From Christiangramia sediminis (GTDB lineage Bacteria; Bacteroidota; Bacteroidia; Flavobacteriales; Flavobacteriaceae): a stretch of 64,000 nt of DNA. This document shows, in pieces, positions 1 through 64,000 of this stretch. Every line of letters starts with the position of its first letter. Position 1 is the first letter of the stretch. Below the pieces are notes generated by a model. That model was given only the letters and a program-made list of their open reading frames with translations. It did no database searches and was not told where the DNA came from. The translations under genes and the position numbers were made by a program. The stretch lies in NCBI RefSeq assembly GCF_020552705.1, contig NZ_JAJBZG010000005.1, forward strand, positions 620,001 through 684,000. Direction: 5' to 3'.

Positions 1-43
1 ATTTTTCTGTAAAGATAAGCTCAACAGCTATGCAACCCAAGTT

Positions 44-349
44 TTACTGCTCTCTATCTACATTTTTTACATCCAGGTAAACTGGGCCTCCATCTACCGG
101 ATAACCCTGAATTTTGGATGCGGTGATAGTAACTTTTTCATCTTCATAAACCTTAAGATCTATTTGATCGCTTTTTAGGGCATAAAAAGTATCGCTTGTT
201 TCCAGCCTGTGAGTTCCGTATTGGTAGCTGGTAATTCCGGCAGGCTTAAGGATACCTGAATATTGCTGCGCATCATCTGTATTTACTGAACCACAGGCAG
301 ATTGTATCAATAATAAAAAGATGAGACTAATAGCAGATATCAATTTCAT
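44..349 (-). CDS. Small lipoprotein of unknown function
   Basis: 101 residues. The N-terminus is a short basic segment, a hydrophobic stretch and a lipobox ending in Cys19 (IQSAC), so the protein is probably exported, cleaved and lipidated. After the Cys there is a polar, Ser/Asp-rich segment and about 70 residues of predicted beta character. No catalytic motif was recognised. It is transcribed away from the tRNA-Arg gene as a single gene. The lipoprotein call is well supported by sequence; the function is unknown. Confidence 0.7.
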   Translation of the reverse strand: MKLISAISLIFLLLIQSACGSVNTDDAQQYSGILKPAGITSYQYGTHRLETSDTFYALKSDQIDLKVYEDEKVTITASKIQGYPVDGGPVYLDVKNVDREQ

Positions 350-423
350 GGAATATGGTTTTTAAAATTAAATTTAAGATAAGATATAAGACCGGATTTT
401 TCAAACCTAAGTTTTAAACAAGC

Positions 424-457
424 TTTGGTATATTTTAAGCGAAACCACTTATTTTTG
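424..457 (+). promoter_or_regulatory. Promoter of tRNA-Arg
   Basis: TTTG at 424-427 and TATTTTTG at 450-457, 22 bases apart, match the Bacteroidota pattern TTG / TAnnTTTG. The second box ends 10 bases before the tRNA. Confidence 0.5.
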
Positions 458-467
458 TCTTTTAAAA

Positions 468-539
468 GGCCTCATAGTTCAATGGATAGAATAGAAGTTT
501 CCTAAACTTTAGATCCAGGTTCGATTCCTGGTGAGGCTA
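468..539 (+). tRNA. tRNA-Arg (anticodon CCU)
   Basis: A 72-nt cloverleaf can be folded by eye. The acceptor stem is GGCCTCA/TGAGGCT with a G-U first pair. The D stem is GTTC/GAAT, the anticodon stem GAAGT/ACTTT with loop TTCCTAA (anticodon CCT), and the T stem CCAGG/CCTGG with loop TTCGATT. The discriminator base is A. CCA is not encoded. It reads AGG codons. Confidence 0.93.
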
Positions 540-550
540 CTTTTAAATCT

Positions 551-579
551 GTAAATCTTAAGATTTACAAATTTTTTTT
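551..579 (+). terminator. Terminator after tRNA-Arg
   Basis: A perfect 9-bp inverted repeat (GTAAATCTT/AAGATTTAC, 551-568) is followed by a T run at 572-579. Confidence 0.7.
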
Positions 580-589
580 CTTACTAAAA

Positions 590-1318
590 TCAGGTTCTGG
601 GATCACTTCTGAAAATTTCTATCAGGTTAAAAATGAGTATACAAAAAACTACCCAGATCAAACCCGCAATAAAACCGCCCGCTATATCTGAAGGGAAATG
701 AACACCCAGATAGATCCTGCTTATTCCTATACTCAAAATTATAAAACTCAAAAGGACGATAATCGCTGTTTTAAGAAGCCTGTTTATTCTGAATTTTGTA
801 CACAGGTAGATCAAAAATCCATAAAAAGCCATGGCGCTCATGGCATGCCCACTGGGATAACTCAGTGTTTCTACAGATACCATATGTTCTATACCCGGTC
901 TGGCCCGATTGATAAAACGTTTCAGTATCATGTTCGAACCTGTTGCCAAAGCGAGAACGAGAGTGGACAGAATAACGAATTTCCATCTCTTAAATATTAA
1001 TCTGGAAATCAGAAGATAGAGCGTAAGCACGATCAGGTATCCATATATGTCACCTGCATGGGTCATGAAAATAAAAAAATCTGTGAGTGCGGGACTTCGA
1101 AAAGAAAGCACATAATCTGTGACCTGTTGATCTATTCCGGCTAACATCTCTGTTTTTAATGTTTCAGTCAGCTCAATAAATAGATTGATACTTCCAACTA
1201 CAACTAACAGTGAAATAAGTACAAAAATGATATAGGGAAGTTTATGATCATATGCTCTGAACTTCTCTACCAGGAAATCCCTTATACGGGAAATGAATTC
1301 AATCAGGGTTTTTCTCAT
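590..1318 (-). CDS. PAP2-family membrane phosphatase
   Basis: 242 residues with about six hydrophobic segments. The three phosphatase signatures of the PAP2/acid phosphatase superfamily are present: KRFINRARP at 133-141, PSGH at 155-158, and SR at 200-201 with His207 and Asp211 (SRIYLGVHFPSD). The likely activity is removal of phosphate from a lipid such as undecaprenyl pyrophosphate or phosphatidate at the membrane face. The substrate is not determined by sequence. It begins four bases after the stop of another PAP2 gene, so the two are probably co-transcribed. Confidence 0.88.
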   Translation of the reverse strand: MRKTLIEFISRIRDFLVEKFRAYDHKLPYIIFVLISLLVVVGSINLFIELTETLKTEMLAGIDQQVTDYVLSFRSPALTDFFIFMTHAGDIYGYLIVLTLYLLISRLIFKRWKFVILSTLVLALATGSNMILKRFINRARPGIEHMVSVETLSYPSGHAMSAMAFYGFLIYLCTKFRINRLLKTAIIVLLSFIILSIGISRIYLGVHFPSDIAGGFIAGLIWVVFCILIFNLIEIFRSDPRT

Positions 1319-1321
1319 CGA

Positions 1322-1897
1322 TCAGAATTTATAGGTATAACCCAGTAAATAGCTGCCATCACCACTACTTAAGGTCAGTTGCATATGCTCCTGCTGGTAT
1401 TCAGTAGTAAATAATAGATTACTACCCAGTCCTATAGCCGCTCCTGCAATGACATCCAGAATGTCGTGTTTTTTAGAATCTATTCGACTGGCCGCAGTAA
1501 AACCAGCCACTACATAACCAGGGATGCTGTAATTAAAGCCATATCGGCGATGAACATAACCGGCGCTATGAAAAACAGTTGAGGTATGTCCTGAAGGAAA
1601 TGAGTTATCATTGCTCATATCGGGTCGTTGCTTATTTATTCCAAATTTAAGTCCATAAGTAACCGCTCCTGTTAATAGAAGCCCTTTGGTAAATTGCCAG
1701 GCACCTTTATTATCTTTAATAATCAGACTTGTTACTAAAGTGGCAGCCGGAAGAGCAATCAATACAACATCCCCAATTTTTTGAGTAGTTCCGATCTCTG
1801 GTGGTGTTTCGCTTGTGTCCTGAGCTAATAAGAATTGAAAGGATAGGAAGTAGCAAACAATGAGAACTGCTATTTTGGGAGATTTGAAATTAGGCAT
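1322..1897 (-). CDS. PAP2-superfamily protein with signal peptide
   Basis: 191 residues. A signal peptide ending near FLLAQ (residue 26) is followed by a short PAP2 core: K84-x6-RP at 91-92, PSGH at 101-104, and SR138-139 with His144 and Asp148. All catalytic positions of the superfamily are present. It is shorter than its neighbour, and its C-terminus is beta-like (SYLLGYTYKF), as in envelope-located PAP2 proteins of Bacteroidota. It is the first gene of a two-gene unit with 590-1318; both probably act on phosphorylated lipids or sugars in the envelope. Confidence 0.82.
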   Translation of the reverse strand: MPNFKSPKIAVLIVCYFLSFQFLLAQDTSETPPEIGTTQKIGDVVLIALPAATLVTSLIIKDNKGAWQFTKGLLLTGAVTYGLKFGINKQRPDMSNDNSFPSGHTSTVFHSAGYVHRRYGFNYSIPGYVVAGFTAASRIDSKKHDILDVIAGAAIGLGSNLLFTTEYQQEHMQLTLSSGDGSYLLGYTYKF

Positions 1898-2135
1898 ATT
1901 TTGAATTTAATTGCTACGATAATAATCAATATTACTGTTTATAGCCCTAAAAGACTTATCAATATTGAGCGATAAGACTAAGTTTTTAAAATTGTTAATA
2001 GTTTCGTTAATAAGTGTTTACAAAAGCTGGCTGTTATACTGCAATGTCTTGTTAAATTGCTAATACCCCAAAACCATTCCCTACGCAGAATAGATTTTAT
2101 ATCTATAGTCATGTTATTGCCTTAAATCATACTAT

Positions 2136-2354
2136 ATGAAAACTCTGCTGTATCGCGTAAGATTAATTAATGGGGAGGAGTTAGTAGCCCCCAGATTATT
2201 ATTCTTTAGTTACCTGTGTAAAGCACTGATGATTCTTGCCATTGCTTTTTTGGTCTTTTTACTAACCTCTAGGAACTACTCCAGTTCATCCTTTACGAAC
2301 AATGAAATGATGACCTCAGAAAAGGTGACGACTAATCCTCCATCTCCGTTTTAA
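2136..2354 (+). CDS. Small single-pass membrane protein, hypothetical
   Basis: 72 residues with one clear transmembrane segment (about residues 26-46) and a Ser/Thr/Asn-rich C-terminal tail. It starts at ATG 2136 with no clear ribosome-binding site. No family was recognised. It stands alone between the divergent PAP2 pair and the HAD gene. It is plausible but may not be expressed. Confidence 0.4.
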   Translation: MKTLLYRVRLINGEELVAPRLLFFSYLCKALMILAIAFLVFLLTSRNYSSSSFTNNEMMTSEKVTTNPPSPF

Positions 2355-2516
2355 ACAGAGCTTCCGATTTTTATTGATTAGATCCTGATTATTTTTATTC
2401 AGCGTCTTTTATGCTGAAATTTATGTATTCTGTTTTTCAGGTCTTTCCTTTAATCTTCTGCTGAAAAATGAATTTACAGGATCAGGTTTTTTAAGGAATT
2501 TTGTTACTTAGACCTT

Positions 2517-3194
2517 ATGGAAAAAGTTAAAACCCTGATCTTCGATGTGAACGAAACACTGCTGGATCTCAGTCCGTTGAAGGCAAGTATAAACAATGCT
2601 TTGAACAATGAACAGGCGGCCAATATATGGTTTGCAGAATTACTCCAATATTCGCTGGTAGATAGTATTACAGATACTTACCACGACTTTAGTGAGATTG
2701 CTGCAGCAGTATTAAAAATGAATACAGAAAAGCATAATAAGGACTTTTCAGACGAAGAAATAAGAGATATTTTAAAACCCATAACTCGATTGAACGCTTA
2801 TCCAGAGGTGGGGGAAGGCCTGGAGAGACTAAAGAAAAAAGGATTCCAATTAATTGCTTTTAGTAACGGAAAACCTGCGGTGTTAAACGAACAAATTGAA
2901 TTTGCAGGGCTTACAAAATATTTCGATAAGATTTTGAGTGTAGAGGCAGTTAAAAAATACAAACCGCATCCTGAAACTTATAGTTATGTATTAAAAGAAG
3001 CGAATTCCGAAGCAGAAAATACCATGATGGTCGCAGCACATGGATGGGATATAACCGGCGCCATGAGAGCAGGATTAAAAACGGCTTTTATTCAGCGACC
3101 AGGAAAATTTATATTTCCTCTGGCCGGAAAACCGACATTAGAAACTGCTAATATTATGACACTGGCAGAGGAGTTAATCAATCAGTCTGTATAA
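2517..3194 (+). CDS. HAD-superfamily hydrolase, haloacid dehalogenase type II-like
   Basis: 225 residues. HAD motif I is FDVNETLLDL with nucleophile Asp10. Motif II is the Ser of FSNG near residue 118. Motif III is the Lys of KPHPETY, and motif IV lies around AHGWDITGAMRAG. The cap domain spans roughly residues 15-95, as in subfamily I. The family includes L-2-haloacid dehalogenases, but most genomic members act on small phosphate esters or are uncharacterised. Asn12 replaces the second motif-I Asp of phosphatases, which favours dehalogenase-type chemistry. It is a single gene ending in a strong terminator shared with the convergent neighbour. Confidence 0.85.
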   Translation: MEKVKTLIFDVNETLLDLSPLKASINNALNNEQAANIWFAELLQYSLVDSITDTYHDFSEIAAAVLKMNTEKHNKDFSDEEIRDILKPITRLNAYPEVGEGLERLKKKGFQLIAFSNGKPAVLNEQIEFAGLTKYFDKILSVEAVKKYKPHPETYSYVLKEANSEAENTMMVAAHGWDITGAMRAGLKTAFIQRPGKFIFPLAGKPTLETANIMTLAEELINQSV

Positions 3195-3200
3195 ATAAAA

Positions 3201-3240
3201 AACCGCGTTGAAAATCTTATTCAGCGCGGTTTTAGTTTTT
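3201..3240. terminator. Bidirectional terminator
   Basis: A 12-bp stem, AACCGCGTTGAA (3201-3212) and TTCAGCGCGGTT (3220-3231), with one G-U pair. It is flanked by T runs on both strands and serves the convergent genes ending at 3194 and 3253. Confidence 0.8.
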
Positions 3241-3252
3241 TTAAATCTTATT

Positions 3253-6200
3253 TTAGAAGTCGAAATTGAAGGTGAAATTAAGTCGTCCTCCTTCATCTCC
3301 TACATAGTAGCCTATATTTCCTGTAAAAGCTTTAAACATATTAATAAATATAGATCCTCCGTAGTTAGTATGCCAGTCGTTACTCTCATCATCATCCACC
3401 CATACTCTACCATAGTCGAAACCTAAACTAGCTCCCAGTCTAATTGGAATAAAGTCGGTTCTAAATTGCGTAATTCCACTTCTCAGATCAATATTCTGAT
3501 AAAAGGCATATTTACCATTAAATCGTTCGTTTCTATAACCTCTTAAACTATTCATATTCCCTCCACCTAGCATAGCGCCATGATAAAATTCGTAGTTATC
3601 TCCCAGGATCGCTTCACCACCAATTTTGGTAGCAAGTGCTGCGAAACCACTTTCGTGAAGGGGATAATTAAGAGATAACATAGGTCTTATATAACCAAAT
3701 TTATTATCATTCTCATCGATATTCGTTTTGTATCCTGCGGTAAGATCCAGTTCAATTCCTCTGGAAGGAAAAGCCACTCTGTCCTTATTGAAATAATTAT
3801 AATTCACTTCACCACCGGCGTACAACTGACTGTCAAACACATCATTGGTGGGGTCAAAAGCCTGCCCTACTAATCTTCCTTCATCATAGGAAGTCTCCAT
3901 AGATTCAATAATAGCTTTAACATTAAAGTTTACTTTTTCATTCTTTCTATAAATTAAAGAGGGAGCAAATCTCCATTGTTGCAGTCTAACCCGGTTGAAA
4001 TCTCTTTCAGTATCCTGATCATATTCTGTATCATTTCCAGTTCCGAAATAGTTAATCACGAAGTTTGGACTGGAATAATAAGCATCTAATCCTAAATTCC
4101 AGTTATGAAGAATATGGGCGAACTCTCCGGAATATCCAATATCGAATCCCTGAGTAGCGAAGAAATAATTTGCCGTAACATTATGCCTGGCAGTAAATGG
4201 ATTTCTAACGAGTCCCTTTAAAGTATAGGTATTATTCACTCCAAGACTAAATCCCTGATCTGAATTAAAATCTGCAACAGGCATAAAGGTATATTGCCTT
4301 ATTTTTTTCTTGTTGGGATCGTAATTATTGATCTCATAAGAATCTACCAGCATTTTGCGAGCTCCAGGAGTTTTGATCGTATTATCCTTGCTTCTATAAT
4401 CGTAAAGCTTTGCTCGTTTTTTATTCTGAAAATCGTAAATATCATTCTCTTCTCCGCCAATTACTTTTAACGGCACAAGATTAGAACCTTCACCAACTAT
4501 CTGAAATTCGTCGTCTCCATCCAGTCCGTAGATCCAAACTTCTCTGGTAAGATCTGAATCATAGGATTTTTCAGCGATGATCTCCTCATCTTTATTCTTT
4601 AACTGAATAGTAGTGATACCCTCTGGTTTTCTGGTGATAAGAAAATTATCATCATCTTCTGTTCCTGTGAACATGTCAAATTCAGCAAGATGTAAATAAT
4701 ATTCTCTAGCGATCTTTTCAAGATTTCCTCTACGGGCCTTCATTGTTTTCTTAATATCGATCACATAAGGGTCCTCGGTTAGATTTTCGGGTAGAACAGC
4801 AAATGCTTCCTGAATTACTTCATCGGTAATATTATTCTGTATATAATCAACCTGTGCTTTCCACTCTTCCCAATCGGCATTCCTAATAAATGCTTTATCT
4901 AATGGATAACCGGCGATATTGAACCATTTAGGCCTTTTAACCATAGGACTATATTCTTCCATGGCTCGAAAAGAAGGAAAGCCCATTCTTAGGACAGAAA
5001 GTGCAAAACCATCCATTTTTGGAAAAACCTGGTCCCGGTCTTTGGCGATAGGAAGATATCTCTTCTTTCCATCTTCATCTTCAAATTCAGCCCACTCGTA
5101 CTGGCCTTCATGTCTATCCCAGTCTCCAAGCAACATATCCAGTAACCTTGCTCTAATGAACATATCTTCATCTACATAGACATCCTTGGTTTTTCGTTTT
5201 TCCAGCAAAAGATCAGATGAATTTATAATATCCTCTGCACCACCAAAGAACTCAAGATCCTTATTTTCTCCGCCAATATGAGCTTCAAACATATACAGCT
5301 CATTCCCGTACTCCTCATTAAAAACTCCTAAAGCCTCTTGCTTCGGGACATAGTATAGTTTCGAATTTGGATGAAAAATACCTAATTCATCCATGAATTT
5401 TCCCGCTGGGAATGTTCCATAAGGGAATGCGGTTGTATAAAAATCCTGTACATATCGCTCAGCAACGGTATTTTCAAGGTAGTCTTCTACATAATGTGTA
5501 GTAACTACAGTAGATTGAAGAAATTGAAGTGCGCTTTTTTTAAGGCCTCTCATCGTATATTCATGGTCATCTTCATCAACGAAACCTAAAGATTTGGATT
5601 GATGTCCGCCGCCGGCACCAAGTACTTCCAGATTTTCATGAAGGGTATCCAGGTATAAGACAGGAAATTCAAATTTCTTACTGTATAATGGACGATAATG
5701 TTCCCCCCAGATCAATTTAAAAAGCCCATCTTTATCAGTTTCTTCATCAGTATAAACAGAAGCCATGGTCGTTTTACCCAGACGGGTTTCCGGCCATTCC
5801 ACTTCTTCTAAGGTAGGACGTTCACGTGAAATTTCCTTGTTGAAAATTCTTTCAGAACCTGTTGGTAAGACCTGAAATATCTCCACGTTAGAACTTCCGT
5901 TCTTATTTATATTCACTTTTGCGTAACCAAGTTCATAGGCTGCAAAATCTCCATTATCTGTTTCTGGTTTTGCTTTTGCCGGATCTTCAGTGACTCCAAC
6001 GATGATCTGTTCTACATTGTCATCCTGTACATATTGTAAATTCTGATCGTTTCCAGAAAGAAAAATGACATCATTATATTGCCTGGCAAGAGTTTCCAGA
6101 GTACCCATTAATTCTTTCAACTGCGGATTTCTCCTGGTCTGGCTACTGGCGCCAATTATTTTTTCAAAAAATCCGATTTTGGTTTGGGTCATCATCGGGT

Positions 6201-6864
6201 GATGAACCGCAACAAGGACGGTTTTACGCTGATTATCTTCCAGTTCGTCATTAAATTCTTCCCGAAACTGAGCCCTGGTTTTAATCTCACATTTGTTATT
6301 TATATAAGGATGATCATCCCAGTCTTCCAGATACCATTGAGAATCGATCATTATAAGCTGGACATCATCACTTAAACTTTCGCTTTCAATAGGACAGCCA
6401 TCATTAGGCCAGAATTTACCTCTGGAATTATCCTGAAGAAAAGATTCGAGATCGTCAATATTGTCCGGGGCATCGTCCTGCCATTCGTTATAGCCCGGCG
6501 TAAATATAATATTGCCTTTAAAGTCTTTTATAAGATCCAATAAATTCTCCTGAAGATCTTGTTCTACCCTTTCTCTGCCATTGTCTTTATTAGGAAAACC
6601 CTCTTTAGGGACTAAATTCCCAACAATAACCAGGCTTGCAGAATCACCTTCTTTGGAGGCTTCCACGATACGACTTAATATTTTTTTATTTGATTGATTA
6701 CTTCTCAATGCTGTATTTGAAGTAACGTATACAGAATGAACTCGTTCTTTATTTCCAGAATTCTCTTGTGCCTGCACTGAAAAAACTGTAAAAAGTAGGG
6801 ATAAACTTAAAAAAGTAAGACTTTTAGAAATCTTGTTTTTAGGTAGTTTTTTTATAATGCTCAT
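3253..6864 (-). CDS. Metallophosphoesterase-like domain fused to Omp85-type outer-membrane barrel
   Basis: 1203 residues. A signal peptide (cleaved after VQAQ, about residue 33) precedes a domain (about 40-300) recognisable as the calcineurin-like phosphoesterase module of Bacteroidota MPE-BamA/TamA fusions. The last ~330 residues form a surface-antigen/Omp85 barrel with the LRGY motif in MLGGGNMNSLRGYRNERF and a terminal aromatic (FNFDF). The phosphoesterase metal ligands look lost: the usual GDxx is VGNLV (82-83), GNHD is GYNEW (124-128), and GHxH is GNDQN (271-275). Only the HHP motif at 221-223 is kept. The middle region is not assigned. The protein is probably in the outer membrane with a periplasmic or surface non-enzymatic domain. 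This is family knowledge plus inference. Confidence 0.8.
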   Translation of the reverse strand: MSIIKKLPKNKISKSLTFLSLSLLFTVFSVQAQENSGNKERVHSVYVTSNTALRSNQSNKKILSRIVEASKEGDSASLVIVGNLVPKEGFPNKDNGRERVEQDLQENLLDLIKDFKGNIIFTPGYNEWQDDAPDNIDDLESFLQDNSRGKFWPNDGCPIESESLSDDVQLIMIDSQWYLEDWDDHPYINNKCEIKTRAQFREEFNDELEDNQRKTVLVAVHHPMMTQTKIGFFEKIIGASSQTRRNPQLKELMGTLETLARQYNDVIFLSGNDQNLQYVQDDNVEQIIVGVTEDPAKAKPETDNGDFAAYELGYAKVNINKNGSSNVEIFQVLPTGSERIFNKEISRERPTLEEVEWPETRLGKTTMASVYTDEETDKDGLFKLIWGEHYRPLYSKKFEFPVLYLDTLHENLEVLGAGGGHQSKSLGFVDEDDHEYTMRGLKKSALQFLQSTVVTTHYVEDYLENTVAERYVQDFYTTAFPYGTFPAGKFMDELGIFHPNSKLYYVPKQEALGVFNEEYGNELYMFEAHIGGENKDLEFFGGAEDIINSSDLLLEKRKTKDVYVDEDMFIRARLLDMLLGDWDRHEGQYEWAEFEDEDGKKRYLPIAKDRDQVFPKMDGFALSVLRMGFPSFRAMEEYSPMVKRPKWFNIAGYPLDKAFIRNADWEEWKAQVDYIQNNITDEVIQEAFAVLPENLTEDPYVIDIKKTMKARRGNLEKIAREYYLHLAEFDMFTGTEDDDNFLITRKPEGITTIQLKNKDEEIIAEKSYDSDLTREVWIYGLDGDDEFQIVGEGSNLVPLKVIGGEENDIYDFQNKKRAKLYDYRSKDNTIKTPGARKMLVDSYEINNYDPNKKKIRQYTFMPVADFNSDQGFSLGVNNTYTLKGLVRNPFTARHNVTANYFFATQGFDIGYSGEFAHILHNWNLGLDAYYSSPNFVINYFGTGNDTEYDQDTERDFNRVRLQQWRFAPSLIYRKNEKVNFNVKAIIESMETSYDEGRLVGQAFDPTNDVFDSQLYAGGEVNYNYFNKDRVAFPSRGIELDLTAGYKTNIDENDNKFGYIRPMLSLNYPLHESGFAALATKIGGEAILGDNYEFYHGAMLGGGNMNSLRGYRNERFNGKYAFYQNIDLRSGITQFRTDFIPIRLGASLGFDYGRVWVDDDESNDWHTNYGGSIFINMFKAFTGNIGYYVGDEGGRLNFTFNFDF

Positions 6865-7069
6865 AAAAGCTTAAGTTGTTTGATTGAGTAGATTTTATAG
6901 TAGTAATAACTTTCAAAAAAATCTAATTAACTTAGGATGTCATAGCTCTTTATAATACTTTAACATCCAAGCCTAAAAGTTTTATTAATATCTAGGCAAT
7001 CAAAAATAAGTGTAAATTTTATTGTGTCGTCGCTGATAGTTAACTTTCGAGACTAATTTAAAATATCCT

Positions 7070-9856
7070 TTGAGCAAAAAACTCACTTTCATAGTTGTTC
7101 TTTTTTCTTTTATCACGTGCTTCAGCCAGGAGTTACCGCCGGTAATTAATTTTGGACCTAATCAGTATTCTGCAGGTAACCAGAACTGGATGATAGACCA
7201 GGACAATAACAAGAATCTTTATTTCGCTAATAGTACCGGCTTGCTGGAATATAATGGAGAAAACTGGGATCTTTATCCAGTGCCGAATAATACCATTGTA
7301 AGATCCCTTAAAGTGGTGGGTGAAAGAATATACACCGGGGCGTATATGGAAGCCGGATATTGGGAGCGGAATGATTTTGGAAAATTACAATATACCAGTC
7401 TGGTTCCTAAGTTTTCGGGATCTATTAGTGATGGGGAACAATTTTGGGATATTGAATTTTTAGATGAACTTGTGATTTTCCGAAGTTTCGGAGGGATATA
7501 TTTCTATGATCAGCATCAGGATGTGATCACTAAAATGAAAAATCCTCTGGGAAAACCTATTTCTGGGATTTTCAAATTAGAAAATGAACTTTATTTTCAA
7601 TTAGTAGGTGCCGGTCTTTTTAAATTCACTAATGGCAATCCTGAAATGGTGATATCCTTTGAAGAACTCGGAGATAAGGCAATAATGCATCTTTATCGGA
7701 AAGAGCAAGATCTCCGAATTATTTCAGGTACTTCAGAATTTTTTATCTGGAATGGAACTAATTTATTAAATGAAGAGCAGCAGTTTAATACCGAATTTGG
7801 AAACCCTAACATACTTGACGCCGTAGACCTTGAAAATGGAGGAATAGTATTGGGAACAGTGGGTAAAGGTATTGTGCAACTGGATACGGAAGGAGCAATT
7901 GTAAATATTTTCAATCAGGAAAATATTTTAATGAATAATACAGTACTGGACCTGTTCCTTGATGATACTGGTAATATTTGGGCCGGTCTGGATTATGGTA
8001 TTAGTAATATAGATTTAAAATCCAGTTTCCTGTCATTTCAGGATAATAGAGGAGAGATAGGATCGGTCTATGCCTCTTATGAACACGATGGGAATCTCTA
8101 CTTAGGTACTAATCAGGGTTTGTATTATAAAAAGAAGGGACAGGATAATTTTAGACTGATTCAAGGTACCGGCGGGCAGGTTTGGTTCATTGACAAAGTA
8201 GGAGAAGATATTTTATGCGGGCATAACAGCGGAACTTTTACTATTGACGGCGAAAATGCAAAGAAAATTACCGATCGTCTGGGAACCTGGCTTATCAAAG
8301 AATATGATGATAATATCTATGTACAGGGGCATTATAATGGAATCAGTTTTTTGAAAAAGACTGCTTCAGGTTTCGAAGTCTTTCCTATGCTTGAAAATTT
8401 TCCTCATTCTTCAAAATTTATTGAGGTAGATGAAAATAAAAATATCTGGGTAAGTAACGAGCATAAGGGAGTTTTTAAAATGCAGGTAAATGATTCACTA
8501 TCTCAAATTGAGGACATACAGAATTATACATTTTCTAATGAGTCCGGGATCACTTCAAGTCTTTTTAAATATAATGATACTCTCTATTATAGTTCTAAAG
8601 AAACGGTCTATCAGTTTTCAAAGACTAAAAATGACTTTTCTCCAGATAACCTCATAAATGAAATGATTTCTGATATTGATAGAGTTTCAGGAAAAATCAT
8701 CACAGAAGAGAATCATGAAAAATTGTGGGGTTTTGCCAGAGAAGGTGTTTTTTATATTGAACCTTCTCAATTGAGCAAAACTTACGATCTCAATCTTATT
8801 TTCATAGACCAGGATTTTCGGAACATCGCAGTTGGCTATGAAAATATTTCTACTTTCTCCGATTCTGAGTATCTACTTGGTATTGCAAATGGCTACATGA
8901 GATTCAAGGACCTGAAAGTGATAGATCCCGATGTATCTATCAGATTAAATAGTGTAGAAGTAAGTGCTCTGGACGCTGTTCCTGAGAAAGTAAAGGTGAA
9001 TGAATCTGGGATATTTGATTTTAAACGTAATAACATTTCAATCATGTTTAGTGCCCCGATTCATAAAAAATACCATGAAGCACTATACAGCTATAGACTT
9101 TTGGGTCTTAGCCCAAATTGGAGTGAATGGAGTAATTCGCCGGCTGCAAATTTTAAAAATCTTGGTTTTGGAGATTATACTTTTGAGGTGAAAGCTAAAA
9201 TCGGCAATGACCAGACCCAGGTAGAAACTTATGAATTTAGTATTGACAGACCTCTTTATTTGAGTCCGCTAGCCTTAGTGGGCTATTTTCTGTTGTTCTT
9301 GTTCAGTCTTTTTTTAATACATATCCTCAATAAAAGACATCATCAAAAAAATGTTGCAGAAAATGAGCGTAGCTTAAAAATGAAAAACCTGGAAGCAGAG
9401 CAGGAGATTATTAAGTTACGAAATGAGAAGCTGGAGCAGGATATGGCAAACAAAAACAGGGAGCTTGCCGTTTCTACCATGAGCCTTATCAAAAAGAATG
9501 AATTTTTAACCAGCATTAAAGACAAACTGGAACAATCTGAAGATTCTTCGAAAGTAAAATCGGTAATACAAACAATAGATAAGGATATTAGCGAAGAGGA
9601 TAACTGGAAATTTTTTAAGAAAGCATTTAGTAACGCCGATAAGGATTTTTTTAAGAAAGTAAAAAACAAGCATCCCGAACTTACTTCCAATGATCTTAAG
9701 CTTTGTGCTTATTTAAGACTTAATTTATCCTCTAAGGAGATAGCTCCTTTGTTAAATATTTCCGTAAAAAGTGTCGAAATTAAACGATATCGTTTGCGTA
9801 AAAAGATGAATTTAGACCGGGAAACCAATTTAACAGATTATATCCTCGCTTTATAA
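7070..9856 (+). CDS. Membrane-spanning sensor/transcription regulator (Reg_prop, Y_Y_Y, LuxR-type HTH)
   Basis: 928 residues from a TTG start, the only start placed correctly for the signal peptide MSKKLTFIVVLFSFITCFSQ. A beta-propeller sensor of two-component-regulator repeats (about 20-640; for example GNIWAGLDYGISNID) is followed by a triple-tyrosine domain (about 650-720). Then come one membrane segment (about 735-755), a Glu/Lys-rich coiled coil, and a C-terminal helix-turn-helix (LSSKEIAPLLNISVKSVEIKRYRLRKKM). There is no kinase or receiver domain, so signal and DNA binding sit in one chain. It lies directly upstream of the SusC gene on the same strand, so it is inferred to sense a glucan oligomer in the periplasm and control this locus. 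Confidence 0.85.
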   Translation: MSKKLTFIVVLFSFITCFSQELPPVINFGPNQYSAGNQNWMIDQDNNKNLYFANSTGLLEYNGENWDLYPVPNNTIVRSLKVVGERIYTGAYMEAGYWERNDFGKLQYTSLVPKFSGSISDGEQFWDIEFLDELVIFRSFGGIYFYDQHQDVITKMKNPLGKPISGIFKLENELYFQLVGAGLFKFTNGNPEMVISFEELGDKAIMHLYRKEQDLRIISGTSEFFIWNGTNLLNEEQQFNTEFGNPNILDAVDLENGGIVLGTVGKGIVQLDTEGAIVNIFNQENILMNNTVLDLFLDDTGNIWAGLDYGISNIDLKSSFLSFQDNRGEIGSVYASYEHDGNLYLGTNQGLYYKKKGQDNFRLIQGTGGQVWFIDKVGEDILCGHNSGTFTIDGENAKKITDRLGTWLIKEYDDNIYVQGHYNGISFLKKTASGFEVFPMLENFPHSSKFIEVDENKNIWVSNEHKGVFKMQVNDSLSQIEDIQNYTFSNESGITSSLFKYNDTLYYSSKETVYQFSKTKNDFSPDNLINEMISDIDRVSGKIITEENHEKLWGFAREGVFYIEPSQLSKTYDLNLIFIDQDFRNIAVGYENISTFSDSEYLLGIANGYMRFKDLKVIDPDVSIRLNSVEVSALDAVPEKVKVNESGIFDFKRNNISIMFSAPIHKKYHEALYSYRLLGLSPNWSEWSNSPAANFKNLGFGDYTFEVKAKIGNDQTQVETYEFSIDRPLYLSPLALVGYFLLFLFSLFLIHILNKRHHQKNVAENERSLKMKNLEAEQEIIKLRNEKLEQDMANKNRELAVSTMSLIKKNEFLTSIKDKLEQSEDSSKVKSVIQTIDKDISEEDNWKFFKKAFSNADKDFFKKVKNKHPELTSNDLKLCAYLRLNLSSKEIAPLLNISVKSVEIKRYRLRKKMNLDRETNLTDYILAL

Positions 9857-10066
9857 CTTTACATTTTCTATAAATAACTCTACATTACCTATACAAAAGC
9901 ATATATTACTCATTTTTACCACTTTAAGTTCTTATTAATATTTCCTTCCTAAAGGCCTGTATAGATTATGATATCAGTAAATAGAAGCAGGTATTATTGA
10001 TATATACTCAATTGTAGATTTTTTGTACAGGTAGATTTTTCTTCTCTCATAACATTATGTTAATAT

Positions 10067-10080
10067 ATTGAAATTTCAAT
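10067..10080. promoter_or_regulatory. Palindrome upstream of susC-like gene
   Basis: ATTGAAATTTCAAT is a perfect 14-bp palindrome 17 bases before the SusC start. In so AT-rich a region it may be chance. It could be an operator or an mRNA leader element. Confidence 0.25.
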
Positions 10081-10096
10081 TTTAATAATTAATCAC

Positions 10097-13000
10097 ATGA
10101 GGAAATTTACCTGTCTTTTGATTGTATTTCTAAGCGGGTTTTTTGGGGCTTATGCGCAATCGTTTTCGGTTAGCGGATTGGTTTCTGATGAAAACAACAT
10201 GCCTTTACTAGGAGTTAATGTAATAGTAAAAGGAGAAGCGCGTGGAACAACCACAGACTTTGATGGAAACTATACAGTTGAAAATATCTCTGCGGGAGAT
10301 GTTCTTCAATTTAGTTATGTTGGTTTTGTAACCCAGGAAATTACAGTAAGCGATCAGCAAATTATTAATGTAACCTTACAAACAGATTCAGAATCTTTAG
10401 ATGAAGTTGTTGTAATTGGTTATGGAACTCAACAAAGAAAAGATATTACGGGCGCTGTTTCTGTAGTAGATAATCAAACTATTGATGAATTGCAGCCCAT
10501 AAAGGTTGAGCAGGCTCTACAAGGTACTGCTGCGGGGGTGAATGTTACTCCCTCATCTGGTGCTCCGGGTGCTGGTATAAATATTAATATTAGAGGTATA
10601 GCATCAAATAGTGTAAATGGACCTCTGGTGTTAATTGATGGATACCAGGGAGATCTAAATACATTGAACCCCAATGATATTGAATCTATATCTATTCTAA
10701 AAGATGCTCAGGCTGCCATTTATGGTGTGGCTGGTGCAAATGGGGTGGTTCTGGTTACTACTAAAACCGGAAAGAAAAATACAGCACCAAAGGTCACCTA
10801 TCAAACCTATTATGGTATTCAGGAAGCTTCCAGAGAACTTCCGGTATTAAATGCTACCGAATATGCATTGTTACTAAACGAAAGCTATGCAAATGCTGGT
10901 CAGGACCTTCCTTATCCAGATGTTAGTGAAATTGGAGTTGGAACAGACTTTCAGAGTTCTGTTTTTAAACAAGCTCCAATTGTAAATCATAATGTAAGCC
11001 TAACAGGTGGAGGTGAAAGAGTAACCTATTCTGTAGGTGCTTCGCATTTGAACCAGGATGGTATTGTTGGAGGATCTAAATCTGGATTTAAGAGAAATAC
11101 AGCCAGGATTAGCTTAGGCGTGGATGTAAGTGAATATTTCGATGTACAGTTGAATACGACATATACAAATATTGATAGAAAATCAATTAATGAAAATGGT
11201 CTTGGATCAGTTTTATTTAACGCTCTAAACTTTGCACCAACCTTTGGATTGAATGATGTTGATACGGAAGGAGACCTTCCAATTGAAGTTGTTAATCCTT
11301 TAGCCCAAATTGAGAACACTTTCAACGATTACAATCTGGACAAATTGAATGGTAATTTCAATATAGATTTCACACCGATTGAAGAATTGACTTTTACTTC
11401 CAGAATTGGTTTTAATCTCGCTAAAAGTGATTCAAAAGTTTTTAATCCGGAAGTTGGAGTAGAGACTTTTGGACCTGGGAAAGTTTTTAATAATCCTAGA
11501 AGTACCGTGAATCAAAATAGAATCAATGATAATTCCTATACTTATGATTTATTCGGTACTTATGAAGACCGCTATAATGAAGACCACCACGTTACTTTCA
11601 CTGGTGGTATGACTGTTATCAAACAATGGGGTGATGGTTTGTTTGCAACTGGATATGATGTGCCGAATAATTCATTCGAATTCGCAGATATTAGCCTTAC
11701 CACAGGGACTAATGATGGGATAAATAATGGTTCTTATGTATATGATATTAGGAAATTGTCATATTTCGGAAGACTTCAATATGACTTTAAAGGCAGGTAT
11801 TTAGTTTCCGGAATGTTGAGAAGAGATGCTTCAACCAGATTCGGACCTGAAAATCGTGTTGGTTACTTTCCTTCCGCAACTGCAGGATGGATCATTTCTG
11901 AAGAGAACTGGTTTGATTCTGAAACCATTAATTTTATGAAACTTAGAGGAAGTTATGGTATTCTAGGTAATGATGAAGCTGGTGGAGCAGAATTTTATCG
12001 TTCCGCATTGAGTGGTGAAGCTACCTATGTTCTTGACGGGAACATAATTAATGGAGTTGCTTTGGGTAGACTTGCAAATCCTGCTTCGGGATGGGAAGAG
12101 GCTGAAAAAATAAATATTGGATTAGATCTTAGATTACTCAAGAATAAAATAGATATAACTGCAGATGTTTTCCGAGAGGATCGTAATGACCTTTTAATTT
12201 CAGGAATTCCGGTATCTGGTATTTATGGAGGAGGATCTCCGGGAGCTGGTGCTCCAACCATTAATGCCGGGACGACAAGAAACCAGGGAGCGGAATTTTC
12301 TATTAATTACAAAGAAAATTTTTCTGATGATTTCAGAATGGGAATGTCTTATAATTTAACTTATCTGGAAAATGAAGTAACTGCGGTAAATGGTGCTGAA
12401 TTCCTTGAAGGGGGTAGTTTTAGTACAGGTCAACCACGACCATCCAGGATGCAGGAAGGATTCCCTCTGGGCTATTTCTACGGATACCAAACAAATGGCA
12501 TTTTCCAAAATCAGGCTGAGATAGATGCAAGTCCTTCTCAAGATGCACTTGGTGAAATTTCATCTCCTGGAGATCTTAGATATGTGGATACAAATGGTGA
12601 TGGAGTTATAACTCCAGACGATCGTACGAATATTGGTGATCCGATTCCGGATTTTACAATGGGGCTAAATTTGAATCTTAATTATAAAGATTTTGATTTT
12701 ACAGTTTATACGTATGCATCGTTAGGAAATGATATGGTACGTAATTATGAGAGAGCTGCACCGAATACAAATCGCCATGCTTACTATTTAGAAAGATGGA
12801 GTGGTGAAGGAACCAGTAATACAGTTCCTAGAGTCTCTGCTGGATCAACAAATAATGGAGTATTTTCAGATTTTTACGTGGAAGACGCTTCTTATATAAG
12901 AATTCAGAATGCGCAGGTGGGATACTCTCTTCCTCAATCTTTAATTGAAAGAATCAGTGTTGATAAACTTAGAGTTTATATCGCTGCAAACAATCTATAC

Positions 13001-13126
13001 ACATTTACAGATTATAAGGGATATGATCCTTCAGCTTCTACAGGTGAAGCTATTGGTGGTGGAATTGATTATGGATTCTATCCAGTGCCAAGAACTTATA
13101 TGTTTGGTGTAAATCTTAACTTCTAA
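10097..13126 (+). CDS. SusC-family TonB-dependent outer-membrane transporter
   Basis: 1009 residues. The order is a signal peptide (to about residue 20, AYAQ), a CarboxypepD_reg-like domain (about 24-110) with GTTTDFDGNYTV, and the SusC signature DEVVVIGYGTQ at the start of the plug. The plug contains DIESISILKDAQAAIYG, and a 22-strand barrel ends in an aromatic residue (VNLNF). SusC proteins import oligosaccharides using TonB energy, with SusD as lid. The neighbouring GH16 and GH3 genes point to beta-1,3-glucan oligomers as cargo. The next gene, a SusD, starts 11 bases after the stop, so they form one operon. Confidence 0.95.
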   Translation: MRKFTCLLIVFLSGFFGAYAQSFSVSGLVSDENNMPLLGVNVIVKGEARGTTTDFDGNYTVENISAGDVLQFSYVGFVTQEITVSDQQIINVTLQTDSESLDEVVVIGYGTQQRKDITGAVSVVDNQTIDELQPIKVEQALQGTAAGVNVTPSSGAPGAGININIRGIASNSVNGPLVLIDGYQGDLNTLNPNDIESISILKDAQAAIYGVAGANGVVLVTTKTGKKNTAPKVTYQTYYGIQEASRELPVLNATEYALLLNESYANAGQDLPYPDVSEIGVGTDFQSSVFKQAPIVNHNVSLTGGGERVTYSVGASHLNQDGIVGGSKSGFKRNTARISLGVDVSEYFDVQLNTTYTNIDRKSINENGLGSVLFNALNFAPTFGLNDVDTEGDLPIEVVNPLAQIENTFNDYNLDKLNGNFNIDFTPIEELTFTSRIGFNLAKSDSKVFNPEVGVETFGPGKVFNNPRSTVNQNRINDNSYTYDLFGTYEDRYNEDHHVTFTGGMTVIKQWGDGLFATGYDVPNNSFEFADISLTTGTNDGINNGSYVYDIRKLSYFGRLQYDFKGRYLVSGMLRRDASTRFGPENRVGYFPSATAGWIISEENWFDSETINFMKLRGSYGILGNDEAGGAEFYRSALSGEATYVLDGNIINGVALGRLANPASGWEEAEKINIGLDLRLLKNKIDITADVFREDRNDLLISGIPVSGIYGGGSPGAGAPTINAGTTRNQGAEFSINYKENFSDDFRMGMSYNLTYLENEVTAVNGAEFLEGGSFSTGQPRPSRMQEGFPLGYFYGYQTNGIFQNQAEIDASPSQDALGEISSPGDLRYVDTNGDGVITPDDRTNIGDPIPDFTMGLNLNLNYKDFDFTVYTYASLGNDMVRNYERAAPNTNRHAYYLERWSGEGTSNTVPRVSAGSTNNGVFSDFYVEDASYIRIQNAQVGYSLPQSLIERISVDKLRVYIAANNLYTFTDYKGYDPSASTGEAIGGGIDYGFYPVPRTYMFGVNLNF

Positions 13127-13137
13127 AAATATTGTAT

Positions 13138-14601
13138 ATGAATATAAAGAATTCAATATTAAAAAGAATATACTTCTTCATGTGCTTCGTTATGCTGGTA
13201 GGTTGTAGCGAGAGCTTTCTTGATGAAACTGAGGAGTATGTTATTGACTCAGAAAATTATTTTAATTCTGAGCAGGAATATTATAATGCTCTAATTGGAG
13301 CGTATGATATTTTACAATCTACCTATGTTAATGTATTACTTGGGGAAATCGCTTCAGATAATACTTTAAGCGGAGGTGGTAATGCTCTGGATGTGCCAGG
13401 TTTCCAGCAAGTAGATGAAATGACTCACACACCTATCAATGATAATATTGATGATGTTTGGGATTGGAATTTTGGGGGCGTACAGAGAGCCAACTATATT
13501 CTTGAATTTAAAGACAAGACAGATTTTGAAGGTAAGGATCAGATAATTGCGGAAGCTAGATTCTTAAGAGCCTATTTCACCTTTGAACTTGTAAAATGGT
13601 TTGGACCTATTCCACTAAGTGGAGATGAGCGATTTGTTCTTGGCGATGCTGAGACTATACCAAGATCGCCGGTAAGTGAAGTTTATGCTCAAATAGAATC
13701 AGATCTTCAATTTGCGATAGATAATCTGGATTATACAGCTCCACAGGTTGGACGAGCTACTAAAGGTGCTGCGCAGGCGCTTCTAGGAAAAGCTTACCTG
13801 TATCAGGAAGAATTTCAACAGTCTGCAAATGTACTTACAGATCTAATTGATAACGGACCATATGCTTTATCTGATTTTGCTACACTTTTTGAACAGGAAG
13901 GTGAAAATAATGTAGAGTCGGTATTTGAAGTGCAATATACCGGAGCTGAAGGAGCTAGTTTTCTTTGTTTACAATGTAGTGAAGGTAATGTAGCTGTAGG
14001 GTTTCAGGGGATTCGTGATTATTCAGGACCTATATTTGAATCTGGATTTAGCTTTAATGTTCCTGTTGCAGAAGTCTATAACCTCTTTGAAGAAGATGAT
14101 ATAAGAAGAGATTTTTCAATTCTGGATATAAATGCATGGGCCGCAGAGACGGGTGCTACTTTTACAGAAGGATATAAGCATACAGGTTATTTTAACCGCA
14201 AATATTTACCAAGACAGAATAATAACCTTGGAGATGCAAATTTAACTCAGCCAAACAACTATCGAGCAATTAGATATGCAGATGTTCTATTGATGGCTGC
14301 TGAAGCTCTAAACCGCGGCGGAATTAATGATGAACTGGCAAGAACTTATTTAAATCAGGTTCGTGATCGTGCAGGTCTGGATCCTGTATCGTCTACCGGT
14401 TCAACTTTAACAGATGCGATCTACCTAGAAAGAAGACTAGAACTTGTTGGTGAAGGCCACAGATTCTTTGATCTGGTAAGAACTGGCAGAGCAGCTGAAG
14501 CAATAGACGGTTTTTCTCCAAATAAAAATGAATTATTTCCTATTCCATTGGAAGAGATTCAGTTTTCTCAGAATAACTGGGAACAGAATCAGGGATACTA
14601 A
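13138..14601 (+). CDS. SusD/RagB-family surface glycan-binding lipoprotein
   Basis: 487 residues from the ATG at 13138; an in-frame TTG two codons upstream is less likely. The signal peptide ends in a lipobox with Cys23 (MLVGC). Typical SusD features follow: an N-terminal TPR-rich part (EAEFLRAYFTFELVKWFG-like segment EARFLRAYFTFELV), and the C-terminal YADVLLMAAEALN and LERRLELVGEGHRFFDLVRTG. It partners with the preceding SusC, capping the pore and delivering oligosaccharide. The ligand is inferred from neighbours to be a laminarin-type glucan. Confidence 0.95.
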   Translation: MNIKNSILKRIYFFMCFVMLVGCSESFLDETEEYVIDSENYFNSEQEYYNALIGAYDILQSTYVNVLLGEIASDNTLSGGGNALDVPGFQQVDEMTHTPINDNIDDVWDWNFGGVQRANYILEFKDKTDFEGKDQIIAEARFLRAYFTFELVKWFGPIPLSGDERFVLGDAETIPRSPVSEVYAQIESDLQFAIDNLDYTAPQVGRATKGAAQALLGKAYLYQEEFQQSANVLTDLIDNGPYALSDFATLFEQEGENNVESVFEVQYTGAEGASFLCLQCSEGNVAVGFQGIRDYSGPIFESGFSFNVPVAEVYNLFEEDDIRRDFSILDINAWAAETGATFTEGYKHTGYFNRKYLPRQNNNLGDANLTQPNNYRAIRYADVLLMAAEALNRGGINDELARTYLNQVRDRAGLDPVSSTGSTLTDAIYLERRLELVGEGHRFFDLVRTGRAAEAIDGFSPNKNELFPIPLEEIQFSQNNWEQNQGY

Positions 14602-14620
14602 TAAATAAACAAATATAGAA

Positions 14621-17323
14621 ATGAAGCATATTAAAAAATTACTGGTATTATTTCTGGCATTTAATGTATTTACTTCCTGCGAAAAGGAAGAAGAAGTTTC
14701 TTATGCCTTGCAAGATGTCTCTGCACCCACGAATGTGAATGCAGCCTTTGATATTTCCAATGACGAAGAGGGGACTGTAACAGTTACTCCAACTGCGGAA
14801 GGTGCAACGGAATTCCAAATATATTTTGGAGATACAGAGAATGAAGAACCTGTGATCGTATCACCGGGTGAAACAATCAGCCATACTTATGCTGAAGGAG
14901 AGTACAACCTGAGAATTGTAGCCATTGGACTTACCGGTTTGACCAGTGAGTTGGTGAGAGTGGTAAATATTTCTTTTGGAGCTCCGTCAGAACTTGAAGT
15001 TGATATCACAAAATCTACCGCGAATCCTCTCGAAATTGTGGTGACACCAACTGCTGTGGATGCAACAGTATACGATATTTACTTTGGTGATGTGGAAGAT
15101 GAAGAGCCAACTACAATAATGGATGGTGAATCTGCAACCCATGTATACGCTGAAGAAGGAACTTATACTGTTAGAGTAGTTGCAAGAGGAGGAGGCGCTG
15201 CCACCGTAGAATATTCTGAAGAAGTAAGTGTTGAAGCTGCCGCTGGTCCTTTAAAATTACCGGTAACTTTTGATGATCCGGAAGCCAGTTATGCCATAAC
15301 TCCTTTTGGGGCTGCTGAAACTGCTTTTGAAATCGTTACAAATCCTGAATTATCTGGAGCGAACGCTACCGAATCTATGGTAGGAAAAATTTCTAAAGCA
15401 GGTGCTCAATACGAAGGAATTACCTTTAACCTTACGGAAGCAGTAGATCTATCAGGTGCTGAAAAGACACTTACTGTAAAAGTGTATTCTGAAACTGCAT
15501 ATACTGTACTTCTAAAACTGGAAACTGGCGTAAATGGAGAGAGATCTAATGAAGTAGACGCTGAGCACGGTGGAACAGGATGGGAAGAATTATCTTTCAA
15601 TTTCGCTACAGATGCTACTACAAGTTATTTAAGCACTGAAGATCCAGGTGGAGCAGCTATTGTCCCTGACGGGCAGTACAATGCGATTTCATTATTCCTT
15701 GATCTTGCCGGTGATGCTACTGGGGATTATTATGTAGATGATTTAATGAAAGAAGGAGAAGGTGATTCTGGAGAATTAGAAATTGCAGAGAATTTCCCTA
15801 TTGGATTTGAAGATGGTGAAACTTTATCTGGGGTTTTTGAAGCTGGTCAGGGAGTAACAGGTACGCCTATAGCAAATCCTGATATGACTGGGAATAATTC
15901 AGCTACAGTTTATGAGTTTACAAAAGCCCAGGGAGCTGCATGGTACTCTGGTATTTTCCATATTTTCCCTGAGAATATTGATCTGATGACCGGCCGTACC
16001 TTTAGCTTTAAGATATGGTCTCCAAAAGCAGGAATCAATGTGAGAATGCAATTGGAAAAAGAAGGAGACGATTCAGTCCCCAATGTATTTATAGATAAAA
16101 CTTTAAGCTCTGCAAATGAATGGGTAACCTTAACTTATGACTTTACAGATGTGATCGCTGCTGATGCTACATACGATAAATTCGTAGTATTCCCAGAATA
16201 TGATGAAGCTGCTCAACCTGCAGGCGATGGTTCTGTTTATTACCTTGATGATTTTGTTCAGGCTGAAGGCGACGGAGGAGGAGCTCCTGTATCTTCAACT
16301 ACGAGTTTCCCAGTGAACTTTGAAACACCGGCAAATGGTGGTTCTCCGGAAAACTGGAGAGTTTTTGAAAATGCAGATAACCCAGCATTAGAGATTATTT
16401 CTAATCCTGATATGGATATAAATTCTTCAGCTACAGTTGCTAAGTTTACAGCTAGAACAGGAGGACAACCTTTTGCAGGAACGGTTACCGAACTTGAGAC
16501 ACCTTTTACTTTAAATGCTTCAAACAGTACTGTAAAGATTTGGGTATGGAAATCTGTGATAAGTGATGTTGGTATCAAATTCGAAAATGCTGCAGGTGGG
16601 TCTACAGGAGAGATCAAGGTTGCGAATACAAAAACGAATGAATGGGAAGAACTAACATTCGACTTCTCAGGAGTTGTAGGTGATCCTAACAATACAGATA
16701 TTACTGGACTTGTTATTTTCCCTGATTTTCAAGCCAGAACTAGCGAAAACATAGTATATTTTGATAATGTTACTTTAAATGCTGCCGGTTCTACAGGTGG
16801 TTCAGATGGAGGACAAACAGGTGATACTTTTGGTCTTCCAATAGACTTTGAAGCTGATGTAACGTATACTACAGGTGAAAATAGTGTGCCTTTTGAAGTT
16901 GTTACTAATCCTGAACAATCTGGAATCAATGCGACTGCTACAAAGGTAGGTAAGGTTACTAATGGAGGTGGACAATATGAAGCCTTAACTTTGATACTTG
17001 ATGAAGCTATAGACTTTTCCGGTTCTAATAAAACCATAACTATGAAAGTTTATTCTGAAACTGCTTATCAGGTTCTTTTCAAATTAGAAACAGGAGTGAA
17101 TGGAGAAAGAGCAAATGAGGTTGAGGTAAGTCACGGTGGAACAGGCTGGGAAGAATTAACCTTCAATTTCGGTAGTAATGCAAGAACGAGTTATATAAGC
17201 GAGGCAGATCCAGGTGGAGCAGCATTTGTTCCTACCGGACAGTACGATGAATTCTCTGTATTTCTTGATTTTGCAGGATTCACAGCAGGAGAATTCTATA
17301 TTGATGATATAGTGCAGAACTAG
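14621..17323 (+). CDS. Multi-module surface glycan-binding lipoprotein (SusE/F position)
   Basis: 900 residues with lipobox Cys20 (VFTSC). Two PKD/SusE-like repeats (about 35-115 and 120-205) share VTPTA, IYFGD and the SHTYAEG/THVYAEE motif. Four beta-sandwich modules of about 160-175 residues follow (about 212-388, 392-550, 556-728, 735-900), each ending in a YYVDD/YYLDD/YFDN/FYIDD strand. Modules 1 and 4 are close copies sharing KVYSETAY, LETGVNGER and HGGTGWEEL. Modules 2 and 3 are more diverged. There is no catalytic motif. The protein is inferred to bind glucan at the surface, multivalently, between SusD and the GH16 enzyme. Confidence 0.85.
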   Translation: MKHIKKLLVLFLAFNVFTSCEKEEEVSYALQDVSAPTNVNAAFDISNDEEGTVTVTPTAEGATEFQIYFGDTENEEPVIVSPGETISHTYAEGEYNLRIVAIGLTGLTSELVRVVNISFGAPSELEVDITKSTANPLEIVVTPTAVDATVYDIYFGDVEDEEPTTIMDGESATHVYAEEGTYTVRVVARGGGAATVEYSEEVSVEAAAGPLKLPVTFDDPEASYAITPFGAAETAFEIVTNPELSGANATESMVGKISKAGAQYEGITFNLTEAVDLSGAEKTLTVKVYSETAYTVLLKLETGVNGERSNEVDAEHGGTGWEELSFNFATDATTSYLSTEDPGGAAIVPDGQYNAISLFLDLAGDATGDYYVDDLMKEGEGDSGELEIAENFPIGFEDGETLSGVFEAGQGVTGTPIANPDMTGNNSATVYEFTKAQGAAWYSGIFHIFPENIDLMTGRTFSFKIWSPKAGINVRMQLEKEGDDSVPNVFIDKTLSSANEWVTLTYDFTDVIAADATYDKFVVFPEYDEAAQPAGDGSVYYLDDFVQAEGDGGGAPVSSTTSFPVNFETPANGGSPENWRVFENADNPALEIISNPDMDINSSATVAKFTARTGGQPFAGTVTELETPFTLNASNSTVKIWVWKSVISDVGIKFENAAGGSTGEIKVANTKTNEWEELTFDFSGVVGDPNNTDITGLVIFPDFQARTSENIVYFDNVTLNAAGSTGGSDGGQTGDTFGLPIDFEADVTYTTGENSVPFEVVTNPEQSGINATATKVGKVTNGGGQYEALTLILDEAIDFSGSNKTITMKVYSETAYQVLFKLETGVNGERANEVEVSHGGTGWEELTFNFGSNARTSYISEADPGGAAFVPTGQYDEFSVFLDFAGFTAGEFYIDDIVQN

Positions 17324-17331
17324 AAAAATAA

Positions 17332-19014
17332 ATGAAGATGAAAAACACGAAATTTATTAACGGATTGAAATTTTCCATGTTAGCTATTCTTACACTTGCG
17401 ATTTTCGCTTGTGTGGATGACGATTATGACCTGGCTAATATAACTACTCCGACCAACCTTAGCATTAATTACGAAATAATTGGTGCGACAGCTGAAATGC
17501 CTGAAGGTGATGGAAGCGGACAGGTTCGGTTTAGCGCAACAGCAGATAATACTTTGACCTATAAATTTGTTTATGGAGATGGTTTTAGCGATGTTATTGG
17601 AGGTGGTGAAGTAACCCACCCATTTACAACTAATGGGGTGAATGATTATACCGTAGCTGTTATAGCTTATGGACCGGGAGGAAATTCTACTAGTGAGACC
17701 GTAACTGTAACTGTTTTTAGTGATTTCAATGATCCTGATACTAAAGAAAAGCTGGCTGGCGGTCTGGACCCTGGATCAACTAAAACATGGTATGTGGCTG
17801 CTTCAGAGCCTGGACATCTCGGAGTTGGACCTAGTTCTGGTGAGGGCTTTGATTCACCAATTTATTATGCCGCTGCTCCTAACGAAAAAGCCGGGGCAGA
17901 TGTAAGTGCATGTTTCTATACAGATACCCTTACATATTCAATTGCTAATAACGGGGATATTATCTATAATCAGGATAACAACGGAGCTAGCTTCTATAAT
18001 GTAGATTTTACCGATGGTGCTGGTGAAGATCAGTGTCGTGATCTGGATACTGGAGGCGATAAACTTGCTTCTCTTGCTCCTGGAACTTCAGGAATACCTA
18101 CTTCTACAGGTACCGCTATTAATTATACTGATGGAGGATTTATGAGTTATTTTATAGGTACTTCTACCTACGAAATACTTAGTATAACAGAGAACTCTAT
18201 GTATGTTCGTGCTATTCCATCAAGTAATCCAGCTCTTGCCTGGTACCTTAAATTCACAACAACTCCTTACGATCAGCAAGGATCAACGGGTGGAGGGGAA
18301 GAAGAGGAAGAGCCTTTTGTATCTCAATTTGAAGACCTAGTTTGGTTTGATGAATTTGACGGAGATGCACTGGACACAGACACATGGAATTATGAGATAG
18401 GTAATGGAACCAATGGATGGGGAAATGGAGAAGTTCAGTATTATACCGAAGAAAATGTAAGTGTACAGGATGGAAGTCTTTTTATCACAGCTAAAAGAGA
18501 ATCTGAAAGCGGATTCAATTTTACTTCAGGTAGAATCACAACTCAGGATAAGTTTGAATTTACTTATGGAAGGGTTGAAGCCAGAGCTAAGATGCCTGAA
18601 GGTGGAGGAACCTGGCCTGCAATATGGATGCTGGGTGCTAATTTTGATGAAGTGGGATGGCCTGAAACAGGGGAGATAGATATTATGGAGTGGGTAGGAA
18701 ACAAGCCTGGAGAAACTTCTTCAGCTTTACATTATCCTGGAAATTTTGGAGGTGATGCCGTAGTAGGCAGAACTCCCATTGAAAATGCTACTACTGAATT
18801 CCATACCTACAGCGTAGAATGGACAGAAGATAATATTATCTTACTATTAGACGGTGTTGAGTTTTTCACTTTTACCAACGATGCTTCGCTTCCTTTCAAT
18901 AAAGATTTCTTCCTTATCATGAATGTTGCCATGGGAGGCGGTCTTGGAGGTGAAATAGCAGATGACTTCCAGGAATCTTCTATGGAAGTAGATTATATAA
19001 GACTTTACCAGTAA
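17332..19014 (+). CDS. GH16 endo-beta-glucanase (laminarinase-like) lipoprotein
   Basis: 560 residues with lipobox Cys27 (AIFAC). A PKD-like domain (about 35-128) and a SusE-like/uncharacterised beta domain (about 130-312) precede an acidic linker (GGEEEEEP). The C-terminal GH16 catalytic domain (about 333-560) carries the signature EIDIME, with nucleophile Glu448 and acid/base Glu453. The bulged form of the motif and the WPAIWMLG and AMGGGLGG segments are typical of beta-1,3-glucanases. It is predicted to be anchored on the cell surface and to cut polymer into importable oligomers. It starts nine bases after the glycan-binding gene. The two N-terminal domains resemble those of glycan-binding proteins, so it probably binds as well as cuts. 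Confidence 0.92.
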   Translation: MKMKNTKFINGLKFSMLAILTLAIFACVDDDYDLANITTPTNLSINYEIIGATAEMPEGDGSGQVRFSATADNTLTYKFVYGDGFSDVIGGGEVTHPFTTNGVNDYTVAVIAYGPGGNSTSETVTVTVFSDFNDPDTKEKLAGGLDPGSTKTWYVAASEPGHLGVGPSSGEGFDSPIYYAAAPNEKAGADVSACFYTDTLTYSIANNGDIIYNQDNNGASFYNVDFTDGAGEDQCRDLDTGGDKLASLAPGTSGIPTSTGTAINYTDGGFMSYFIGTSTYEILSITENSMYVRAIPSSNPALAWYLKFTTTPYDQQGSTGGGEEEEEPFVSQFEDLVWFDEFDGDALDTDTWNYEIGNGTNGWGNGEVQYYTEENVSVQDGSLFITAKRESESGFNFTSGRITTQDKFEFTYGRVEARAKMPEGGGTWPAIWMLGANFDEVGWPETGEIDIMEWVGNKPGETSSALHYPGNFGGDAVVGRTPIENATTEFHTYSVEWTEDNIILLLDGVEFFTFTNDASLPFNKDFFLIMNVAMGGGLGGEIADDFQESSMEVDYIRLYQ

Positions 19015-19031
19015 TTGTTTGTTTAAGCTAT

Positions 19032-19060
19032 AAATTCCCGAAGTTTCGGCTTCGGGATTT
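19032..19060 (+). terminator. Intercistronic hairpin between GH16 and GH3
   Basis: The stem TCCCGAAG/CTTCGGGA is extended by A-T pairs, followed by a short T-rich stretch. It is probably a partial terminator or RNA-processing/stability hairpin, because GH3 and GH16 genes continue in the same direction 19 bases later. Confidence 0.55.
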
Positions 19061-19078
19061 ATTCAATAACAATAAATC

Positions 19079-21352
19079 ATGAAAAAATTTTTCTTATTAA
19101 TGTCCCTTTCGCTAGGGACCCTGGGAATGTATTCTCAAAATTCTACGATTCCAAGTTCTGTTAAAAACGTAGAAGCTAAGGTCGACTCTGTTTTAAATTT
19201 AATGACTTTAGAAGAGAAGGTTGGGCAAATGATCCAGTATAACGGAAGTTGGGATCTTACCGGACCTGCTTCTGAAACTGGAAATAAACAGAAAGAAGAA
19301 AGACTTAAAAATGGTCTTGTGGGGTCTATGCTGAATGTACTTTCGGTAGAAGCTACTGAAAAAGCACAGCGAATGAACATGGAAAATTCCAGGATCAAAA
19401 TTCCATTGATCTTTGGTTACGATGTGATCCATGGATATAAAACAATATTTCCTGTGCCACTTGCAGAAACTGCAAGTTGGGATATGGCAGCTGCAGAAGA
19501 ATCTGCTAGAATTGCGGCCTTAGAATCGGTAGCTGAAGGAGTGAACTGGACATTTTCGCCGATGATCGATATTTCCCGCGATGCCCGCTGGGGACGTATT
19601 ATGGAAGGTTCCGGGGAAGATCCTTATCTAACCTCTAAAGTTGCGGTTGCCAAAGTAAAAGGTTACCAGGGAGATGATCTTTCTGATCCCAGAACCATCG
19701 CGGCGACAGCAAAACATTTCGCAGGCTACGGTCTCGCGGAAGGCGGAAAAGATTATAATGCTGTCAACATTGGAAAAAATGAGCTGCATAATGTGGTGCT
19801 TCCTCCATTTAAGGCGGCGGCAGACGCTGGGGTTGCAACTTTTATGAATTCTTTTAATACAGTAGATGGTATTCCGGCAACTGGTAGCGAATATCTTCAG
19901 AGAGAAATTCTTAAGGGTGACTGGAACTGGAACGGATTTATGGTTTCAGACTGGGGCTCCATCGCCGAAATGATCCCTCACGGATTTGCAAAAGATAAAA
20001 TTCATGCCGCCGAAATTGCCGTGAAGGCAGGTAGCGATATGGATATGGAAGGCGGAGCTTATGAGGCAGGCCTTGAAAAACTTGTCGCAGAAGGTAAATT
20101 GGATGAAGCTTTAATTGACGATGCGGTAAAAAGAATTCTTCGGGTAAAGTTTAAAATGGGACTTTTCGAAGATCCTTATAAATACAATAATGCTGAGCTT
20201 TTAGCAACAGTACCATATGAGGAACACAGAGCAACTGCGCGTGATATTGCTAAAAAATCTATCGTGCTTTTAAAGAACGAGAATGATCTTCTTCCAATAA
20301 AATCTTCGGTTAAGAAGATCGCGGTAATTGGTCCACTGGCAGACGATAAAGATTCACCCATTGGTAACTGGAGAGCACAGGGAGAAGCAAATTCAGCAGT
20401 TTCAGTATTGGAAGGCCTTAAAAACGCTAATCTGGATGCTGAAATTACCTATGCTCAGGGTGTTAAACTTGGAATGGGAGAAAGAAGTTTTTTAATGCCT
20501 CTTGAAATCAATAAAACCGACACCACCGGAATTGGGGAAGCTGTTGAAAATGCCAAAAATGCAGAACTTGTAATAATGGTGCTTGGGGAAGACGCTTTTC
20601 AGGCTGGAGAAGGACGTAGCCAGGTAAATATTGGCCTTGCCGGACTTCAGAAGGAATTGCTGAAAGCTATCTATAAAGTAAATCAAAATATAATGCTCGT
20701 ACTTATCAATGGAAGACCTATGGAGATAACCTGGTCTTCAGAAAATATTCCGGCCATTGTTGAAGCATGGCAGCTGGGAACTGAAAGTGGTAATGCCATT
20801 GCAGATGTACTTTCAGGGAAATATAATCCATCAGGGAAACTGCCGGTTTCTTTTCCAAGAGCCGTGGGCCAGGAGCCATTGTATTATAATCATAAAAATA
20901 CGGGAAGACCATCTAGTGCGGAGCATGTAACCTATTCTCATTATACAGATATTGAGAACGGACCTCTTTATCCATTCGGATATGGGCTTAGTTACTCCAA
21001 TTTTGAGTACGGAAAACCAGAACTTTCAGGTTCTGAACTAAAGGCAGGTGAGAGTATTGCATTAACTGTACCTGTTACCAATGCCGGGGAAGTTAAGGGG
21101 CGTGAAGTGGTGCAGTTATATCTAAGAGATCTGGTGGCAAGTTCAACCAGACCTGTTAAGGAACTAAAAGGCTTTCAACTCATTGATCTTGAGCCAGGAG
21201 AGACTAAAAACGTGGAATTCACTATTGATGAAGAAATGCTTAAATTCTATACCGCTTCGGAAAAATGGGAAGCCGAAAATGGCGAATTTGAACTTATGAT
21301 CGGAGGGGATTCTGAAGAAGTACAAACTGTGAAATTTAATTTCAGCAAATAA
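19079..21352 (+). CDS. GH3 beta-glucosidase, BglX-like
   Basis: 757 residues. A signal peptide (to about residue 20) is followed by the GH3 N-terminal barrel with KHF at 212-214 and nucleophile Asp291 in GFMVSDWGS. The alpha/beta sandwich (about 385-620) follows, with the loop acid near GEDAFQAGEGRSQ. A fibronectin type III-like C-terminal domain contains VVQLYLRDLVASSTRPVKELKGF. The family releases terminal beta-glucose. With two GH16 enzymes and SusCD it would finish oligomer breakdown in the periplasm. Its stop overlaps the next start by one base (TAATG), which indicates translational coupling. Confidence 0.94.
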   Translation: MKKFFLLMSLSLGTLGMYSQNSTIPSSVKNVEAKVDSVLNLMTLEEKVGQMIQYNGSWDLTGPASETGNKQKEERLKNGLVGSMLNVLSVEATEKAQRMNMENSRIKIPLIFGYDVIHGYKTIFPVPLAETASWDMAAAEESARIAALESVAEGVNWTFSPMIDISRDARWGRIMEGSGEDPYLTSKVAVAKVKGYQGDDLSDPRTIAATAKHFAGYGLAEGGKDYNAVNIGKNELHNVVLPPFKAAADAGVATFMNSFNTVDGIPATGSEYLQREILKGDWNWNGFMVSDWGSIAEMIPHGFAKDKIHAAEIAVKAGSDMDMEGGAYEAGLEKLVAEGKLDEALIDDAVKRILRVKFKMGLFEDPYKYNNAELLATVPYEEHRATARDIAKKSIVLLKNENDLLPIKSSVKKIAVIGPLADDKDSPIGNWRAQGEANSAVSVLEGLKNANLDAEITYAQGVKLGMGERSFLMPLEINKTDTTGIGEAVENAKNAELVIMVLGEDAFQAGEGRSQVNIGLAGLQKELLKAIYKVNQNIMLVLINGRPMEITWSSENIPAIVEAWQLGTESGNAIADVLSGKYNPSGKLPVSFPRAVGQEPLYYNHKNTGRPSSAEHVTYSHYTDIENGPLYPFGYGLSYSNFEYGKPELSGSELKAGESIALTVPVTNAGEVKGREVVQLYLRDLVASSTRPVKELKGFQLIDLEPGETKNVEFTIDEEMLKFYTASEKWEAENGEFELMIGGDSEEVQTVKFNFSK

Positions 21353-22140
21353 TGAAAAAATATTCCGAAGTAATATTATCAGCGAGTCTTATAATGGGGA
21401 GCCTGTTTTCAGCAACAGCCCAGGAAAAAGTGATCTTTCAGGACGATTTTGAGGGAGATAGCCTGGACATGAGTGTCTGGAACTATGAAGAAGGTGACGG
21501 TTGCCCTAATCTATGTGGTTGGGGTAATAATGAAGAACAGATCTATGATCGCAAGTATGTTGAGGTTAAAGATGGAAATCTTGTAATAACTGCCTTAAAG
21601 AAAGACGATCAATATTATTCCGGGAAGATTAACTCTAAAGGAAATGTTGAATTTACCTACGGGGTGATCGAAGTAAAAGCAAAAGTAGCTACAGGTAAGG
21701 GCCTCTGGCCTGCTATATGGATGTTGGGTGCAGATATTAGCGCGGTTGGCTGGCCTGCCAGTGGTGAAATTGATATTCTCGAATACATAGGTAGAGAACC
21801 AGGAATGGTCTTCACTTCGCTACATACTTCGGCGAGTCACGGTAATACTATAAATACCAAAAAGACAAAAATTAAAGATATAGAAGAAGGATTTCATATT
21901 TATAAAGCGGTCTGGACCGAAAAATATATAGAATTCTTTGTAGACGGTCAGCAGCTTTATAAGTTTACTCCTAAGCAGTATGATGCAGCGCATTATCCAT
22001 TTGAAAAGGATTTCTATTTCCTTATAAATATGGCCGTGGGAGGAAATCTGGGCGGAGCTGAGATCAATGATGCTGCTTTGCCGGATAAATTCTATGTAGA
22101 TTATATCAAGGTGACCGAATTGCCTGAGGAACTAAAATAA
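21352..22140 (+). CDS. Secreted GH16 beta-glucanase
   Basis: 262 residues: a Sec signal peptide (cleaved near SATAQ, residue 24) and a single GH16 domain. The catalytic motif is EIDILE with nucleophile Glu139 and acid/base Glu144. WPAIWMLG and the closing AVGGNLGG and FYVDYIKV strands match the laminarinase branch. There is no lipobox and no C-terminal sorting domain, so it is probably periplasmic, or released. It lacks the N-terminal binding domains of the lipoprotein GH16 at 17332, and the two may divide work between surface polymer and imported oligomer. It is the last gene of the operon. Confidence 0.93.
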   Translation: MKKYSEVILSASLIMGSLFSATAQEKVIFQDDFEGDSLDMSVWNYEEGDGCPNLCGWGNNEEQIYDRKYVEVKDGNLVITALKKDDQYYSGKINSKGNVEFTYGVIEVKAKVATGKGLWPAIWMLGADISAVGWPASGEIDILEYIGREPGMVFTSLHTSASHGNTINTKKTKIKDIEEGFHIYKAVWTEKYIEFFVDGQQLYKFTPKQYDAAHYPFEKDFYFLINMAVGGNLGGAEINDAALPDKFYVDYIKVTELPEELK

Positions 22141-22181
22141 ATCTTTAATTTCTCAGGAAGCCAGGCTCAAAGCTATCAAAA

Positions 22182-22271
22182 GTGGTCATTTCGACCAGGG
22201 GTAGAAATCTCTGATGGAATAGTTTCGTTGATTGACTCTGCGCTTTATTAGGTTTCGTTAAGAATGACCAC
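22182..22271. repeat. Degenerate palindromic intergenic repeat, copy 1
   Basis: The ends are inverted: GTGGTCATT at 22182-22190 and AATGACCAC at 22263-22271. Inside is TTTCGACC followed by GTAGAAATCTCT. It lies after the glucan operon and may form a long hairpin. Confidence 0.5.
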
Positions 22272-22280
22272 ATCATCTGT

Positions 22281-22369
22281 TGTCATCTCGACTGAGAGGA
22301 GAGATCTCTTTCAAATTGAGATCTTAGTTTTTAGAGATTTTTCAGTCGCTTCGTTTCGTCGAAAAGACA
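22281..22369. repeat. Degenerate palindromic intergenic repeat, copy 2
   Basis: It begins TGTCATCTCGACTGAG and ends in the inverse CGTCGAAAAGACA. Inner parts AGAGATCTCT and AGAGATTTTTCAG repeat the theme of copy 1. It shares the TCATNTCGAC core with its neighbours. Confidence 0.5.
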
Positions 22370-22387
22370 AATGCTTGTCAGTTTTTT

Positions 22388-22409
22388 TGTCATTCCAGGG
22401 AAGGAATCA
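22388..22409. repeat. Palindromic repeat fragment, copy 3
   Basis: TGTCATTCC followed by AGGGAAGGAATC resembles the start of the two preceding repeats, but the second half is missing. It is low-complexity and could be coincidental. Confidence 0.3.
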
Positions 22410-22428
22410 GGATAAAGACCTGTTCTTT

Positions 22429-22878
22429 TTAATTGAGATTTCTCTTCTCGATAAAAAAACGCTTTAAAAGTGCAGAGGCTTCTGCTTCCATAACTCCAGA
22501 TTTCACTTCCGTTTTAGGATGCAGTTGCACTCCGAACTTTCTATAACCTCTTTGCGAATCTTCAGCCCCGAAGACAATTTTAGATATCTGGCTCCAGTAT
22601 AAAGCGCCGGCGCACATCTGGCAGGGTTCAAGAGTAATATACATAGTGCAGTTCTGCAGATATTTTCCGCCCAGGAAACTTGCTGCGGCGGTGATCGCCT
22701 GCATTTCGGCATGGGCAGTAACATCATTTAAAGTTTCCGTAAGGTTATGGCCTCGGGCGATGATCTTGTCGTTAATCACTACAACTACCCCAACCGGAAT
22801 TTCTCCCTTTTCGTACGCAGCTTCGGCTTCTTCCAAAGCTTTTTTCATAAAGTATTCATCATCAAAAGGAGAAAGCAT
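22429..22878 (-). CDS. tadA: tRNA-specific adenosine deaminase
   Basis: 149 residues with the cytidine/deoxycytidylate deaminase zinc site: HAE at 56-58 and PCQMC at 85-89. GEIPVGVVV and the ALYWSQISKIVFG segment are typical of TadA, which converts A34 to inosine in tRNA-Arg(ACG). Length and motif spacing fit TadA better than guanine or cytosine deaminases. It is divergent from dxs, with about 90 bases between the starts. Confidence 0.9.
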   Translation of the reverse strand: MLSPFDDEYFMKKALEEAEAAYEKGEIPVGVVVVINDKIIARGHNLTETLNDVTAHAEMQAITAAASFLGGKYLQNCTMYITLEPCQMCAGALYWSQISKIVFGAEDSQRGYRKFGVQLHPKTEVKSGVMEAEASALLKRFFIEKRNLN

Positions 22879-22955
22879 CTTAAAAATTTTTCTGAAAGAT
22901 ATAAATTTTGAGTATTCCGTTAGTGGGTCTTATTCGGAATTCAGTTTGCTTAATG

Positions 22956-22963
22956 TAACTTTG
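22956..22963 (+). promoter_or_regulatory. Putative -7 box of dxs
   Basis: TAACTTTG matches TAnnTTTG and ends six bases before the ATG of dxs. If used, the transcript would be nearly leaderless. No convincing -33 TTG was found, so this is weak. Confidence 0.3.
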
Positions 22964-22969
22964 TTGGGT

Positions 22970-24745
22970 ATGGCTGAAATCCTTAAAAATATAAACTGCC
23001 CGAAAGATCTGCGCAAACTCGATCTGGAAGAACTGAAACAGGTAGTGCAGGAACTTCGCAAATTTATCATTGATATTGTAGCTACCAAGGAGGGACATCT
23101 TGGCGCAAGTCTGGGTGTGGTTGAACTTACTGTTGCCCTGCATTATATTTTTAATACTCCTGAAGATCTCCTCGTATGGGATGTAGGTCATCAGGCTTAT
23201 GGTCATAAGATATTAACTGGCAGAAGGGATATTTTCGATACCAACAGACAGCTTAACGGAATAAGCGGATTTCCAAAAAGGGAGGAAAGCGAATATGATA
23301 CTTTTGGAGTGGGACATTCGTCCACTTCTATTTCTGCGGCCCTCGGTATGGCGATCGCTTCCAATCTAAAGGCTGAATTTGAGAAACAACATATCGCCGT
23401 GATTGGAGACGCCTCCATTGCCAGCGGGATGGCCTTTGAAGGCCTGAACCATGCGGGAGTAACCAAAGCAAATCTACTTGTAATTCTCAACGATAATGCT
23501 ATTGGGATAGATCCCAGTGTCGGTGCATTAAAGGAATATCTAACCAAAGCCCGTGTTGGGTACAAACCAGCCCGCGATAATATTATTGAAGCCTTAAACT
23601 TTCAATATTTTGGTCCGGTAGACGGGCATGATCTCGAAGGTCTTTTAAAGACGCTGAAAGAGATGAAACAGATAAAAGGTCCCAAGTTTCTCCATGTAAT
23701 CACCAGGAAAGGGAAAGGCCTTAAAAAGGCGGAAGAAGACCAGGTGAAGTATCATGCTCCCGGTAAATTTGAACCCACTACAGGAGAATTACTAAAATAT
23801 GATACAAATGGACTACCGATAAAGTATCAGGATGTTTTTGGATTAACTCTCGTAGAGTTGGCACGAAAAAATAAAAAGATCATTGGTATAACTCCGGCAA
23901 TGCCAACAGGTAGTTCCTTAAAATTTATGATGAAAGCATTTCCGGAAAGAGCTTTTGATGTGGGAATTGCTGAACAACATGCGGTAACCCTTTCCGCGGG
24001 AATGGCCACTCAGGGGTTTGTGGTTTATTGCGCTATTTATTCCACCTTTCTGCAAAGAGCCTACGATCAGCTTATTCACGATGTAGCCTTGCAAAATTTA
24101 CCCGTGGTATTTTGTCTGGATCGGGCGGGACTGGTTGGTGAAGATGGGGCAACCCATCATGGGGTTTTTGATATTGCCTATGCGAGGCCAATTCCAAATC
24201 TTATCATCGCCGCTCCCAGAAACGAAACAGAACTTCGCAATTTGCTGTATACAGCTCAGTTAGATCTTAAATCTCCTATGATCATTAGGTATCCAAGGGG
24301 CAGAGGCGTTCTAAAAGAATGGGAACTACCCTTTAAAAAAGTTGAAATTGGTAAAGCGGAATGTTTGAAAGAAGGTTTTGAAATTGCAGTTTTAAGCCTT
24401 GGTAATATGGCAGGAAATGTGGAAAATGCCATTAAAAATCTTAATAAAACAGCACAGGAAAAGATTGCGCATTATGATATGAGGTTTGTAAAACCCCTGG
24501 ATAAGAAAATTCTGAATAAAATTTTCGGGAAATTTTCAAAAATCATTACGGTGGAGGATGGAGTTATAAATGGAGGCTTTGGATCTGCAATTTTGGAATA
24601 TGCTTCAAACCTAAGCTATAAGGGAGATATAGAGCTTTTAGGAATCCCTGATGAATTTATTGAGCAAGGAAGTGTAGATCAATTACAAGAAATCGCGAAA
24701 ATTAACGTTCAAGGAATACAGCAAAAGCTGGAATCTATAATTTGA
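22970..24745 (+). CDS. dxs: 1-deoxy-D-xylulose-5-phosphate synthase
   Basis: 591 residues from the ATG at 22970. The frame is open far upstream, but that part overlaps tadA and has no DXS similarity. DXS joins pyruvate and glyceraldehyde 3-phosphate in a thiamine-diphosphate reaction, the first step of the MEP isoprenoid pathway. The ThDP motif is GDASIASGMAFEGLNHAG...NDN. The N-terminal GHLGASLGVVELTVALHYIF and VWDVGHQAYGHKILTGR, and the pyrimidine-domain DVGIAEQHAVTLSAGMA, are all present. The length is slightly short of the E. coli enzyme. A DUF3078 gene follows at 40 bases on the same strand. Confidence 0.95.
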   Translation: MAEILKNINCPKDLRKLDLEELKQVVQELRKFIIDIVATKEGHLGASLGVVELTVALHYIFNTPEDLLVWDVGHQAYGHKILTGRRDIFDTNRQLNGISGFPKREESEYDTFGVGHSSTSISAALGMAIASNLKAEFEKQHIAVIGDASIASGMAFEGLNHAGVTKANLLVILNDNAIGIDPSVGALKEYLTKARVGYKPARDNIIEALNFQYFGPVDGHDLEGLLKTLKEMKQIKGPKFLHVITRKGKGLKKAEEDQVKYHAPGKFEPTTGELLKYDTNGLPIKYQDVFGLTLVELARKNKKIIGITPAMPTGSSLKFMMKAFPERAFDVGIAEQHAVTLSAGMATQGFVVYCAIYSTFLQRAYDQLIHDVALQNLPVVFCLDRAGLVGEDGATHHGVFDIAYARPIPNLIIAAPRNETELRNLLYTAQLDLKSPMIIRYPRGRGVLKEWELPFKKVEIGKAECLKEGFEIAVLSLGNMAGNVENAIKNLNKTAQEKIAHYDMRFVKPLDKKILNKIFGKFSKIITVEDGVINGGFGSAILEYASNLSYKGDIELLGIPDEFIEQGSVDQLQEIAKINVQGIQQKLESII

Positions 24746-24784
24746 TTTTTTTATTTTCGCAATTCCGAAAACCTTAGTTGATAA

Positions 24785-25777
24785 ATGAAGTTCCAAATCC
24801 TACTATTCTTATTCTGCATTACATCACTTAAATCTTTAGCTTCTGAATATAAGCATCTTGTGAAAAATGACACTACAGCTGTTGTTGCAAAAGATACTAC
24901 GGCTTCAGATTCGATGCTTATTTACTGGACAGAGAAGAATACCTTTGGAATGAACCTTAGTGAGGTGGCCTTTGTGAACTGGAATTCCGGGGGGAATAAT
25001 TCAGTTTCGGCACTTTTCTATGCGGGATTTGATCGTAATTTTGAAAAAGATCTCACAATTTGGAGAAATTCAGCATCCTTGAGGTATGGCATTAATGCAC
25101 AGGAAGGCCGGGAAATTCGGAAAACCGAAGATGAATTGCGTTTAAGTTCTTCCTTTGGTTTCAGAAAGGATAGTACTTCCAACTGGTATTATTCCGGAAA
25201 ATTTAGTTTCAATACCCAATTTTCAAATGGTTATAAATATCCCGATACTGAAGTTCCCATTTCTAAACTGATGGCTCCCGGCTATACATTTCTAGGTGCT
25301 GGAACAGAATATTCAGATCCGGTAGAAGATCTAACCGTTTATCTCTCGCCGATTACTTTTAAATCTACCTTTGTTCTGGATCAGCGACTTGCGAATGAGG
25401 GAATGTTTGGTGTAGAACCTGCAGTAACAGATGAACTGGGCAATATTATTAAAGAAGGTGAAAATTTAAGGACGGAATTTGGTTTTCTGGTGACAAGTGA
25501 TTTTAGCAAGGAAGTCTTTGAGAATATCAATTTAGATAACCAGCTGAGTTTGTATTCAGACTATTTAAATAAATTCGGAAATATTGATGTTGATTGGCAA
25601 ATGGCCGTGAATATGAAGGTTAACGATTTTGTAAAGGCGAACGTTGGAACTCATATCCGCTACGATGATGACGTAAAATTCAAAGAAGATACCAACGGCG
25701 ACGGTAAGTTAGAAACTTCCGGACCACGTATTCAGCTAAAACAAATGCTGGGTGTAGGTGTTGTTTATGAATTTTAG
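24785..25777 (+). CDS. DUF3078 outer-membrane-like protein
   Basis: 330 residues with signal peptide (to about residue 20, LASEY). NLSEVAFVNWNSGGNNSVSALFYAGF followed by alternating hydrophobic strands ending in an aromatic (VGVVYEF) is characteristic of the DUF3078 family of Bacteroidota. It is predicted to be a beta-rich outer-membrane protein. The function is unknown. It lies 39 bases after dxs and is probably co-transcribed; the physiological link is not clear. Confidence 0.8.
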   Translation: MKFQILLFLFCITSLKSLASEYKHLVKNDTTAVVAKDTTASDSMLIYWTEKNTFGMNLSEVAFVNWNSGGNNSVSALFYAGFDRNFEKDLTIWRNSASLRYGINAQEGREIRKTEDELRLSSSFGFRKDSTSNWYYSGKFSFNTQFSNGYKYPDTEVPISKLMAPGYTFLGAGTEYSDPVEDLTVYLSPITFKSTFVLDQRLANEGMFGVEPAVTDELGNIIKEGENLRTEFGFLVTSDFSKEVFENINLDNQLSLYSDYLNKFGNIDVDWQMAVNMKVNDFVKANVGTHIRYDDDVKFKEDTNGDGKLETSGPRIQLKQMLGVGVVYEF

Positions 25778-26277
25778 AGTTGTAGAAGCAAATACCCTAA
25801 TATAGCCCCGCCGATTACTATATACACTGCACTTGTCTTTTTAATAAAGAAAGTAACGAGAATACTTAAAATTGCTATCAACCACGCGCGCCAATCTATC
25901 AGAATATCGTGGCCCAGGCGAAAAGTTACCGCGATCATGATCCCAACTGCGGCAATATTTACGGCATCCAGAAATCCCTTAGCCAGAGGTGATCTTCTAA
26001 GTTTTGGGACGATGGGATTTAAAAGGAGTACAAATAAAAACGAGGGCAGGAAGATCCCGGCAGTTGCCGCCAGTGCCCCGCTGATTCCATTTATCTGGTA
26101 ACCAATGAAAGTTGCAGTAGAGAGCACCGGCCCGGGTGTAAACTGACCAATGGCAATAGCGTCGAGCAATTCAGATTTGGTAAGCCACCCAAGTTTTTCC
26201 ACTAGTTCACCATCCAGATAAGCTACCAGTACATATCCGCTACCAAATAATACTGCGCCTATTTTTAAAAAAAACAA
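25774..26277 (-). CDS. chrA: Chromate transporter, C-terminal half (frameshifted)
   Basis: This open frame can be read from a TTG at 26277 and covers the second CHR domain of a long-chain ChrA-type transporter. It contains FFLKIGAVLFGSGYVLVAYL, GQFTPGPVLSTATFIGY, and several membrane helices. It overlaps the N-terminal half in a different frame. Removing one T from the run of eight T on the coding strand (26267-26274) fuses both halves into one chain of about 380 residues, the normal length. It is therefore not an independent gene. It is either a broken gene, one rescued by slippage at the homopolymer, or a sequencing error. Confidence 0.75.
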   Translation of the reverse strand: MFFLKIGAVLFGSGYVLVAYLDGELVEKLGWLTKSELLDAIAIGQFTPGPVLSTATFIGYQINGISGALAATAGIFLPSFLFVLLLNPIVPKLRRSPLAKGFLDAVNIAAVGIMIAVTFRLGHDILIDWRAWLIAILSILVTFFIKKTSAVYIVIGGAILGYLLLQL

Positions 26278-26890
26278 AGAATATTTTGGAACTGGTTATT
26301 GAAGCGGTTTGTGTAAAAGTGATATAGGATATGGGTAGAAGATTTCTAATATTGCCAAATTTCTTTATTCCGCCAAACCAAATGAGGCCAAGAATTCCTG
26401 CGCCCAGAATAGCGGTGATCTCATTTACTCCTAAAAAAGAAACAATGATCACCAGGATTCCAATTACGGCAAGCTCCCGGTTTTTAAGTGCTTTTTTTCC
26501 CAGTTTGTAAATCGCATTCAGGATTATAGCAAGCACAGCAGGTTTAATTCCATATAGAAATGGCTCTACGGCGGGAATTTCTCCATAGGTAACATATAAC
26601 CAGGCGAGTGCGCCAGTTAATACTACTGCGGGAAAAATAAAACAAATCCCAGCAACAAAAAGCCCTTTCCAGCCTGCGCGTTCATAACCACAGTGCATGG
26701 TCATTTCTGTGGAGTTAGGTCCCGGAATAAGATTGGTGGCGCCCACAAGGTCCAGAAAATGCTGTCGGCTCATCCAATTGCGACGGGTTACCACTTCTTC
26801 TTCCATCATGGCTATATGAGCTGCCGGTCCCCCAAACGCAATAAGCCCTAGTTTAAAAAAGACCTGTGCAACCTCCCTGAGCTTATTCAA
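26240..26890 (-). CDS. chrA: Chromate transporter, N-terminal half (frameshifted)
   Basis: The first CHR domain: FFKLGLIAFGGPAAHIAMME, LVGATNLIPGPNSTEMTMHCGY, and further helices to about residue 195. The last ~15 residues (after SSKIFF) are out-of-frame read-through ending at a TAG. CHR proteins export chromate or related oxyanions by proton antiport. The typical single-chain form continues directly into the motif found in the other frame at 26277-25774. The start ATG at 26890 lies 15 bases from the dgt stop at 26905, so this gene follows dgt on the same strand. Confidence 0.75.
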   Translation of the reverse strand: MNKLREVAQVFFKLGLIAFGGPAAHIAMMEEEVVTRRNWMSRQHFLDLVGATNLIPGPNSTEMTMHCGYERAGWKGLFVAGICFIFPAVVLTGALAWLYVTYGEIPAVEPFLYGIKPAVLAIILNAIYKLGKKALKNRELAVIGILVIIVSFLGVNEITAILGAGILGLIWFGGIKKFGNIRNLLPISYITFTQTASITSSKIFFVFFKNRRSIIW

Positions 26891-26904
26891 TTTATTGGAT
26901 ATGA

Positions 26905-28251
26905 TTATAATTTTATACCTGTATATTTTTCAAACGAAGCAACCGTCATCCCATCGGTCAATGATGCCGTGTAAGAACAAATCCCAATCAATTTTTCGTA
27001 AACGGAACTGCTTTCCTGTAAAGGTTTTAGTTGAGGTACAGATTTTAATACCAATTTGGTGAAATTGGAATCTTCTTCACTTCCTTCCGGAATTAATGCT
27101 TTGGTATAAATATCCAGAAGATAAGAAAGCATTCTATAACCCGCGATTTCCTTACCAATTACCTCTTCACTCTGATAAATTCGCTCAACGCTTATTTTAA
27201 TAATATCCTTGATCTGGGCTTCATAACTGCTTTTATCAAAAAGCGATTCATGAAATTCGCCTTTTAAAATAGCATCTTCGTTCTTGAGAAAAATTTCCGC
27301 AGCTTCTGTAATAAGTGTATTTATGGCCAGGGCGCGTAAATAAGCCAACCTGTCGGCGGTATTTTTTAGCTCATGGTATTTTGAAGTATTGATATTGTCC
27401 TTAACCAGTTTTATTAGGTATTCCAGGGCATACTCTTCATCAATAAGTCCTAAATTGATCCCGTCTTCAAAATCTATGATCGTATAGCAAATATCATCTG
27501 CTGCTTCTACCAAAAAAGCCAGAGGATGTCTCGAGTAACCAATATCTTTTCCTTCTCTGGTCTTTGTAAGACCTAATTCTTCAGCAACATCTTCAAAAGT
27601 TTCACGTTCGCTTTGAAAAAAGCCAAATTTCTTGTCTCCAATTTTTTTCGAAGGTTTATGCGGAAGTGATTCTTTGGGATATTTTGTAAAAGCACCTAGC
27701 GTAGCATACGATAATCGCAGGCCTCCTTCAATTCCCGGACGATTTTCAGTCAAAATTTTGAATCCGTTCGCGTTACCTTCAAATTTGATAAGGTCCTGAA
27801 ATTCCTTTTCTGAAAGCTGTTCTTTAAAACGCTTTCCATTTCCATGGCTGAAATATTCCCCAATGGCTTTCTCTCCTGAATGTCCAAAAGGTGGATTTCC
27901 AATATCATGAGCTAAAGCAGCTGCCGCTACGATAGCACCAAAATCATTCATCTGGTAGCCGAAGGTATCACGCAAATGCGGATGTTTTTCCAGTAATTTT
28001 TGTCCGGTAAGCCTTCCCAGGGAACGGCCAACTACTGAAACTTCCAGGCTATGGGTGAGCCGGGTATGCACAAAATCTGTCTTTGAAAGTGGGATTACCT
28101 GGGTCTTATCCTGAAGGCTTCTAAAAGCTGAAGAGAATATGATCCTGTCATAATCTACTTCAAACCCAAGTCGGGTTTCATTCTGTTCTTTTCTAAGTCT
28201 TTTATTTGTGTCTCCAAATCGTTTCAGAGATAAGAGTTCCTCCCAATTCAT
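26905..28251 (-). CDS. dgt: dGTP triphosphohydrolase (dGTPase)
   Basis: 448 residues from ATG 28251; a TTG eight codons upstream is possible but poor. The HD-domain metal site is HTRLTHSLEV near residue 63 and AHDIGNPPFGHSGE near 113. The N-terminal RLRKEQNETRLGFEVDYDRIIFSSAFRSLQDKTQV is typical of Dgt. The enzyme removes triphosphate from dGTP and helps set dNTP pools. It sits just downstream of the ribonucleotide reductase genes, separated by a terminator and with its own -7 box. Confidence 0.93.
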   Translation of the reverse strand: MNWEELLSLKRFGDTNKRLRKEQNETRLGFEVDYDRIIFSSAFRSLQDKTQVIPLSKTDFVHTRLTHSLEVSVVGRSLGRLTGQKLLEKHPHLRDTFGYQMNDFGAIVAAAALAHDIGNPPFGHSGEKAIGEYFSHGNGKRFKEQLSEKEFQDLIKFEGNANGFKILTENRPGIEGGLRLSYATLGAFTKYPKESLPHKPSKKIGDKKFGFFQSERETFEDVAEELGLTKTREGKDIGYSRHPLAFLVEAADDICYTIIDFEDGINLGLIDEEYALEYLIKLVKDNINTSKYHELKNTADRLAYLRALAINTLITEAAEIFLKNEDAILKGEFHESLFDKSSYEAQIKDIIKISVERIYQSEEVIGKEIAGYRMLSYLLDIYTKALIPEGSEEDSNFTKLVLKSVPQLKPLQESSSVYEKLIGICSYTASLTDGMTVASFEKYTGIKL

Positions 28252-28272
28252 ATAAATTACTTTGAGTTGGCT

Positions 28273-28280
28273 CAAAAGTA
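28273..28280 (-). promoter_or_regulatory. Putative -7 box of dgt
   Basis: On the minus strand, TACTTTTG matches TAnnTTTG and ends 21 bases before the chosen ATG. It lies between the nrdA terminator and dgt. No clear -33 element was found. Confidence 0.35.
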
Positions 28281-28282
28281 TT

Positions 28283-28310
28283 AAAAAAGGGAAGTAATAA
28301 CTACTTCCCC
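28283..28310 (-). terminator. Terminator after nrdA
   Basis: On the minus strand, GGGAAGTA and TACTTCCC form a perfect 8-bp stem with a 5-nt loop, followed by a run of six T. An 18-bp perfect palindrome (28315-28332, core AATTCAAATTTGAATT) lies just before it and may add a second stem. Confidence 0.75.
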
Positions 28311-28341
28311 TTCTTAATTCAAATTTGAATTAGCCAAATTT

Positions 28342-30801
28342 TTAAGATCCACACATTAAGCAGTCATCGCCTTCAGCTTCTTTAGATTGAGCAATGATCG
28401 CTCTTAATTCTTCAGGTGATAAAGCTCCTTCTTCTTCAGATTGCTTAGAAATAACCGGCTTGGTTTCAGCCTTAAGTTTTTCTGCAGCTTTTGCTGGAGC
28501 TTCCGAAGCTACTGCTACGGGTTCTTTTTTCTTTTCTTTCTCCAGGGTGAACTTAATAGCGTCCACCGCAGATTTGGTTCGAAGATAATACATTCCTGTT
28601 TTTAGTCCGCTTTTCCATGCGTAAAAGTGCATGGAGGTTAACTTGCTGTAATTAGCGTTTTCCATGAACAGGTTAAGTGATTGCGACTGATCTATAAAAT
28701 ATCCTCTGTGCCTGGACATATCAATAATATCCTTCATGCTCATCTCCCAAACCGTTTTATACAGTTCTTTAAGATCATCTGGAATAATGTCAATATCCTG
28801 AACAGACCCATTATTTCTCATAATAGCATTCTTTACATCATCGGTCCAAAGATTTCTGGAAACAAGATCTTCTAATAAATGTTTATTTACCACGATAAAT
28901 TCCCCTGAAAGCACTCTTCTGGTATAGATGTTTGAAGTATAGGGCTCAAAGGCTTCATTATTCCCTAAGATCTGGGAAGTGGAAGCGGTTGGCATTGGTG
29001 CGAGCAGCAGAGAGTTTCTAACTCCATTTTTCATTACCTGCTTGCGCAGTTTTGCCCAGTCCCATCTTCCGCTAAGATCTTCGTCTTTAATGCCCCACAG
29101 ATTATATTGGAATTCCCCTTCGCTAATTGGTGAGCCTTTAAAGGTCGAATAAGGACCTTCTTCCTGTGCCAGCTCCATAGAAGCGGTTACGGCAGCAAAA
29201 TAAAGTGTCTCAAAGATCTCCTGATTCAGTTTTTTAGCTTCATCTGAAGTAAAGGGCATTCTTAGTTTTATAAACGTATCAGCAAGTCCCTGAACTCCTA
29301 ATCCTACCGGGCGGTGACGCATGTTCGAGTTTTCAGCTTCCTTAACCGGGTAGTAATTTCTGTCTATTACCTTATTCAGGTTTTTCGTAACTCTTTTAGT
29401 GATCTTGAAAAGCTCCTTGTGATCAAATTCGTTTCCTTTTACAAACATTGGCAAGGCAATGGAAGCAAGGTTACAAACAGCCACTTCATCCGGGCTTGTA
29501 TATTCCAGGATCTCAGTACAAAGATTTGAAGAGCGGATGGTCCCCAGATTCTTCTGATTGGATTTGCGGTTTGCCGCATCTTTATAAAGCATATACGGAG
29601 TACCGGTCTCTATTTGAGATTCCATGATCTTTTCCCAAAGCTCACGGGCTTTTATCGTTTTTCTGCCTTTATCCTCAGCTTCATACTTTTCGTAGAGTTT
29701 TTCAAAATCGTCACCATAAGTATCAAAAAGTCCCGGGCATTCATTAGGACACATTAAGGTCCATTCTGCATTCTGCTCCACTCTTTTCATGAAAAGATCT
29801 GGCATCCACATAGCGTAGAACAAATCGCGCGCACGCATTTCTTCTTTTCCATGGTTCTTTTTAAGATCAAGGAAATCCATAATGTCGGCATGCCACGGCT
29901 CCACATACATCGCGAAGGAACCTTTTCTTTTTCCTCCACCCTGGTCCACATATCTTGCCGTATCGTTAAAAACACGAAGCATGGGCACAATGCCGTTAGA
30001 TGTACCATTGGTTCCTGAAATATAAGATCCGGTAGCGCGAACATTGTGGATAGATAGACCAATACCTCCGGCAGATTGAGAGATCTTAGCTGTTTGTTTC
30101 AGCGTATCGTAGATCCCGTCAATGCTGTCGTCTTTCATAGTAAGAAGAAAACAAGAGGACATCTGAGGTTTTGGTGTACCTGAGTTAAAAAGTGTTGGAG
30201 TTGCGTGGGTAAAATATTTTTTAGACATCAGCTCATAGGTTTCTATGGCTGCGTCCAGGTCGTCAATATGAATTCCTATGGAGACACGCATCAACATATG
30301 TTGAGGGCGTTCTGCGATCTCTCCGTTTAGTTTTAGGAGGTATGATCTTTCTAAAGTTTTAAATCCGAAATAGTCATAACCAAAATCACGGTTATAAATG
30401 ATGGTAGAATCGAGTTGTTCACTGTTCTCCTTGATCACCTTATAAACTTCATCTGAAAGTAAAGGAGCTTTTTTTCCGGTTCTTGGATTTATATATTCAT
30501 ATAAATCTGTCATTACCTCAGAAAAGGTCTTTTTTGTATTCTTATGCAGGTTAGAAACAGAGATCCTTGCCGCCAGTTTAGCGTAGTCTGGATGAGAGGT
30601 GGTCATGGTGGCAGCGATCTCTGCGGCAAGATTATCCAGCTCACTGGTAGTCACGTTATCATAGAGACCTTCGATCACCCGCATCGCTACTTTGACAGGA
30701 TCTACAAGTTCGTTAAGACCATAACAAAGTTTCTTAACTCTGGCGGTAATTTTGTCGAACATGACGGGCTCCTTTCTACCGTCTCTTTTTACTACATACA
30801 T
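28342..30801 (-). CDS. nrdA: Ribonucleoside-diphosphate reductase, alpha subunit (class I)
   Basis: 819 residues. An N-terminal ATP-cone (about 1-90) signals overall allosteric control by ATP/dATP. The catalytic barrel includes [19 protein letters not shown], the glycyl-free class I loop [19 protein letters not shown], and [25 protein letters not shown]. The C-terminal tail ends in CLMCGS, the shuttle cysteine pair that re-reduces the active site. It reduces ribonucleoside diphosphates with NrdB. It lies downstream of nrdB on the same strand, across 156 bases containing a long hairpin. About 80 residues of Ala/Lys/Glu-rich low-complexity sequence precede the tail. Confidence 0.96.
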
Positions 30802-30912
30802 AGGCTACAATTTTAGTCAGTGGAGCCAATACTTCCTTGGGAAAGGCTAATGGCATTCCAGGCCGGTGGTTAAATCCGGATTAATAATTTAAAATTTCGG
30901 GTGATAAATATT

Positions 30913-30959
30913 AAAGTTCAACTAGCGCCACGTTGGGGGACGTAGCGCTGTTGCACTTT
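30913..30959 (-). promoter_or_regulatory. Long RNA hairpin between nrdB and nrdA
   Basis: The arms, about 20 nt each, are AAAGTTCAACTAGCGCCACGT split around a six-base loop from ACGTAGCGCTGTTGCACTTT, with a few mismatches/bulges. One arm overlaps the nrdB stop codon. No T run follows on the coding strand, so it is more likely an attenuation, processing or stability element than a full terminator. Confidence 0.6.
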
Positions 30960-31935
30960 AGAAATCGGCATCAAAGCTGATTTCATCTGATTCTTTGTCT
31001 TTGTTCATTACTCCTGCTTTCTGGTATTCGCTTACGCGTTTTTCGAAGAAATTGGTTTTACCCTGCAAGTTGATCATATCCATAAAGTCGAATGGATTTG
31101 AAACATTATATTCTTTTTCACAGTCCAGTTCAACCAAAAGCCTGTCGGTAACAAACTCAAGATATTGAGTCATTAACTTGGCGTTCATTCCAATTAAACT
31201 AACCGGAAGTGATTCTGTAACGAACTCACGTTCTATATTTAGAGCATCAATAAGAATCTCTCTTATTTTTTCTTTTGGCACCTGATTTACCAGGTGGTGG
31301 TTATGAAGGTGAACTGCAAAGTCACAGTGCATACCTTCATCCCTTGAGATTAACTCATTAGAGAAAGTTAAGCCCGGCATTAATCCACGCTTCTTTAACC
31401 AAAAAATAGAACAGAAGGCTCCGGAAAAGAAAATTCCTTCCACAGCTGCAAAAGCAATAAGCCTTTCAGCAAAAGAATCTGATTCTATCCATTTTAAAGC
31501 CCAGTCGGCTTTCTTCTTGATGGCAGGAAAAACTTCAATCGCTTTAAATAACTGATCTTTCTCCTTTTCATTCTTCACGTAGGTGTCGATCAATAAGGAG
31601 TAGGTTTCAGAATGTATGTTTTCCATCATGATCTGGAAACCATAGAAAAACTTAGCTTCAGAATATTGAACTTCATTTACGAAGTTCTCGGCTAGGTTTT
31701 CATTCACGATCCCATCAGAAGCTGCAAAAAAAGCAAGAATATGTTTTAAGAAATAGCGCTCGTCAGAATTCAGCTTGTTATTCCAGTCTGCAAGATCCTG
31801 GTGAAGATCAATTTCTTCAGCGGTCCAGAAACAAGCCTCCATTTTTTTATACCAGTCCCAAATATCATGATGTTTAATGGGGAAGATCACAAAACGATCT
31901 TTATTTTCCTGTAAAATGGGTTCTGTTTGGGCCAT
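30958..31935 (-). CDS. nrdB: Ribonucleoside-diphosphate reductase, beta subunit (class Ia)
   Basis: 325 residues, resembling the eukaryotic-type R2. Diiron ligands align as Asp74 (AASD), Glu105 and His108 (MMENIHSE), and the radical tyrosine as Tyr112 ([12 protein letters not shown]). Two further ligands lie in the later [16 protein letters not shown] and [15 protein letters not shown] segments. It generates the tyrosyl radical used by NrdA. It is the promoter-proximal gene, with nrdA downstream. Its upstream region holds DnaA-box-like sequences. Confidence 0.95.
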
Positions 31936-32032
31936 AATTATTCCGGTTTTTTCAGTCGAAGCTAAATTTCATTGAAAGGTGTTTAACAAATATTTAAAAA
32001 TGAGACGTATAATGAAAGAATTTAGGCTAAAC

Positions 32033-32054
32033 GTTTTCAACAAAGTTTTCAACA
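32033..32054. promoter_or_regulatory. Tandem DnaA-box-like repeats upstream of nrdB
   Basis: GTTTTCAACA occurs twice, 12 bases apart. TTTTCAACA is one or two changes from the DnaA box TTWTNCACA. A third near match (TTATCAACA on the minus strand) is at 32176-32184. The role is inferred only. Confidence 0.3.
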
Positions 32055-32233
32055 CTCTTAAGCCTTGAGTTTTCATACTTTCTTGTTAAAACGAGTATTT
32101 AAACAACTGTAAAACAATTTTTTATAATTTGTTAATAATTTTATGACCAATAAACTAAGTCATCGAAAGAATGCTTGTTGATAAGCATGAAAATTGTCCT
32201 GAATTGGGCTTAAAATAAGGGATTTTTAAAAGC

Positions 32234-32260
32234 GAAAACCGGTAAATTTTACCGGTTTTC
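32234..32260. repeat. 27-bp palindrome between nrdB and DUF3109 gene
   Basis: GAAAACCGGTAAA followed by TTTTACCGGTTTTC is a perfect inverted repeat apart from its centre. It lacks a clean T run on either strand, so it could be an operator or a weak terminator for the gene ending at 32510. Confidence 0.5.
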
Positions 32261-32509
32261 TAGAAAACAGAATTAACTTTTTGGTTGGCCACCTATAAAA
32301 CTTGTGGGTATAGATATGCTTATTTAATCCTGTTATATTCGTTTTTAAACTCCGGGAAAAATCAATTCCGGAATTTAATTATTCAAAAGATATTTTATCG
32401 GGGGGATAGAAAGGATAGAAAAATCACTTTCTGTATTTTACAGATTTATAAATATACCAAAATATTGGCTGATATTACAATTTAAGTCTCTCTAAATTAA
32501 TGTGCTGTC

Positions 32510-33085
32510 TTATTTCTTATCCAGCACATTTTTAGCTACTTCTTCTAATTCCTTATACCAGTCTTCTCCGTATTTTCGGATAAGAGCTTCCTTTACAAAC
32601 TTGTAAATAGGAACCTGTAATTCGGCACCCAAACTGCAGGCGTCATCACAAATTTCCCAGCGATGATAGTTCACCGCAGAGAAAGAAGAGTACTCCTGAA
32701 TTCTCACTGGGTAAAGATGGCAGGAAACGGGTTTTTTCCAGTTGATGTCTCCCTGGTTATAAGCTTCTTCAATCCCGCATAGGGCAGTTCCTTTCTCATC
32801 AAAAGTAACATACGCACAATCTGCATCATTTATTAAAGGTGTTTCGATCTCCCCATTTTCTCTGGTAATATAAACTCCCTGTGTTTCAATGGCCTCGATG
32901 CCTTCTTTGCGCAAGTAGGGTTTAACCTTGGGGTATATCTCTTCCAAGATGGCTCTTTCTTCGGGCTCTACGGGAGCACCGGCTTCACCATCAATACAGC
33001 AGGCGCCTTTACAGGCTGAAAGGTTGCACAAAAAATCATTTTTAATGATCTCTTCAGAAACTAAAGTTTTACCTAATTGAAACAT
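32510..33085 (-). CDS. DUF3109 cysteine-rich protein
   Basis: 191 residues. The N-terminal Cys cluster CNLSACKGACCIDGEAGAPVE and later Cys residues (DADCAYV, ALCGIEE, SCHLYPVRI, WEICDDAC) are the hallmark of DUF3109, related to the YkgJ-type zinc or iron-sulfur cluster-binding proteins. Members occur as soluble single-domain proteins in most Bacteroidota. The role is unknown. It is a single gene, divergent from marC. Confidence 0.85.
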   Translation of the reverse strand: MFQLGKTLVSEEIIKNDFLCNLSACKGACCIDGEAGAPVEPEERAILEEIYPKVKPYLRKEGIEAIETQGVYITRENGEIETPLINDADCAYVTFDEKGTALCGIEEAYNQGDINWKKPVSCHLYPVRIQEYSSFSAVNYHRWEICDDACSLGAELQVPIYKFVKEALIRKYGEDWYKELEEVAKNVLDKK

Positions 33086-33164
33086 TCGGCAAAGATAATT
33101 TTCTAAGTTTTAAGAAGAAGAAATTCAGGAATAAAATTCATATAAATTTAACATGGTTCAGGAA

Positions 33165-33194
33165 TTGTCAATCAGATAAGATAAAGTACTTTTG
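33165..33194 (+). promoter_or_regulatory. Promoter of marC-family operon
   Basis: TTG at 33165-33167 and TACTTTTG at 33187-33194 with a 19-base spacer fit the Bacteroidota promoter. The first ATG is 27 bases further on. Confidence 0.55.
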
Positions 33195-33220
33195 CACGCA
33201 ATTTTGAAAATGAGCATAGT

Positions 33221-33799
33221 ATGTTTAAAGTATTAGATTTCAGGCAGATATTCACCGCAGGAATGATTCTTTTTGCTGTAATTGATATTATTGGGAACAT
33301 CCCAATTATTATTGATCTGCGTAAAAAAGTTGGGCATATTCAAAGTGAAAAAGCTTCTGTGGTGGCAGGGATCATTATGATCGTTTTTCTTTTTCTAGGA
33401 AAAGAGATCCTGAATCTAATTGGGATTGATGTAAATTCTTTTGCCGTGGCAGGTTCATTTATACTATTCTTCCTTGCCCTGGAAATGATCCTTGGAATAA
33501 GTCTGTATAAAGATGATGCTCCCGAAACTGCATCTGTAGTGCCACTTGCTTTTCCATTAATAGCAGGTGCAGGTACCATGACTTCCCTGGTTTCGCTTCA
33601 GGCAGAATATGAAACAGTAAATATCATTGTTGCTATCATTATCAATATTATATTTGTATACCTGGTTCTAAAATCCTCAGCGAGAATCGAGAGGATTCTG
33701 GGAAGCCAGGGTATTAGTGTAATCAGGAAAGTTTTTGGGGTAATTCTTCTGGCAATTGCCGTGAAGCTTTTCGCTGCGAACATTCAGAATTTATTTTAA
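33221..33799 (+). CDS. MarC-family integral membrane protein
   Basis: 192 residues with six predicted helices. FAVIDIIGNIPIIIDL, FILFFLALEMILGI and PLAFPLIAGAGTMTSLVSL are the conserved MarC (UPF0056) segments. The family was once linked to multiple antibiotic resistance, but its function is not established. It heads a three-gene run; its stop overlaps the next start by one base (TAATG). Confidence 0.88.
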   Translation: MFKVLDFRQIFTAGMILFAVIDIIGNIPIIIDLRKKVGHIQSEKASVVAGIIMIVFLFLGKEILNLIGIDVNSFAVAGSFILFFLALEMILGISLYKDDAPETASVVPLAFPLIAGAGTMTSLVSLQAEYETVNIIVAIIINIIFVYLVLKSSARIERILGSQGISVIRKVFGVILLAIAVKLFAANIQNLF

Positions 33800-33993
33800 T
33801 GAAATATTTTATTTATACCCTCATCTTTTTAGCAGTTGTTTTTATCGGGATCAGTTTTCAGGCTGTAGACCTCAATAATTTACTGGAAGGTGATAGCGGA
33901 AATGCTCTTATCGTAATTGCTGCGTGTCTGTGTGTTATAGTACTGATGTCTATTTTGCTGGTTTCAAGAACTATTGCAAAAAAGCATAAATAG
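33799..33993 (+). CDS. Small two-helix membrane protein, hypothetical
   Basis: 64 residues with two hydrophobic segments (about 4-22 and 36-56) and a basic C-terminal tail (KKHK). It is translationally coupled to the MarC gene by overlapping stop and start, and two bases from the next gene, so it is very likely real. A resemblance to LapA-type small proteins is possible, but no specific family is claimed. Confidence 0.65.
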   Translation: MKYFIYTLIFLAVVFIGISFQAVDLNNLLEGDSGNALIVIAACLCVIVLMSILLVSRTIAKKHK

Positions 33994-33995
33994 AT

Positions 33996-34604
33996 ATGGA
34001 TTTTGATGTTTTAATCATCGGTGGCGGGGCTGCTGGACTATCCTGTGCTTTGGTGATTGGTTCCGGTATGGGTAAAAGTTTTACCGAAAACAGAAAGGCA
34101 GGAATAATCCTTCATCAAAAATCTTCCCATTTACAGTCGGCCTTACTTCAAAATGTCTTCGGAATTGTTCCGGGAACAAAAGGAATGGATGTCTTAAATA
34201 ACGGGGCTAAACATCTGGCGGATATTTATCCGAAAATGCAGCAAATTTCAAAGGAAAAAGTAAAAGAAGTAACTGAAATAAATGGCGGTTACCGGGTAAT
34301 TACCAATAAGAATGAATATACCGCTGAAATAGTAGTGGTGGCGGTAGGTTATACCAGTCCTTTTAGAATTAACGGGCTTGAAGAATATCTAATTCCTCAT
34401 AAAAAAGCGAAAATTGAGAAAAACCGGGTGCAGTTAAAGAATGAAGATCATTTGGTAAGACCTGGTCTATATGTTGCGGGGACTCTTGCCGGTTGGCGAA
34501 GTCAATATGCTATTGCCAGCGGGAGTGGAGCAGCAGTTGCCACAGATATATTAACGGTCTGGAATAATGGAGAGCACACAAAAGTGCATGATAAATTATC
34601 TTAA
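33996..34604 (+). CDS. Short FAD-dependent oxidoreductase, thioredoxin-reductase-like fold
   Basis: 202 residues. The FAD-binding motif is VLIIGGGAAGLSCAL at 5-19, and a second site is VVVAVGYTSPF near residue 115. The C-terminal GLYVAGTLAGWRSQYAIASGSGAAVATDI resembles the flavin-contact helix of thioredoxin reductases. No redox CxxC and no NADPH domain are present, so it is about two-thirds of a standard thioredoxin reductase. Similar short proteins occur in Bacteroidota. The substrate is unknown. It is the last gene of the marC operon and overlaps the convergent gene by nine bases. Confidence 0.75.
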   Translation: MDFDVLIIGGGAAGLSCALVIGSGMGKSFTENRKAGIILHQKSSHLQSALLQNVFGIVPGTKGMDVLNNGAKHLADIYPKMQQISKEKVKEVTEINGGYRVITNKNEYTAEIVVVAVGYTSPFRINGLEEYLIPHKKAKIEKNRVQLKNEDHLVRPGLYVAGTLAGWRSQYAIASGSGAAVATDILTVWNNGEHTKVHDKLS

Positions 34605-34898
34605 GAAATAAAAGATAAAGCTAACAGGCAGGCTTATAACGGCCAGAATCATAAAACTTTGTTGCAAATTCCTGAATAAGAGCGCGCGTCTAAGTTGTTT
34701 CTTAAATCTGGAGTCTTCACTGGAGCGAATTTGTTTCTTTAAAAGTTGTCTTGAAACGTTGGAGGTATTCACCAGAATATCTTTTTTTAGAAAAAGATAA
34801 GTGCTATTATCCAGTAGCCTAAATGATACCGCGATAATAAATAAAAATAGCGGTGTTAATGGCCAGATAGCAGATAGATATTGTAAGAAATTTTCCAT
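34596..34898 (-). CDS. Hypothetical membrane protein
   Basis: 100 residues from ATG 34898; an adjacent upstream TTG is ignored. There are two hydrophobic segments (about 9-30 and 76-97) and a Lys/Arg-rich loop between them (LLKKQIRSSEDSRFKKQLRRALLF). No family was recognised. The gene starts 15 bases after the stop of the S41 peptidase on the same strand, so they are probably co-transcribed. Confidence 0.6.
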   Translation of the reverse strand: MENFLQYLSAIWPLTPLFLFIIAVSFRLLDNSTYLFLKKDILVNTSNVSRQLLKKQIRSSEDSRFKKQLRRALLFRNLQQSFMILAVISLPVSFIFYFLR

Positions 34899-34913
34899 CA
34901 AAAATCCAAAGTA

Positions 34914-36506
34914 TTATTTTTCTTTGGACAACTCGATCACTTTTTTAATTATTCGGTCATCTTCATTTAAATACCGTTCAAATGCATTAGTTCCGAAAAG
35001 TTGTTGGGCAATTTCAGCTTTCAAATATTTTTTTAACAGTGGTTTTCTTTCTTCACTGGTTCTTTCCATCCCAATATTTGCACTTCGCAGATAAGTGTCA
35101 AAATCATCGATCATTTCTTCGGTAATTACAATTTCCTCTCTAAAAACGTTCTTAGAAATGGAATTATAATATTCACGATTTTTTTCCAGGATGTCAAAAA
35201 CAAAACGGCTCATATATCCACCACGAAGTAAGAAGGTAAGTTTTTCTTTTTCAGAATCGGTGTCTTTAGGTACGAAGATATCAGGGATGATCCCGCCACC
35301 TCCATAAACTACTTTTCCTTTGGGTGTTATATATCTTAAAGAATCATTGACTTCAATACTATCTTCATTATTCAATTCACCATTTTTATACCTACGCATA
35401 TAATCGTTGAAATAGGATTCATTTCCATTATCATAAGGTTTTTGAATAGATCTTCCGGTTGGGGTATAATATCTGGCAATGGTTAGTCTAACGGCACTAC
35501 CATCTCCTAATTCCATTTCCCTTTGTACCAGTCCCTTTCCATATGAACGCCTGCCCACGATAGTTCCCACATCATTATCCTGTAAAGCACCCGCAACCAC
35601 CTCACTGGCTGAGGCTGAATTTTCATTCATTAGAACAAAGACTTTCCCGTTTTCAAAACTTCCTTCTCTTTGCGCATAGGTTTCTTCAATAGCTCCGCTT
35701 TTGTTTTTGGTGAACAGAATGAGCTTGTCATCTTTGATGAATTCATCAGCAATATTGATCGCTTCTGAAAGGTATCCACCCGGGTTGCTCCTAAGGTCCA
35801 GGGCAATTTGTTTTGCACCTTGTTTCTTCAGGTCTTTTATAGCCTGACTAAATTCTTTGAAGGTAGTTTCAGAAAACCGGTCTATTTTTATATAACCCAG
35901 ATCTTCCGTAAGCATATAAGAGGCACTTACACTTTTAAGAGGTACTATACCTCTTTTCAGTTTAAAGGTCAATAGATCTTCGATACCTTTTCTTAGAACT
36001 TTTAAAGTGACTTTTGTATTCGCTTTTCCCTTTAACTGAGTGGTGATGGAGTCATCACTTATTTCCCGATCGAATAATTTTTGGCCATTGGCATATAATA
36101 TCCGGTCGCCACCACGAATCCCTATTTTTTCACTGGGTCCACCTTCCAAGGCTTTTATAACCACGATGGTATCCTGGACTTTATAAAAACTAACGCCAAT
36201 TCCCACAAAGTCACCCTTCATATTTTCAGTAACCCTGGCATACTCATCTTTTGGAATATATACAGAGTGCGGATCAAGATTTTCCAGGATCTTATTTACC
36301 GTAACATCAACTATACTATCTGTATTAACGTCGTCTACATACTCATAATCTATATAGTCTATAAGCCTGTTGAGTTTTTGTTTTTTAGGATTGGCAGAAA
36401 AAAGCTCGTCAGATGGGTCAAAATCTAACCTAGCACCAAGTATTAAACCAATGGCACATGCGATACTAAGTAGTAGTGGTGTATATATTTTGTTTCTTCC
36501 CTTCAA
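34914..36506 (-). CDS. S41-family C-terminal processing peptidase
   Basis: 530 residues. An N-terminal signal anchor (about 9-24) is followed by a PDZ domain (about 100-175, with GIRGGDRILYANG) and an S41 protease core. Catalytic Ser299 is in NENSASASEVVAG, and Lys324, 25 residues on, is in GRRSYGKGLVQ. This is the Ser-Lys spacing of Prc/CtpA. It is predicted to cleave C-termini of periplasmic proteins. Its start overlaps the stop of the deoxycytidylate deaminase gene by four bases (ATGA), so they are coupled. Confidence 0.92.
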   Translation of the reverse strand: MKGRNKIYTPLLLSIACAIGLILGARLDFDPSDELFSANPKKQKLNRLIDYIDYEYVDDVNTDSIVDVTVNKILENLDPHSVYIPKDEYARVTENMKGDFVGIGVSFYKVQDTIVVIKALEGGPSEKIGIRGGDRILYANGQKLFDREISDDSITTQLKGKANTKVTLKVLRKGIEDLLTFKLKRGIVPLKSVSASYMLTEDLGYIKIDRFSETTFKEFSQAIKDLKKQGAKQIALDLRSNPGGYLSEAINIADEFIKDDKLILFTKNKSGAIEETYAQREGSFENGKVFVLMNENSASASEVVAGALQDNDVGTIVGRRSYGKGLVQREMELGDGSAVRLTIARYYTPTGRSIQKPYDNGNESYFNDYMRRYKNGELNNEDSIEVNDSLRYITPKGKVVYGGGGIIPDIFVPKDTDSEKEKLTFLLRGGYMSRFVFDILEKNREYYNSISKNVFREEIVITEEMIDDFDTYLRSANIGMERTSEERKPLLKKYLKAEIAQQLFGTNAFERYLNEDDRIIKKVIELSKEK

Positions 36507-36934
36507 TCTTCGAGTGCTGTTATTTGCTCAAGTTCAACGCCTGCTTTTTCTAAAAAATCAAGGCCTGAATTATCTTTATAATCAATTTGATAAACCAGCC
36601 TGCTAATACCAGATTGGTGTATCAATTTACTGCATTCCTTACACGGAGACATGGTAATATACAAAGTGGCATCTTTACAGGATTGGGTAGAACCCGCAAC
36701 TTTAAGAATTGCATTGGCCTCTGCATGTAAAACATACCATTTAGTATAGCCTTCTTCATCTTCACAAAAATTTTCAAATCCGGAGGGGGTACCATTATAT
36801 CCGTCAGAAATGATCATTCTATCCTTTACAATTAACGCGCCAACCTGTTTTCTATTACAATGGGATAATTTACTCCATTCCCGGGCAATTCTCAAATAAG
36901 CTTTATCAAATTTTAGCTGTTTTTTCTTATTCAT
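36503..36934 (-). CDS. Deoxycytidylate (dCMP) deaminase family protein
   Basis: 143 residues with zinc ligands HAE at 70-72 and PCKEC at 97-101. CNRKQVGALIVKDRMIISDGYNGTPSG matches dCMP deaminases/ComEB. It converts dCMP to dUMP for thymidylate synthesis. It is the upstream partner of the S41 peptidase gene by a four-base overlap. Confidence 0.88.
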   Translation of the reverse strand: MNKKKQLKFDKAYLRIAREWSKLSHCNRKQVGALIVKDRMIISDGYNGTPSGFENFCEDEEGYTKWYVLHAEANAILKVAGSTQSCKDATLYITMSPCKECSKLIHQSGISRLVYQIDYKDNSGLDFLEKAGVELEQITALED

Positions 36935-37024
36935 AGCAAGTATAGAAGTCTGGTTCGCAGAAATTAATAATAACCTGCAAATTAAAAGATTATTGTTAAA
37001 AATATAGTCTAAAGCGGCTTTAAT

Positions 37025-37612
37025 CTACAAGGCCAGATAACTATCTAAAAGAATGGGAAGAATTACGCCAATCACGATAGATGCTGTAACCAGGATCCAA
37101 TCTCTTTTGGAGACGTTAAGAACATTTTGAAGCAGAAAGCCAATGATCATAACCGCCAGAACCACGATCACCTGAGCGGTTTCTATTCCCAGGGCAAATT
37201 CTACCAGGGGCCAGAATTTACTTTCAGAACCGGCCGCGATCATTTTGAAATAAGAAGAAAAACCCAATCCATGAATAATTCCGAAAAAAGCGGTGGTGAA
37301 ATAAAGGATACTAAAATTGGTATTTCTAACTTTTCTACCTGCCGTAGCAATATCGAAAATTGCCGTCGCCAAAATGGTAACGGGAATTAAGAATTCTACA
37401 TAATTCGCATCTACTTTTACAATCTCGTAAACTGAAAGAAAAAGAGCTAATGTATGTCCCAGGGTAAAAAGTGTGACCAGCCAGAGCACGCGTTTCCAGG
37501 TAGTAAACCCATAGGAAGCTACTAAAACGATAAGAAAAAGTACATGATCATAGGCTTGCCAATCCAAAACATGATCCAGGCCAAGCTTAAAGTACAACCA
37601 AAATTGAGACAT
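37025..37612 (-). CDS. HupE/UreJ-family membrane protein
   Basis: 195 residues and six to seven hydrophobic segments. GLDHVLDWQAYDHVLFLIVL, LFTLGHTLALFLSVY and FGIIHGLGFSSYF contain the conserved His residues of the HupE/UreJ_2 group, which includes metal (Ni/Co) permease-like proteins. No hydrogenase or urease genes are nearby, so the substrate is open. It is a single gene 90 bases upstream of the dCMP deaminase gene on the same strand. Confidence 0.78.
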   Translation of the reverse strand: MSQFWLYFKLGLDHVLDWQAYDHVLFLIVLVASYGFTTWKRVLWLVTLFTLGHTLALFLSVYEIVKVDANYVEFLIPVTILATAIFDIATAGRKVRNTNFSILYFTTAFFGIIHGLGFSSYFKMIAAGSESKFWPLVEFALGIETAQVIVVLAVMIIGFLLQNVLNVSKRDWILVTASIVIGVILPILLDSYLAL

Positions 37613-37712
37613 AGCTGAGTTTATTAGCGAAGTTTCGAAAGTACAATTTATTCGAATAAAAGCAAAGATGAGGATACCCAGTTAAGCTCTCCCATAAAAG
37701 ATTCTGAAGTAA

Positions 37713-37734
37713 AAATACCTTTATAAAGGTATTT
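37713..37734. promoter_or_regulatory. Operator-like palindrome, copy A
   Basis: AAATACCT - 6 bases - AGGTATTT is a perfect inverted repeat. The same 8-6-8 layout recurs at 38839, 41808 and 43559. It sits just upstream of the possible promoter of the RNA candidate. Confidence 0.7.
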
Positions 37735-37768
37735 CTTGGTGTATACTTCATGTTTATCTTAGCCTCAT

Positions 37769-37923
37769 CAAATAAATGATTAGTAATTGATAATGGGACG
37801 TGGAAATTTGGGTAGGGTCAAATTTCCAAAATGTTTTGTTGGGGTAGAACAATATATGTCCAATTCCAATATGAGTCATAATATTTGATATAAAGCCTTT
37901 AGAGTATTTCTGAAGGCTTTTTT
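37769..37923 (+). ncRNA. Candidate small structured RNA (or 31-codon peptide mRNA)
   Basis: The transcription start is estimated from the near-consensus box at 37755-37762. Hairpin 1 (37801-37828) has the perfect arms TGGAAATTTG and CAAATTTCCA around the loop GGTAGGGT. Hairpin 2 (about 37837-37854) has arms TTGTT/AACAA around GGGGTAG. The transcript ends in a terminator. The same span encodes an open frame of 31 codons (ATG 37793 to TGA 37886-37888) whose stop lies four bases before the terminator stem, so a small peptide is the alternative. The G-rich loops look suited to pairing or protein binding. Inference only. Confidence 0.45.
37892..37923 (+). terminator. Terminator of RNA candidate
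   Basis: AAAGCCTTTAGA and TCTGAAGGCTTT form a stem with one mismatch, followed by a run of T to 37923. Confidence 0.75.
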
Positions 37924-38016
37924 ATTGGTATTTTCTTCCAATGAAATTTCAAAATCTACTCAAGATTCTTTAAAATTTCAATAATTCTTATATTTACTTT
38001 CCCAAGTTTAAACCTT

Positions 38017-38829
38017 ATGCAAAAGGGTCTCAGGAAGATCTCAGATTACTGGAAAGAGATTTATTCCCGCCAGGTGAAAGATTATCGTCCTTTTGAAATC
38101 TCTGATGATTTTAAAAGGTATGCCTCCATGTTCGCAGTGGGGAACTCCTATTTATACATTGTGAATCTTCATAATTTTGAACTGGAATACGTTTCAGAAT
38201 CTGTCGAACAATTTTTGGGAAAGGATGCCGGGGAGGTACATCTTAAAGATCTTATGAAGACAGTACTCCCGGAAGAAATTGAGAACATCCATCTTAAAAG
38301 TAAGCTTATCAGTGATTTTTATACTGCTTATCTGGAAAAAGAAGAAGTACTGGCCTATAAAAATATGTTTTCCTATCGCATGAAAGATGCCCGCGGAAAG
38401 ATAAGAACCATGCTCTATCAGGCAATTCCGCTAAGCGTGTTGGAGAATGGCACGCCCGAGCATGTGCTTTGTATACAAACCGATGTTTCGCATCTTAAGA
38501 TCACCAGCACCTCTACTGTTTCTTTTATTAATATGGACGGTGGCAAATGTTACTTCAACGTAGATATCTCTAAAGGCAAATTTGATCCCCAGGCCTGTGA
38601 AGGAGATAAAAAAGATATTTCAAAGCTTTTTTCTGAAAGGGAAAAAGAGATCGTGATCAAATTATCCAGAGGATTAAATGCGGAACAGATCGCGGACGAA
38701 CTGAATCTTTCCCATCATACTATTAAAACTCACAGACGGAATATTTTACAAAAAAGCGGTTGTACAAATACTACCGAATTAGTTGCAAAATGTCTTACCA
38801 ATGGCATCATCTCTCCAGGACTTAATTAA
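38017..38829 (+). CDS. LuxR-type HTH regulator with N-terminal sensor-like domain (paralog 1)
   Basis: 270 residues. The N-terminal ~185 residues look PAS-like (NSYLYIVNLHNFELEYVSES, then LYQAIPLSV and CIQTDVSHLK), though the fold is inferred. The C-terminal GerE/LuxR helix-turn-helix (about 205-262) reads LFSEREKEIVIKLSRGLNAEQIADELNLSHHTIKTHRRNIL. No transmembrane segment or receiver Asp pattern was seen. A second copy of the same length and layout is at 43620. It lies next to the histidine kinase/response regulator unit and downstream of the RNA candidate's terminator. The signal is unknown. Confidence 0.8.
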   Translation: MQKGLRKISDYWKEIYSRQVKDYRPFEISDDFKRYASMFAVGNSYLYIVNLHNFELEYVSESVEQFLGKDAGEVHLKDLMKTVLPEEIENIHLKSKLISDFYTAYLEKEEVLAYKNMFSYRMKDARGKIRTMLYQAIPLSVLENGTPEHVLCIQTDVSHLKITSTSTVSFINMDGGKCYFNVDISKGKFDPQACEGDKKDISKLFSEREKEIVIKLSRGLNAEQIADELNLSHHTIKTHRRNILQKSGCTNTTELVAKCLTNGIISPGLN

Positions 38830-38838
38830 TAAGACTAT

Positions 38839-38860
38839 AAATACCCTTTAATGGGTATTT
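38839..38860. promoter_or_regulatory. Operator-like palindrome, copy B
   Basis: AAATACCC - TTTAAT - GGGTATTT is a perfect inverted repeat ten bases after the stop of the first regulator and upstream of the 39027 unit. Inner heptamers TACCCTT and ATGGGTA with a 2-base gap resemble the 7-2-7 arrangement known for NarL sites. Confidence 0.7.
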
Positions 38861-39026
38861 CATCAAGGAGCTTTGAATAGTAATTTTACCAATACGGTTC
38901 AAGTGAAAATTAGAAAAATTGAATCCCTTAAATTCTATTAATCAGGTATTCAACATTTGATTAATATTTTTTTTCGAAATTAGAACTCAGATTTAAAATT
39001 CCAACTAACCAATTAAAATTATTCTA

Positions 39027-39404
39027 ATGACTAAAGAATATGTTAACTCTCAATTTGAAGTTGAAAGTAAAAAACTTCAATTCAAATCAAATTCAGGAAA
39101 ATTAACTGAAGTACATTTTAAAATAAAATTTCCAGAAAAATTTGAAGTTTTAAATGCTGAATTTACAGATGATGACCATATAGTGATTAAATTCAAAGGG
39201 ACTGATGGCTGCACACTGGCAGAAAATCTTGTCAATTCTAAGTCTTCAACAACAAAAAAAGTGGAGGTCGAACTTGGTGATAGGTCAGGAATTCCAGGAA
39301 GTATCAAAATTGAATATATACTGGCTGAAGTAAGTGATTCCTGTAAACCGAATTTTGTTCCTGAAACTGCTGGCGGAGGAATTTTAGTAGGAACCGGAGG
39401 TTAA
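39027..39404 (+). CDS. Unknown 125-residue protein, first gene of kinase operon
   Basis: 125 residues with no signal peptide and no transmembrane segment. It has a beta-rich pattern (LTEVHFKIKFPEKFEVLNAEF, HIVIKFKGTDGC), two Cys, and a Gly-rich C-terminus (ETAGGGILVGTGG). It is not recognised. The histidine kinase starts one base after its stop, so the two are certainly co-transcribed. It may be a signal-binding or scaffold partner of the kinase; this is inference from position. Confidence 0.6.
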   Translation: MTKEYVNSQFEVESKKLQFKSNSGKLTEVHFKIKFPEKFEVLNAEFTDDDHIVIKFKGTDGCTLAENLVNSKSSTTKKVEVELGDRSGIPGSIKIEYILAEVSDSCKPNFVPETAGGGILVGTGG

Positions 39405-39405
39405 A

Positions 39406-41175
39406 TTGCAACATAAGCTATTCCATAAGATCATACTGGCGGCAAGTTTTTTACTTGCTGCCATTACCTATTCCCAAAACTCAAAATTTCCGAAAATTGA
39501 TAGTCTTATCAAGATTCGAGAGACTAACCCGGCGACAATTCTTCTGGCTGAAATAGATTCGGCAAGATTAAAACCCAGCTATAAAGCCGAATATTATTTT
39601 CTACTTGCCCGCCTGGAAGGACTCAAAAACCAGGCAGATGATAGTTTTGAGAATTTTATGATCGCAAAACGAAAATATAAAGATCTGGATAGCCTGGAGA
39701 AAGTTGCAAGTATCAACCTTCAGATCATTCCCCTACTCACTTCAAGTAAGAATAAGGACCTTGATCCCCAGCCCTTTATGAAGGAATACCTTGATTATGC
39801 ACGGGAAAAAAATGATCCCGAATTACTGGCTAAAGCTTACATGCAATTGGGAAGTATCTTCATTAATTCTGATATTCAGAAAACCATTGAATATTTCAAT
39901 AAAGCCATTCAGGAGAACAAAAAAACCGGTGATTCTTTAATGAATGCAAAGATCCATCATAACCTGGGGGTGGCTTACGGTGAGAAAACAGAAAAGAAGG
40001 ATTCTGCCATCTATCATTATGAGATCGCTTTGGAAGAATATGAGAAGAGAGGACTTACAGATTATATTTCTTATATCTACAATAACAAAGCTTCTGTCCT
40101 CAAACAGTTGAAGCAATATGATTCTGCAATTGCCTACTACAAAAAGGCGGAGGCTATCGCGCCAAAGGAGTATGAAAAAGAAAATAAACGCTTGCTATAT
40201 AAACATATGGCAGATGCTTATGAACAAAAAGGAGATTTTCCCAATGCCTACAGGTATCTGAAATTAGAAAAGACCTACCAGGACAGTATTCAGCAAAGTG
40301 AGCAAAATAGTGCAATGCTGGATATTCAGACTAAATACGAGGTGGAGAAGAAAGAAAATGAAAATCTAAGGCTGAGACAAAATAGAATATGGTTGCTAGC
40401 CGCAGTGGGAGCTTTGATACTGGTGCTCATTATTGGTTTTCTCTCTTATAAGAACCTGAAATCAAAAAAGAAGATCACAGAAAAAGAGTATGAAGTTCAG
40501 AAACAAAAACTGGATTCGGTTTTAAAACAACAGGAATTAGCGGGTATAGATGCAATGATAGAGGGTCAGGAGAAAGAGCGACAGCGTATTGCCAACGATC
40601 TCCATGATAACCTGGGTGGTTTACTGGCGACCTTAAAACTGCATTTTCAGAACCTGAAAGTAAGAAAAGACCGTTTAAAGGAAGAGGAAGACCGACTTTT
40701 GAAACAAACAGATGATCTTATAGATGAAGCCTATCAGCAGGTAAGAAGTATTGCGCATGCAAAAAATGCCGGAGTGAATGCTCAGGAAGGCTTATTACCC
40801 GCCGTAAAGAATTTTGCCAGTAAAGTTTCAGCTTCAAATAAATTAGTCATAGAAGTAGAAGATACGGATATGGATGATAGGCTGGAAAATTCTATGGAAA
40901 TTATGATCTTCAGGATCATCCAGGAGCTTATTACCAACGTTATCAAACATGCTGATGCTTCAGAGGCAACCATTCACCTCACTCATTACGGGGATGCGAT
41001 CAATATTCTTGTAGAAGATGATGGAAGAGGTTTCGCCTGGGAGGAAGTAAAACCTAAAGAGGGAATGGGTATCTATTCCATTCAAAAACGGGTGGAACAT
41101 TTTGGAGGAACGGTAGATTTTGAAAGTGTTCCCGGCAAGGGAACTTCTGTAGTCATAAATATGCCATTATCATGA
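39406..41175 (+). CDS. TPR-sensor histidine kinase (HisKA_3-type)
   Basis: 589 residues from a TTG start, the only start preserving the signal peptide (to about AITYSQ, residue 24). Tetratricopeptide repeats (about 60-300) sit in the presumed periplasmic part. They are followed by one membrane segment (about 327-347), a short coiled coil, the dimerisation/phosphoacceptor helix ERQRIANDLHDNLGG with His400, and an HATPase_c domain (NVIKHADASEATIHL, DDGRGFAW). This is the family that pairs with NarL-type response regulators. The regulator follows with a four-base overlap. Confidence 0.92.
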   Translation: MQHKLFHKIILAASFLLAAITYSQNSKFPKIDSLIKIRETNPATILLAEIDSARLKPSYKAEYYFLLARLEGLKNQADDSFENFMIAKRKYKDLDSLEKVASINLQIIPLLTSSKNKDLDPQPFMKEYLDYAREKNDPELLAKAYMQLGSIFINSDIQKTIEYFNKAIQENKKTGDSLMNAKIHHNLGVAYGEKTEKKDSAIYHYEIALEEYEKRGLTDYISYIYNNKASVLKQLKQYDSAIAYYKKAEAIAPKEYEKENKRLLYKHMADAYEQKGDFPNAYRYLKLEKTYQDSIQQSEQNSAMLDIQTKYEVEKKENENLRLRQNRIWLLAAVGALILVLIIGFLSYKNLKSKKKITEKEYEVQKQKLDSVLKQQELAGIDAMIEGQEKERQRIANDLHDNLGGLLATLKLHFQNLKVRKDRLKEEEDRLLKQTDDLIDEAYQQVRSIAHAKNAGVNAQEGLLPAVKNFASKVSASNKLVIEVEDTDMDDRLENSMEIMIFRIIQELITNVIKHADASEATIHLTHYGDAINILVEDDGRGFAWEEVKPKEGMGIYSIQKRVEHFGGTVDFESVPGKGTSVVINMPLS

Positions 41176-41789
41176 TTAGATTAGTTATTGCTGAAGACCA
41201 TATCGCCCTGATCGATGGAATTAAAGTATTCTTTGAATATGAAGAAGATATTGAGTTCTTAGGCTTCGCCGGAAATGGCCGGGAATTGATGGATCTGGTG
41301 GAAAGAAAAAGACCAAACCTGGTAATCACCGATATTAGAATGCCGGTTATGGATGGGATTCAGGCTACCAAAAATATATTAAAGCAGAACCCAGAGATCA
41401 AAGTGATCGCTTTTACCATGTTTGATCAGGATAATGCCGTGCAACAAATGCTGGATGCCGGGGCCAGAGGATATATTCTGAAAAATGCGAGTCTTAAAGA
41501 TTTGCTTTTTGCTATTAGAAAAGTGCATTCAGGAGAAGTTTATTATGATCCTAATATAAATGTCGAGTCAAAAGAGAATTCAGCTAAAAGAAAATCGGTT
41601 CTTACTAAGCGCCAGCGGGAGATCTTAAAACTGGTGGGACTGGGGAAAACCAATCAGGAAATTGCCGATGCGCTGTTTATTGGAAAAACTACCGTGGAGA
41701 CCCACCGCAAGAATATGATAAAAAAGTTGAATCTTCAGGGAGCAGGCGAGTTACTTAGGTATGCTTTAGATCGCAAATACGATTTCTAA
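41172..41789 (+). CDS. NarL/FixJ-type response regulator
   Basis: 205 residues. The receiver domain has acidic pair Glu8-Asp9, phosphoacceptor Asp54 (VITDIRMP) and Lys near 104. The C-terminal LuxR helix-turn-helix (about 138-200) reads LTKRQREILKLVGLGKTNQEIADALFIGKTTVETHRKNMI. It overlaps the kinase gene by four bases (ATGA), so the pair acts together. It is a natural candidate to bind the four TACCC-type palindromes in this region, but this is inferred from the 7-2-7 resemblance only. Confidence 0.93.
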   Translation: MIRLVIAEDHIALIDGIKVFFEYEEDIEFLGFAGNGRELMDLVERKRPNLVITDIRMPVMDGIQATKNILKQNPEIKVIAFTMFDQDNAVQQMLDAGARGYILKNASLKDLLFAIRKVHSGEVYYDPNINVESKENSAKRKSVLTKRQREILKLVGLGKTNQEIADALFIGKTTVETHRKNMIKKLNLQGAGELLRYALDRKYDF

Positions 41790-41807
41790 TAATTATTAGA
41801 ACTTAAA

Positions 41808-41829
41808 AATTACCCTTTTATGGGTATTT
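41808..41829. promoter_or_regulatory. Operator-like palindrome, copy C
   Basis: AATTACCC - TTTTAT - GGGTATTT has one mismatch in the arms. It lies 18 bases after the response regulator stop and 124 bases before the lipoprotein start. Confidence 0.6.
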
Positions 41830-41953
41830 ACAGGAATCAATTTAGGTTCTATTTTTATCATCAATTAAAAGCAGTAAGAATTTTTTGGTGCTTTTTCCGA
41901 AAATCATTTTTTGTTTTATCAATACCTCCCTACAGGTTCTAAATCTCTATTTC

Positions 41954-43492
41954 ATGAAAACCTGGAAAAATTTAATGTTAATCTTTTTATTGTTCGGTCT
42001 TTTTAGTTGCTCAGAAGACGATCTTGTTGACAGGGGTGATGATGGGCCAGATCCTGGACCTGATCCTGTGGCAGAAACGCAAACTGGAGTCTTTAGAGAC
42101 TCTGAAGTTGCCGGCTTAAATTATGAAACTGAAACTAAAAGCGGAGTCACAGATGCTGAAGGTAAATTTGAATACCTGGAAGGTGAGACCGTAACCTTTT
42201 CTTTGGGAGATATTATTCTTGGCAGTGGTCCTGCAAGTGAAGATATGACCCCAATATCTATTGTTTCTACTGAAAATGCTACAGTGGAGATTCCAGAAGT
42301 CAAAAATATCGCCGCTTTTTTGCAAAGCCTGGATTCTGATAATGACCCCAGCAACGGGATAAGTATTAGTGAAGAAACTGCTGCCGCTATAACTATAGAT
42401 GCGATAGATTTTACCCAGCCAATTGAACGTATTCTTGGTGAGATCGTAGCTGAAGTTAATTTAGCAACAGGTTCAGAACTTGAAGTGGTTTACCCGGAAG
42501 AGGCAGCAGTACATTTAGCTGAAACCACCGGGGATACTTACGATCCCGGAGTGGATGTCTTTAAAAAATTCATTCCCACACTGGAAAGCTGGAAACCATA
42601 TCCGCCAACCAGTGTGTATTGGATCCATGAAACAAATGCAGAGGGTGAGCTTATAAACTCCACTCTCTATGAGAAATATCCAGAAAGAATCCTATATAAG
42701 ATAGACTATACAGAATTATTGGAAAGTAATTTACCTGCCAGTTATGTGCAAACTTATTATAATTATGGAGAGCCAGGAAATAAGGTGAGCGTTCAGGTTA
42801 ATTATAATGAAGACCATACTGTGGCTGGTTTTTATAGAAATAATGCCGATGGGTCTTTTAATCAGAATTTAAAATTTGTTCTGGAGGATAATAACCGGGT
42901 TTCAGAAGGATTATTCTATAGTGAAAACGATGAATTCTGGTATAGACAGGTCTATGAGAAATTTGCAAATGGGAATACCAAAGTAAATACAAGATATACT
43001 TCAGAAAGTGGTTATGATGATTCGGCCGTTCAAAGAAGAAATGAATATACATATACTGAATTTGGAGATATAGCAAGTGAAACCATAGATTCTAAAACAG
43101 ATAATTTTGAAACTTACACATGGTATTATGCGTATACGAATGAAAAAACACTGGAGTCTAAAAAAAGTGAATCTGTCGCTCTTAATGGAAGAAACCAGAC
43201 CTGGGATATTTTTTATGATTCTAGCGAGAGAATAGAAAGGCAGGTAATTTCAGCAGGTGATTTTGTAAGTGATTACGTAGAATTCTATCCTAATGGCGAT
43301 CCCAAAAGAGCAGAAACTTATTATCAGGGATTTTTATATGAAATTGTAGAATGGGCAGAGGACGGAACCTCAGTTTGGAAAACAATTAATGAAGAAGACG
43401 GCTCTTATAAAATTGAATATAAAGATGAAAATGAGAATATACTAAAGACAGAATATTACGATTCTGATGGAAATCTGATTTCTACTGAATAG
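41954..43492 (+). CDS. Lipoprotein of unknown function
   Basis: 512 residues from ATG 41954, chosen because it gives a clean signal peptide with lipobox Cys19 (LFSC). The frame is open 23 codons further upstream without signal features. An acidic Asp/Pro linker (DDGPDPGPDPVAE) is followed by an Ig-like or carboxypeptidase-regulatory-type domain (about 45-150; TDAEGKFEYLEGETVTFSLGD). The C-terminal ~250 residues are a series of short YxF/WxY-rich strands resembling toxin/RHS-like or MORN-like repeats (FYPNGDPKRAETYY, YYDSDGNLIST). The function is not recognised. It is downstream of palindrome C and probably surface-exposed. Confidence 0.7.
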   Translation: MKTWKNLMLIFLLFGLFSCSEDDLVDRGDDGPDPGPDPVAETQTGVFRDSEVAGLNYETETKSGVTDAEGKFEYLEGETVTFSLGDIILGSGPASEDMTPISIVSTENATVEIPEVKNIAAFLQSLDSDNDPSNGISISEETAAAITIDAIDFTQPIERILGEIVAEVNLATGSELEVVYPEEAAVHLAETTGDTYDPGVDVFKKFIPTLESWKPYPPTSVYWIHETNAEGELINSTLYEKYPERILYKIDYTELLESNLPASYVQTYYNYGEPGNKVSVQVNYNEDHTVAGFYRNNADGSFNQNLKFVLEDNNRVSEGLFYSENDEFWYRQVYEKFANGNTKVNTRYTSESGYDDSAVQRRNEYTYTEFGDIASETIDSKTDNFETYTWYYAYTNEKTLESKKSESVALNGRNQTWDIFYDSSERIERQVISAGDFVSDYVEFYPNGDPKRAETYYQGFLYEIVEWAEDGTSVWKTINEEDGSYKIEYKDENENILKTEYYDSDGNLISTE

Positions 43493-43513
43493 TAACATTT
43501 TTACTAGCCTGAT

Positions 43514-43540
43514 AAAAGCGGTCAATTGACCGCTTTTTTT
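43514..43540 (+). terminator. Terminator after the lipoprotein gene
   Basis: A perfect 12-bp stem, AAAAGCGGTCAA and TTGACCGCTTTT, with a T run to 43540. Confidence 0.85.
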
Positions 43541-43558
43541 ATTTGATTGAAACTGAAA

Positions 43559-43580
43559 AAATACCCTAAAAGAGGTATTT
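43559..43580. promoter_or_regulatory. Operator-like palindrome, copy D
   Basis: AAATACCC - TAAAAG - AGGTATTT has one mismatch. It lies 39 bases before the start of the second regulator, so it would overlap that gene's promoter. Confidence 0.65.
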
Positions 43581-43619
43581 TTTATATATTGTAGTGAATC
43601 TAATAAGCTATAGCTTTTT

Positions 43620-44432
43620 ATGAATCAGGAATTTAATAAGATTTCGAAATACTGGAAAAGGGAATATTCTGAAAAGTTTTCTGAATATAATTCCTATCAG
43701 GCTTCTAAAGAATTTAAACAGATCGCAGCGCTTTTCGCACCCGGAAATTCCTATTACTATATTTTGAATATGCATAATCTGGAGCTCGATCATGTTTCAG
43801 ATTCAGTAAAGTTATTTGCGGGTAAGACTGCTTCAGAAGTTACTATGCAGGATCTCCTTAAACTGGCTTTACCCGGTGAAATTGAAAATATTCAGCAAAA
43901 GGAAAACGTGATAAAAGATTTCTACCTGCGCTTTTTAAAGCCCGACCAGATTTTAGATTATAAGGTGATGTACTCTTATCAAATGCAGAATCCAAAAGGG
44001 AAGATTATAACTATTCTTCACCAGGCAACGGCACTTACGCTGAATGAAAATGGTTTTTTTGAACATGTGTTCAGTGTGCATTCAGATATCTCCCATTTAA
44101 AAGTTACGAGCAGCAGGGACATTTCTTTTATAAATATGAAAGGAGGAAAATCATATTATAATATCAACCCTGAACACCAAAAGTTTGATCCATCCTATGC
44201 CGATTATCAGGAGGAAGAGCTTTCTGAACTTTTTTCAGAAAGAGAGGTGCAGGTTATTAATGAATTAGCCGGAGGATTAAATGCTGAAAATATTGCTGAA
44301 AAATTGAATCTCTCCCCGCATACCGTGAAGACACATCGAAAGAATATTCTTCATAAAAGCGGTTGTAGTAATACTGCGCAATTAATAGCAAAATGTCTTA
44401 CGGGTGGAGTTATTTCTGCGGGTTTGAATTGA
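43620..44432 (+). CDS. LuxR-type HTH regulator with N-terminal sensor-like domain (paralog 2)
   Basis: 270 residues, the same length as and clearly homologous to the gene at 38017. Shared blocks include ISKYWKREYSEK/ISDYWKEIYSRQ, AVGNSY/APGNSY, NLHNFELEYVS/NMHNLELDHVS, HQATALTL/YQAIPLSV and FINM-GGK. The C-terminal HTH reads LFSEREVQVINELAGGLNAENIAEKLNLSPHTVKTHRKNIL. It is preceded at 39 bases by palindrome D, which would allow autoregulation or control by the response regulator. It is probably a tandem-duplication product with the lipoprotein and kinase genes between the copies. Confidence 0.8.
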   Translation: MNQEFNKISKYWKREYSEKFSEYNSYQASKEFKQIAALFAPGNSYYYILNMHNLELDHVSDSVKLFAGKTASEVTMQDLLKLALPGEIENIQQKENVIKDFYLRFLKPDQILDYKVMYSYQMQNPKGKIITILHQATALTLNENGFFEHVFSVHSDISHLKVTSSRDISFINMKGGKSYYNINPEHQKFDPSYADYQEEELSELFSEREVQVINELAGGLNAENIAEKLNLSPHTVKTHRKNILHKSGCSNTAQLIAKCLTGGVISAGLN

Positions 44433-44475
44433 AGTTTCTTTTGAGTATTTAAAATATGTTGAATTATTTTATTTA

Positions 44476-46179
44476 TCAATATCCACAGTCCGTTGAATAC
44501 TCCGTATTATCATTTTTCTTCCATCGATAGTTTAGAGGATCTGCATTGATTTCTTCCCAGTGTGTATCTGCAATCTGTATGCAATCCAGGTCTGGATTAT
44601 TTTCAGCATACATAGTGTAAAGTTTTGAACTGCGTGAAATATCAAGTTGAGAGAGACTATTATCTGAGATAAAGAGCTCTCTTAAGTTGACGTTCTCTAA
44701 TAAGTTTATATTTAATAGTGAGTTATTGGATATTGATAAGAATTCCAGTTTTGGACATTTGCTAACATCAATCTCGTGTAGATTATTATACCCCAGATTA
44801 ATTTCCCGAAGGTTTGGAAAGAATGAGAGATCTATGGATTCCAGTGGTTGATTGTCTATATTAAGATGCCAGAGGTTTTCGTTTCGGCTAAACTTCAATT
44901 CATTCAGGTTACCACCTTCTATTGTTAACATTTCTAATTCCTCATTTTGCGAGACATCCAAATTAGAAATTGTTGTAGCGTGAAGTTCTAGAATCTTTAA
45001 TTTCTCATTTCCAGAAAAATCTATAGTTTCTATCTTTCCGTATTCCAGGTAAAAACTTTGTAATTCAGCATTCTGATCTATATCGAGATGGGTCAATTCA
45101 GTAGAGCTCAGGTAAACACGCTCTAAAAAAGAATTAGTGGTAAGATCTATTTCTTTGATGGTAGAGGAATTCAGCGTGAAGTGTGTAAGAGAAACAAAAT
45201 CTTCCAAACCGGTGAGATCATTTACAGCATAATTTACAAAGCTCAAGGCTGTCAATCCGGAAATATTTTCAGTAAGAACATAATTGTCTATTATATTATC
45301 CAAACCTCGATCGATTAGCTCCTGCTCAAAAACATCATCCGGTATATAGGTTTTTGCTCCACATTCAGTTTTGGAAATTAAAATATCCAGTTCTTCCTGA
45401 GAGGCTGGTTGAAAAGTATGATAGGTTACGGAAGCATCTGAATTTTCTATTTTTCTTTCCAAATTACCATTAGAGTTTATAAGATAACTATGAATAGCAT
45501 TTCCGTTATTTTTTTGATGAATATATCTTAGGTATCCGGTATTGTTTTTAATAAGGATTAGTTCGCCGTCATTATATTTATTCGTTTCTGCAGAGAAACA
45601 GTCTTCAGAATTCCAGCCTACAAAATTTTGCAACCACGTACCATTATGGTGATCTACAAATTTTATAAAATAAGTATTATTATCAGCAGTCATTTTCCAT
45701 ACGCTGTCGTCATGACAATTCAAAAATGAATAACAATCTCCGCGCCTGTAATCGATTCTTCGGTTACAATGATATGCTGCAGCGCAAATACCATTTAATT
45801 CTATCTCAAAATACATGACACCGCTAGTGAAATTTACGTTGCCTATATTCCCTGCTTCACCAAGACTGATAGACTTTTCGCTGGTTACCGTATATTCCCC
45901 GGTAATTGTACCGCCAGTATAGGTAACGGTAAAAGTCCCATCAATATAAAATATTAAGGAAGAAACATAACACAGATCATCATCAACAGCCTGCCTATTA
46001 CTAGAATTAGCCTGGCCGTCGTCATCTTCAACTTCCCAAAGGCCAATTATTTTTTCTTCAAGTTCAAAAATTTCTTTAGAAATTTGTTTTGGTTCTTCTG
46101 AAGGATTGTCTTTTGAACAGGAAAAACATGTTATAAAAAGTGCGAAAGCGATGTAGGGAATTCTTGAGCATCGTCTCAT
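44476..46179 (-). CDS. Leucine-rich-repeat lipoprotein
   Basis: 567 residues with lipobox Cys21 (TCFSC). A lipocalin-like N-terminal part (about 35-165; IIGLWEVED, IDGTFTVTYTGGTITGEYTV) is followed by a spacer and about ten leucine-rich repeats (about 290-530; for example LEFLSISNNSLLNINLLENV). The C-terminal cap, NPDLDCIQIADTHWEEI, is common on Bacteroidota LRR proteins. It is presumably surface-exposed and involved in binding. It is a single gene, convergent with the second regulator. Confidence 0.85.
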   Translation of the reverse strand: MRRCSRIPYIAFALFITCFSCSKDNPSEEPKQISKEIFELEEKIIGLWEVEDDDGQANSSNRQAVDDDLCYVSSLIFYIDGTFTVTYTGGTITGEYTVTSEKSISLGEAGNIGNVNFTSGVMYFEIELNGICAAAYHCNRRIDYRRGDCYSFLNCHDDSVWKMTADNNTYFIKFVDHHNGTWLQNFVGWNSEDCFSAETNKYNDGELILIKNNTGYLRYIHQKNNGNAIHSYLINSNGNLERKIENSDASVTYHTFQPASQEELDILISKTECGAKTYIPDDVFEQELIDRGLDNIIDNYVLTENISGLTALSFVNYAVNDLTGLEDFVSLTHFTLNSSTIKEIDLTTNSFLERVYLSSTELTHLDIDQNAELQSFYLEYGKIETIDFSGNEKLKILELHATTISNLDVSQNEELEMLTIEGGNLNELKFSRNENLWHLNIDNQPLESIDLSFFPNLREINLGYNNLHEIDVSKCPKLEFLSISNNSLLNINLLENVNLRELFISDNSLSQLDISRSSKLYTMYAENNPDLDCIQIADTHWEEINADPLNYRWKKNDNTEYSTDCGY

Positions 46180-46360
46180 TTTCTTGTATGATTGGTGGTT
46201 ATGGCTTTTAAATTATGGAAAAAAACTGAAATTCAGTTATTTATGCATAAATAATAAAAAGATTCTATAAGAAAATACTCTTTGGAATGAGATGTAAATC
46301 CGGGTTCGCAAATTCTATGAGAAATTAGATGGAATTCATTTCTTAGAACCAAAAATTTTA

Positions 46361-46368
46361 TATTTTTG
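46361..46368 (+). promoter_or_regulatory. -7 box of tRNA-Leu
   Basis: TATTTTTG matches TAnnTTTG and ends ten bases before the tRNA, the same geometry as the tRNA-Arg promoter at 450-457. No clear TTG was found upstream. Confidence 0.45.
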
Positions 46369-46378
46369 CCCTCCACTA

Positions 46379-46460
46379 GCTCGAGTGGCGGAATTGGTAG
46401 ACGCGCTGGATTCAAAATCCAGTTCTTTCGGGAGTGCGGGTTCGATTCCCGCCTCGAGTA
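46379..46460 (+). tRNA. tRNA-Leu (anticodon CAA)
   Basis: An 82-nt class II tRNA. The acceptor stem is GCTCGAG/CTCGAGT with a G-U first pair. The anticodon stem is CTGGA/TCCAG with loop TTCAAAA (anticodon CAA), followed by a long variable arm. The T arm is GCGGG-TTCGATT-CCCGC. The discriminator is A, and CCA is not encoded. It reads UUG. It is the likely insertion neighbour of the mobile element that follows. Confidence 0.94.
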
Positions 46461-46483
46461 CTTTTAATGTATCAAATTAAACC

Positions 46484-46519
46484 AAAACCCTATAAACTGT
46501 ACTGTTTATAGGGTTTTTT
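46484..46519 (+). terminator. Terminator after tRNA-Leu
   Basis: AAAACCCTATAAAC and GTTTATAGGGTTTT form a perfect 14-bp stem with a six-base loop and extra T. Confidence 0.85.
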
Positions 46520-46569
46520 ATTTTCCTTGTATTCATTTAATATCATTTTAATACATCTAAAAGGTGTCT

Positions 46570-46610
46570 AATTCGGGTGCACTTTCACTATTAATATAGG
46601 TGCGCCCGAA
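46570..46610. repeat. Inverted repeat at left end of mobile element
   Basis: ATTCGGGTGCAC (46570-46581) and GTGCGCCCGAAT (46599-46610) are inverted with one mismatch. They lie between the tRNA terminator and the integrase and may be part of the attachment or integrase-binding region. Confidence 0.45.
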
Positions 46611-46699
46611 TGGATTGTAAGTGACTGTTAAATAAAACATTACGGGTTTTATTGTATTCTTTTTTCAACTAAATTTAATTGAAATTAAAGAGGGAAAAG

Positions 46700-47926
46700 A
46701 TGCAAAATTTACTATCTATTTTATTCTATATAAGAAAGAGTAAGGATAAGGAAGCTACTCAGGCCACAGTATACTTAAGAATTACGTACGATAGTAAGCG
46801 TGCAGAGGCTAGTACAATGCGGAAAGTTTCCCTTGGAAAGTGGAATGCTCAGGCTAATAAAGTTGTGGGATCTTCTATAGAAGCTAAACAGGTAAATAGG
46901 AATCTTGATATCATCAAAAACAGGATTTATGAGATCTACCAGAAATTTCTGGATAATGGAGAAGAAATAACTGCCATTAAAATCAAGGATGAATTCTTAG
47001 GAAATAACGACACCCAAAAGTCCATTCTTCAAATGTTTGAAGAACATAATATGAGAATGGAAAAACTAATTGGGAAGGATTACTCTTTCCGAACGCTTCA
47101 AAGATATAAAACCACGAAAAAGCACCTGGCTTCTTTTATTACTTCAAGTTTTAAATTGAAAGATTATAAGGTAAGAGATATAGATGTGAAATTTATCAAC
47201 TCCTTTATCTATTATCTAAAAACGAAACTCGACCTTTCTCATAACTCAGCCCTTAAATATCTTTCATACCTTAAAAAAATAGTTAGAATCGCCTATACAA
47301 ATGGTTGGGTGGAGAAAGATCCATTTTACAATTTCAAATTAAAAGTGCAGGTAATAGATCGGGAATTTTTGACTAAAGAAGAAATCATTAAAATAATGGA
47401 AAAGGAGTTTACGATTCCTCGAATGGAACATGTTAGGGATGTTTTTCTTTTTTCCTGTTATACCGGCCTTGCTTATGTGGATGTTTTCAAGCTGACTGCA
47501 GATGATATTATCAAAGGTATCGATGGAAACAAATGGATCAAGACCAAACGAACCAAAACTAAAACTCTAAGTAGTATTCCTATACTTCCGGTTGCTGAAA
47601 AACTAATAGAAAAATACGGGGACTTAGAAAGCCCAACTGGAAAATTACTTCCAGTTTATACAAACCAACGTATGAACAGTTATTTAAAAGAAATAGCTGA
47701 TAGCTGCGATATTAAAAAGAACCTGACCTTCCACATGGCCAGGCATACTTTTGCTACTACAGTAACCCTTTCCAATGGAGTTCCAATAGAATCAGTTAGT
47801 AAGATGCTTGGACATCGCTCGCTGAAAACAACCCAACATTATGCAAAGATTCTTGATGAGAAACTCAGTGAGGATATGAATTTACTGAAGGCGCGAATTT
47901 TAGCCGGGGAGCGAATGGAGAAATAG
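46700..47926 (+). CDS. Tyrosine recombinase / integrase
   Basis: 408 residues from ATG 46700; a TTG seven codons upstream is possible, but the family starts close to this Met (MQNLLSILFYIRKSK). It has an arm-binding N-terminal domain, a SAM-like core-binding domain (about 100-205) and a catalytic domain (about 215-400). The catalytic domain has HMARHTFATT, LGHRSLKTTQHYAKI with nucleophile Tyr, and CYTGLAYVDVFKL where the first catalytic Arg is Ala. IntDOT and many Bacteroidota integrases also lack that Arg. It would integrate and excise the element and is the first gene after tRNA-Leu. Confidence 0.92.
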   Translation: MQNLLSILFYIRKSKDKEATQATVYLRITYDSKRAEASTMRKVSLGKWNAQANKVVGSSIEAKQVNRNLDIIKNRIYEIYQKFLDNGEEITAIKIKDEFLGNNDTQKSILQMFEEHNMRMEKLIGKDYSFRTLQRYKTTKKHLASFITSSFKLKDYKVRDIDVKFINSFIYYLKTKLDLSHNSALKYLSYLKKIVRIAYTNGWVEKDPFYNFKLKVQVIDREFLTKEEIIKIMEKEFTIPRMEHVRDVFLFSCYTGLAYVDVFKLTADDIIKGIDGNKWIKTKRTKTKTLSSIPILPVAEKLIEKYGDLESPTGKLLPVYTNQRMNSYLKEIADSCDIKKNLTFHMARHTFATTVTLSNGVPIESVSKMLGHRSLKTTQHYAKILDEKLSEDMNLLKARILAGERMEK

Positions 47927-48241
47927 ATAATAAGGCTTTAATTGTAATATTTGGTGAATAGGATAGCCAGCTTATTTGAATTGCTATCGTCAATATATCT
48001 CCACATTAGACCTTTTCTATTGTTTTTCCATTTTAAACGAAAAAACACCAAAATTCAAAATCAATCATTTGGTAACATCTAAAACGTAAAAAATTTGTAA
48101 AACACTTTTTTGTCTTACAAATTGCACTATTCTCAATCAAATTAAATTATAGTTGAATATTATTCAATTATAATCGGTTTTCAGTATATTTAATTGATGT
48201 TTTGTCAGTAGGTTTTTTAGCTGATTTGCATCCAGATTAAG
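47927..48241. other. Gene-free stretch inside the mobile element
   Basis: 315 bases, AT-rich, with no open frame of interest on either strand. A 9-bp inverted repeat AATTTGTAA (48092-48100) / TTACAAATT (48115-48123) is present. It occupies the place where related elements usually carry an excisionase-type HTH gene. Confidence 0.5.
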
Positions 48242-49450
48242 ATGAAGACTGAAATTGAATATATACGGGTAGGCACGCAATATTATAAACTTGTAGAGGC
48301 TCCAACCATTAACGGGAATGTAAATGAAATTCTGGTTTCCTGGAATATAGAAACTATTCGACAGGATCACGGAAAAACATTCCTGGCCAGCATTCCAAAA
48401 TTTGACGGGTTTACCTGTATTCCAAGTCATCTAAATTTTCAATCTACCTATCATAATTTCTACAACACTTATTCTCCCCTAAGCCATCAGATAGTAGAAG
48501 GGAGCTGTCCCAAATCTTTGGAGTTTATAAAACATATTTTCGGGGATCATTTTGAGTCGGGATTGGATTACCTGCAATTATTATACACCAAACCCACTCA
48601 GATACTTCCCATTTTGTGTTTGGTATCCCGGGAGCGATCTACCGGAAAAAGCACATTTCTGAAATGGCTTAAACAGATCTTTGAAAATAACCTAACCTAT
48701 CTTACCAATGATAGTTTTAGCAGCCAGTTTAATGCTGACTGGGCTAATAAACTGCTGATTTGTATTGATGAAGTCCTATTCAATAAAGAGGAACTGACGG
48801 AGCGTATCAAATACTTAAGCACTACCAATTTCAATAAGCTAGAGGCTAAGGGCAAAGACAAGCGGGAAGTAGAATTCTTTGGGAAATTTATCCTTTGTAG
48901 TAATAATGAAGAGAATTTCATTAAAATAGATCATCACGAAACCCGGTTCTGGGTTTTAAAAGTTCCTTCAGTTAAAAAGGAAAATACCGTTTTTTTAGAA
49001 GACCTGGAAAAAGAGATTCCTTCTTTTTTACATTTTCTTCAGCACCGTTCTTTACAAAGCAAACATCAAACGCGAATGTGGTTTACCCCTAAACAGATTG
49101 AAACCCCCGCCCTTTTTAAACTGGTTCAGAACAACCGAAACCGGGTAGAGAAAGAGCTGGCCAGTATCTTATTAATGGTCATGGAAGAGCATGATCTTCA
49201 GGAAATACATTTATGTCCCATGGATGCTTTAAATGCGCTTAGTAAAACAAGGTTGCGGACAGATTTGACGCAAATCAGGAAAATTCTAAAGCAGGATTGG
49301 AAGCTTGAGAATATATCCAACTCCAACCGCTACGAAAAATTTACGCTTTGGGAAAACGGCAGCTCCAACCTATCCACTACCAAAGGACGCTATTTCACTA
49401 TAAATAAAACTTTTATCCTGGATCATTTTGAAGATCAGAATTCAGACTGA
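48242..49450 (+). CDS. SF3-type (D5-like) replicative helicase, DUF5906 group
   Basis: 402 residues. Walker A is RSTGKST near residue 134. Walker B LLICIDEV and motif C KFILCSNNEENF follow in the order of superfamily 3 helicases. The N-terminal ~100 residues and the C-terminal winged-helix-like tail are unassigned. Such proteins unwind DNA at the origin of integrative elements and phages. The 11-bp repeats immediately downstream (49481-49680) are the likely origin. Confidence 0.85.
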   Translation: MKTEIEYIRVGTQYYKLVEAPTINGNVNEILVSWNIETIRQDHGKTFLASIPKFDGFTCIPSHLNFQSTYHNFYNTYSPLSHQIVEGSCPKSLEFIKHIFGDHFESGLDYLQLLYTKPTQILPILCLVSRERSTGKSTFLKWLKQIFENNLTYLTNDSFSSQFNADWANKLLICIDEVLFNKEELTERIKYLSTTNFNKLEAKGKDKREVEFFGKFILCSNNEENFIKIDHHETRFWVLKVPSVKKENTVFLEDLEKEIPSFLHFLQHRSLQSKHQTRMWFTPKQIETPALFKLVQNNRNRVEKELASILLMVMEEHDLQEIHLCPMDALNALSKTRLRTDLTQIRKILKQDWKLENISNSNRYEKFTLWENGSSNLSTTKGRYFTINKTFILDHFEDQNSD

Positions 49451-49757
49451 ATCAGAGAAATAAAGGAGTAAATGATGAATTGATGACAAAGTGATGACAC
49501 GGAAACTCCTGGTTTTTCGGGAGGTTTCAGTGATTGGCATCGTTTCATCATTTTTTTGGATGCTGCTGATAAAATAAGACTAATTATTTCTTCATTTTTT
49601 GATGAATGATGACAGAATCTTCTTAGAGCAGTAATAGTAAGACTTAAGACTGTCATCGTTTTGTCATCAAAGTGTCATCAAAAATAAAAGTGATGCCGAA
49701 AATTGAGAAATAAGGAAACACTCAAATAAGTACATTTTAAGTCAAATAAAAAGGCTG
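49451..49757. other. Repeat-rich non-coding region between helicase and primase
   Basis: 307 bases. A strong AAGGAG sequence precedes ATGATGAATTGA, an immediate dead end, and the only other frame (49494-49577, 27 codons) is not convincing. The main content is the set of TGATGACA repeats listed separately. Confidence 0.5.
49481..49680. repeat. Iteron-like 11-bp-periodic repeats, candidate origin
   Basis: TGATGACA starts at 49481, 49492 and 49607. Its inverse, TGTCATC(A/G), starts at 49651, 49662 and 49673. The first two and last three are exactly 11 bases apart, one turn of the helix. The inverted sets flank an AT-rich stretch. This resembles replication-initiator or helicase-loader binding sites. 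Inferred origin. Confidence 0.55.
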
Positions 49758-50114
49758 ATGAAAGAAAAAATGAATTTACCTAGACTCACCTGCGAAAGAG
49801 CCCGAAATCTCTCCATCGTAAAAACGCTGGCTAGCTTCGGACACTTTCCAAGCAGGATAGCGGAGAAAGAAGCTTGGTTTCTGAGTCCCCTACGGTCAGA
49901 AACACAGGCCTCTTTCAAAGTTTCTCTAAAATTGAATCGATGGTATGACCATGGGATAGGAACGGGCGGAAACGGGCTGGATTTGATTGTGGCTATGAAA
50001 AAGTGTTCAGTCAAACAGGCATTGAAATTTTTAAACAAGCAACAGCATACTTTTTCTTTTCATCAGCCCATTCTAAAAAAAAAACTGCTTCGAAAATTGA
50101 AATTTTTGAAGTGA
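49758..50114 (+). CDS. Primase (CHC2/Toprim group), N-terminal part before frameshift
   Basis: Readable for 118 codons. LTCERARNLSIVKTLASFG, EKEAWFLSPLRSETQASFKVSLKLNRWYDHGIGTGGNGLDLIVA and VKQALKFL match the N-terminal zinc-finger-like part of element-borne primases. The last ~15 residues, after a run of ten A at 50075-50084, are out of frame. One extra A, or a -1 slip on A AAA AAA, joins it to the frame at 50003-50626 to give about 289 residues, the expected family length. Confidence 0.75.
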   Translation: MKEKMNLPRLTCERARNLSIVKTLASFGHFPSRIAEKEAWFLSPLRSETQASFKVSLKLNRWYDHGIGTGGNGLDLIVAMKKCSVKQALKFLNKQQHTFSFHQPILKKKLLRKLKFLK

Positions 50115-50626
50115 AACCAATACAACATCCGGGGTTGATTCAATATTTAGGCTCCAGGAAAATTTCAATCTCCATAGCCGAACACTATTGTAAGGAAGTA
50201 AGATATAGATTAAAAGGAAAGCAATACTTCGCTTTGGGTTTACAAAATCAATTATGCGGCTGGGAACTTCGTAATAGATATTTCAAAGGCTCCAGTTCTC
50301 CAAAATCTTATACTTACCTAAAGACACATTCAGATCGCTTAATTCTATTAGAAGGAATGTTTGATTTGTTATCCCTGGCTGAATTATTCCCCGATGAAAT
50401 TATAAATTCAGATGCCGTTGCTTTAAACTCTTTAGCTTTTTTAAAACAAATCACTCCCCATTTTAAAAATTATAAGGAAGTTGATCTGTACCTGGACAAT
50501 GACCAGCCTGGAAATAAAAATAGAAAAAAATTACTTCAGGATTATAAGAACACCAATGATAGAAGTGAGTTATTTCAAGTATATAAAGACCTAAATGAAA
50601 AGCTGATTTCAACAAAAAAACAATGA
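50003..50626 (+). CDS. Primase Toprim part, after frameshift
   Basis: Nominally open from a GTG at 50003, but the homologous segment starts after the run of ten A near 50085: KIEIFEVKPIQHPGLIQYLGSRKISISIAEHYCKEV, then the Toprim motifs LILLEGMFDLLSL and VDLYLDNDQPGNKNR. It is the C-terminal two-thirds of the primase begun at 49758. The two are either one protein made by slippage, or a disrupted gene. The Toprim Glu (LEG) and Asp (DND) residues are intact. Confidence 0.75.
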   Translation: MFSQTGIEIFKQATAYFFFSSAHSKKKTASKIEIFEVKPIQHPGLIQYLGSRKISISIAEHYCKEVRYRLKGKQYFALGLQNQLCGWELRNRYFKGSSSPKSYTYLKTHSDRLILLEGMFDLLSLAELFPDEIINSDAVALNSLAFLKQITPHFKNYKEVDLYLDNDQPGNKNRKKLLQDYKNTNDRSELFQVYKDLNEKLISTKKQ

Positions 50627-50690
50627 AAAAGCTGAATAATTAATTAGCATCTAAAAAGTAAATGCCTCAAGGGAGATTTCATATTGGGAG

Positions 50691-50731
50691 GCAAAGCAAG
50701 ATGTGTCATTGTCATGACAATCTTGCTTTGC
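50691..50731 (+). other. Candidate oriT hairpin upstream of mobC
   Basis: GCAAAGCAAGAT (50691-50702) and ATCTTGCTTTGC (50720-50731) are perfect inverted repeats. The loop contains the palindrome TTGTCATGACAA (50709-50720), which occurs again at 52386-52397 after the mobilization genes. The position 33 bases before mobC, with CGCCCGG after the stem, fits a transfer origin. No nic site can be proven. Confidence 0.5.
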
Positions 50732-50763
50732 GCCCGGAGGTTGCAAAGAAATAAAGGAGAAAA

Positions 50764-51060
50764 ATGAAACGGGAATACATCCAGATACGCTGCTCGATTT
50801 ACGAGAAAAAGCTACTCAAAAAAAGAGCGGCCAGGGCGGGAATTTCCCTTTCAGAATATCTTAGGGCTACTGCTTTTAAAATCAATATGGTCGAACGCAT
50901 TACTCCAGAACAATTAGAATCTTATCAGTTATTGGTTCAGTATAAAAACAACTTTAGCCGGATCAGCAATATGTTTAAAAAAAGCAATCCCCAGTTGTCA
51001 AAGGAAGTACGGCAATTAGCTGAAGAAATCAGGACTCATCTAAAAAACTTCAAAAAATGA
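50764..51060 (+). CDS. mobC: MobC-type relaxosome accessory protein
   Basis: 98 residues. The N-terminal ribbon-helix-helix (YIQIRCSIYEKKLLKKRAARAGISLSEYLRATA) and the C-terminal helix with NNFSRISNMFKKSNPQ are the MobC/bacterial mobilization signature. It binds oriT and loads the relaxase. It has an unusually strong Shine-Dalgarno for this phylum (AAGGAG, 50754-50759). Its stop overlaps the relaxase start by four bases. Confidence 0.88.
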   Translation: MKREYIQIRCSIYEKKLLKKRAARAGISLSEYLRATAFKINMVERITPEQLESYQLLVQYKNNFSRISNMFKKSNPQLSKEVRQLAEEIRTHLKNFKK

Positions 51061-51923
51061 TTGGCAAAGGACATTCCATTGCAAGCACCGGAGCCTCCAT
51101 AGAGTATGGATGGAATCAGGAAAAAGATGCAGAAGTAATTTACAAAGAATACCTGGCGGGAGATACGCCCCAGGAAATAACCGAGGAATTTAAGATCATC
51201 CAATCACAAAATGAGCGGTGCACCCAGAATACGCTCAGTTTTATATTGAGTCCCACCGTTAAAGACGGGCAGGAAATGAACAAGGCACAACTCCAGGAGA
51301 TTACCAAACAGTTCCTGAAGGAAATGGAATTAAAAAACCGGCAGGCCATCGCTTTTGTACATCGGGACAAGGCCCATACCCACGTTCATGTGTATGTGAA
51401 TAGGATTGGCTTCGATGGAAAAGCTTATAACGATAGTTTCATTGGAAAGCGCAGCCAGGTAGCCGCAGATAATGTGGCGAAAGGATTGGGTCTTACAAGG
51501 GTGCGTGAAGTTCAACAGGAAAAACTAAAAGAATTGAATTGGCAGCGATTGGCGATCAGGCATATTAATACCAAGGTATTGGAATCCAGACCAAAATCGA
51601 TAGATGAATATATCAGTAAGATGAAGGACTGTAACATACAGGTGATTCCCTCCATTAATAAATCCAATCAGTTGCAGGGGTTTCGGTTTGAATATAAAGG
51701 CACCAATCTGAAGGCAAGCGATGTTGACAGGTCTATGACCGGAGGTAAAATTATTGGAGAAATCACTCAAAATACAAGTTATACCAAACTTAAAGAAGTA
51801 CCCAATAGTTTAAAACTGATGGATAAGACCGTACAGCTTAGTACGAATATGGCTAGTAAAATCGCCAAAGACCTAATAAAGCAAGTAATCAAAAGAGGAC
51901 TGGATACCGGAATGGGGTTTTAA
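51057..51923 (+). CDS. mobA: Relaxase / mobilization nuclease
   Basis: 288 residues. The MobA/VirD2-type metal triad His-His-His is in HRDKAHTHVHVYVNR (His107, 109, 111, with upstream His102 and Asp104). The probable nicking Tyr is in the N-terminal region (SIEYGWN, Tyr17). The C-terminal ~100 residues are unassigned. It cuts one strand at oriT and pilots it through a helper conjugation channel. Being only 288 residues, it has no fused primase or helicase domain. Confidence 0.9.
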   Translation: MIGKGHSIASTGASIEYGWNQEKDAEVIYKEYLAGDTPQEITEEFKIIQSQNERCTQNTLSFILSPTVKDGQEMNKAQLQEITKQFLKEMELKNRQAIAFVHRDKAHTHVHVYVNRIGFDGKAYNDSFIGKRSQVAADNVAKGLGLTRVREVQQEKLKELNWQRLAIRHINTKVLESRPKSIDEYISKMKDCNIQVIPSINKSNQLQGFRFEYKGTNLKASDVDRSMTGGKIIGEITQNTSYTKLKEVPNSLKLMDKTVQLSTNMASKIAKDLIKQVIKRGLDTGMGF

Positions 51924-51935
51924 AATTAATGAGCT

Positions 51936-52382
51936 ATGAAAAAACTAGATGAGATCATGGAGCTGATGACCGATGAGATGGCCGACTTTAAATTGGCAAT
52001 CCTTCAACTAAAAGAATACTCGAAAACGCTTCAAAATATGAGTATCCCAATTACCACAGAAGCTTTGGAAAAGAACCTCAATACTTTTTTAGAAAAACAG
52101 GAGGAAAAAAATCATTTAAAAGATGATGTGCTTAAAAGCATTGATGAAAAACTGAAACATGCCAGGCTGTTCCCCTCTTATCTGTTGATCCTATTCGGAA
52201 TACTTGGAATTCTTTCATTGGGGCTGTTGGGGTATTTTGGATATACTGCCAAAACAGCAAAAGAAGAAAAATTTGAGTTTTTTCAGATGAAGGTGAATTT
52301 AGAGAACCGGTATCAGGAATATTTCTTAGAAAATCCTGAACTCAAAGAGAATTACCTCAGGTGGTTAGAAGGAAAAAAATAA
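51936..52382 (+). CDS. Small membrane protein associated with mobilization genes
   Basis: 148 residues. The N-terminal ~75 residues are coiled-coil-like (MKKLDEIMELMTDEMADFKL...), followed by one membrane helix (about 78-102) and a charged C-terminal helix. Similar proteins follow the relaxase in other Bacteroidota elements, so it may tether or regulate the relaxosome. It starts 12 bases after the relaxase stop. No enzymatic motif was seen. Confidence 0.7.
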   Translation: MKKLDEIMELMTDEMADFKLAILQLKEYSKTLQNMSIPITTEALEKNLNTFLEKQEEKNHLKDDVLKSIDEKLKHARLFPSYLLILFGILGILSLGLLGYFGYTAKTAKEEKFEFFQMKVNLENRYQEYFLENPELKENYLRWLEGKK

Positions 52383-52493
52383 GATTTGTCATGACAATTT
52401 AGGTTGCGGCAATTCACCTTGTTTTTACAGTAAATGTCTTATAGAGCCCTGTAAAATCGTAATTTTTTACTGTAAATTATGAATCATAAGTAG

Positions 52494-52565
52494 CATGCGC
52501 CCTATGCTGTTTTTACTTTACGCTTATCTACGGAACACTATAAAAACAGCACAGGAACCATGCGC
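52494..52565. repeat. Nested repeats near right end of element
   Basis: CATGCGC (52494-52500) precedes TGCTGTTTTTA (52505-52515). The inverse TAAAAACAGCA is at 52541-52551, followed by CATGCGC (52559-52565). An inverted pair framed by direct repeats suggests a protein-binding or terminal site of the element. Confidence 0.45.
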
Positions 52566-52864
52566 AAGGTTAGTTATGGGAGAAATGGGGCATATTAAAA
52601 ATTCCACGTTCTGGATATGGATTAAAATATTCAATAATTATTTTTGAAAAATTCCTCCTGGAAGCGCGATTATAAATGACTGATTAATGGTTGTCACCCA
52701 ATGGAGTGATACTTTTGATTAATAGTTTAGTACTTACCTTAAAAACCCTGTCCAATAATTAATGGTTTTTTTCATAACCAAAAATTCAGCAATAACTGAC
52801 ATGTGCGGGTGAGAGTTATTCTCAATCATCTCTTTTACTATTTAAAAAGAAAATTTGAATCCAT

Positions 52865-52897
52865 ATATAATAAACGTATTAAATACATTTATTATAT
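52865..52897. promoter_or_regulatory. 33-bp near-perfect palindrome upstream of galE
   Basis: Arms TATAATAAACGTATT and AATACATTTATTATA-like around a central A, with one mismatch per arm pair (C against A). It is 146 bases before galE. It is a candidate operator for the LacI-family regulator at 56369 in the same operon. Confidence 0.55.
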
Positions 52898-53042
52898 TTA
52901 TAAATGAAAAACGATTCCAATTTTAAACTCGAATAGGATTTAATGGGAAATAGAATACGCTAAAGGCATCTGTAATTCCTTAAAGATATTCTTTGAAAGA
53001 GTAGATCAATACCATTTTAAATTAGTGAAAAATATAAAAGAT

Positions 53043-54074
53043 ATGAATCCCTCAAAAAAAATATTGGTTACTGGAGGACTGGGTTATATAGGCTCTCATA
53101 CTGTTGTTGCACTTCAGGAAAAGGGATTTAGGGTTGTAGTAATTGATAACCTTTCTAATTCCTCCCTGGATGTTTTGGGAGGTATTACGAAAATCACCGG
53201 TGAAACTCCTGCATTTTACAGTTTTGATCTAAGAAATAAAGAACAGGTCGGAGAATTCTTTAAGAATAATATGGATTTGGAGGGAATTATACATTTTGCA
53301 GCATCAAAAGCGGTAGGGGAAAGTGTAAAAATGCCTTTATTGTATTATGAAAACAATCTTTGTAGTCTCCTTAATATTTTGTCCCTCCAATCCTCTTCTA
53401 AATTAATATTCAGTTCATCATGTACAGTTTATGGGCAGGCAGATGAATTGCCCATTAGTGAAAATGCTCCCACAAAAAAAGCAGAATCACCTTATGGGAA
53501 TACGAAACAAATTGGAGAGGAGATTATAAAGGACATCTGTAAGATAGAAAAAGATTTTAAGGCAATTTCCTTACGATATTTTAACCCTATTGGTGCACAT
53601 GCTTCAGCAGAGATTGGAGAATTACCTATAGGGACTCCACAAAATCTTGTACCGTTTATCACACAGACCGCCATTGGCCAACGCAAACAATTAGCGGTTT
53701 TTGGTGAAGATTATCCTACTAATGATGGGACTGCCATTAGGGATTATATTCATGTTATGGATGTTGCTGAAGCTCACGTAGCTGCACTAAACCGTTTAAT
53801 TAAAGGTAAGGAAAGAGATAATTATGAAGTTTTTAACCTGGGTACGGGCGAAGGGAATTCTGTTCTGGAAGTTATTCATTCTTTCGAGAAATCAACCGGG
53901 CAAAAACTTTCATATAAAATTGAGGGACGTAGGGAAGGTGATATAACTGCAGCTTATGCCGATACTAAGAAAGCCAATAAGGAACTTAATTGGAAAGCTA
54001 AACGCTCTTTGGATGTGGCTTTAAAAAGTGCCTGGAAATGGCAGGAGAAAATAAATAAAAGAGAAGATCTTTAG
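53043..54074 (+). CDS. galE: UDP-glucose 4-epimerase
   Basis: 343 residues from ATG 53043; a GTG six codons upstream is possible. The NAD-binding TGGLGYIGSHT is at 10-20, with DLRNKEQ near 65 and the catalytic Ser/Tyr/Lys set in SSSCTVYG and SPYGNTKQIGEE. RYFNPIGAH and RREGDITAAYADTKKA are classical GalE blocks. It interconverts UDP-galactose and UDP-glucose. It is the first gene of the Leloir operon, after a long leader with the palindrome at 52865. Confidence 0.95.
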   Translation: MNPSKKILVTGGLGYIGSHTVVALQEKGFRVVVIDNLSNSSLDVLGGITKITGETPAFYSFDLRNKEQVGEFFKNNMDLEGIIHFAASKAVGESVKMPLLYYENNLCSLLNILSLQSSSKLIFSSSCTVYGQADELPISENAPTKKAESPYGNTKQIGEEIIKDICKIEKDFKAISLRYFNPIGAHASAEIGELPIGTPQNLVPFITQTAIGQRKQLAVFGEDYPTNDGTAIRDYIHVMDVAEAHVAALNRLIKGKERDNYEVFNLGTGEGNSVLEVIHSFEKSTGQKLSYKIEGRREGDITAAYADTKKANKELNWKAKRSLDVALKSAWKWQEKINKREDL

Positions 54075-54172
54075 TTTTTAAAATATCCTAAATACAAGTT
54101 TGGTTAAAGAAGTTTATGAATTTAGAAGAGGTCTTATGAAGACAACTAAAAATGAAATAGTTTAATAACAAC

Positions 54173-55324
54173 ATGAAATATTCGAGAAAATTAGAAAAAT
54201 TCAATCCTGAAGTGAAGGTTGCTTCTCCGGGAAGGATTAATCTTATTGGAGAACATACCGATTATAATAATGGTTTTGTGATGCCCACAGCAATCGACAG
54301 AAAAATATTATTGGAATTTAGAGCAAATAACAGTCAAAGCTGCAGGGTATATAGTGAAACTTTTAAAACAGGTTTTGAATTTCAGCTTGAAGATGATCTA
54401 TCAAAGGGAAAGAATTGGGAAAATTATATAATCGGAGTAGTAGATCAGATTCAGAAAGCAGATAAGAATGTGGAAGGCTTTGATTGCATAATCAACAGTA
54501 AACTTCCTGTGGGAGCTGGAATAAGTTCCTCTGCAGCATTAGAATGTGGGATTGCTAGTGGATTAAATGAACTTTTTCATCTCAATTTAAGTCCTATTGA
54601 AATAGTAAAACTTGCTCAGAAAGCCGAAAATGAATTTGTAGGCTCCAATTGTGGGATAATGGACCAGTACTCTTCTGTTTTGAGTAAAAAAGACCATCTC
54701 ATCTTATTAGACTGCAAATCACTTGAGGTGGAATTTATTCCCGCCGCCTTTGGTAATTGTAAATTATTACTATTAAATACAAATGTTTCCCATAATCTGG
54801 CCGATAGCGAGTACAACACCCGGCGAGAAGAATGTGAAATAGCGGTAGAACTGATCCGGCAGGACCACCCCGGTGTTACTAGTTTGAGAGAAATTGATTT
54901 TAAAATTCTGGAAAAATACAAGCGTAAGTTAAGCTCCACAATTAATCAACGTTGTAACTATATACTAGAAGAAAATGAAAGGGTGCTACAGGCAGCAAAA
55001 AAACTGAAGGACGGCAGATATGTAGAATTTGGAAAACTAATGTATGCTTCCCACGAAGGTCTTCAACATAAGTATGAAGTGAGTTGCCCTGAGCTGGATT
55101 TTCTGGTGGATTATTCCCGAGATAAAGATTTTATTTACGGCTCCAGAATGATGGGTGGTGGCTTTGGAGGTTGTACTTTGAATCTGATCGAAGAGGACAA
55201 AACAAAAGATTACATTAAAGAGGTATCTAAAGCCTACTTTCAAAGATTCAGAATAAAATTAGACCCAATTATCGTATCCCCTGACGCAGGTACCCAAATT
55301 ACAAAAAAGAAAAATGGAATATGA
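54173..55324 (+). CDS. galK: Galactokinase
   Basis: 383 residues. The N-terminal signature PGRINLIGEHTDYNNGFVMPTAID binds galactose. The GHMP kinase phosphate loop is LPVGAGISSSAALE near 110, and the C-terminal SRMMGGGFGGCTL closes the active site. It phosphorylates alpha-galactose. It is 98 bases after galE, and its stop overlaps the galT start by four bases (ATGA). Confidence 0.96.
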   Translation: MKYSRKLEKFNPEVKVASPGRINLIGEHTDYNNGFVMPTAIDRKILLEFRANNSQSCRVYSETFKTGFEFQLEDDLSKGKNWENYIIGVVDQIQKADKNVEGFDCIINSKLPVGAGISSSAALECGIASGLNELFHLNLSPIEIVKLAQKAENEFVGSNCGIMDQYSSVLSKKDHLILLDCKSLEVEFIPAAFGNCKLLLLNTNVSHNLADSEYNTRREECEIAVELIRQDHPGVTSLREIDFKILEKYKRKLSSTINQRCNYILEENERVLQAAKKLKDGRYVEFGKLMYASHEGLQHKYEVSCPELDFLVDYSRDKDFIYGSRMMGGGFGGCTLNLIEEDKTKDYIKEVSKAYFQRFRIKLDPIIVSPDAGTQITKKKNGI

Positions 55325-56361
55325 AAACCGAATTGAATAATACACCACATAGAAGGTATAATATCCTCACCGGGGAATGGATACTTGTTTCTCCACATCG
55401 AACCAAAAGACCATGGCAGGGTAAAACCGAAGACGGTAAAAACCAAAAGAAGGAACAATATGATCCGTCGTGCTACCTTTGTCCCGGTAATACTCGCGCA
55501 AGTGGAGATACCAATCCAGATTATAAAGAACCTTTTACTTTTATAAACGATTTTTCCTCGCTTCTGCCTCACTCTCCTGAAATCGATTTTGAGGAAGGCC
55601 TGCTAAAAGCAGAAAGTGAAAAGGGAATTTGCAAAGTGGTTTGTTTTTCACCAGATCATTCACTCACACTGCCTTTAATGGATGAGAATGATATTACCAG
55701 GGTGATTCAAATGTGGAAAAAAGAATATGTAGAATTGGGCGCTAATAAAGGAATCAATTACGTTCAAATCTTTGAGAATAAAGGTGCAATCATGGGATGT
55801 AGTAATCCTCACCCTCATGGCCAGATCTGGTCCCAATCATCTATCCCTACCGAAATCCTTAAAAAATCTATTAAGTTCAAAGAATACTGGAACAAGAACC
55901 AGCGTAGTTTATTAGCTGATTACCTGGAGCAGGAATTAAAGAATGGTCAAAGAATCCTGGAAGAAAATGAACATTTTGCCGCACTCGTTCCTTATTGGGC
56001 AATTTGGCCTTTCGAAGCCATGATTATTCCGAAAAGGCATCTTCAACATATTGGTCAGTTGACCGCAGCTGAAGAAAAATCATATGCAGAGATTTTAAAA
56101 AAACTTACCATTAAATACGATAATTTATTTGATACAAGTTTCCCTTACTCCGCCGGAATTCACCAGATCCCTACAGACGGTAATCTATATCCTGAATGGC
56201 ATTTTCACATGAGCTTTTATCCACCATTACTGCGATCAGCTACGGTAAAAAAATTTATGGTAGGTTATGAGATGTTCGCTGGGCCCCAAAGAGATATTAC
56301 AGCCGAAGAGGCGGCCCAGAGGCTAAATGAGCTTTCAGAGGTTCATTATCTTAAGCAATAA
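55321..56361 (+). CDS. galT: Galactose-1-phosphate uridylyltransferase
   Basis: 346 residues. The HPH catalytic motif (His164-Pro-His166, nucleophile His166) is in GCSNPHPHGQIWS. The N-terminal zinc pair is Cys51 and Cys54 (SCYLCPGN). WILVSPHRTKRPWQGK and AGIHQIPTDG...WHFHMSFYPPL are family blocks. It exchanges UMP between UDP-glucose and galactose-1-phosphate. The regulator starts eight bases after its stop. Confidence 0.96.
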   Translation: MKTELNNTPHRRYNILTGEWILVSPHRTKRPWQGKTEDGKNQKKEQYDPSCYLCPGNTRASGDTNPDYKEPFTFINDFSSLLPHSPEIDFEEGLLKAESEKGICKVVCFSPDHSLTLPLMDENDITRVIQMWKKEYVELGANKGINYVQIFENKGAIMGCSNPHPHGQIWSQSSIPTEILKKSIKFKEYWNKNQRSLLADYLEQELKNGQRILEENEHFAALVPYWAIWPFEAMIIPKRHLQHIGQLTAAEEKSYAEILKKLTIKYDNLFDTSFPYSAGIHQIPTDGNLYPEWHFHMSFYPPLLRSATVKKFMVGYEMFAGPQRDITAEEAAQRLNELSEVHYLKQ

Positions 56362-56368
56362 ATGCAAT

Positions 56369-57388
56369 ATGGACAAGCGAATCACATTGAAAGAATTAGC
56401 CAAATTGCTCAATGTATCTATTAGCACGGTTTCCAAAGCTTTAAATGATAGCCCAGAAATAAGTGTACAAACTGTACAAAGAGTTAAGGAGCTTGCAAAA
56501 CTTAATCATTATGTACCAAATGCTTCAGCGGTTAATCTTAAGACACAGCGAACTCAAACTATTGGGGTGATAGTTCCGGAAATTCTTTCGCACTTTTTTG
56601 CTGAAGCTTTACATGGAATTGAAACTAAGGCAAGTGAAATGGGGTATCGTATTATTATTTGTATTTCGAATGAATCTATGAATAAAGAAGCGGAAAGCAT
56701 TAAAACTTTAGTAAATGGTCAGGTTGATGGGCTTATAATGTCTCTTTCTAAAGAAACACAGGCTTCCATGAGAATGGATCATCTAGAAATTTTAAAAAAT
56801 AACAATATCCCCCTGGTACTTTTTGATAGAATCCTATCTCAGGTAAATTGTGATAAAATATCAATTAATGACTCCTTACAGACAAAAAATGCAATCCTTG
56901 AACTGTATGCCTCGGGATGTAAAAAGATCGCTTATTTTTCAGGAATTCAGGATACAAGTGTAGATAATGAACGTAAAAAAGGTTATTTCGAGGCGATTAA
57001 AAACCTACGCCTGGAAGAATTTATCGTTTGTTTTGATAGAAAAAATTTTCCAGATGAAAAATTACTTCACTTTATGCGCTACGAAAAAATTGATGCAGTG
57101 CTTGCTTCAGATGAACTTGGTGCTATTCTGGTAATGAAAAGTGCCCTGAATGCTGGTTTTAAAATTCCCGAAGATTTGAGCGTGATTGGTTTTACCAATG
57201 GAATCATGAGCGAACATTTCAGACCTTCTCTTAGCACGGTAGATCAACATGCAGAAAAGCAGGGGAAACTTGCGTTGGGTATTTTAATTGAAAGGATAGA
57301 AGGGAAATTATCAAAAGATCCAAAAGAGTATAAAATAGAGACTTCCATTATACATAGAAACTCTACCCGAAAAGGAATTCTAAATTAA
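56369..57388 (+). CDS. LacI-family transcription regulator of the gal operon
   Basis: 339 residues from ATG 56369; the frame is open further upstream within galT, but homology begins here. The N-terminal HTH is ITLKELAKLLNVSISTVSKALNDSPEIS, followed by the hinge and the periplasmic-binding-like core (TIGVIVPEILSHFFAEALHGIE to GFTNGIMSEHFRPSLSTVDQ). It is the last gene of galEKT and the likely local repressor or activator, with galactose or a metabolite as effector (inferred). The candidate operator is the palindrome at 52865-52897. Confidence 0.9.
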   Translation: MDKRITLKELAKLLNVSISTVSKALNDSPEISVQTVQRVKELAKLNHYVPNASAVNLKTQRTQTIGVIVPEILSHFFAEALHGIETKASEMGYRIIICISNESMNKEAESIKTLVNGQVDGLIMSLSKETQASMRMDHLEILKNNNIPLVLFDRILSQVNCDKISINDSLQTKNAILELYASGCKKIAYFSGIQDTSVDNERKKGYFEAIKNLRLEEFIVCFDRKNFPDEKLLHFMRYEKIDAVLASDELGAILVMKSALNAGFKIPEDLSVIGFTNGIMSEHFRPSLSTVDQHAEKQGKLALGILIERIEGKLSKDPKEYKIETSIIHRNSTRKGILN

Positions 57389-57460
57389 ATTTGTTTTCCA
57401 ACTTATTCGAGACCTTAAAAGTTATTTTTCAAGTCGCAATATCACTAACCTTATTTATAA

Positions 57461-60400
57461 TTACGGGATACTTTCCATATTAACATTCATGAATTCTGAA
57501 GGGGTCATATTATATTGCTTCTGAAAATTCCTGCCAAAACTTGTTTGTGACCTGTAACCAACCGTTTCTGAAACTTCATAAATTTTCATATTAGTAGATT
57601 TAAGCAGAAAAGCTGCTTTTTTTAATCGGCTGGTGTTGATCAATTCATTTGGAGACATATCTGAAATTTCCTTTATTTTTCGATAAAGCGTAGACCTGCT
57701 CATGTTCATGTGAACTGATAATGATTCCACATTTAAATCTGGATCTTTCAAATTAGTATCCATTACCTGATCCAGTTTAGAAAGAAAAGTTTTATCGGCT
57801 TCCGAAAATGATATAGATTGTAGATGAGCCAGGGGAGAATTACTGTAGTGTCCTAAAATAGATCTTCGGTTCTCCAAAAGATTAGAAACCTGAACCTGTA
57901 AATGTTCCATTGAAAATGGTTTTGAGATGTAGGCATCGGCTCCAGATTCCAATCCTTCAATTTTCGCATTCAGCGAATCTTTTGCTGTAAGCAAGATCAC
58001 CGGAATATGATTCGTTCTCATGTCACTCTTAATATGACTGCACAATTCAATACCATTTTTGGCTGGCATCATCACGTCGCTAATTACTAGTTGTACTTCA
58101 AATTGATCGATGCACTTAAGCGCTTCAAAACCATTCCTGGCCTTTAATACCTTGTAGAAAACAGACATTTCAGAAGCGATAAAATCTATTAATTCTTCAT
58201 TGTCTTCAACAATGAGGATGATAGGGGCGTTTTTATCAAATCCTACTTTTTCAATGCTATGAAAATCCCGCTTATTCACAGATTCTGCATTTATATTTTT
58301 AAACTCTTCCTGTTGATGAATTGGCATTTTTAATATGAACGTATTCATTGTTTTATCATCAAAATCCAGAGATAGATTACCGTTATGTAATTCTGCTAAA
58401 GAGTAAGAAAGAGACAAACCAATTCCACTACCTACAGAGCTTTGGTTTTCATCCGGAATTCTATAAAATGGTTCGAAAATTCTGTTTTTTAGGTTTGGCG
58501 AGATGATTTTACCGTCGTTACTAATAATAATTTCAAATTCCTGATCCTTCTCAAGGAGTCTTACTTCCACCAGGGAATGTGAATATTTAATGGCATTGCT
58601 AAATAGATTGCTTAGGATCTTCTTAATCGCTTCCTCGTCTACATATGCATAAACGTAATCTTCTGGAACTCGAATATTGAATTCCAGATTTTTCTCCTGA
58701 ATTAATTGGCTGAACCTCACATAGGTTTCCTGTAATAATTCTGAAATATTTACCTTGAAGAAACTCAATTTTACATTCTTCATTTCAGTTTTTCTGAAAT
58801 CAAGCAATTCATTTACAAGATTTAAAAGTCTTGTGGTATTCTTATCCATGATTCCCAGATTTTTAGGTATTTCCTGGGATTTATATGTATTCTTAAGAAG
58901 CTTTTCCAGCGGACTTTTAATCAGGGTTAAAGGTGTGCGAATTTCATGAGCGATGTTAGTAAAGAATTCAATCTTTGCCTGGTAGATTTCCTTCTCCTTA
59001 TCGTTTTCCAACTGTCTTATTTTCCTGTTATGTTTATTTTTATTGTAGTTATGATAATAACGCATCAGGCCGTAAATCAATATCAATAGCAGGAAGGCAT
59101 AAATAAAGTAAGCCGTATTGCTGGCCAAGAAAGGCGGTAAAATTTCAATTTTCAACTCATCACTTTCGTTGCTCCAAACACCGTGATTGTTTAGCGCTTT
59201 TACATTAAAAGTATATTCGCCGGCAGGTAATTCCGTAAAATTTACCTTATGATTTTTACCTATAGAAACCCAATTGTCGCTAAGTCCTTCCAATTTATAA
59301 AAATATTCGGTCATTTCCGGCGCGGTAAAGGTAAGAGATGAAAATTCCAAGCTAAAGGTGGACTGAGTATGATCCAGAGTTATCTTACTCTCATAAGATA
59401 AGGATTGATTTAACGGAGAATCCTGCCCCTGAATTTTCACTTCCTTGTTGTTGATCTGAATATCATTGATATAGATGGGAGGGTGATAAGTATTTTGAAT
59501 AAATTCAGAAGGATCAAAACTTATCATGCCATTTACGCTTCCAAAATACATTCTACCCGTTGTATCTCTGTATCCGGAACTGTAATTGAATTGATCGCTT
59601 AGTAATCCATTCGACTTGGTGTAAATATTTAGTTTTTCTTTTTCGGGGTTGTATTCCACCAACCCGCTAGATGTACTTATCCATAGATCCCGTTCTTTAT
59701 CTTCCAGGATTGAATATGTTACATTACTTGGGAAACCATCTTCCCGGGTGATCCTGGTGAAATTCTTCTTTTCAGGATTATAGAGATTCAAACCATTTTC
59801 GGTAGTGATCCAAAGCCGATCATGAGAATCCTGGAAAATTCCGTTTATAACATTGGAACTTAAACTATTCGGGTCGTTACGATCATATTTAAAAAATCCT
59901 TTCTCCCCTGTTCTGGGGTTGAAATAGTATAAACCGTCCCAATAAGTGCCTGCCCAGAATGTGCCGTTGTTATCTTCGTGAATGTAGGTATAATGATAGC
60001 TTTCAGGAAACCCTTCAACCACTTCAAATGAATCTGATTCTGGTAGATATTTATGAATTCCTGAAGATGTGAGAACATAGATCTCACCATTTTCAGCTTT
60101 ATAAATGTACAGGATAAAATTGCTTCTCAGTCCACCTTCATCCTTGTCGGTGCCATAATGCCTGATTTTTTGCTCGGTGTTGATATCCATGATATCCAGG
60201 CCGTGCTCAAATGTGCCTATCCACAACTCATTTTCATAAGCGAGGAGACCGTGAATATTATAATGTGCAATTGTTCCGTTATTTTCAACTGATGCAAAAT
60301 TTTCGAAATTCCCGGTTTCCAGATTTAGTTTGTTAAGGCCGGCATCCTCTGTTCCTATCCATAAATCCCCATTTTTATCCATTTCGATTTCTCTTACAGC

Positions 60401-61414
60401 ATTTCCGCTAATAGAGTTTTCACCCACCCTGGGAAAGTATCTTTGAAATGGGGTGAATTGTTTCTGAAAATAATTCACACCCCCAAAATAGGTACCAATC
60501 CATACACCGCCCTCATTATCTTTTACCAGTGAGTAAATAGCATTGTCTGAAAGTGAATACGGATTATTATAGTTTTTCTTGAAATTTTGATATTCCTTTC
60601 TTTCAAAGTCATAAGCGAATATCCCAGATTCACTCGCAATCCATATTTCTGAATTATTTTTTTTTAAAAAACTTCGAACAAATAGTGGATTTTCCTGGTC
60701 CCTTAAAAGAAGAGATGCACGACTTTTTTTAAAGTCGTAGATAAGTGCTCCATTATTTTTAGTTCCTATATAAAGAGTATCTGCAGATATAGATGCGTTT
60801 ATTTCAGTAATTATTACGGGCTTACCATAATTTAAGCTTATATTCTTAAATGAATTATTGTCTTCAATAAACTTAAATAATTCCTCAGAGGAGGAAACAA
60901 AAATATCACCAGCCTCGCTTGCAGAAATAAAGGAAATATAATTCTGTTTATAGATCTCTTCAGAGGGGGGGGTCTTTTTCAATGAGCGCTTATGAAGATT
61001 TCCAGCTGCGCTAAACCACAAATTTCCTTTTGCATCATTGGTAATATCCAGGATTGGTTGGTCTTTTGTACTTTCTATTAAACTGAAGGATTCTGTTTTC
61101 TCATTATACTGAAACAACCCCGTGTCTGTTCCTACCCAGATGATATTATCATATTCGTGCAAGCATCTAATGAAATTGCTCCCAATGCTATTTGTATCTC
61201 CAGGTTTATGCTGAAAGATTTTATAATTATAACCATCAAACCTATTGAGTCCATCTTTTGTCCCGAACCACATAAAACCTCTATGATCCTGTAGCATACT
61301 TATAACAGAATTATGAGATAATCCATCTTCCACCATATAATGTTTAAAGGGAAGGTTCTGGCCGTGAGCCAGGGGAATAATCAAAAGGATCAAAATGAGT
61401 ACAATTCTGTTCAT
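57461..61414 (-). CDS. Hybrid two-component system sensor/regulator (HTCS)
   Basis: 1317 residues from ATG 61414; a GTG four codons upstream is possible. A signal peptide (to about AHGQ) precedes two beta-propellers of Reg_prop repeats (about 30-690), a Y_Y_Y domain (about 700-760) and a membrane helix (about 770-790). HisKA follows with phosphoacceptor His823 (NIAHEIRTPLTL), then HATPase_c (about 920-1040) and a receiver domain with VISDVMMP. The chain ends in an AraC-type HTH (SLSVHMNMSRSTLYRKIKEI, YRSQTSFGRNFQKQYNMTPSEF). This one-protein design regulates polysaccharide utilisation loci in Bacteroidota. It is divergent from the SusC gene at 61771 and next to the galactose genes. Confidence 0.95.
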   Translation of the reverse strand: MNRIVLILILLIIPLAHGQNLPFKHYMVEDGLSHNSVISMLQDHRGFMWFGTKDGLNRFDGYNYKIFQHKPGDTNSIGSNFIRCLHEYDNIIWVGTDTGLFQYNEKTESFSLIESTKDQPILDITNDAKGNLWFSAAGNLHKRSLKKTPPSEEIYKQNYISFISASEAGDIFVSSSEELFKFIEDNNSFKNISLNYGKPVIITEINASISADTLYIGTKNNGALIYDFKKSRASLLLRDQENPLFVRSFLKKNNSEIWIASESGIFAYDFERKEYQNFKKNYNNPYSLSDNAIYSLVKDNEGGVWIGTYFGGVNYFQKQFTPFQRYFPRVGENSISGNAVREIEMDKNGDLWIGTEDAGLNKLNLETGNFENFASVENNGTIAHYNIHGLLAYENELWIGTFEHGLDIMDINTEQKIRHYGTDKDEGGLRSNFILYIYKAENGEIYVLTSSGIHKYLPESDSFEVVEGFPESYHYTYIHEDNNGTFWAGTYWDGLYYFNPRTGEKGFFKYDRNDPNSLSSNVINGIFQDSHDRLWITTENGLNLYNPEKKNFTRITREDGFPSNVTYSILEDKERDLWISTSSGLVEYNPEKEKLNIYTKSNGLLSDQFNYSSGYRDTTGRMYFGSVNGMISFDPSEFIQNTYHPPIYINDIQINNKEVKIQGQDSPLNQSLSYESKITLDHTQSTFSLEFSSLTFTAPEMTEYFYKLEGLSDNWVSIGKNHKVNFTELPAGEYTFNVKALNNHGVWSNESDELKIEILPPFLASNTAYFIYAFLLLILIYGLMRYYHNYNKNKHNRKIRQLENDKEKEIYQAKIEFFTNIAHEIRTPLTLIKSPLEKLLKNTYKSQEIPKNLGIMDKNTTRLLNLVNELLDFRKTEMKNVKLSFFKVNISELLQETYVRFSQLIQEKNLEFNIRVPEDYVYAYVDEEAIKKILSNLFSNAIKYSHSLVEVRLLEKDQEFEIIISNDGKIISPNLKNRIFEPFYRIPDENQSSVGSGIGLSLSYSLAELHNGNLSLDFDDKTMNTFILKMPIHQQEEFKNINAESVNKRDFHSIEKVGFDKNAPIILIVEDNEELIDFIASEMSVFYKVLKARNGFEALKCIDQFEVQLVISDVMMPAKNGIELCSHIKSDMRTNHIPVILLTAKDSLNAKIEGLESGADAYISKPFSMEHLQVQVSNLLENRRSILGHYSNSPLAHLQSISFSEADKTFLSKLDQVMDTNLKDPDLNVESLSVHMNMSRSTLYRKIKEISDMSPNELINTSRLKKAAFLLKSTNMKIYEVSETVGYRSQTSFGRNFQKQYNMTPSEFMNVNMESIP

Positions 61415-61770
61415 AATACAAAACACGAAATTTCTTCACATCTCTTTAGAATCAAAGTGTGTCATCATTCAACAATTTGATTCAATATGCATTTAAAATT
61501 AACTTTTTCTTAAAGTTGAATCAATTTGTTTAAATATTGAAACGGATTCTTTCCACTTTATAGAATTAAAATAATCTACTTTGATAAACGATGAGTTCAT
61601 AATTATTTGCGATATAAATTTTCAATATCATAAAATATGGAACTTGAAATTACGAAATATATAATGATGTATGAATGTGTGGGCATTTAAATGAAATGAA
61701 AAGCTATTCTTAATTCATCAATATGTTTCAATTGACTAACTAATAATTGAAATTTTCTAAATGGAATTCT
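61415..61770. other. Divergent promoter region between HTCS and susC-like gene
   Basis: 356 bases, very AT-rich, and no gene was seen. An ATG at 61761 runs into an early stop. No clear TAnnTTTG box or palindrome was recognised, although control by the HTCS is expected here. Confidence 0.5.
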
Positions 61771-64000
61771 ATGAGAACTAAATTACGTTTTGAATTTAAG
61801 TTAAGTGTCTTCCTGATTTTTTTTACGCTGAGCCTGCAATCTATGCAAGCACAGAATTCTGAGATCACGGGAACAGTAACTACGACCGAAGGAAAACCAA
61901 TTCCCTTTGTCAATGTCATTTTAAAAGGTACCTCAACAGGAACATCGGCAGACATGGACGGTAATTATGCAATTTCGGCGCCTGCCGATGGAACGCTCGT
62001 TTTTAGTTATATTGGTTATGCCACCAGAGAAATTGCTATAAACGGCCAGACAGAAATTAATGTTAACCTGGCTGAAGATCTTGCTGCTTTAGATGAGGTG
62101 GTCGTAGTAGGGTATGGTACCCAGCAAAAAAAGGATCTTACCAGTGCTGTTTCAGTTGTTGATTCTGAGCAAATCTCTAAAAGGCAGACTACCACAGTAG
62201 CAGAAAGTTTACAAGGTCTGGCATCCGGAGTTAATGTGCGTGGAGGAGGACAGCCAGGTCAGGAAGCCAGAATTGAGATACGAGGTTTGAAAAACCTTCA
62301 GGGTTCCAATCCCTTATATGTTATTGATGGTTTGGTTACCACTGCTAACAGGGATTTTAACCCGAATGATATTGAATCCATTCAAATTTTAAAGGATGCC
62401 GCTGCTGCTGCTATATATGGTTCCAGAGCAGCAAACGGGGTGATTATTATTACTACCAAAAAGGGTAAACAAGGACCTCTAAAGGTTACAGTGAGCTCAA
62501 AAATGAGTATTACCGATATTCCAAGATATGATCTTGCAAGCCAGGAGGAATTCGTTCGTTTGAACAACATGGCTTATGATAATGGAGGAGTTCCCAGACA
62601 AGAACTGGATTTAAGTGTAAATACAGACTGGCAGGAGGAAGTATTCAGAACAGGTTTAATCCAGGATCAGAATGTGAGTTTCTCCGGAGGAGGTGAAAAC
62701 TCTTCTTACTTTATCTCAGGGAATTACTTTGGAAATAAAGGAACTGTAATTTCTACAGATTTTGATAGAATTTCCTTCAGAGTTAATTCCAGTGGAGAAA
62801 AAGGTATTTTCAGTATTGGAGAAAACCTTGCTTTATCTAATGCAAAAACAGATGAAATTGGAGGATCTGATGGTTTTAGAGGAAATCCATTTTTTGATGT
62901 AGTGAGATTGTTTCCAACGATACCGGTTTACGATGAAGATAATCCTGGGGGTTATGGTTATGGTAAATCTGGAGTAGCAAATGTTTTTGCGGCAAACCCA
63001 GTAGCGCTGGCAAATCTTATTGATCAGGAATCAGAGAATTTCAGAATTAGAGGAAATGTCTGGGCAGAGATAGACCCTTTTCCATGGCTAAATTATCGTT
63101 TTAATTTTGGGTATGAGACAAGTTTTGATGAATACCTTTACCTAAGAAGAGAAGGAAACTGGACACTTAATCAACCTTACGAACCTTCTTTTACAAATCA
63201 AAACAGAGCTCAATCTGAAACCATACTTTTTGAAAATACGTTAACTTTTAAAAAGGAGTTTGGAAAACATAATCTATCACTTCTTGTAGGAACTACATAT
63301 CAAAAAAATAAGTATGAACAGATAAACGGTTTAAAAAGAAACCTTCTTATAAATCCTAATACCGGAGAATATTTTGATGTACTTGACCTTGGGGATCAGG
63401 CGCAGGTTGGAGGATTTAGAAATGAATCGCTTTTACTTTCTTATTTAGGTAGACTGGAATATAATTTTGATGATAGATATCTATTAAATGCTGTGCTTCG
63501 TAGAGACGGATCTTCCAGATTTAGTGATGCAAATAAATGGTCAAACTTTCCATCTGTTTCCCTTGGATGGCGTTTGAGTAATGAAAGTTTTTTTAATTCT
63601 GAAACCATTAGTGATCTTAAACTAAGGGCCAGTTATGGTGAACTTGGTAGTGGTAATATTGGAAACTACGAATATCAGGGCTTCATCAACACATTTGGAG
63701 CGATCGTACTTGGAGACGGTCAAACTCTGTACCCTTCTGCAACCCAGGTGAGACTTGCCAATTCAGAATTAAGATGGGAAACTCTCAAGCAAACGAATAT
63801 CGGGTTTGATATGGGTCTTCTAGATAATAAACTTCAATTAACAGGAGATTATTTCATCGCCAAAACTGAAGATGTTCTTTTTGGATTTCCAATCCTGCTT
63901 TCAACAGGAAATGATGGAGGTAATCCCATCTCGAATGCCGCTACAGTTGAAAACAGAGGTTTTGAGTTAAGTGCCTCTTATACAGAACAAGTTAATGATG
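61771..64000 (+). CDS. SusC-family TonB-dependent transporter (runs off window)
   Basis: 743 complete codons are visible and the C-terminus is missing. Signal peptide (to about SMQAQ), a carboxypeptidase-regulatory-like domain (GTSTGTSADMDGNYAISAP), SusC signature DEVVVVGYGTQQ, plug motif DIESIQILKDAAAAAIYGSRAANGVIIITTKKG, then barrel strands. It is divergent from the HTCS and is the first visible gene of a second utilisation locus. The galactose operon nearby suggests a galactose-containing glycan, but the substrate is not readable from the transporter. Confidence 0.95.
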   Translation, partial: MRTKLRFEFKLSVFLIFFTLSLQSMQAQNSEITGTVTTTEGKPIPFVNVILKGTSTGTSADMDGNYAISAPADGTLVFSYIGYATREIAINGQTEINVNLAEDLAALDEVVVVGYGTQQKKDLTSAVSVVDSEQISKRQTTTVAESLQGLASGVNVRGGGQPGQEARIEIRGLKNLQGSNPLYVIDGLVTTANRDFNPNDIESIQILKDAAAAAIYGSRAANGVIIITTKKGKQGPLKVTVSSKMSITDIPRYDLASQEEFVRLNNMAYDNGGVPRQELDLSVNTDWQEEVFRTGLIQDQNVSFSGGGENSSYFISGNYFGNKGTVISTDFDRISFRVNSSGEKGIFSIGENLALSNAKTDEIGGSDGFRGNPFFDVVRLFPTIPVYDEDNPGGYGYGKSGVANVFAANPVALANLIDQESENFRIRGNVWAEIDPFPWLNYRFNFGYETSFDEYLYLRREGNWTLNQPYEPSFTNQNRAQSETILFENTLTFKKEFGKHNLSLLVGTTYQKNKYEQINGLKRNLLINPNTGEYFDVLDLGDQAQVGGFRNESLLLSYLGRLEYNFDDRYLLNAVLRRDGSSRFSDANKWSNFPSVSLGWRLSNESFFNSETISDLKLRASYGELGSGNIGNYEYQGFINTFGAIVLGDGQTLYPSATQVRLANSELRWETLKQTNIGFDMGLLDNKLQLTGDYFIAKTEDVLFGFPILLSTGNDGGNPISNAATVENRGFELSASYTEQVND

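Follow-up and report, generated by a model that had tools for sequence, protein, structure and literature searches.

A repeated palindrome in a regulatory gene cluster

The stretch analysed here, referred to below as the window, comprises 64,000 nucleotides of the Christiangramia sediminis genome, and a palindrome with the consensus AAATACCY-N6-RGGTATTT is repeated in it. The features involved are as follows.

37713..37734, no strand: operator copy 1, a perfect 22-bp palindrome; its TTT falls where the -33 box for RNA-I is expected
37755..37762, + strand: RNA-I promoter, -7 box TATCTTAG, exactly 20 bp 3′ of copy 1, from the leader alignment; predicted +1 near 37767
37766..37923, + strand: RNA-I, a predicted small structured RNA of about 157 nt (z = -5.89; covariation; matched by model R1)
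37802..37827, + strand: RNA-I hairpin with a GUAGGG loop (GTAGGG at 37812-37817); compensatory change in 6/7 pairs
37892..37923, + strand: predicted intrinsic terminator of RNA-I, from structure and covariation analysis
37989..37996, + strand: -7 box TATATTTA of RegA's own promoter, 3′ of the RNA-I terminator and conserved in the alignment of 13 leaders
38017..38829, + strand: RegA, a PAS-like + GerE (LuxR-type) regulator of 270 aa (Pfam, AlphaFold2, Foldseek)
38839..38860, no strand: operator copy 2, 8-bp arms perfect
38881..38888, + strand: -7 box TAATTTTA, 20 bp 3′ of copy 2
39027..39404, + strand: an unknown protein of 125 aa, whose gene opens the copy-2 unit; loci L042 and L043 have homologs
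39406..41175, + strand: TPR + HisKA_3 histidine kinase (Pfam); in 9/24 genus genomes at E<=1e-60
41172..41789, + strand: RR, a NarL-type response regulator (Pfam), helix TVETHRKN
41808..41829, no strand: operator copy 3, one arm mismatch, after an 18-bp gap from the RR gene
41850..41857, + strand: -7 box TATTTTTA, 20 bp 3′ of copy 3
41954..43492, + strand: lipoprotein-like protein of 512 aa, downstream of copy 3; no Pfam match, signal sequence judged by eye
43559..43580, no strand: operator copy 4, one arm mismatch, ending 39 bp before RegB
43620..44432, + strand: RegB, GerE domain, a RegA paralog (52% identity; Pfam, sequence comparison)

An earlier note on this DNA had located the four copies, two with perfect arms and two with one mismatch, and had placed them before an RNA candidate (copy 1), a unit of unknown protein, kinase and regulator (copy 2), a lipoprotein (copy 3) and the second regulator (copy 4). 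All of this was confirmed, as was its assignment of HTH domains to the three regulators, the domain being GerE (LuxR/NarL-type, PF00196) in each.

Occurrence in the genome, genus and order

The motif occurs well above chance. In the window, with up to three mismatches allowed, there are 6 matches against 1.87 ± 1.30 in shuffles, and none of 100 shuffles reaches 6. At up to one mismatch the C. sediminis genome (3.25 Mb) has 8 sites and a reversed-pattern control 0, and the corresponding figures for 24 genomes of the genus are 79 and 10. At up to two mismatches the genome has only a small excess, 14 against 9 in the control, and trust is therefore limited to sites with 0-1 mismatch. Most sites are intergenic (63 of the 76 genus sites analysed, by a crude ORF caller; one site of genome G021 and two of G023 were left out of the 79), and of the 13 others, 3 are RNA promoters under spurious or over-extended ORF calls. 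The palindrome is also kept in orthologous clusters: nine of ten named RegA loci have a site with 0-3 mismatches, about 450 bp upstream at most, the tenth (L040) having none upstream at up to three mismatches, and the position of copy 3 after the RR gene is occupied by a site in several other genera. None of the outcomes that the earlier note named as counting against its reading (random frequency, sites in coding regions, orthologous clusters lacking the motif) was seen.

Half of the eight genomic sites lie inside one 5.9-kb stretch and the other half lie outside the window. A composite of operator and promoter gave 33 matches against 1 for the control in 196 genomes of Flavobacteriales, and this putative regulatory unit is genus- to order-wide across the Flavobacteriales, not confined to the cluster. 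The idea of a local regulon, put forward when the copies were first noticed, is accordingly abandoned, given the sites elsewhere in the genome and the genus.

A fixed distance to the promoter

Missing from the earlier account, as was the small-RNA family described below, is a fixed 20-bp distance to a -7 box. The box TAnnTTTG begins exactly 20 bp past the operator in 44 of 152 flanks, with any other offset found five times at most, in counts that include orthologous sites and hence are not independent; among sites inside ORF-called coding genes the box is at +20 in 0/10. TAnnTTTG is the sigma-A consensus at -12 to -5 (PMC9723704). Because the -7 box sits 20 bp after it, the operator spans about -54 to -33, which would be the place of a class II activator, and, with start sites as predicted, it overlaps the -33/-35 box at a fixed distance from the -7/-10 box (offset 20, 44/152). 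The -33 consensus is TTTG, and its G follows the operator's TTT in just 2 of 44 promoters, so that the core promoter looks activator-dependent.

Multiple copies, inverted symmetry and a largely intergenic position are also what a mobile or REP-like repeat with no regulatory role would display, but such a repeat is scarcely credible here: the palindrome is kept at orthologous loci across genera, and the reading was rejected on the fixed -7 spacing and the spacers and outer flanks, which vary among copies. Repression deserves more attention, though it is rather unlikely. The exact overlap with -33 would let a bound regulator mask that box and close the promoter, and copy 4, 39 bp before the RegB start and with no -7 box at +20 (the sequence there is TAATAAGC), looks autorepressive; the arrangement is kept at the RegB-type genes of G004 and G010, where the site is 35 bp before the ATG, likewise without a -7 box at +20. 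Against repression as the general mode stand the scarcity of the -33 G and the rigid spacing, a need of class II activation, whereas repression tolerates other positions. Activation remains the preferred reading, and at copy 4 the site may serve a separate, autoregulatory purpose. The self- and cross-regulation suggested earlier is likely.

RNA-I and other GUAGGG-loop RNAs

Covariation in RNA-I is 0.379 against 0.205 in shuffles (0/500 as high), and is also above slid controls; no conserved ORF was seen in it. Model R1 finds RNA-I wherever the genus has a RegA ortholog, in 13 of 13 genomes; nine of these were used to build the model, and the other four are independent and score 79.9-147 bits. 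Two of the RNA-I copies, in L045 and L048, lack GUAGGG. A known RNA family was rejected, Rfam giving two weak matches at E<=1 in positions 36900-44500 of the window, none on RNA-I, and tRNAs only at the gathering score in nine further loci.

As RNA-I is on the same strand directly 5′ of regA in most orthologous loci inspected, it could be thought a leader or attenuator of that gene rather than a separate small RNA. However, the conserved intrinsic terminator ends it before the separate, conserved -7 box from which regA would be transcribed, and for these two reasons the leader was rejected as improbable. Moreover, RNA-I and regA are on separate contigs in G004 and have a regB-type gene between them in G010, and the other GUAGGG RNAs precede unrelated genes.

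RNA-I, taken here as a candidate separate transcript, forms with these others a wider set that has the operator and a GUAGGG-loop hairpin in common. Of 124 promoters, 33 are followed by GTAGGG within 150 nt and 4 have it on the opposite side, a comparison in which the test window was 150 nt, the control window 200 nt and the orthologous loci not independent. Further operator copies, one of them in the C. sediminis genome, stand before RNAs whose loop is likewise GUAGGG. All eight inspected genomes with an ortholog of F4, a third type of regulator, have a GUAGGG RNA other than RNA-I, and C. sediminis has RNA-II without F4. R1 gives the other RNA types weak scores (36.2 to 24.3 bits, E 0.002-0.28; no match at L086, L113 or L117), in a range that overlaps stray or antisense matches of up to 31.2 bits, so that GUAGGG, architecture and promoter, and not the model, are the grounds for kinship between the types. 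Few genomes beyond the genus and near genera have the RNAs: R1 has matches in 5 of 299 genomes of the family, and a composite RNA-loop pattern in 10 of 397, of which by sequence only G000, G030 and G054 look real. The operator-linked GUAGGG RNAs are apparently an undescribed small-RNA family and candidate regulators; a literature search, mostly outside subscription journals, gave no description of the operator or the RNAs among the matches listed.

Which regulators fit the operator

In RegA the GerE domain is strong in Pfam and PAS_9, at 20.0 bits, is under its cut-off of 27. With the AlphaFold2 model (pLDDT 80.7), Foldseek put 3clo first and then the VqmA chains 7dwm, 6ide, 6ugl and 6kju together with EL222, at TM-scores to VqmA of about 0.28-0.38; no VqmA chain is among the 41 sequence matches.

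Outside the genus, RR is the best supported of the putative operator-linked regulators. The composite lies within 5 kb of an RR gene in 26 of 76 matches listed, with 0.21 expected, and in 16 of 21 RR-bearing genomes; without the C. sediminis genome and G003 the figures are 22 of 63 matches listed and 14 of 19 genomes, the analysis having drawn, among the matches listed, on 59 of the 219 genomes with the composite. Within the genus, the three zero-site genomes that are at least 90% complete (G012, G017 and G022) have no RegA/RegB-type match at E<=1e-30 and no kinase match at E<=1e-60, and 10 of their 16 GerE proteins were inspected and have other recognition helices. G018, with five sites, has F4 instead of RegA or the kinase, F4 having entered the profile post hoc, once G018 had failed the RegA/kinase profile. 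Two incomplete genomes fit less well: G019 (73% complete) has two RegA-type matches and no site at up to one mismatch, and G020 (67%), with a single site, has no RegA/RegB-type or kinase match. The fitting regulators in the genus have a common recognition helix, T-x-x-T-H-[RW]-[KR]-N. Outside it the signature beside sites is looser, with TVEKHRKN (L142), TINTHKKN (L141) and TVATHRKK (L125), the first being close to TIEKHRSN/TIEKHRSS of a family also present in zero-site genomes.

A palindrome can serve any dimeric factor, and a GerE gene is present in 10 of 20 regions from other genera, so half have none; the site might be bound by a regulator from outside the GerE families, with RegA, RegB and RR as mere targets. 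There is little chance of this, in view of the RR linkage in 16 of 21 genomes among the matches listed, the zero-site genomes that lack RegA/RegB-type and kinase matches, and the NarL-like spacing of the palindrome. Recognition by GerE proteins is preferred; several of their families fit the site, so that any of them may be the binder at a given promoter. The proposal that the palindrome is a regulatory site for a NarL/LuxR-type HTH is supported, and the site is retained at orthologous loci.

Relation to known systems

NarL and NarP sites are inverted TACYYMT heptamers with a 2-bp gap. The likeness to this 7-2-7 arrangement, already pointed out in the earlier note, is partial. It extends to the inverted TACYY half sites (the fixed pattern letters being conserved by construction of the search), the equal centre spacing and the HTH family of the putative binders; it does not extend to heptamer position 6, mostly T rather than A or C (T in 25/44, A in 11/44), to the outer AAA/TTT arms, which are part of the site, or to the rigid link to a promoter of Bacteroidota type.

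In Gac/Rsm, the NarL-type regulator GacA activates the RNAs RsmY and RsmZ, which have repeated GGA in hairpin loops, from an operator far upstream. A NarL/FixJ-type regulator, a palindrome and several small RNAs with a common G-rich loop are likewise proposed here, but the loop motif is GUAGGG rather than repeated GGA, and the operator overlaps -33. In VqmA-VqmR of Vibrio a PAS-LuxR receptor activates a small-RNA gene and the operator is palindromic; a similar pairing is suggested here for RegA, which has both PAS-like and GerE parts (PAS_9 weak and below cut-off), and RNA-I. The Vibrio system differs in its operator, GG-N6-CC (PMC8284805) and not CC-N8-GG, and here there are several RNAs and regulators, a site apparently common with a two-component response regulator, and an RNA-I with no Rfam match at E<=1. 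Among Bacteroidota, FopS of Bacteroides thetaiotaomicron (PMC11697453) are similarly paralogous small RNAs, and Rfp of Flavobacterium psychrophilum (PMC9723704) are Flavobacteriaceae small RNAs, both likened by description only; the accessible part of the Rfp paper mentions neither an operator of this kind nor small RNAs under LuxR-type control.

A proposed circuit and its significance

Taken as a class of model, an operator for a GerE regulator that activates promoters including that of a small RNA is quite likely. The palindrome, at positions -54 to -33, would be bound by a dimeric GerE-domain (LuxR/NarL-type) regulator. Acting as a class II activator, this regulator would recruit RNA polymerase to a sigma-A promoter with a degenerate -33 box. 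The site would be common to RR, controlled by the kinase, to the PAS-LuxR RegA and RegB, and to F4 in relatives. Copies 2 and 3 would drive the kinase/RR unit and the lipoprotein, and copy 1 RNA-I, with RegA just downstream using its own promoter; that RegA itself is the activator of RNA-I is favoured with less assurance. Most likely a signal would act through the RegA PAS domain or the kinase, and the active regulator would switch on surface proteins along with a GUAGGG RNA, which would act post-transcriptionally via its G-rich loop.

Pairing of that loop with CCCTAC at mRNA starts is a lead only. Among 651 called genes, 9 have CCCTAC in their start windows, compared with 3 and 1 for two internal windows, a result that about 1.2% of 6-mers equal, and several wider-window matches, in L073 and L082, are near-identical and repeat-like. 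In the window, CCCTACA is at -26 of the copy-3 lipoprotein and +21 of an LRR lipoprotein; no such match is present at the lipoprotein-like genes, putative homologs, that neighbour operators in L068 and L101.

To our knowledge, little has been mapped of the transcription-factor sites and small-RNA circuits of Bacteroidota. The motif and promoter can be searched for in Flavobacteriales genomes, giving an immediate list of candidate promoters, the recognition-helix signature suggests which LuxR/NarL-type regulators read the operator, and the function of a small-RNA family with a conserved loop is open to deletion and target mapping. More tentatively, Christiangramia and near genera may have modular signalling, in which the sensory regulators RegA, RegB, F4 and RR read one operator, each with its own GUAGGG RNA, and the RNAs pool the signals into one post-transcriptional output, by CCCUAC pairing near start codons of envelope-protein mRNAs or through occupation of an RNA-binding protein. 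Such a system would have arisen independently of VqmA-VqmR and Gac/Rsm as their equivalent in Bacteroidota, built on an operator-promoter unit used across the Flavobacteriales.

The palindrome and its spread

The four palindromes that an earlier note had reported are present in the window as described, at 37713-37734 (copy 1), 38839-38860 (copy 2), 41808-41829 (copy 3) and 43559-43580 (copy 4). Over the 3.25 Mb of the own genome that was scanned, in which the window is C1:620001-684000, eight sites have at most one mismatch against none for a control with the reversed pattern. The scan at up to two mismatches that the same note had proposed gives 14 matches against 9, so that the excess is clear at 0-1 mismatch and small at 2, and only the sites with 0-1 mismatch are trusted. 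All four of the sites outside the window are intergenic by ORF calls:

C1:83796, with an SpoU-type methylase gene on one side and a cytochrome c lipoprotein-like gene on the other
C1:110656 and C1:111307, flanking a 185-aa lipoprotein-like gene on both sides, the first of them also preceding a DUF4403 gene
C3:70441, ahead of a DUF5723 gene

Sites occur in 20 of the 24 genus genomes, own included (79 forward matches against 10 for the control), and in 19 of the 22 that are at least 90% complete, those lacking them being G012, G017 and G022. The composite of palindrome, 20 bp and a −7 box, TAnnTTTG, is present at up to two mismatches in 219 of 397 family genomes, with visibly lower per-genome controls, and at up to one mismatch in 23 of 196 order genomes (33 matches against 1).

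Palindromes with the inner letters AAATCCCC..GGGGATTT are seen in G288 (locus L134, at 9137, 10831 and 14122) and G186, and with AAATACGT..ACGTATTT in G192, G153, G341 and G101; the outer AAAT/ATTT and the 20-bp gap to the −7 box are unchanged, and in G288 they follow a response regulator that shares about 60% identity with the window's. Their sequences suggest related operators with shifted specificity, part of a larger operator set.

Promoter geometry

When TAnnTTTG was scored at each offset from 0 to 49 on both flanks of 76 of the 79 genus sites, 44 of the 152 flanks matched at least 5 of its 6 letters at offset 20, and every other offset gave at most five. In F. psychrophilum this motif is described as the −7 element of sigma-A promoters, spanning −12 to −5 (PMC9723704). 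With the element so placed and an offset of 20, the palindrome would cover about −54 to −33, and its last TTT falls on the −33 box of the predicted promoter. A G follows TTT in the −33 consensus; it is found after the palindrome's TTT in 2 of the 44 promoters. None of the 10 sites within ORF-called coding genes has a −7 box. In the window the boxes are TATCTTAG (copy 1), TAATTTTA (copy 2) and TATTTTTA (copy 3), with none at the 20-bp offset from copy 4; a further −7 box upstream of regA, TATATTTA, is separate from the promoter of the small RNA candidate that follows copy 1. Class II activation by GerE dimers at the palindrome is the most likely function.

Regulators

Three window proteins carry a GerE domain:

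38017-38829, RegA, a PAS-LuxR-type regulator
41172-41789, RR, a NarL-type response regulator beside a histidine kinase
43620-44432, RegB, a PAS-LuxR-type regulator

RegA/RegB-type proteins (E<=1e-30) are found in 18 of the 24 genus genomes and the kinase (E<=1e-60) in 9; at these thresholds the zero-site G012, G017 and G022 have neither. Exceptions to this profile are G019 (73% complete), with two RegA-type matches and no site at up to one mismatch, and G020 (67% complete), with one site and no match to either. G018 has five sites and neither a RegA/RegB-type protein nor the kinase, but it has a third GerE type, F4 (252 aa), with orthologs of 63-89% identity in seven further genomes among the proteins read. 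A broken regA remnant lies beside one operator of G018 (L088, near 5146), and regA at G023:C1:2105844-2106651 has in-frame stops.

The helix T-[VIL]-x-T-H-[RW]-[KR]-N is common to the 18 RegA/RegB members read, the window RR and F4. In the zero-site genomes the GerE helices are TVRKHVEN or TVRKHIEN, TVSKHASN, TVENYRES and TIEKHRSS (10 of the 16 matches at E<=1e-5 were read). A GerE gene is present in 10 of 20 regions fetched around matches in other genera and absent from the remaining 10, and helices there differ, as in TVEKHRKN (L142), TINTHKKN (L141) and TVATHRKK (L125). Because the helix varies outside the genus, the signature is a genus-level lead and not a rule.

Close relatives of RR occur in 83 of the 397 family genomes and in 21 of the 59 whose composite matches were listed; 26 of the 76 matches listed for these 21 lie within 5 kb of RR, against 0.21 expected, in 16 of the 21 genomes. 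In several genomes the composite directly follows the RR stop codon, like copy 3. A 125-aa protein ahead of the window kinase (39027-39404), without a Pfam or NCBIfam match, diverges fast (homologs in L042, 42%, and L043, 53%).

The RNAs

37766-37923, RNA-I, 158-nt candidate small RNA downstream of copy 1, with an intrinsic terminator at its end

RNA-I folds much better than shuffles (z −5.89), and three helices are backed by an alignment of 13 orthologs, with 89.7% of cells pairing. Covariation is 0.379, as against 0.205 for shuffled alignments, none of 500 of which reached it, and 0.045-0.132 for slid controls. A check of RNA-I for reading frames starting at ATG revealed none that is conserved. 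R1, the model built from RNA-I orthologs, detects it in each of the 13 genus genomes whose RegA ortholog is at least 64% identical; nine of these contributed to the model together with Salegentibacter and Salinimicrobium loci, where RNA-I also occurs. The four outside the model score 147 (G019), 119.5 (G021), 81.2 (G010) and 79.9 bits (G004). Only 5 of 299 family genomes have R1 matches.

R1 also weakly matches stretches after other operators, at C1:110656 of the own genome (L016, E 0.011) and in L076, L051, L094, L104, L114, L087, L067 and L081 (E 0.002 to 0.28 for the whole set). Stray or antisense matches reach 31.2 bits, so weak matches alone prove nothing. The stretches read share a layout of operator, 20 bp, −7 box, GUAGGG 33-56 nt on within a hairpin, and a terminator. 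Of 124 distinct operator promoters, defined by a site with no more than two mismatches and a −7 box matching 4 of 6, 33 have GTAGGG within 150 nt downstream against 4 on the opposite side; of the 33, L054 (offset 92) and L136 (offset 59) look like chance. RNA-II, the own genome's second RNA, folds at z −5.02, and an alignment of eight members has compensatory changes in 12 of the 38 pairs predicted. Rfam gave no family match for the RNA loci scanned.

A GUAGGG RNA is present in all eight genomes with F4 that were read (L087, L114, L076, L086, L051, L081, L117, L067). Further ones, with regA/regB-type genes nearby and no F4, are in L061, L077, L094, L104 and L113. The own genome likewise has RNA-II and lacks F4. 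In G018 (L087:6039-7134) and relatives, the second RNA, near deoC, is followed by an MgtC-family gene and a DUF4403-like gene.

CCCTAC, the complement of the loop, is found in 9 of 651 start windows against 3 and 1 in internal windows; that GUAGGG might base-pair with CCCUAC around start codons is no more than a lead. An LRR lipoprotein-like gene beside the locus (44476-46179, minus strand), with a similar-looking gene in G018 (L088:918-2609), has CCCTACA in its start region. By eye, the ORF at 46679-47926 resembles a Bacteroidota tyrosine recombinase and may mark the edge of a mobile element.

Likeness to VqmA and possible role

The closest structures to the RegA model (pLDDT 80.7) are 3clo, from a LuxR-type protein of B. 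thetaiotaomicron, VqmA and EL222. VqmA is described as activating a small-RNA gene (PMC8284805). TM-scores to 3clo (about 0.45-0.5) and VqmA (about 0.3) are low, and the RegA sequence matches include no VqmA chain; RegA, as modelled, therefore resembles VqmA in plan without belonging to its group. Envelope or Mg-related genes recur near sites, the DUF4403 assignment coming from the own-genome copy. In the mechanism proposed, the regulators that share the site would control surface proteins plus one RNA each.
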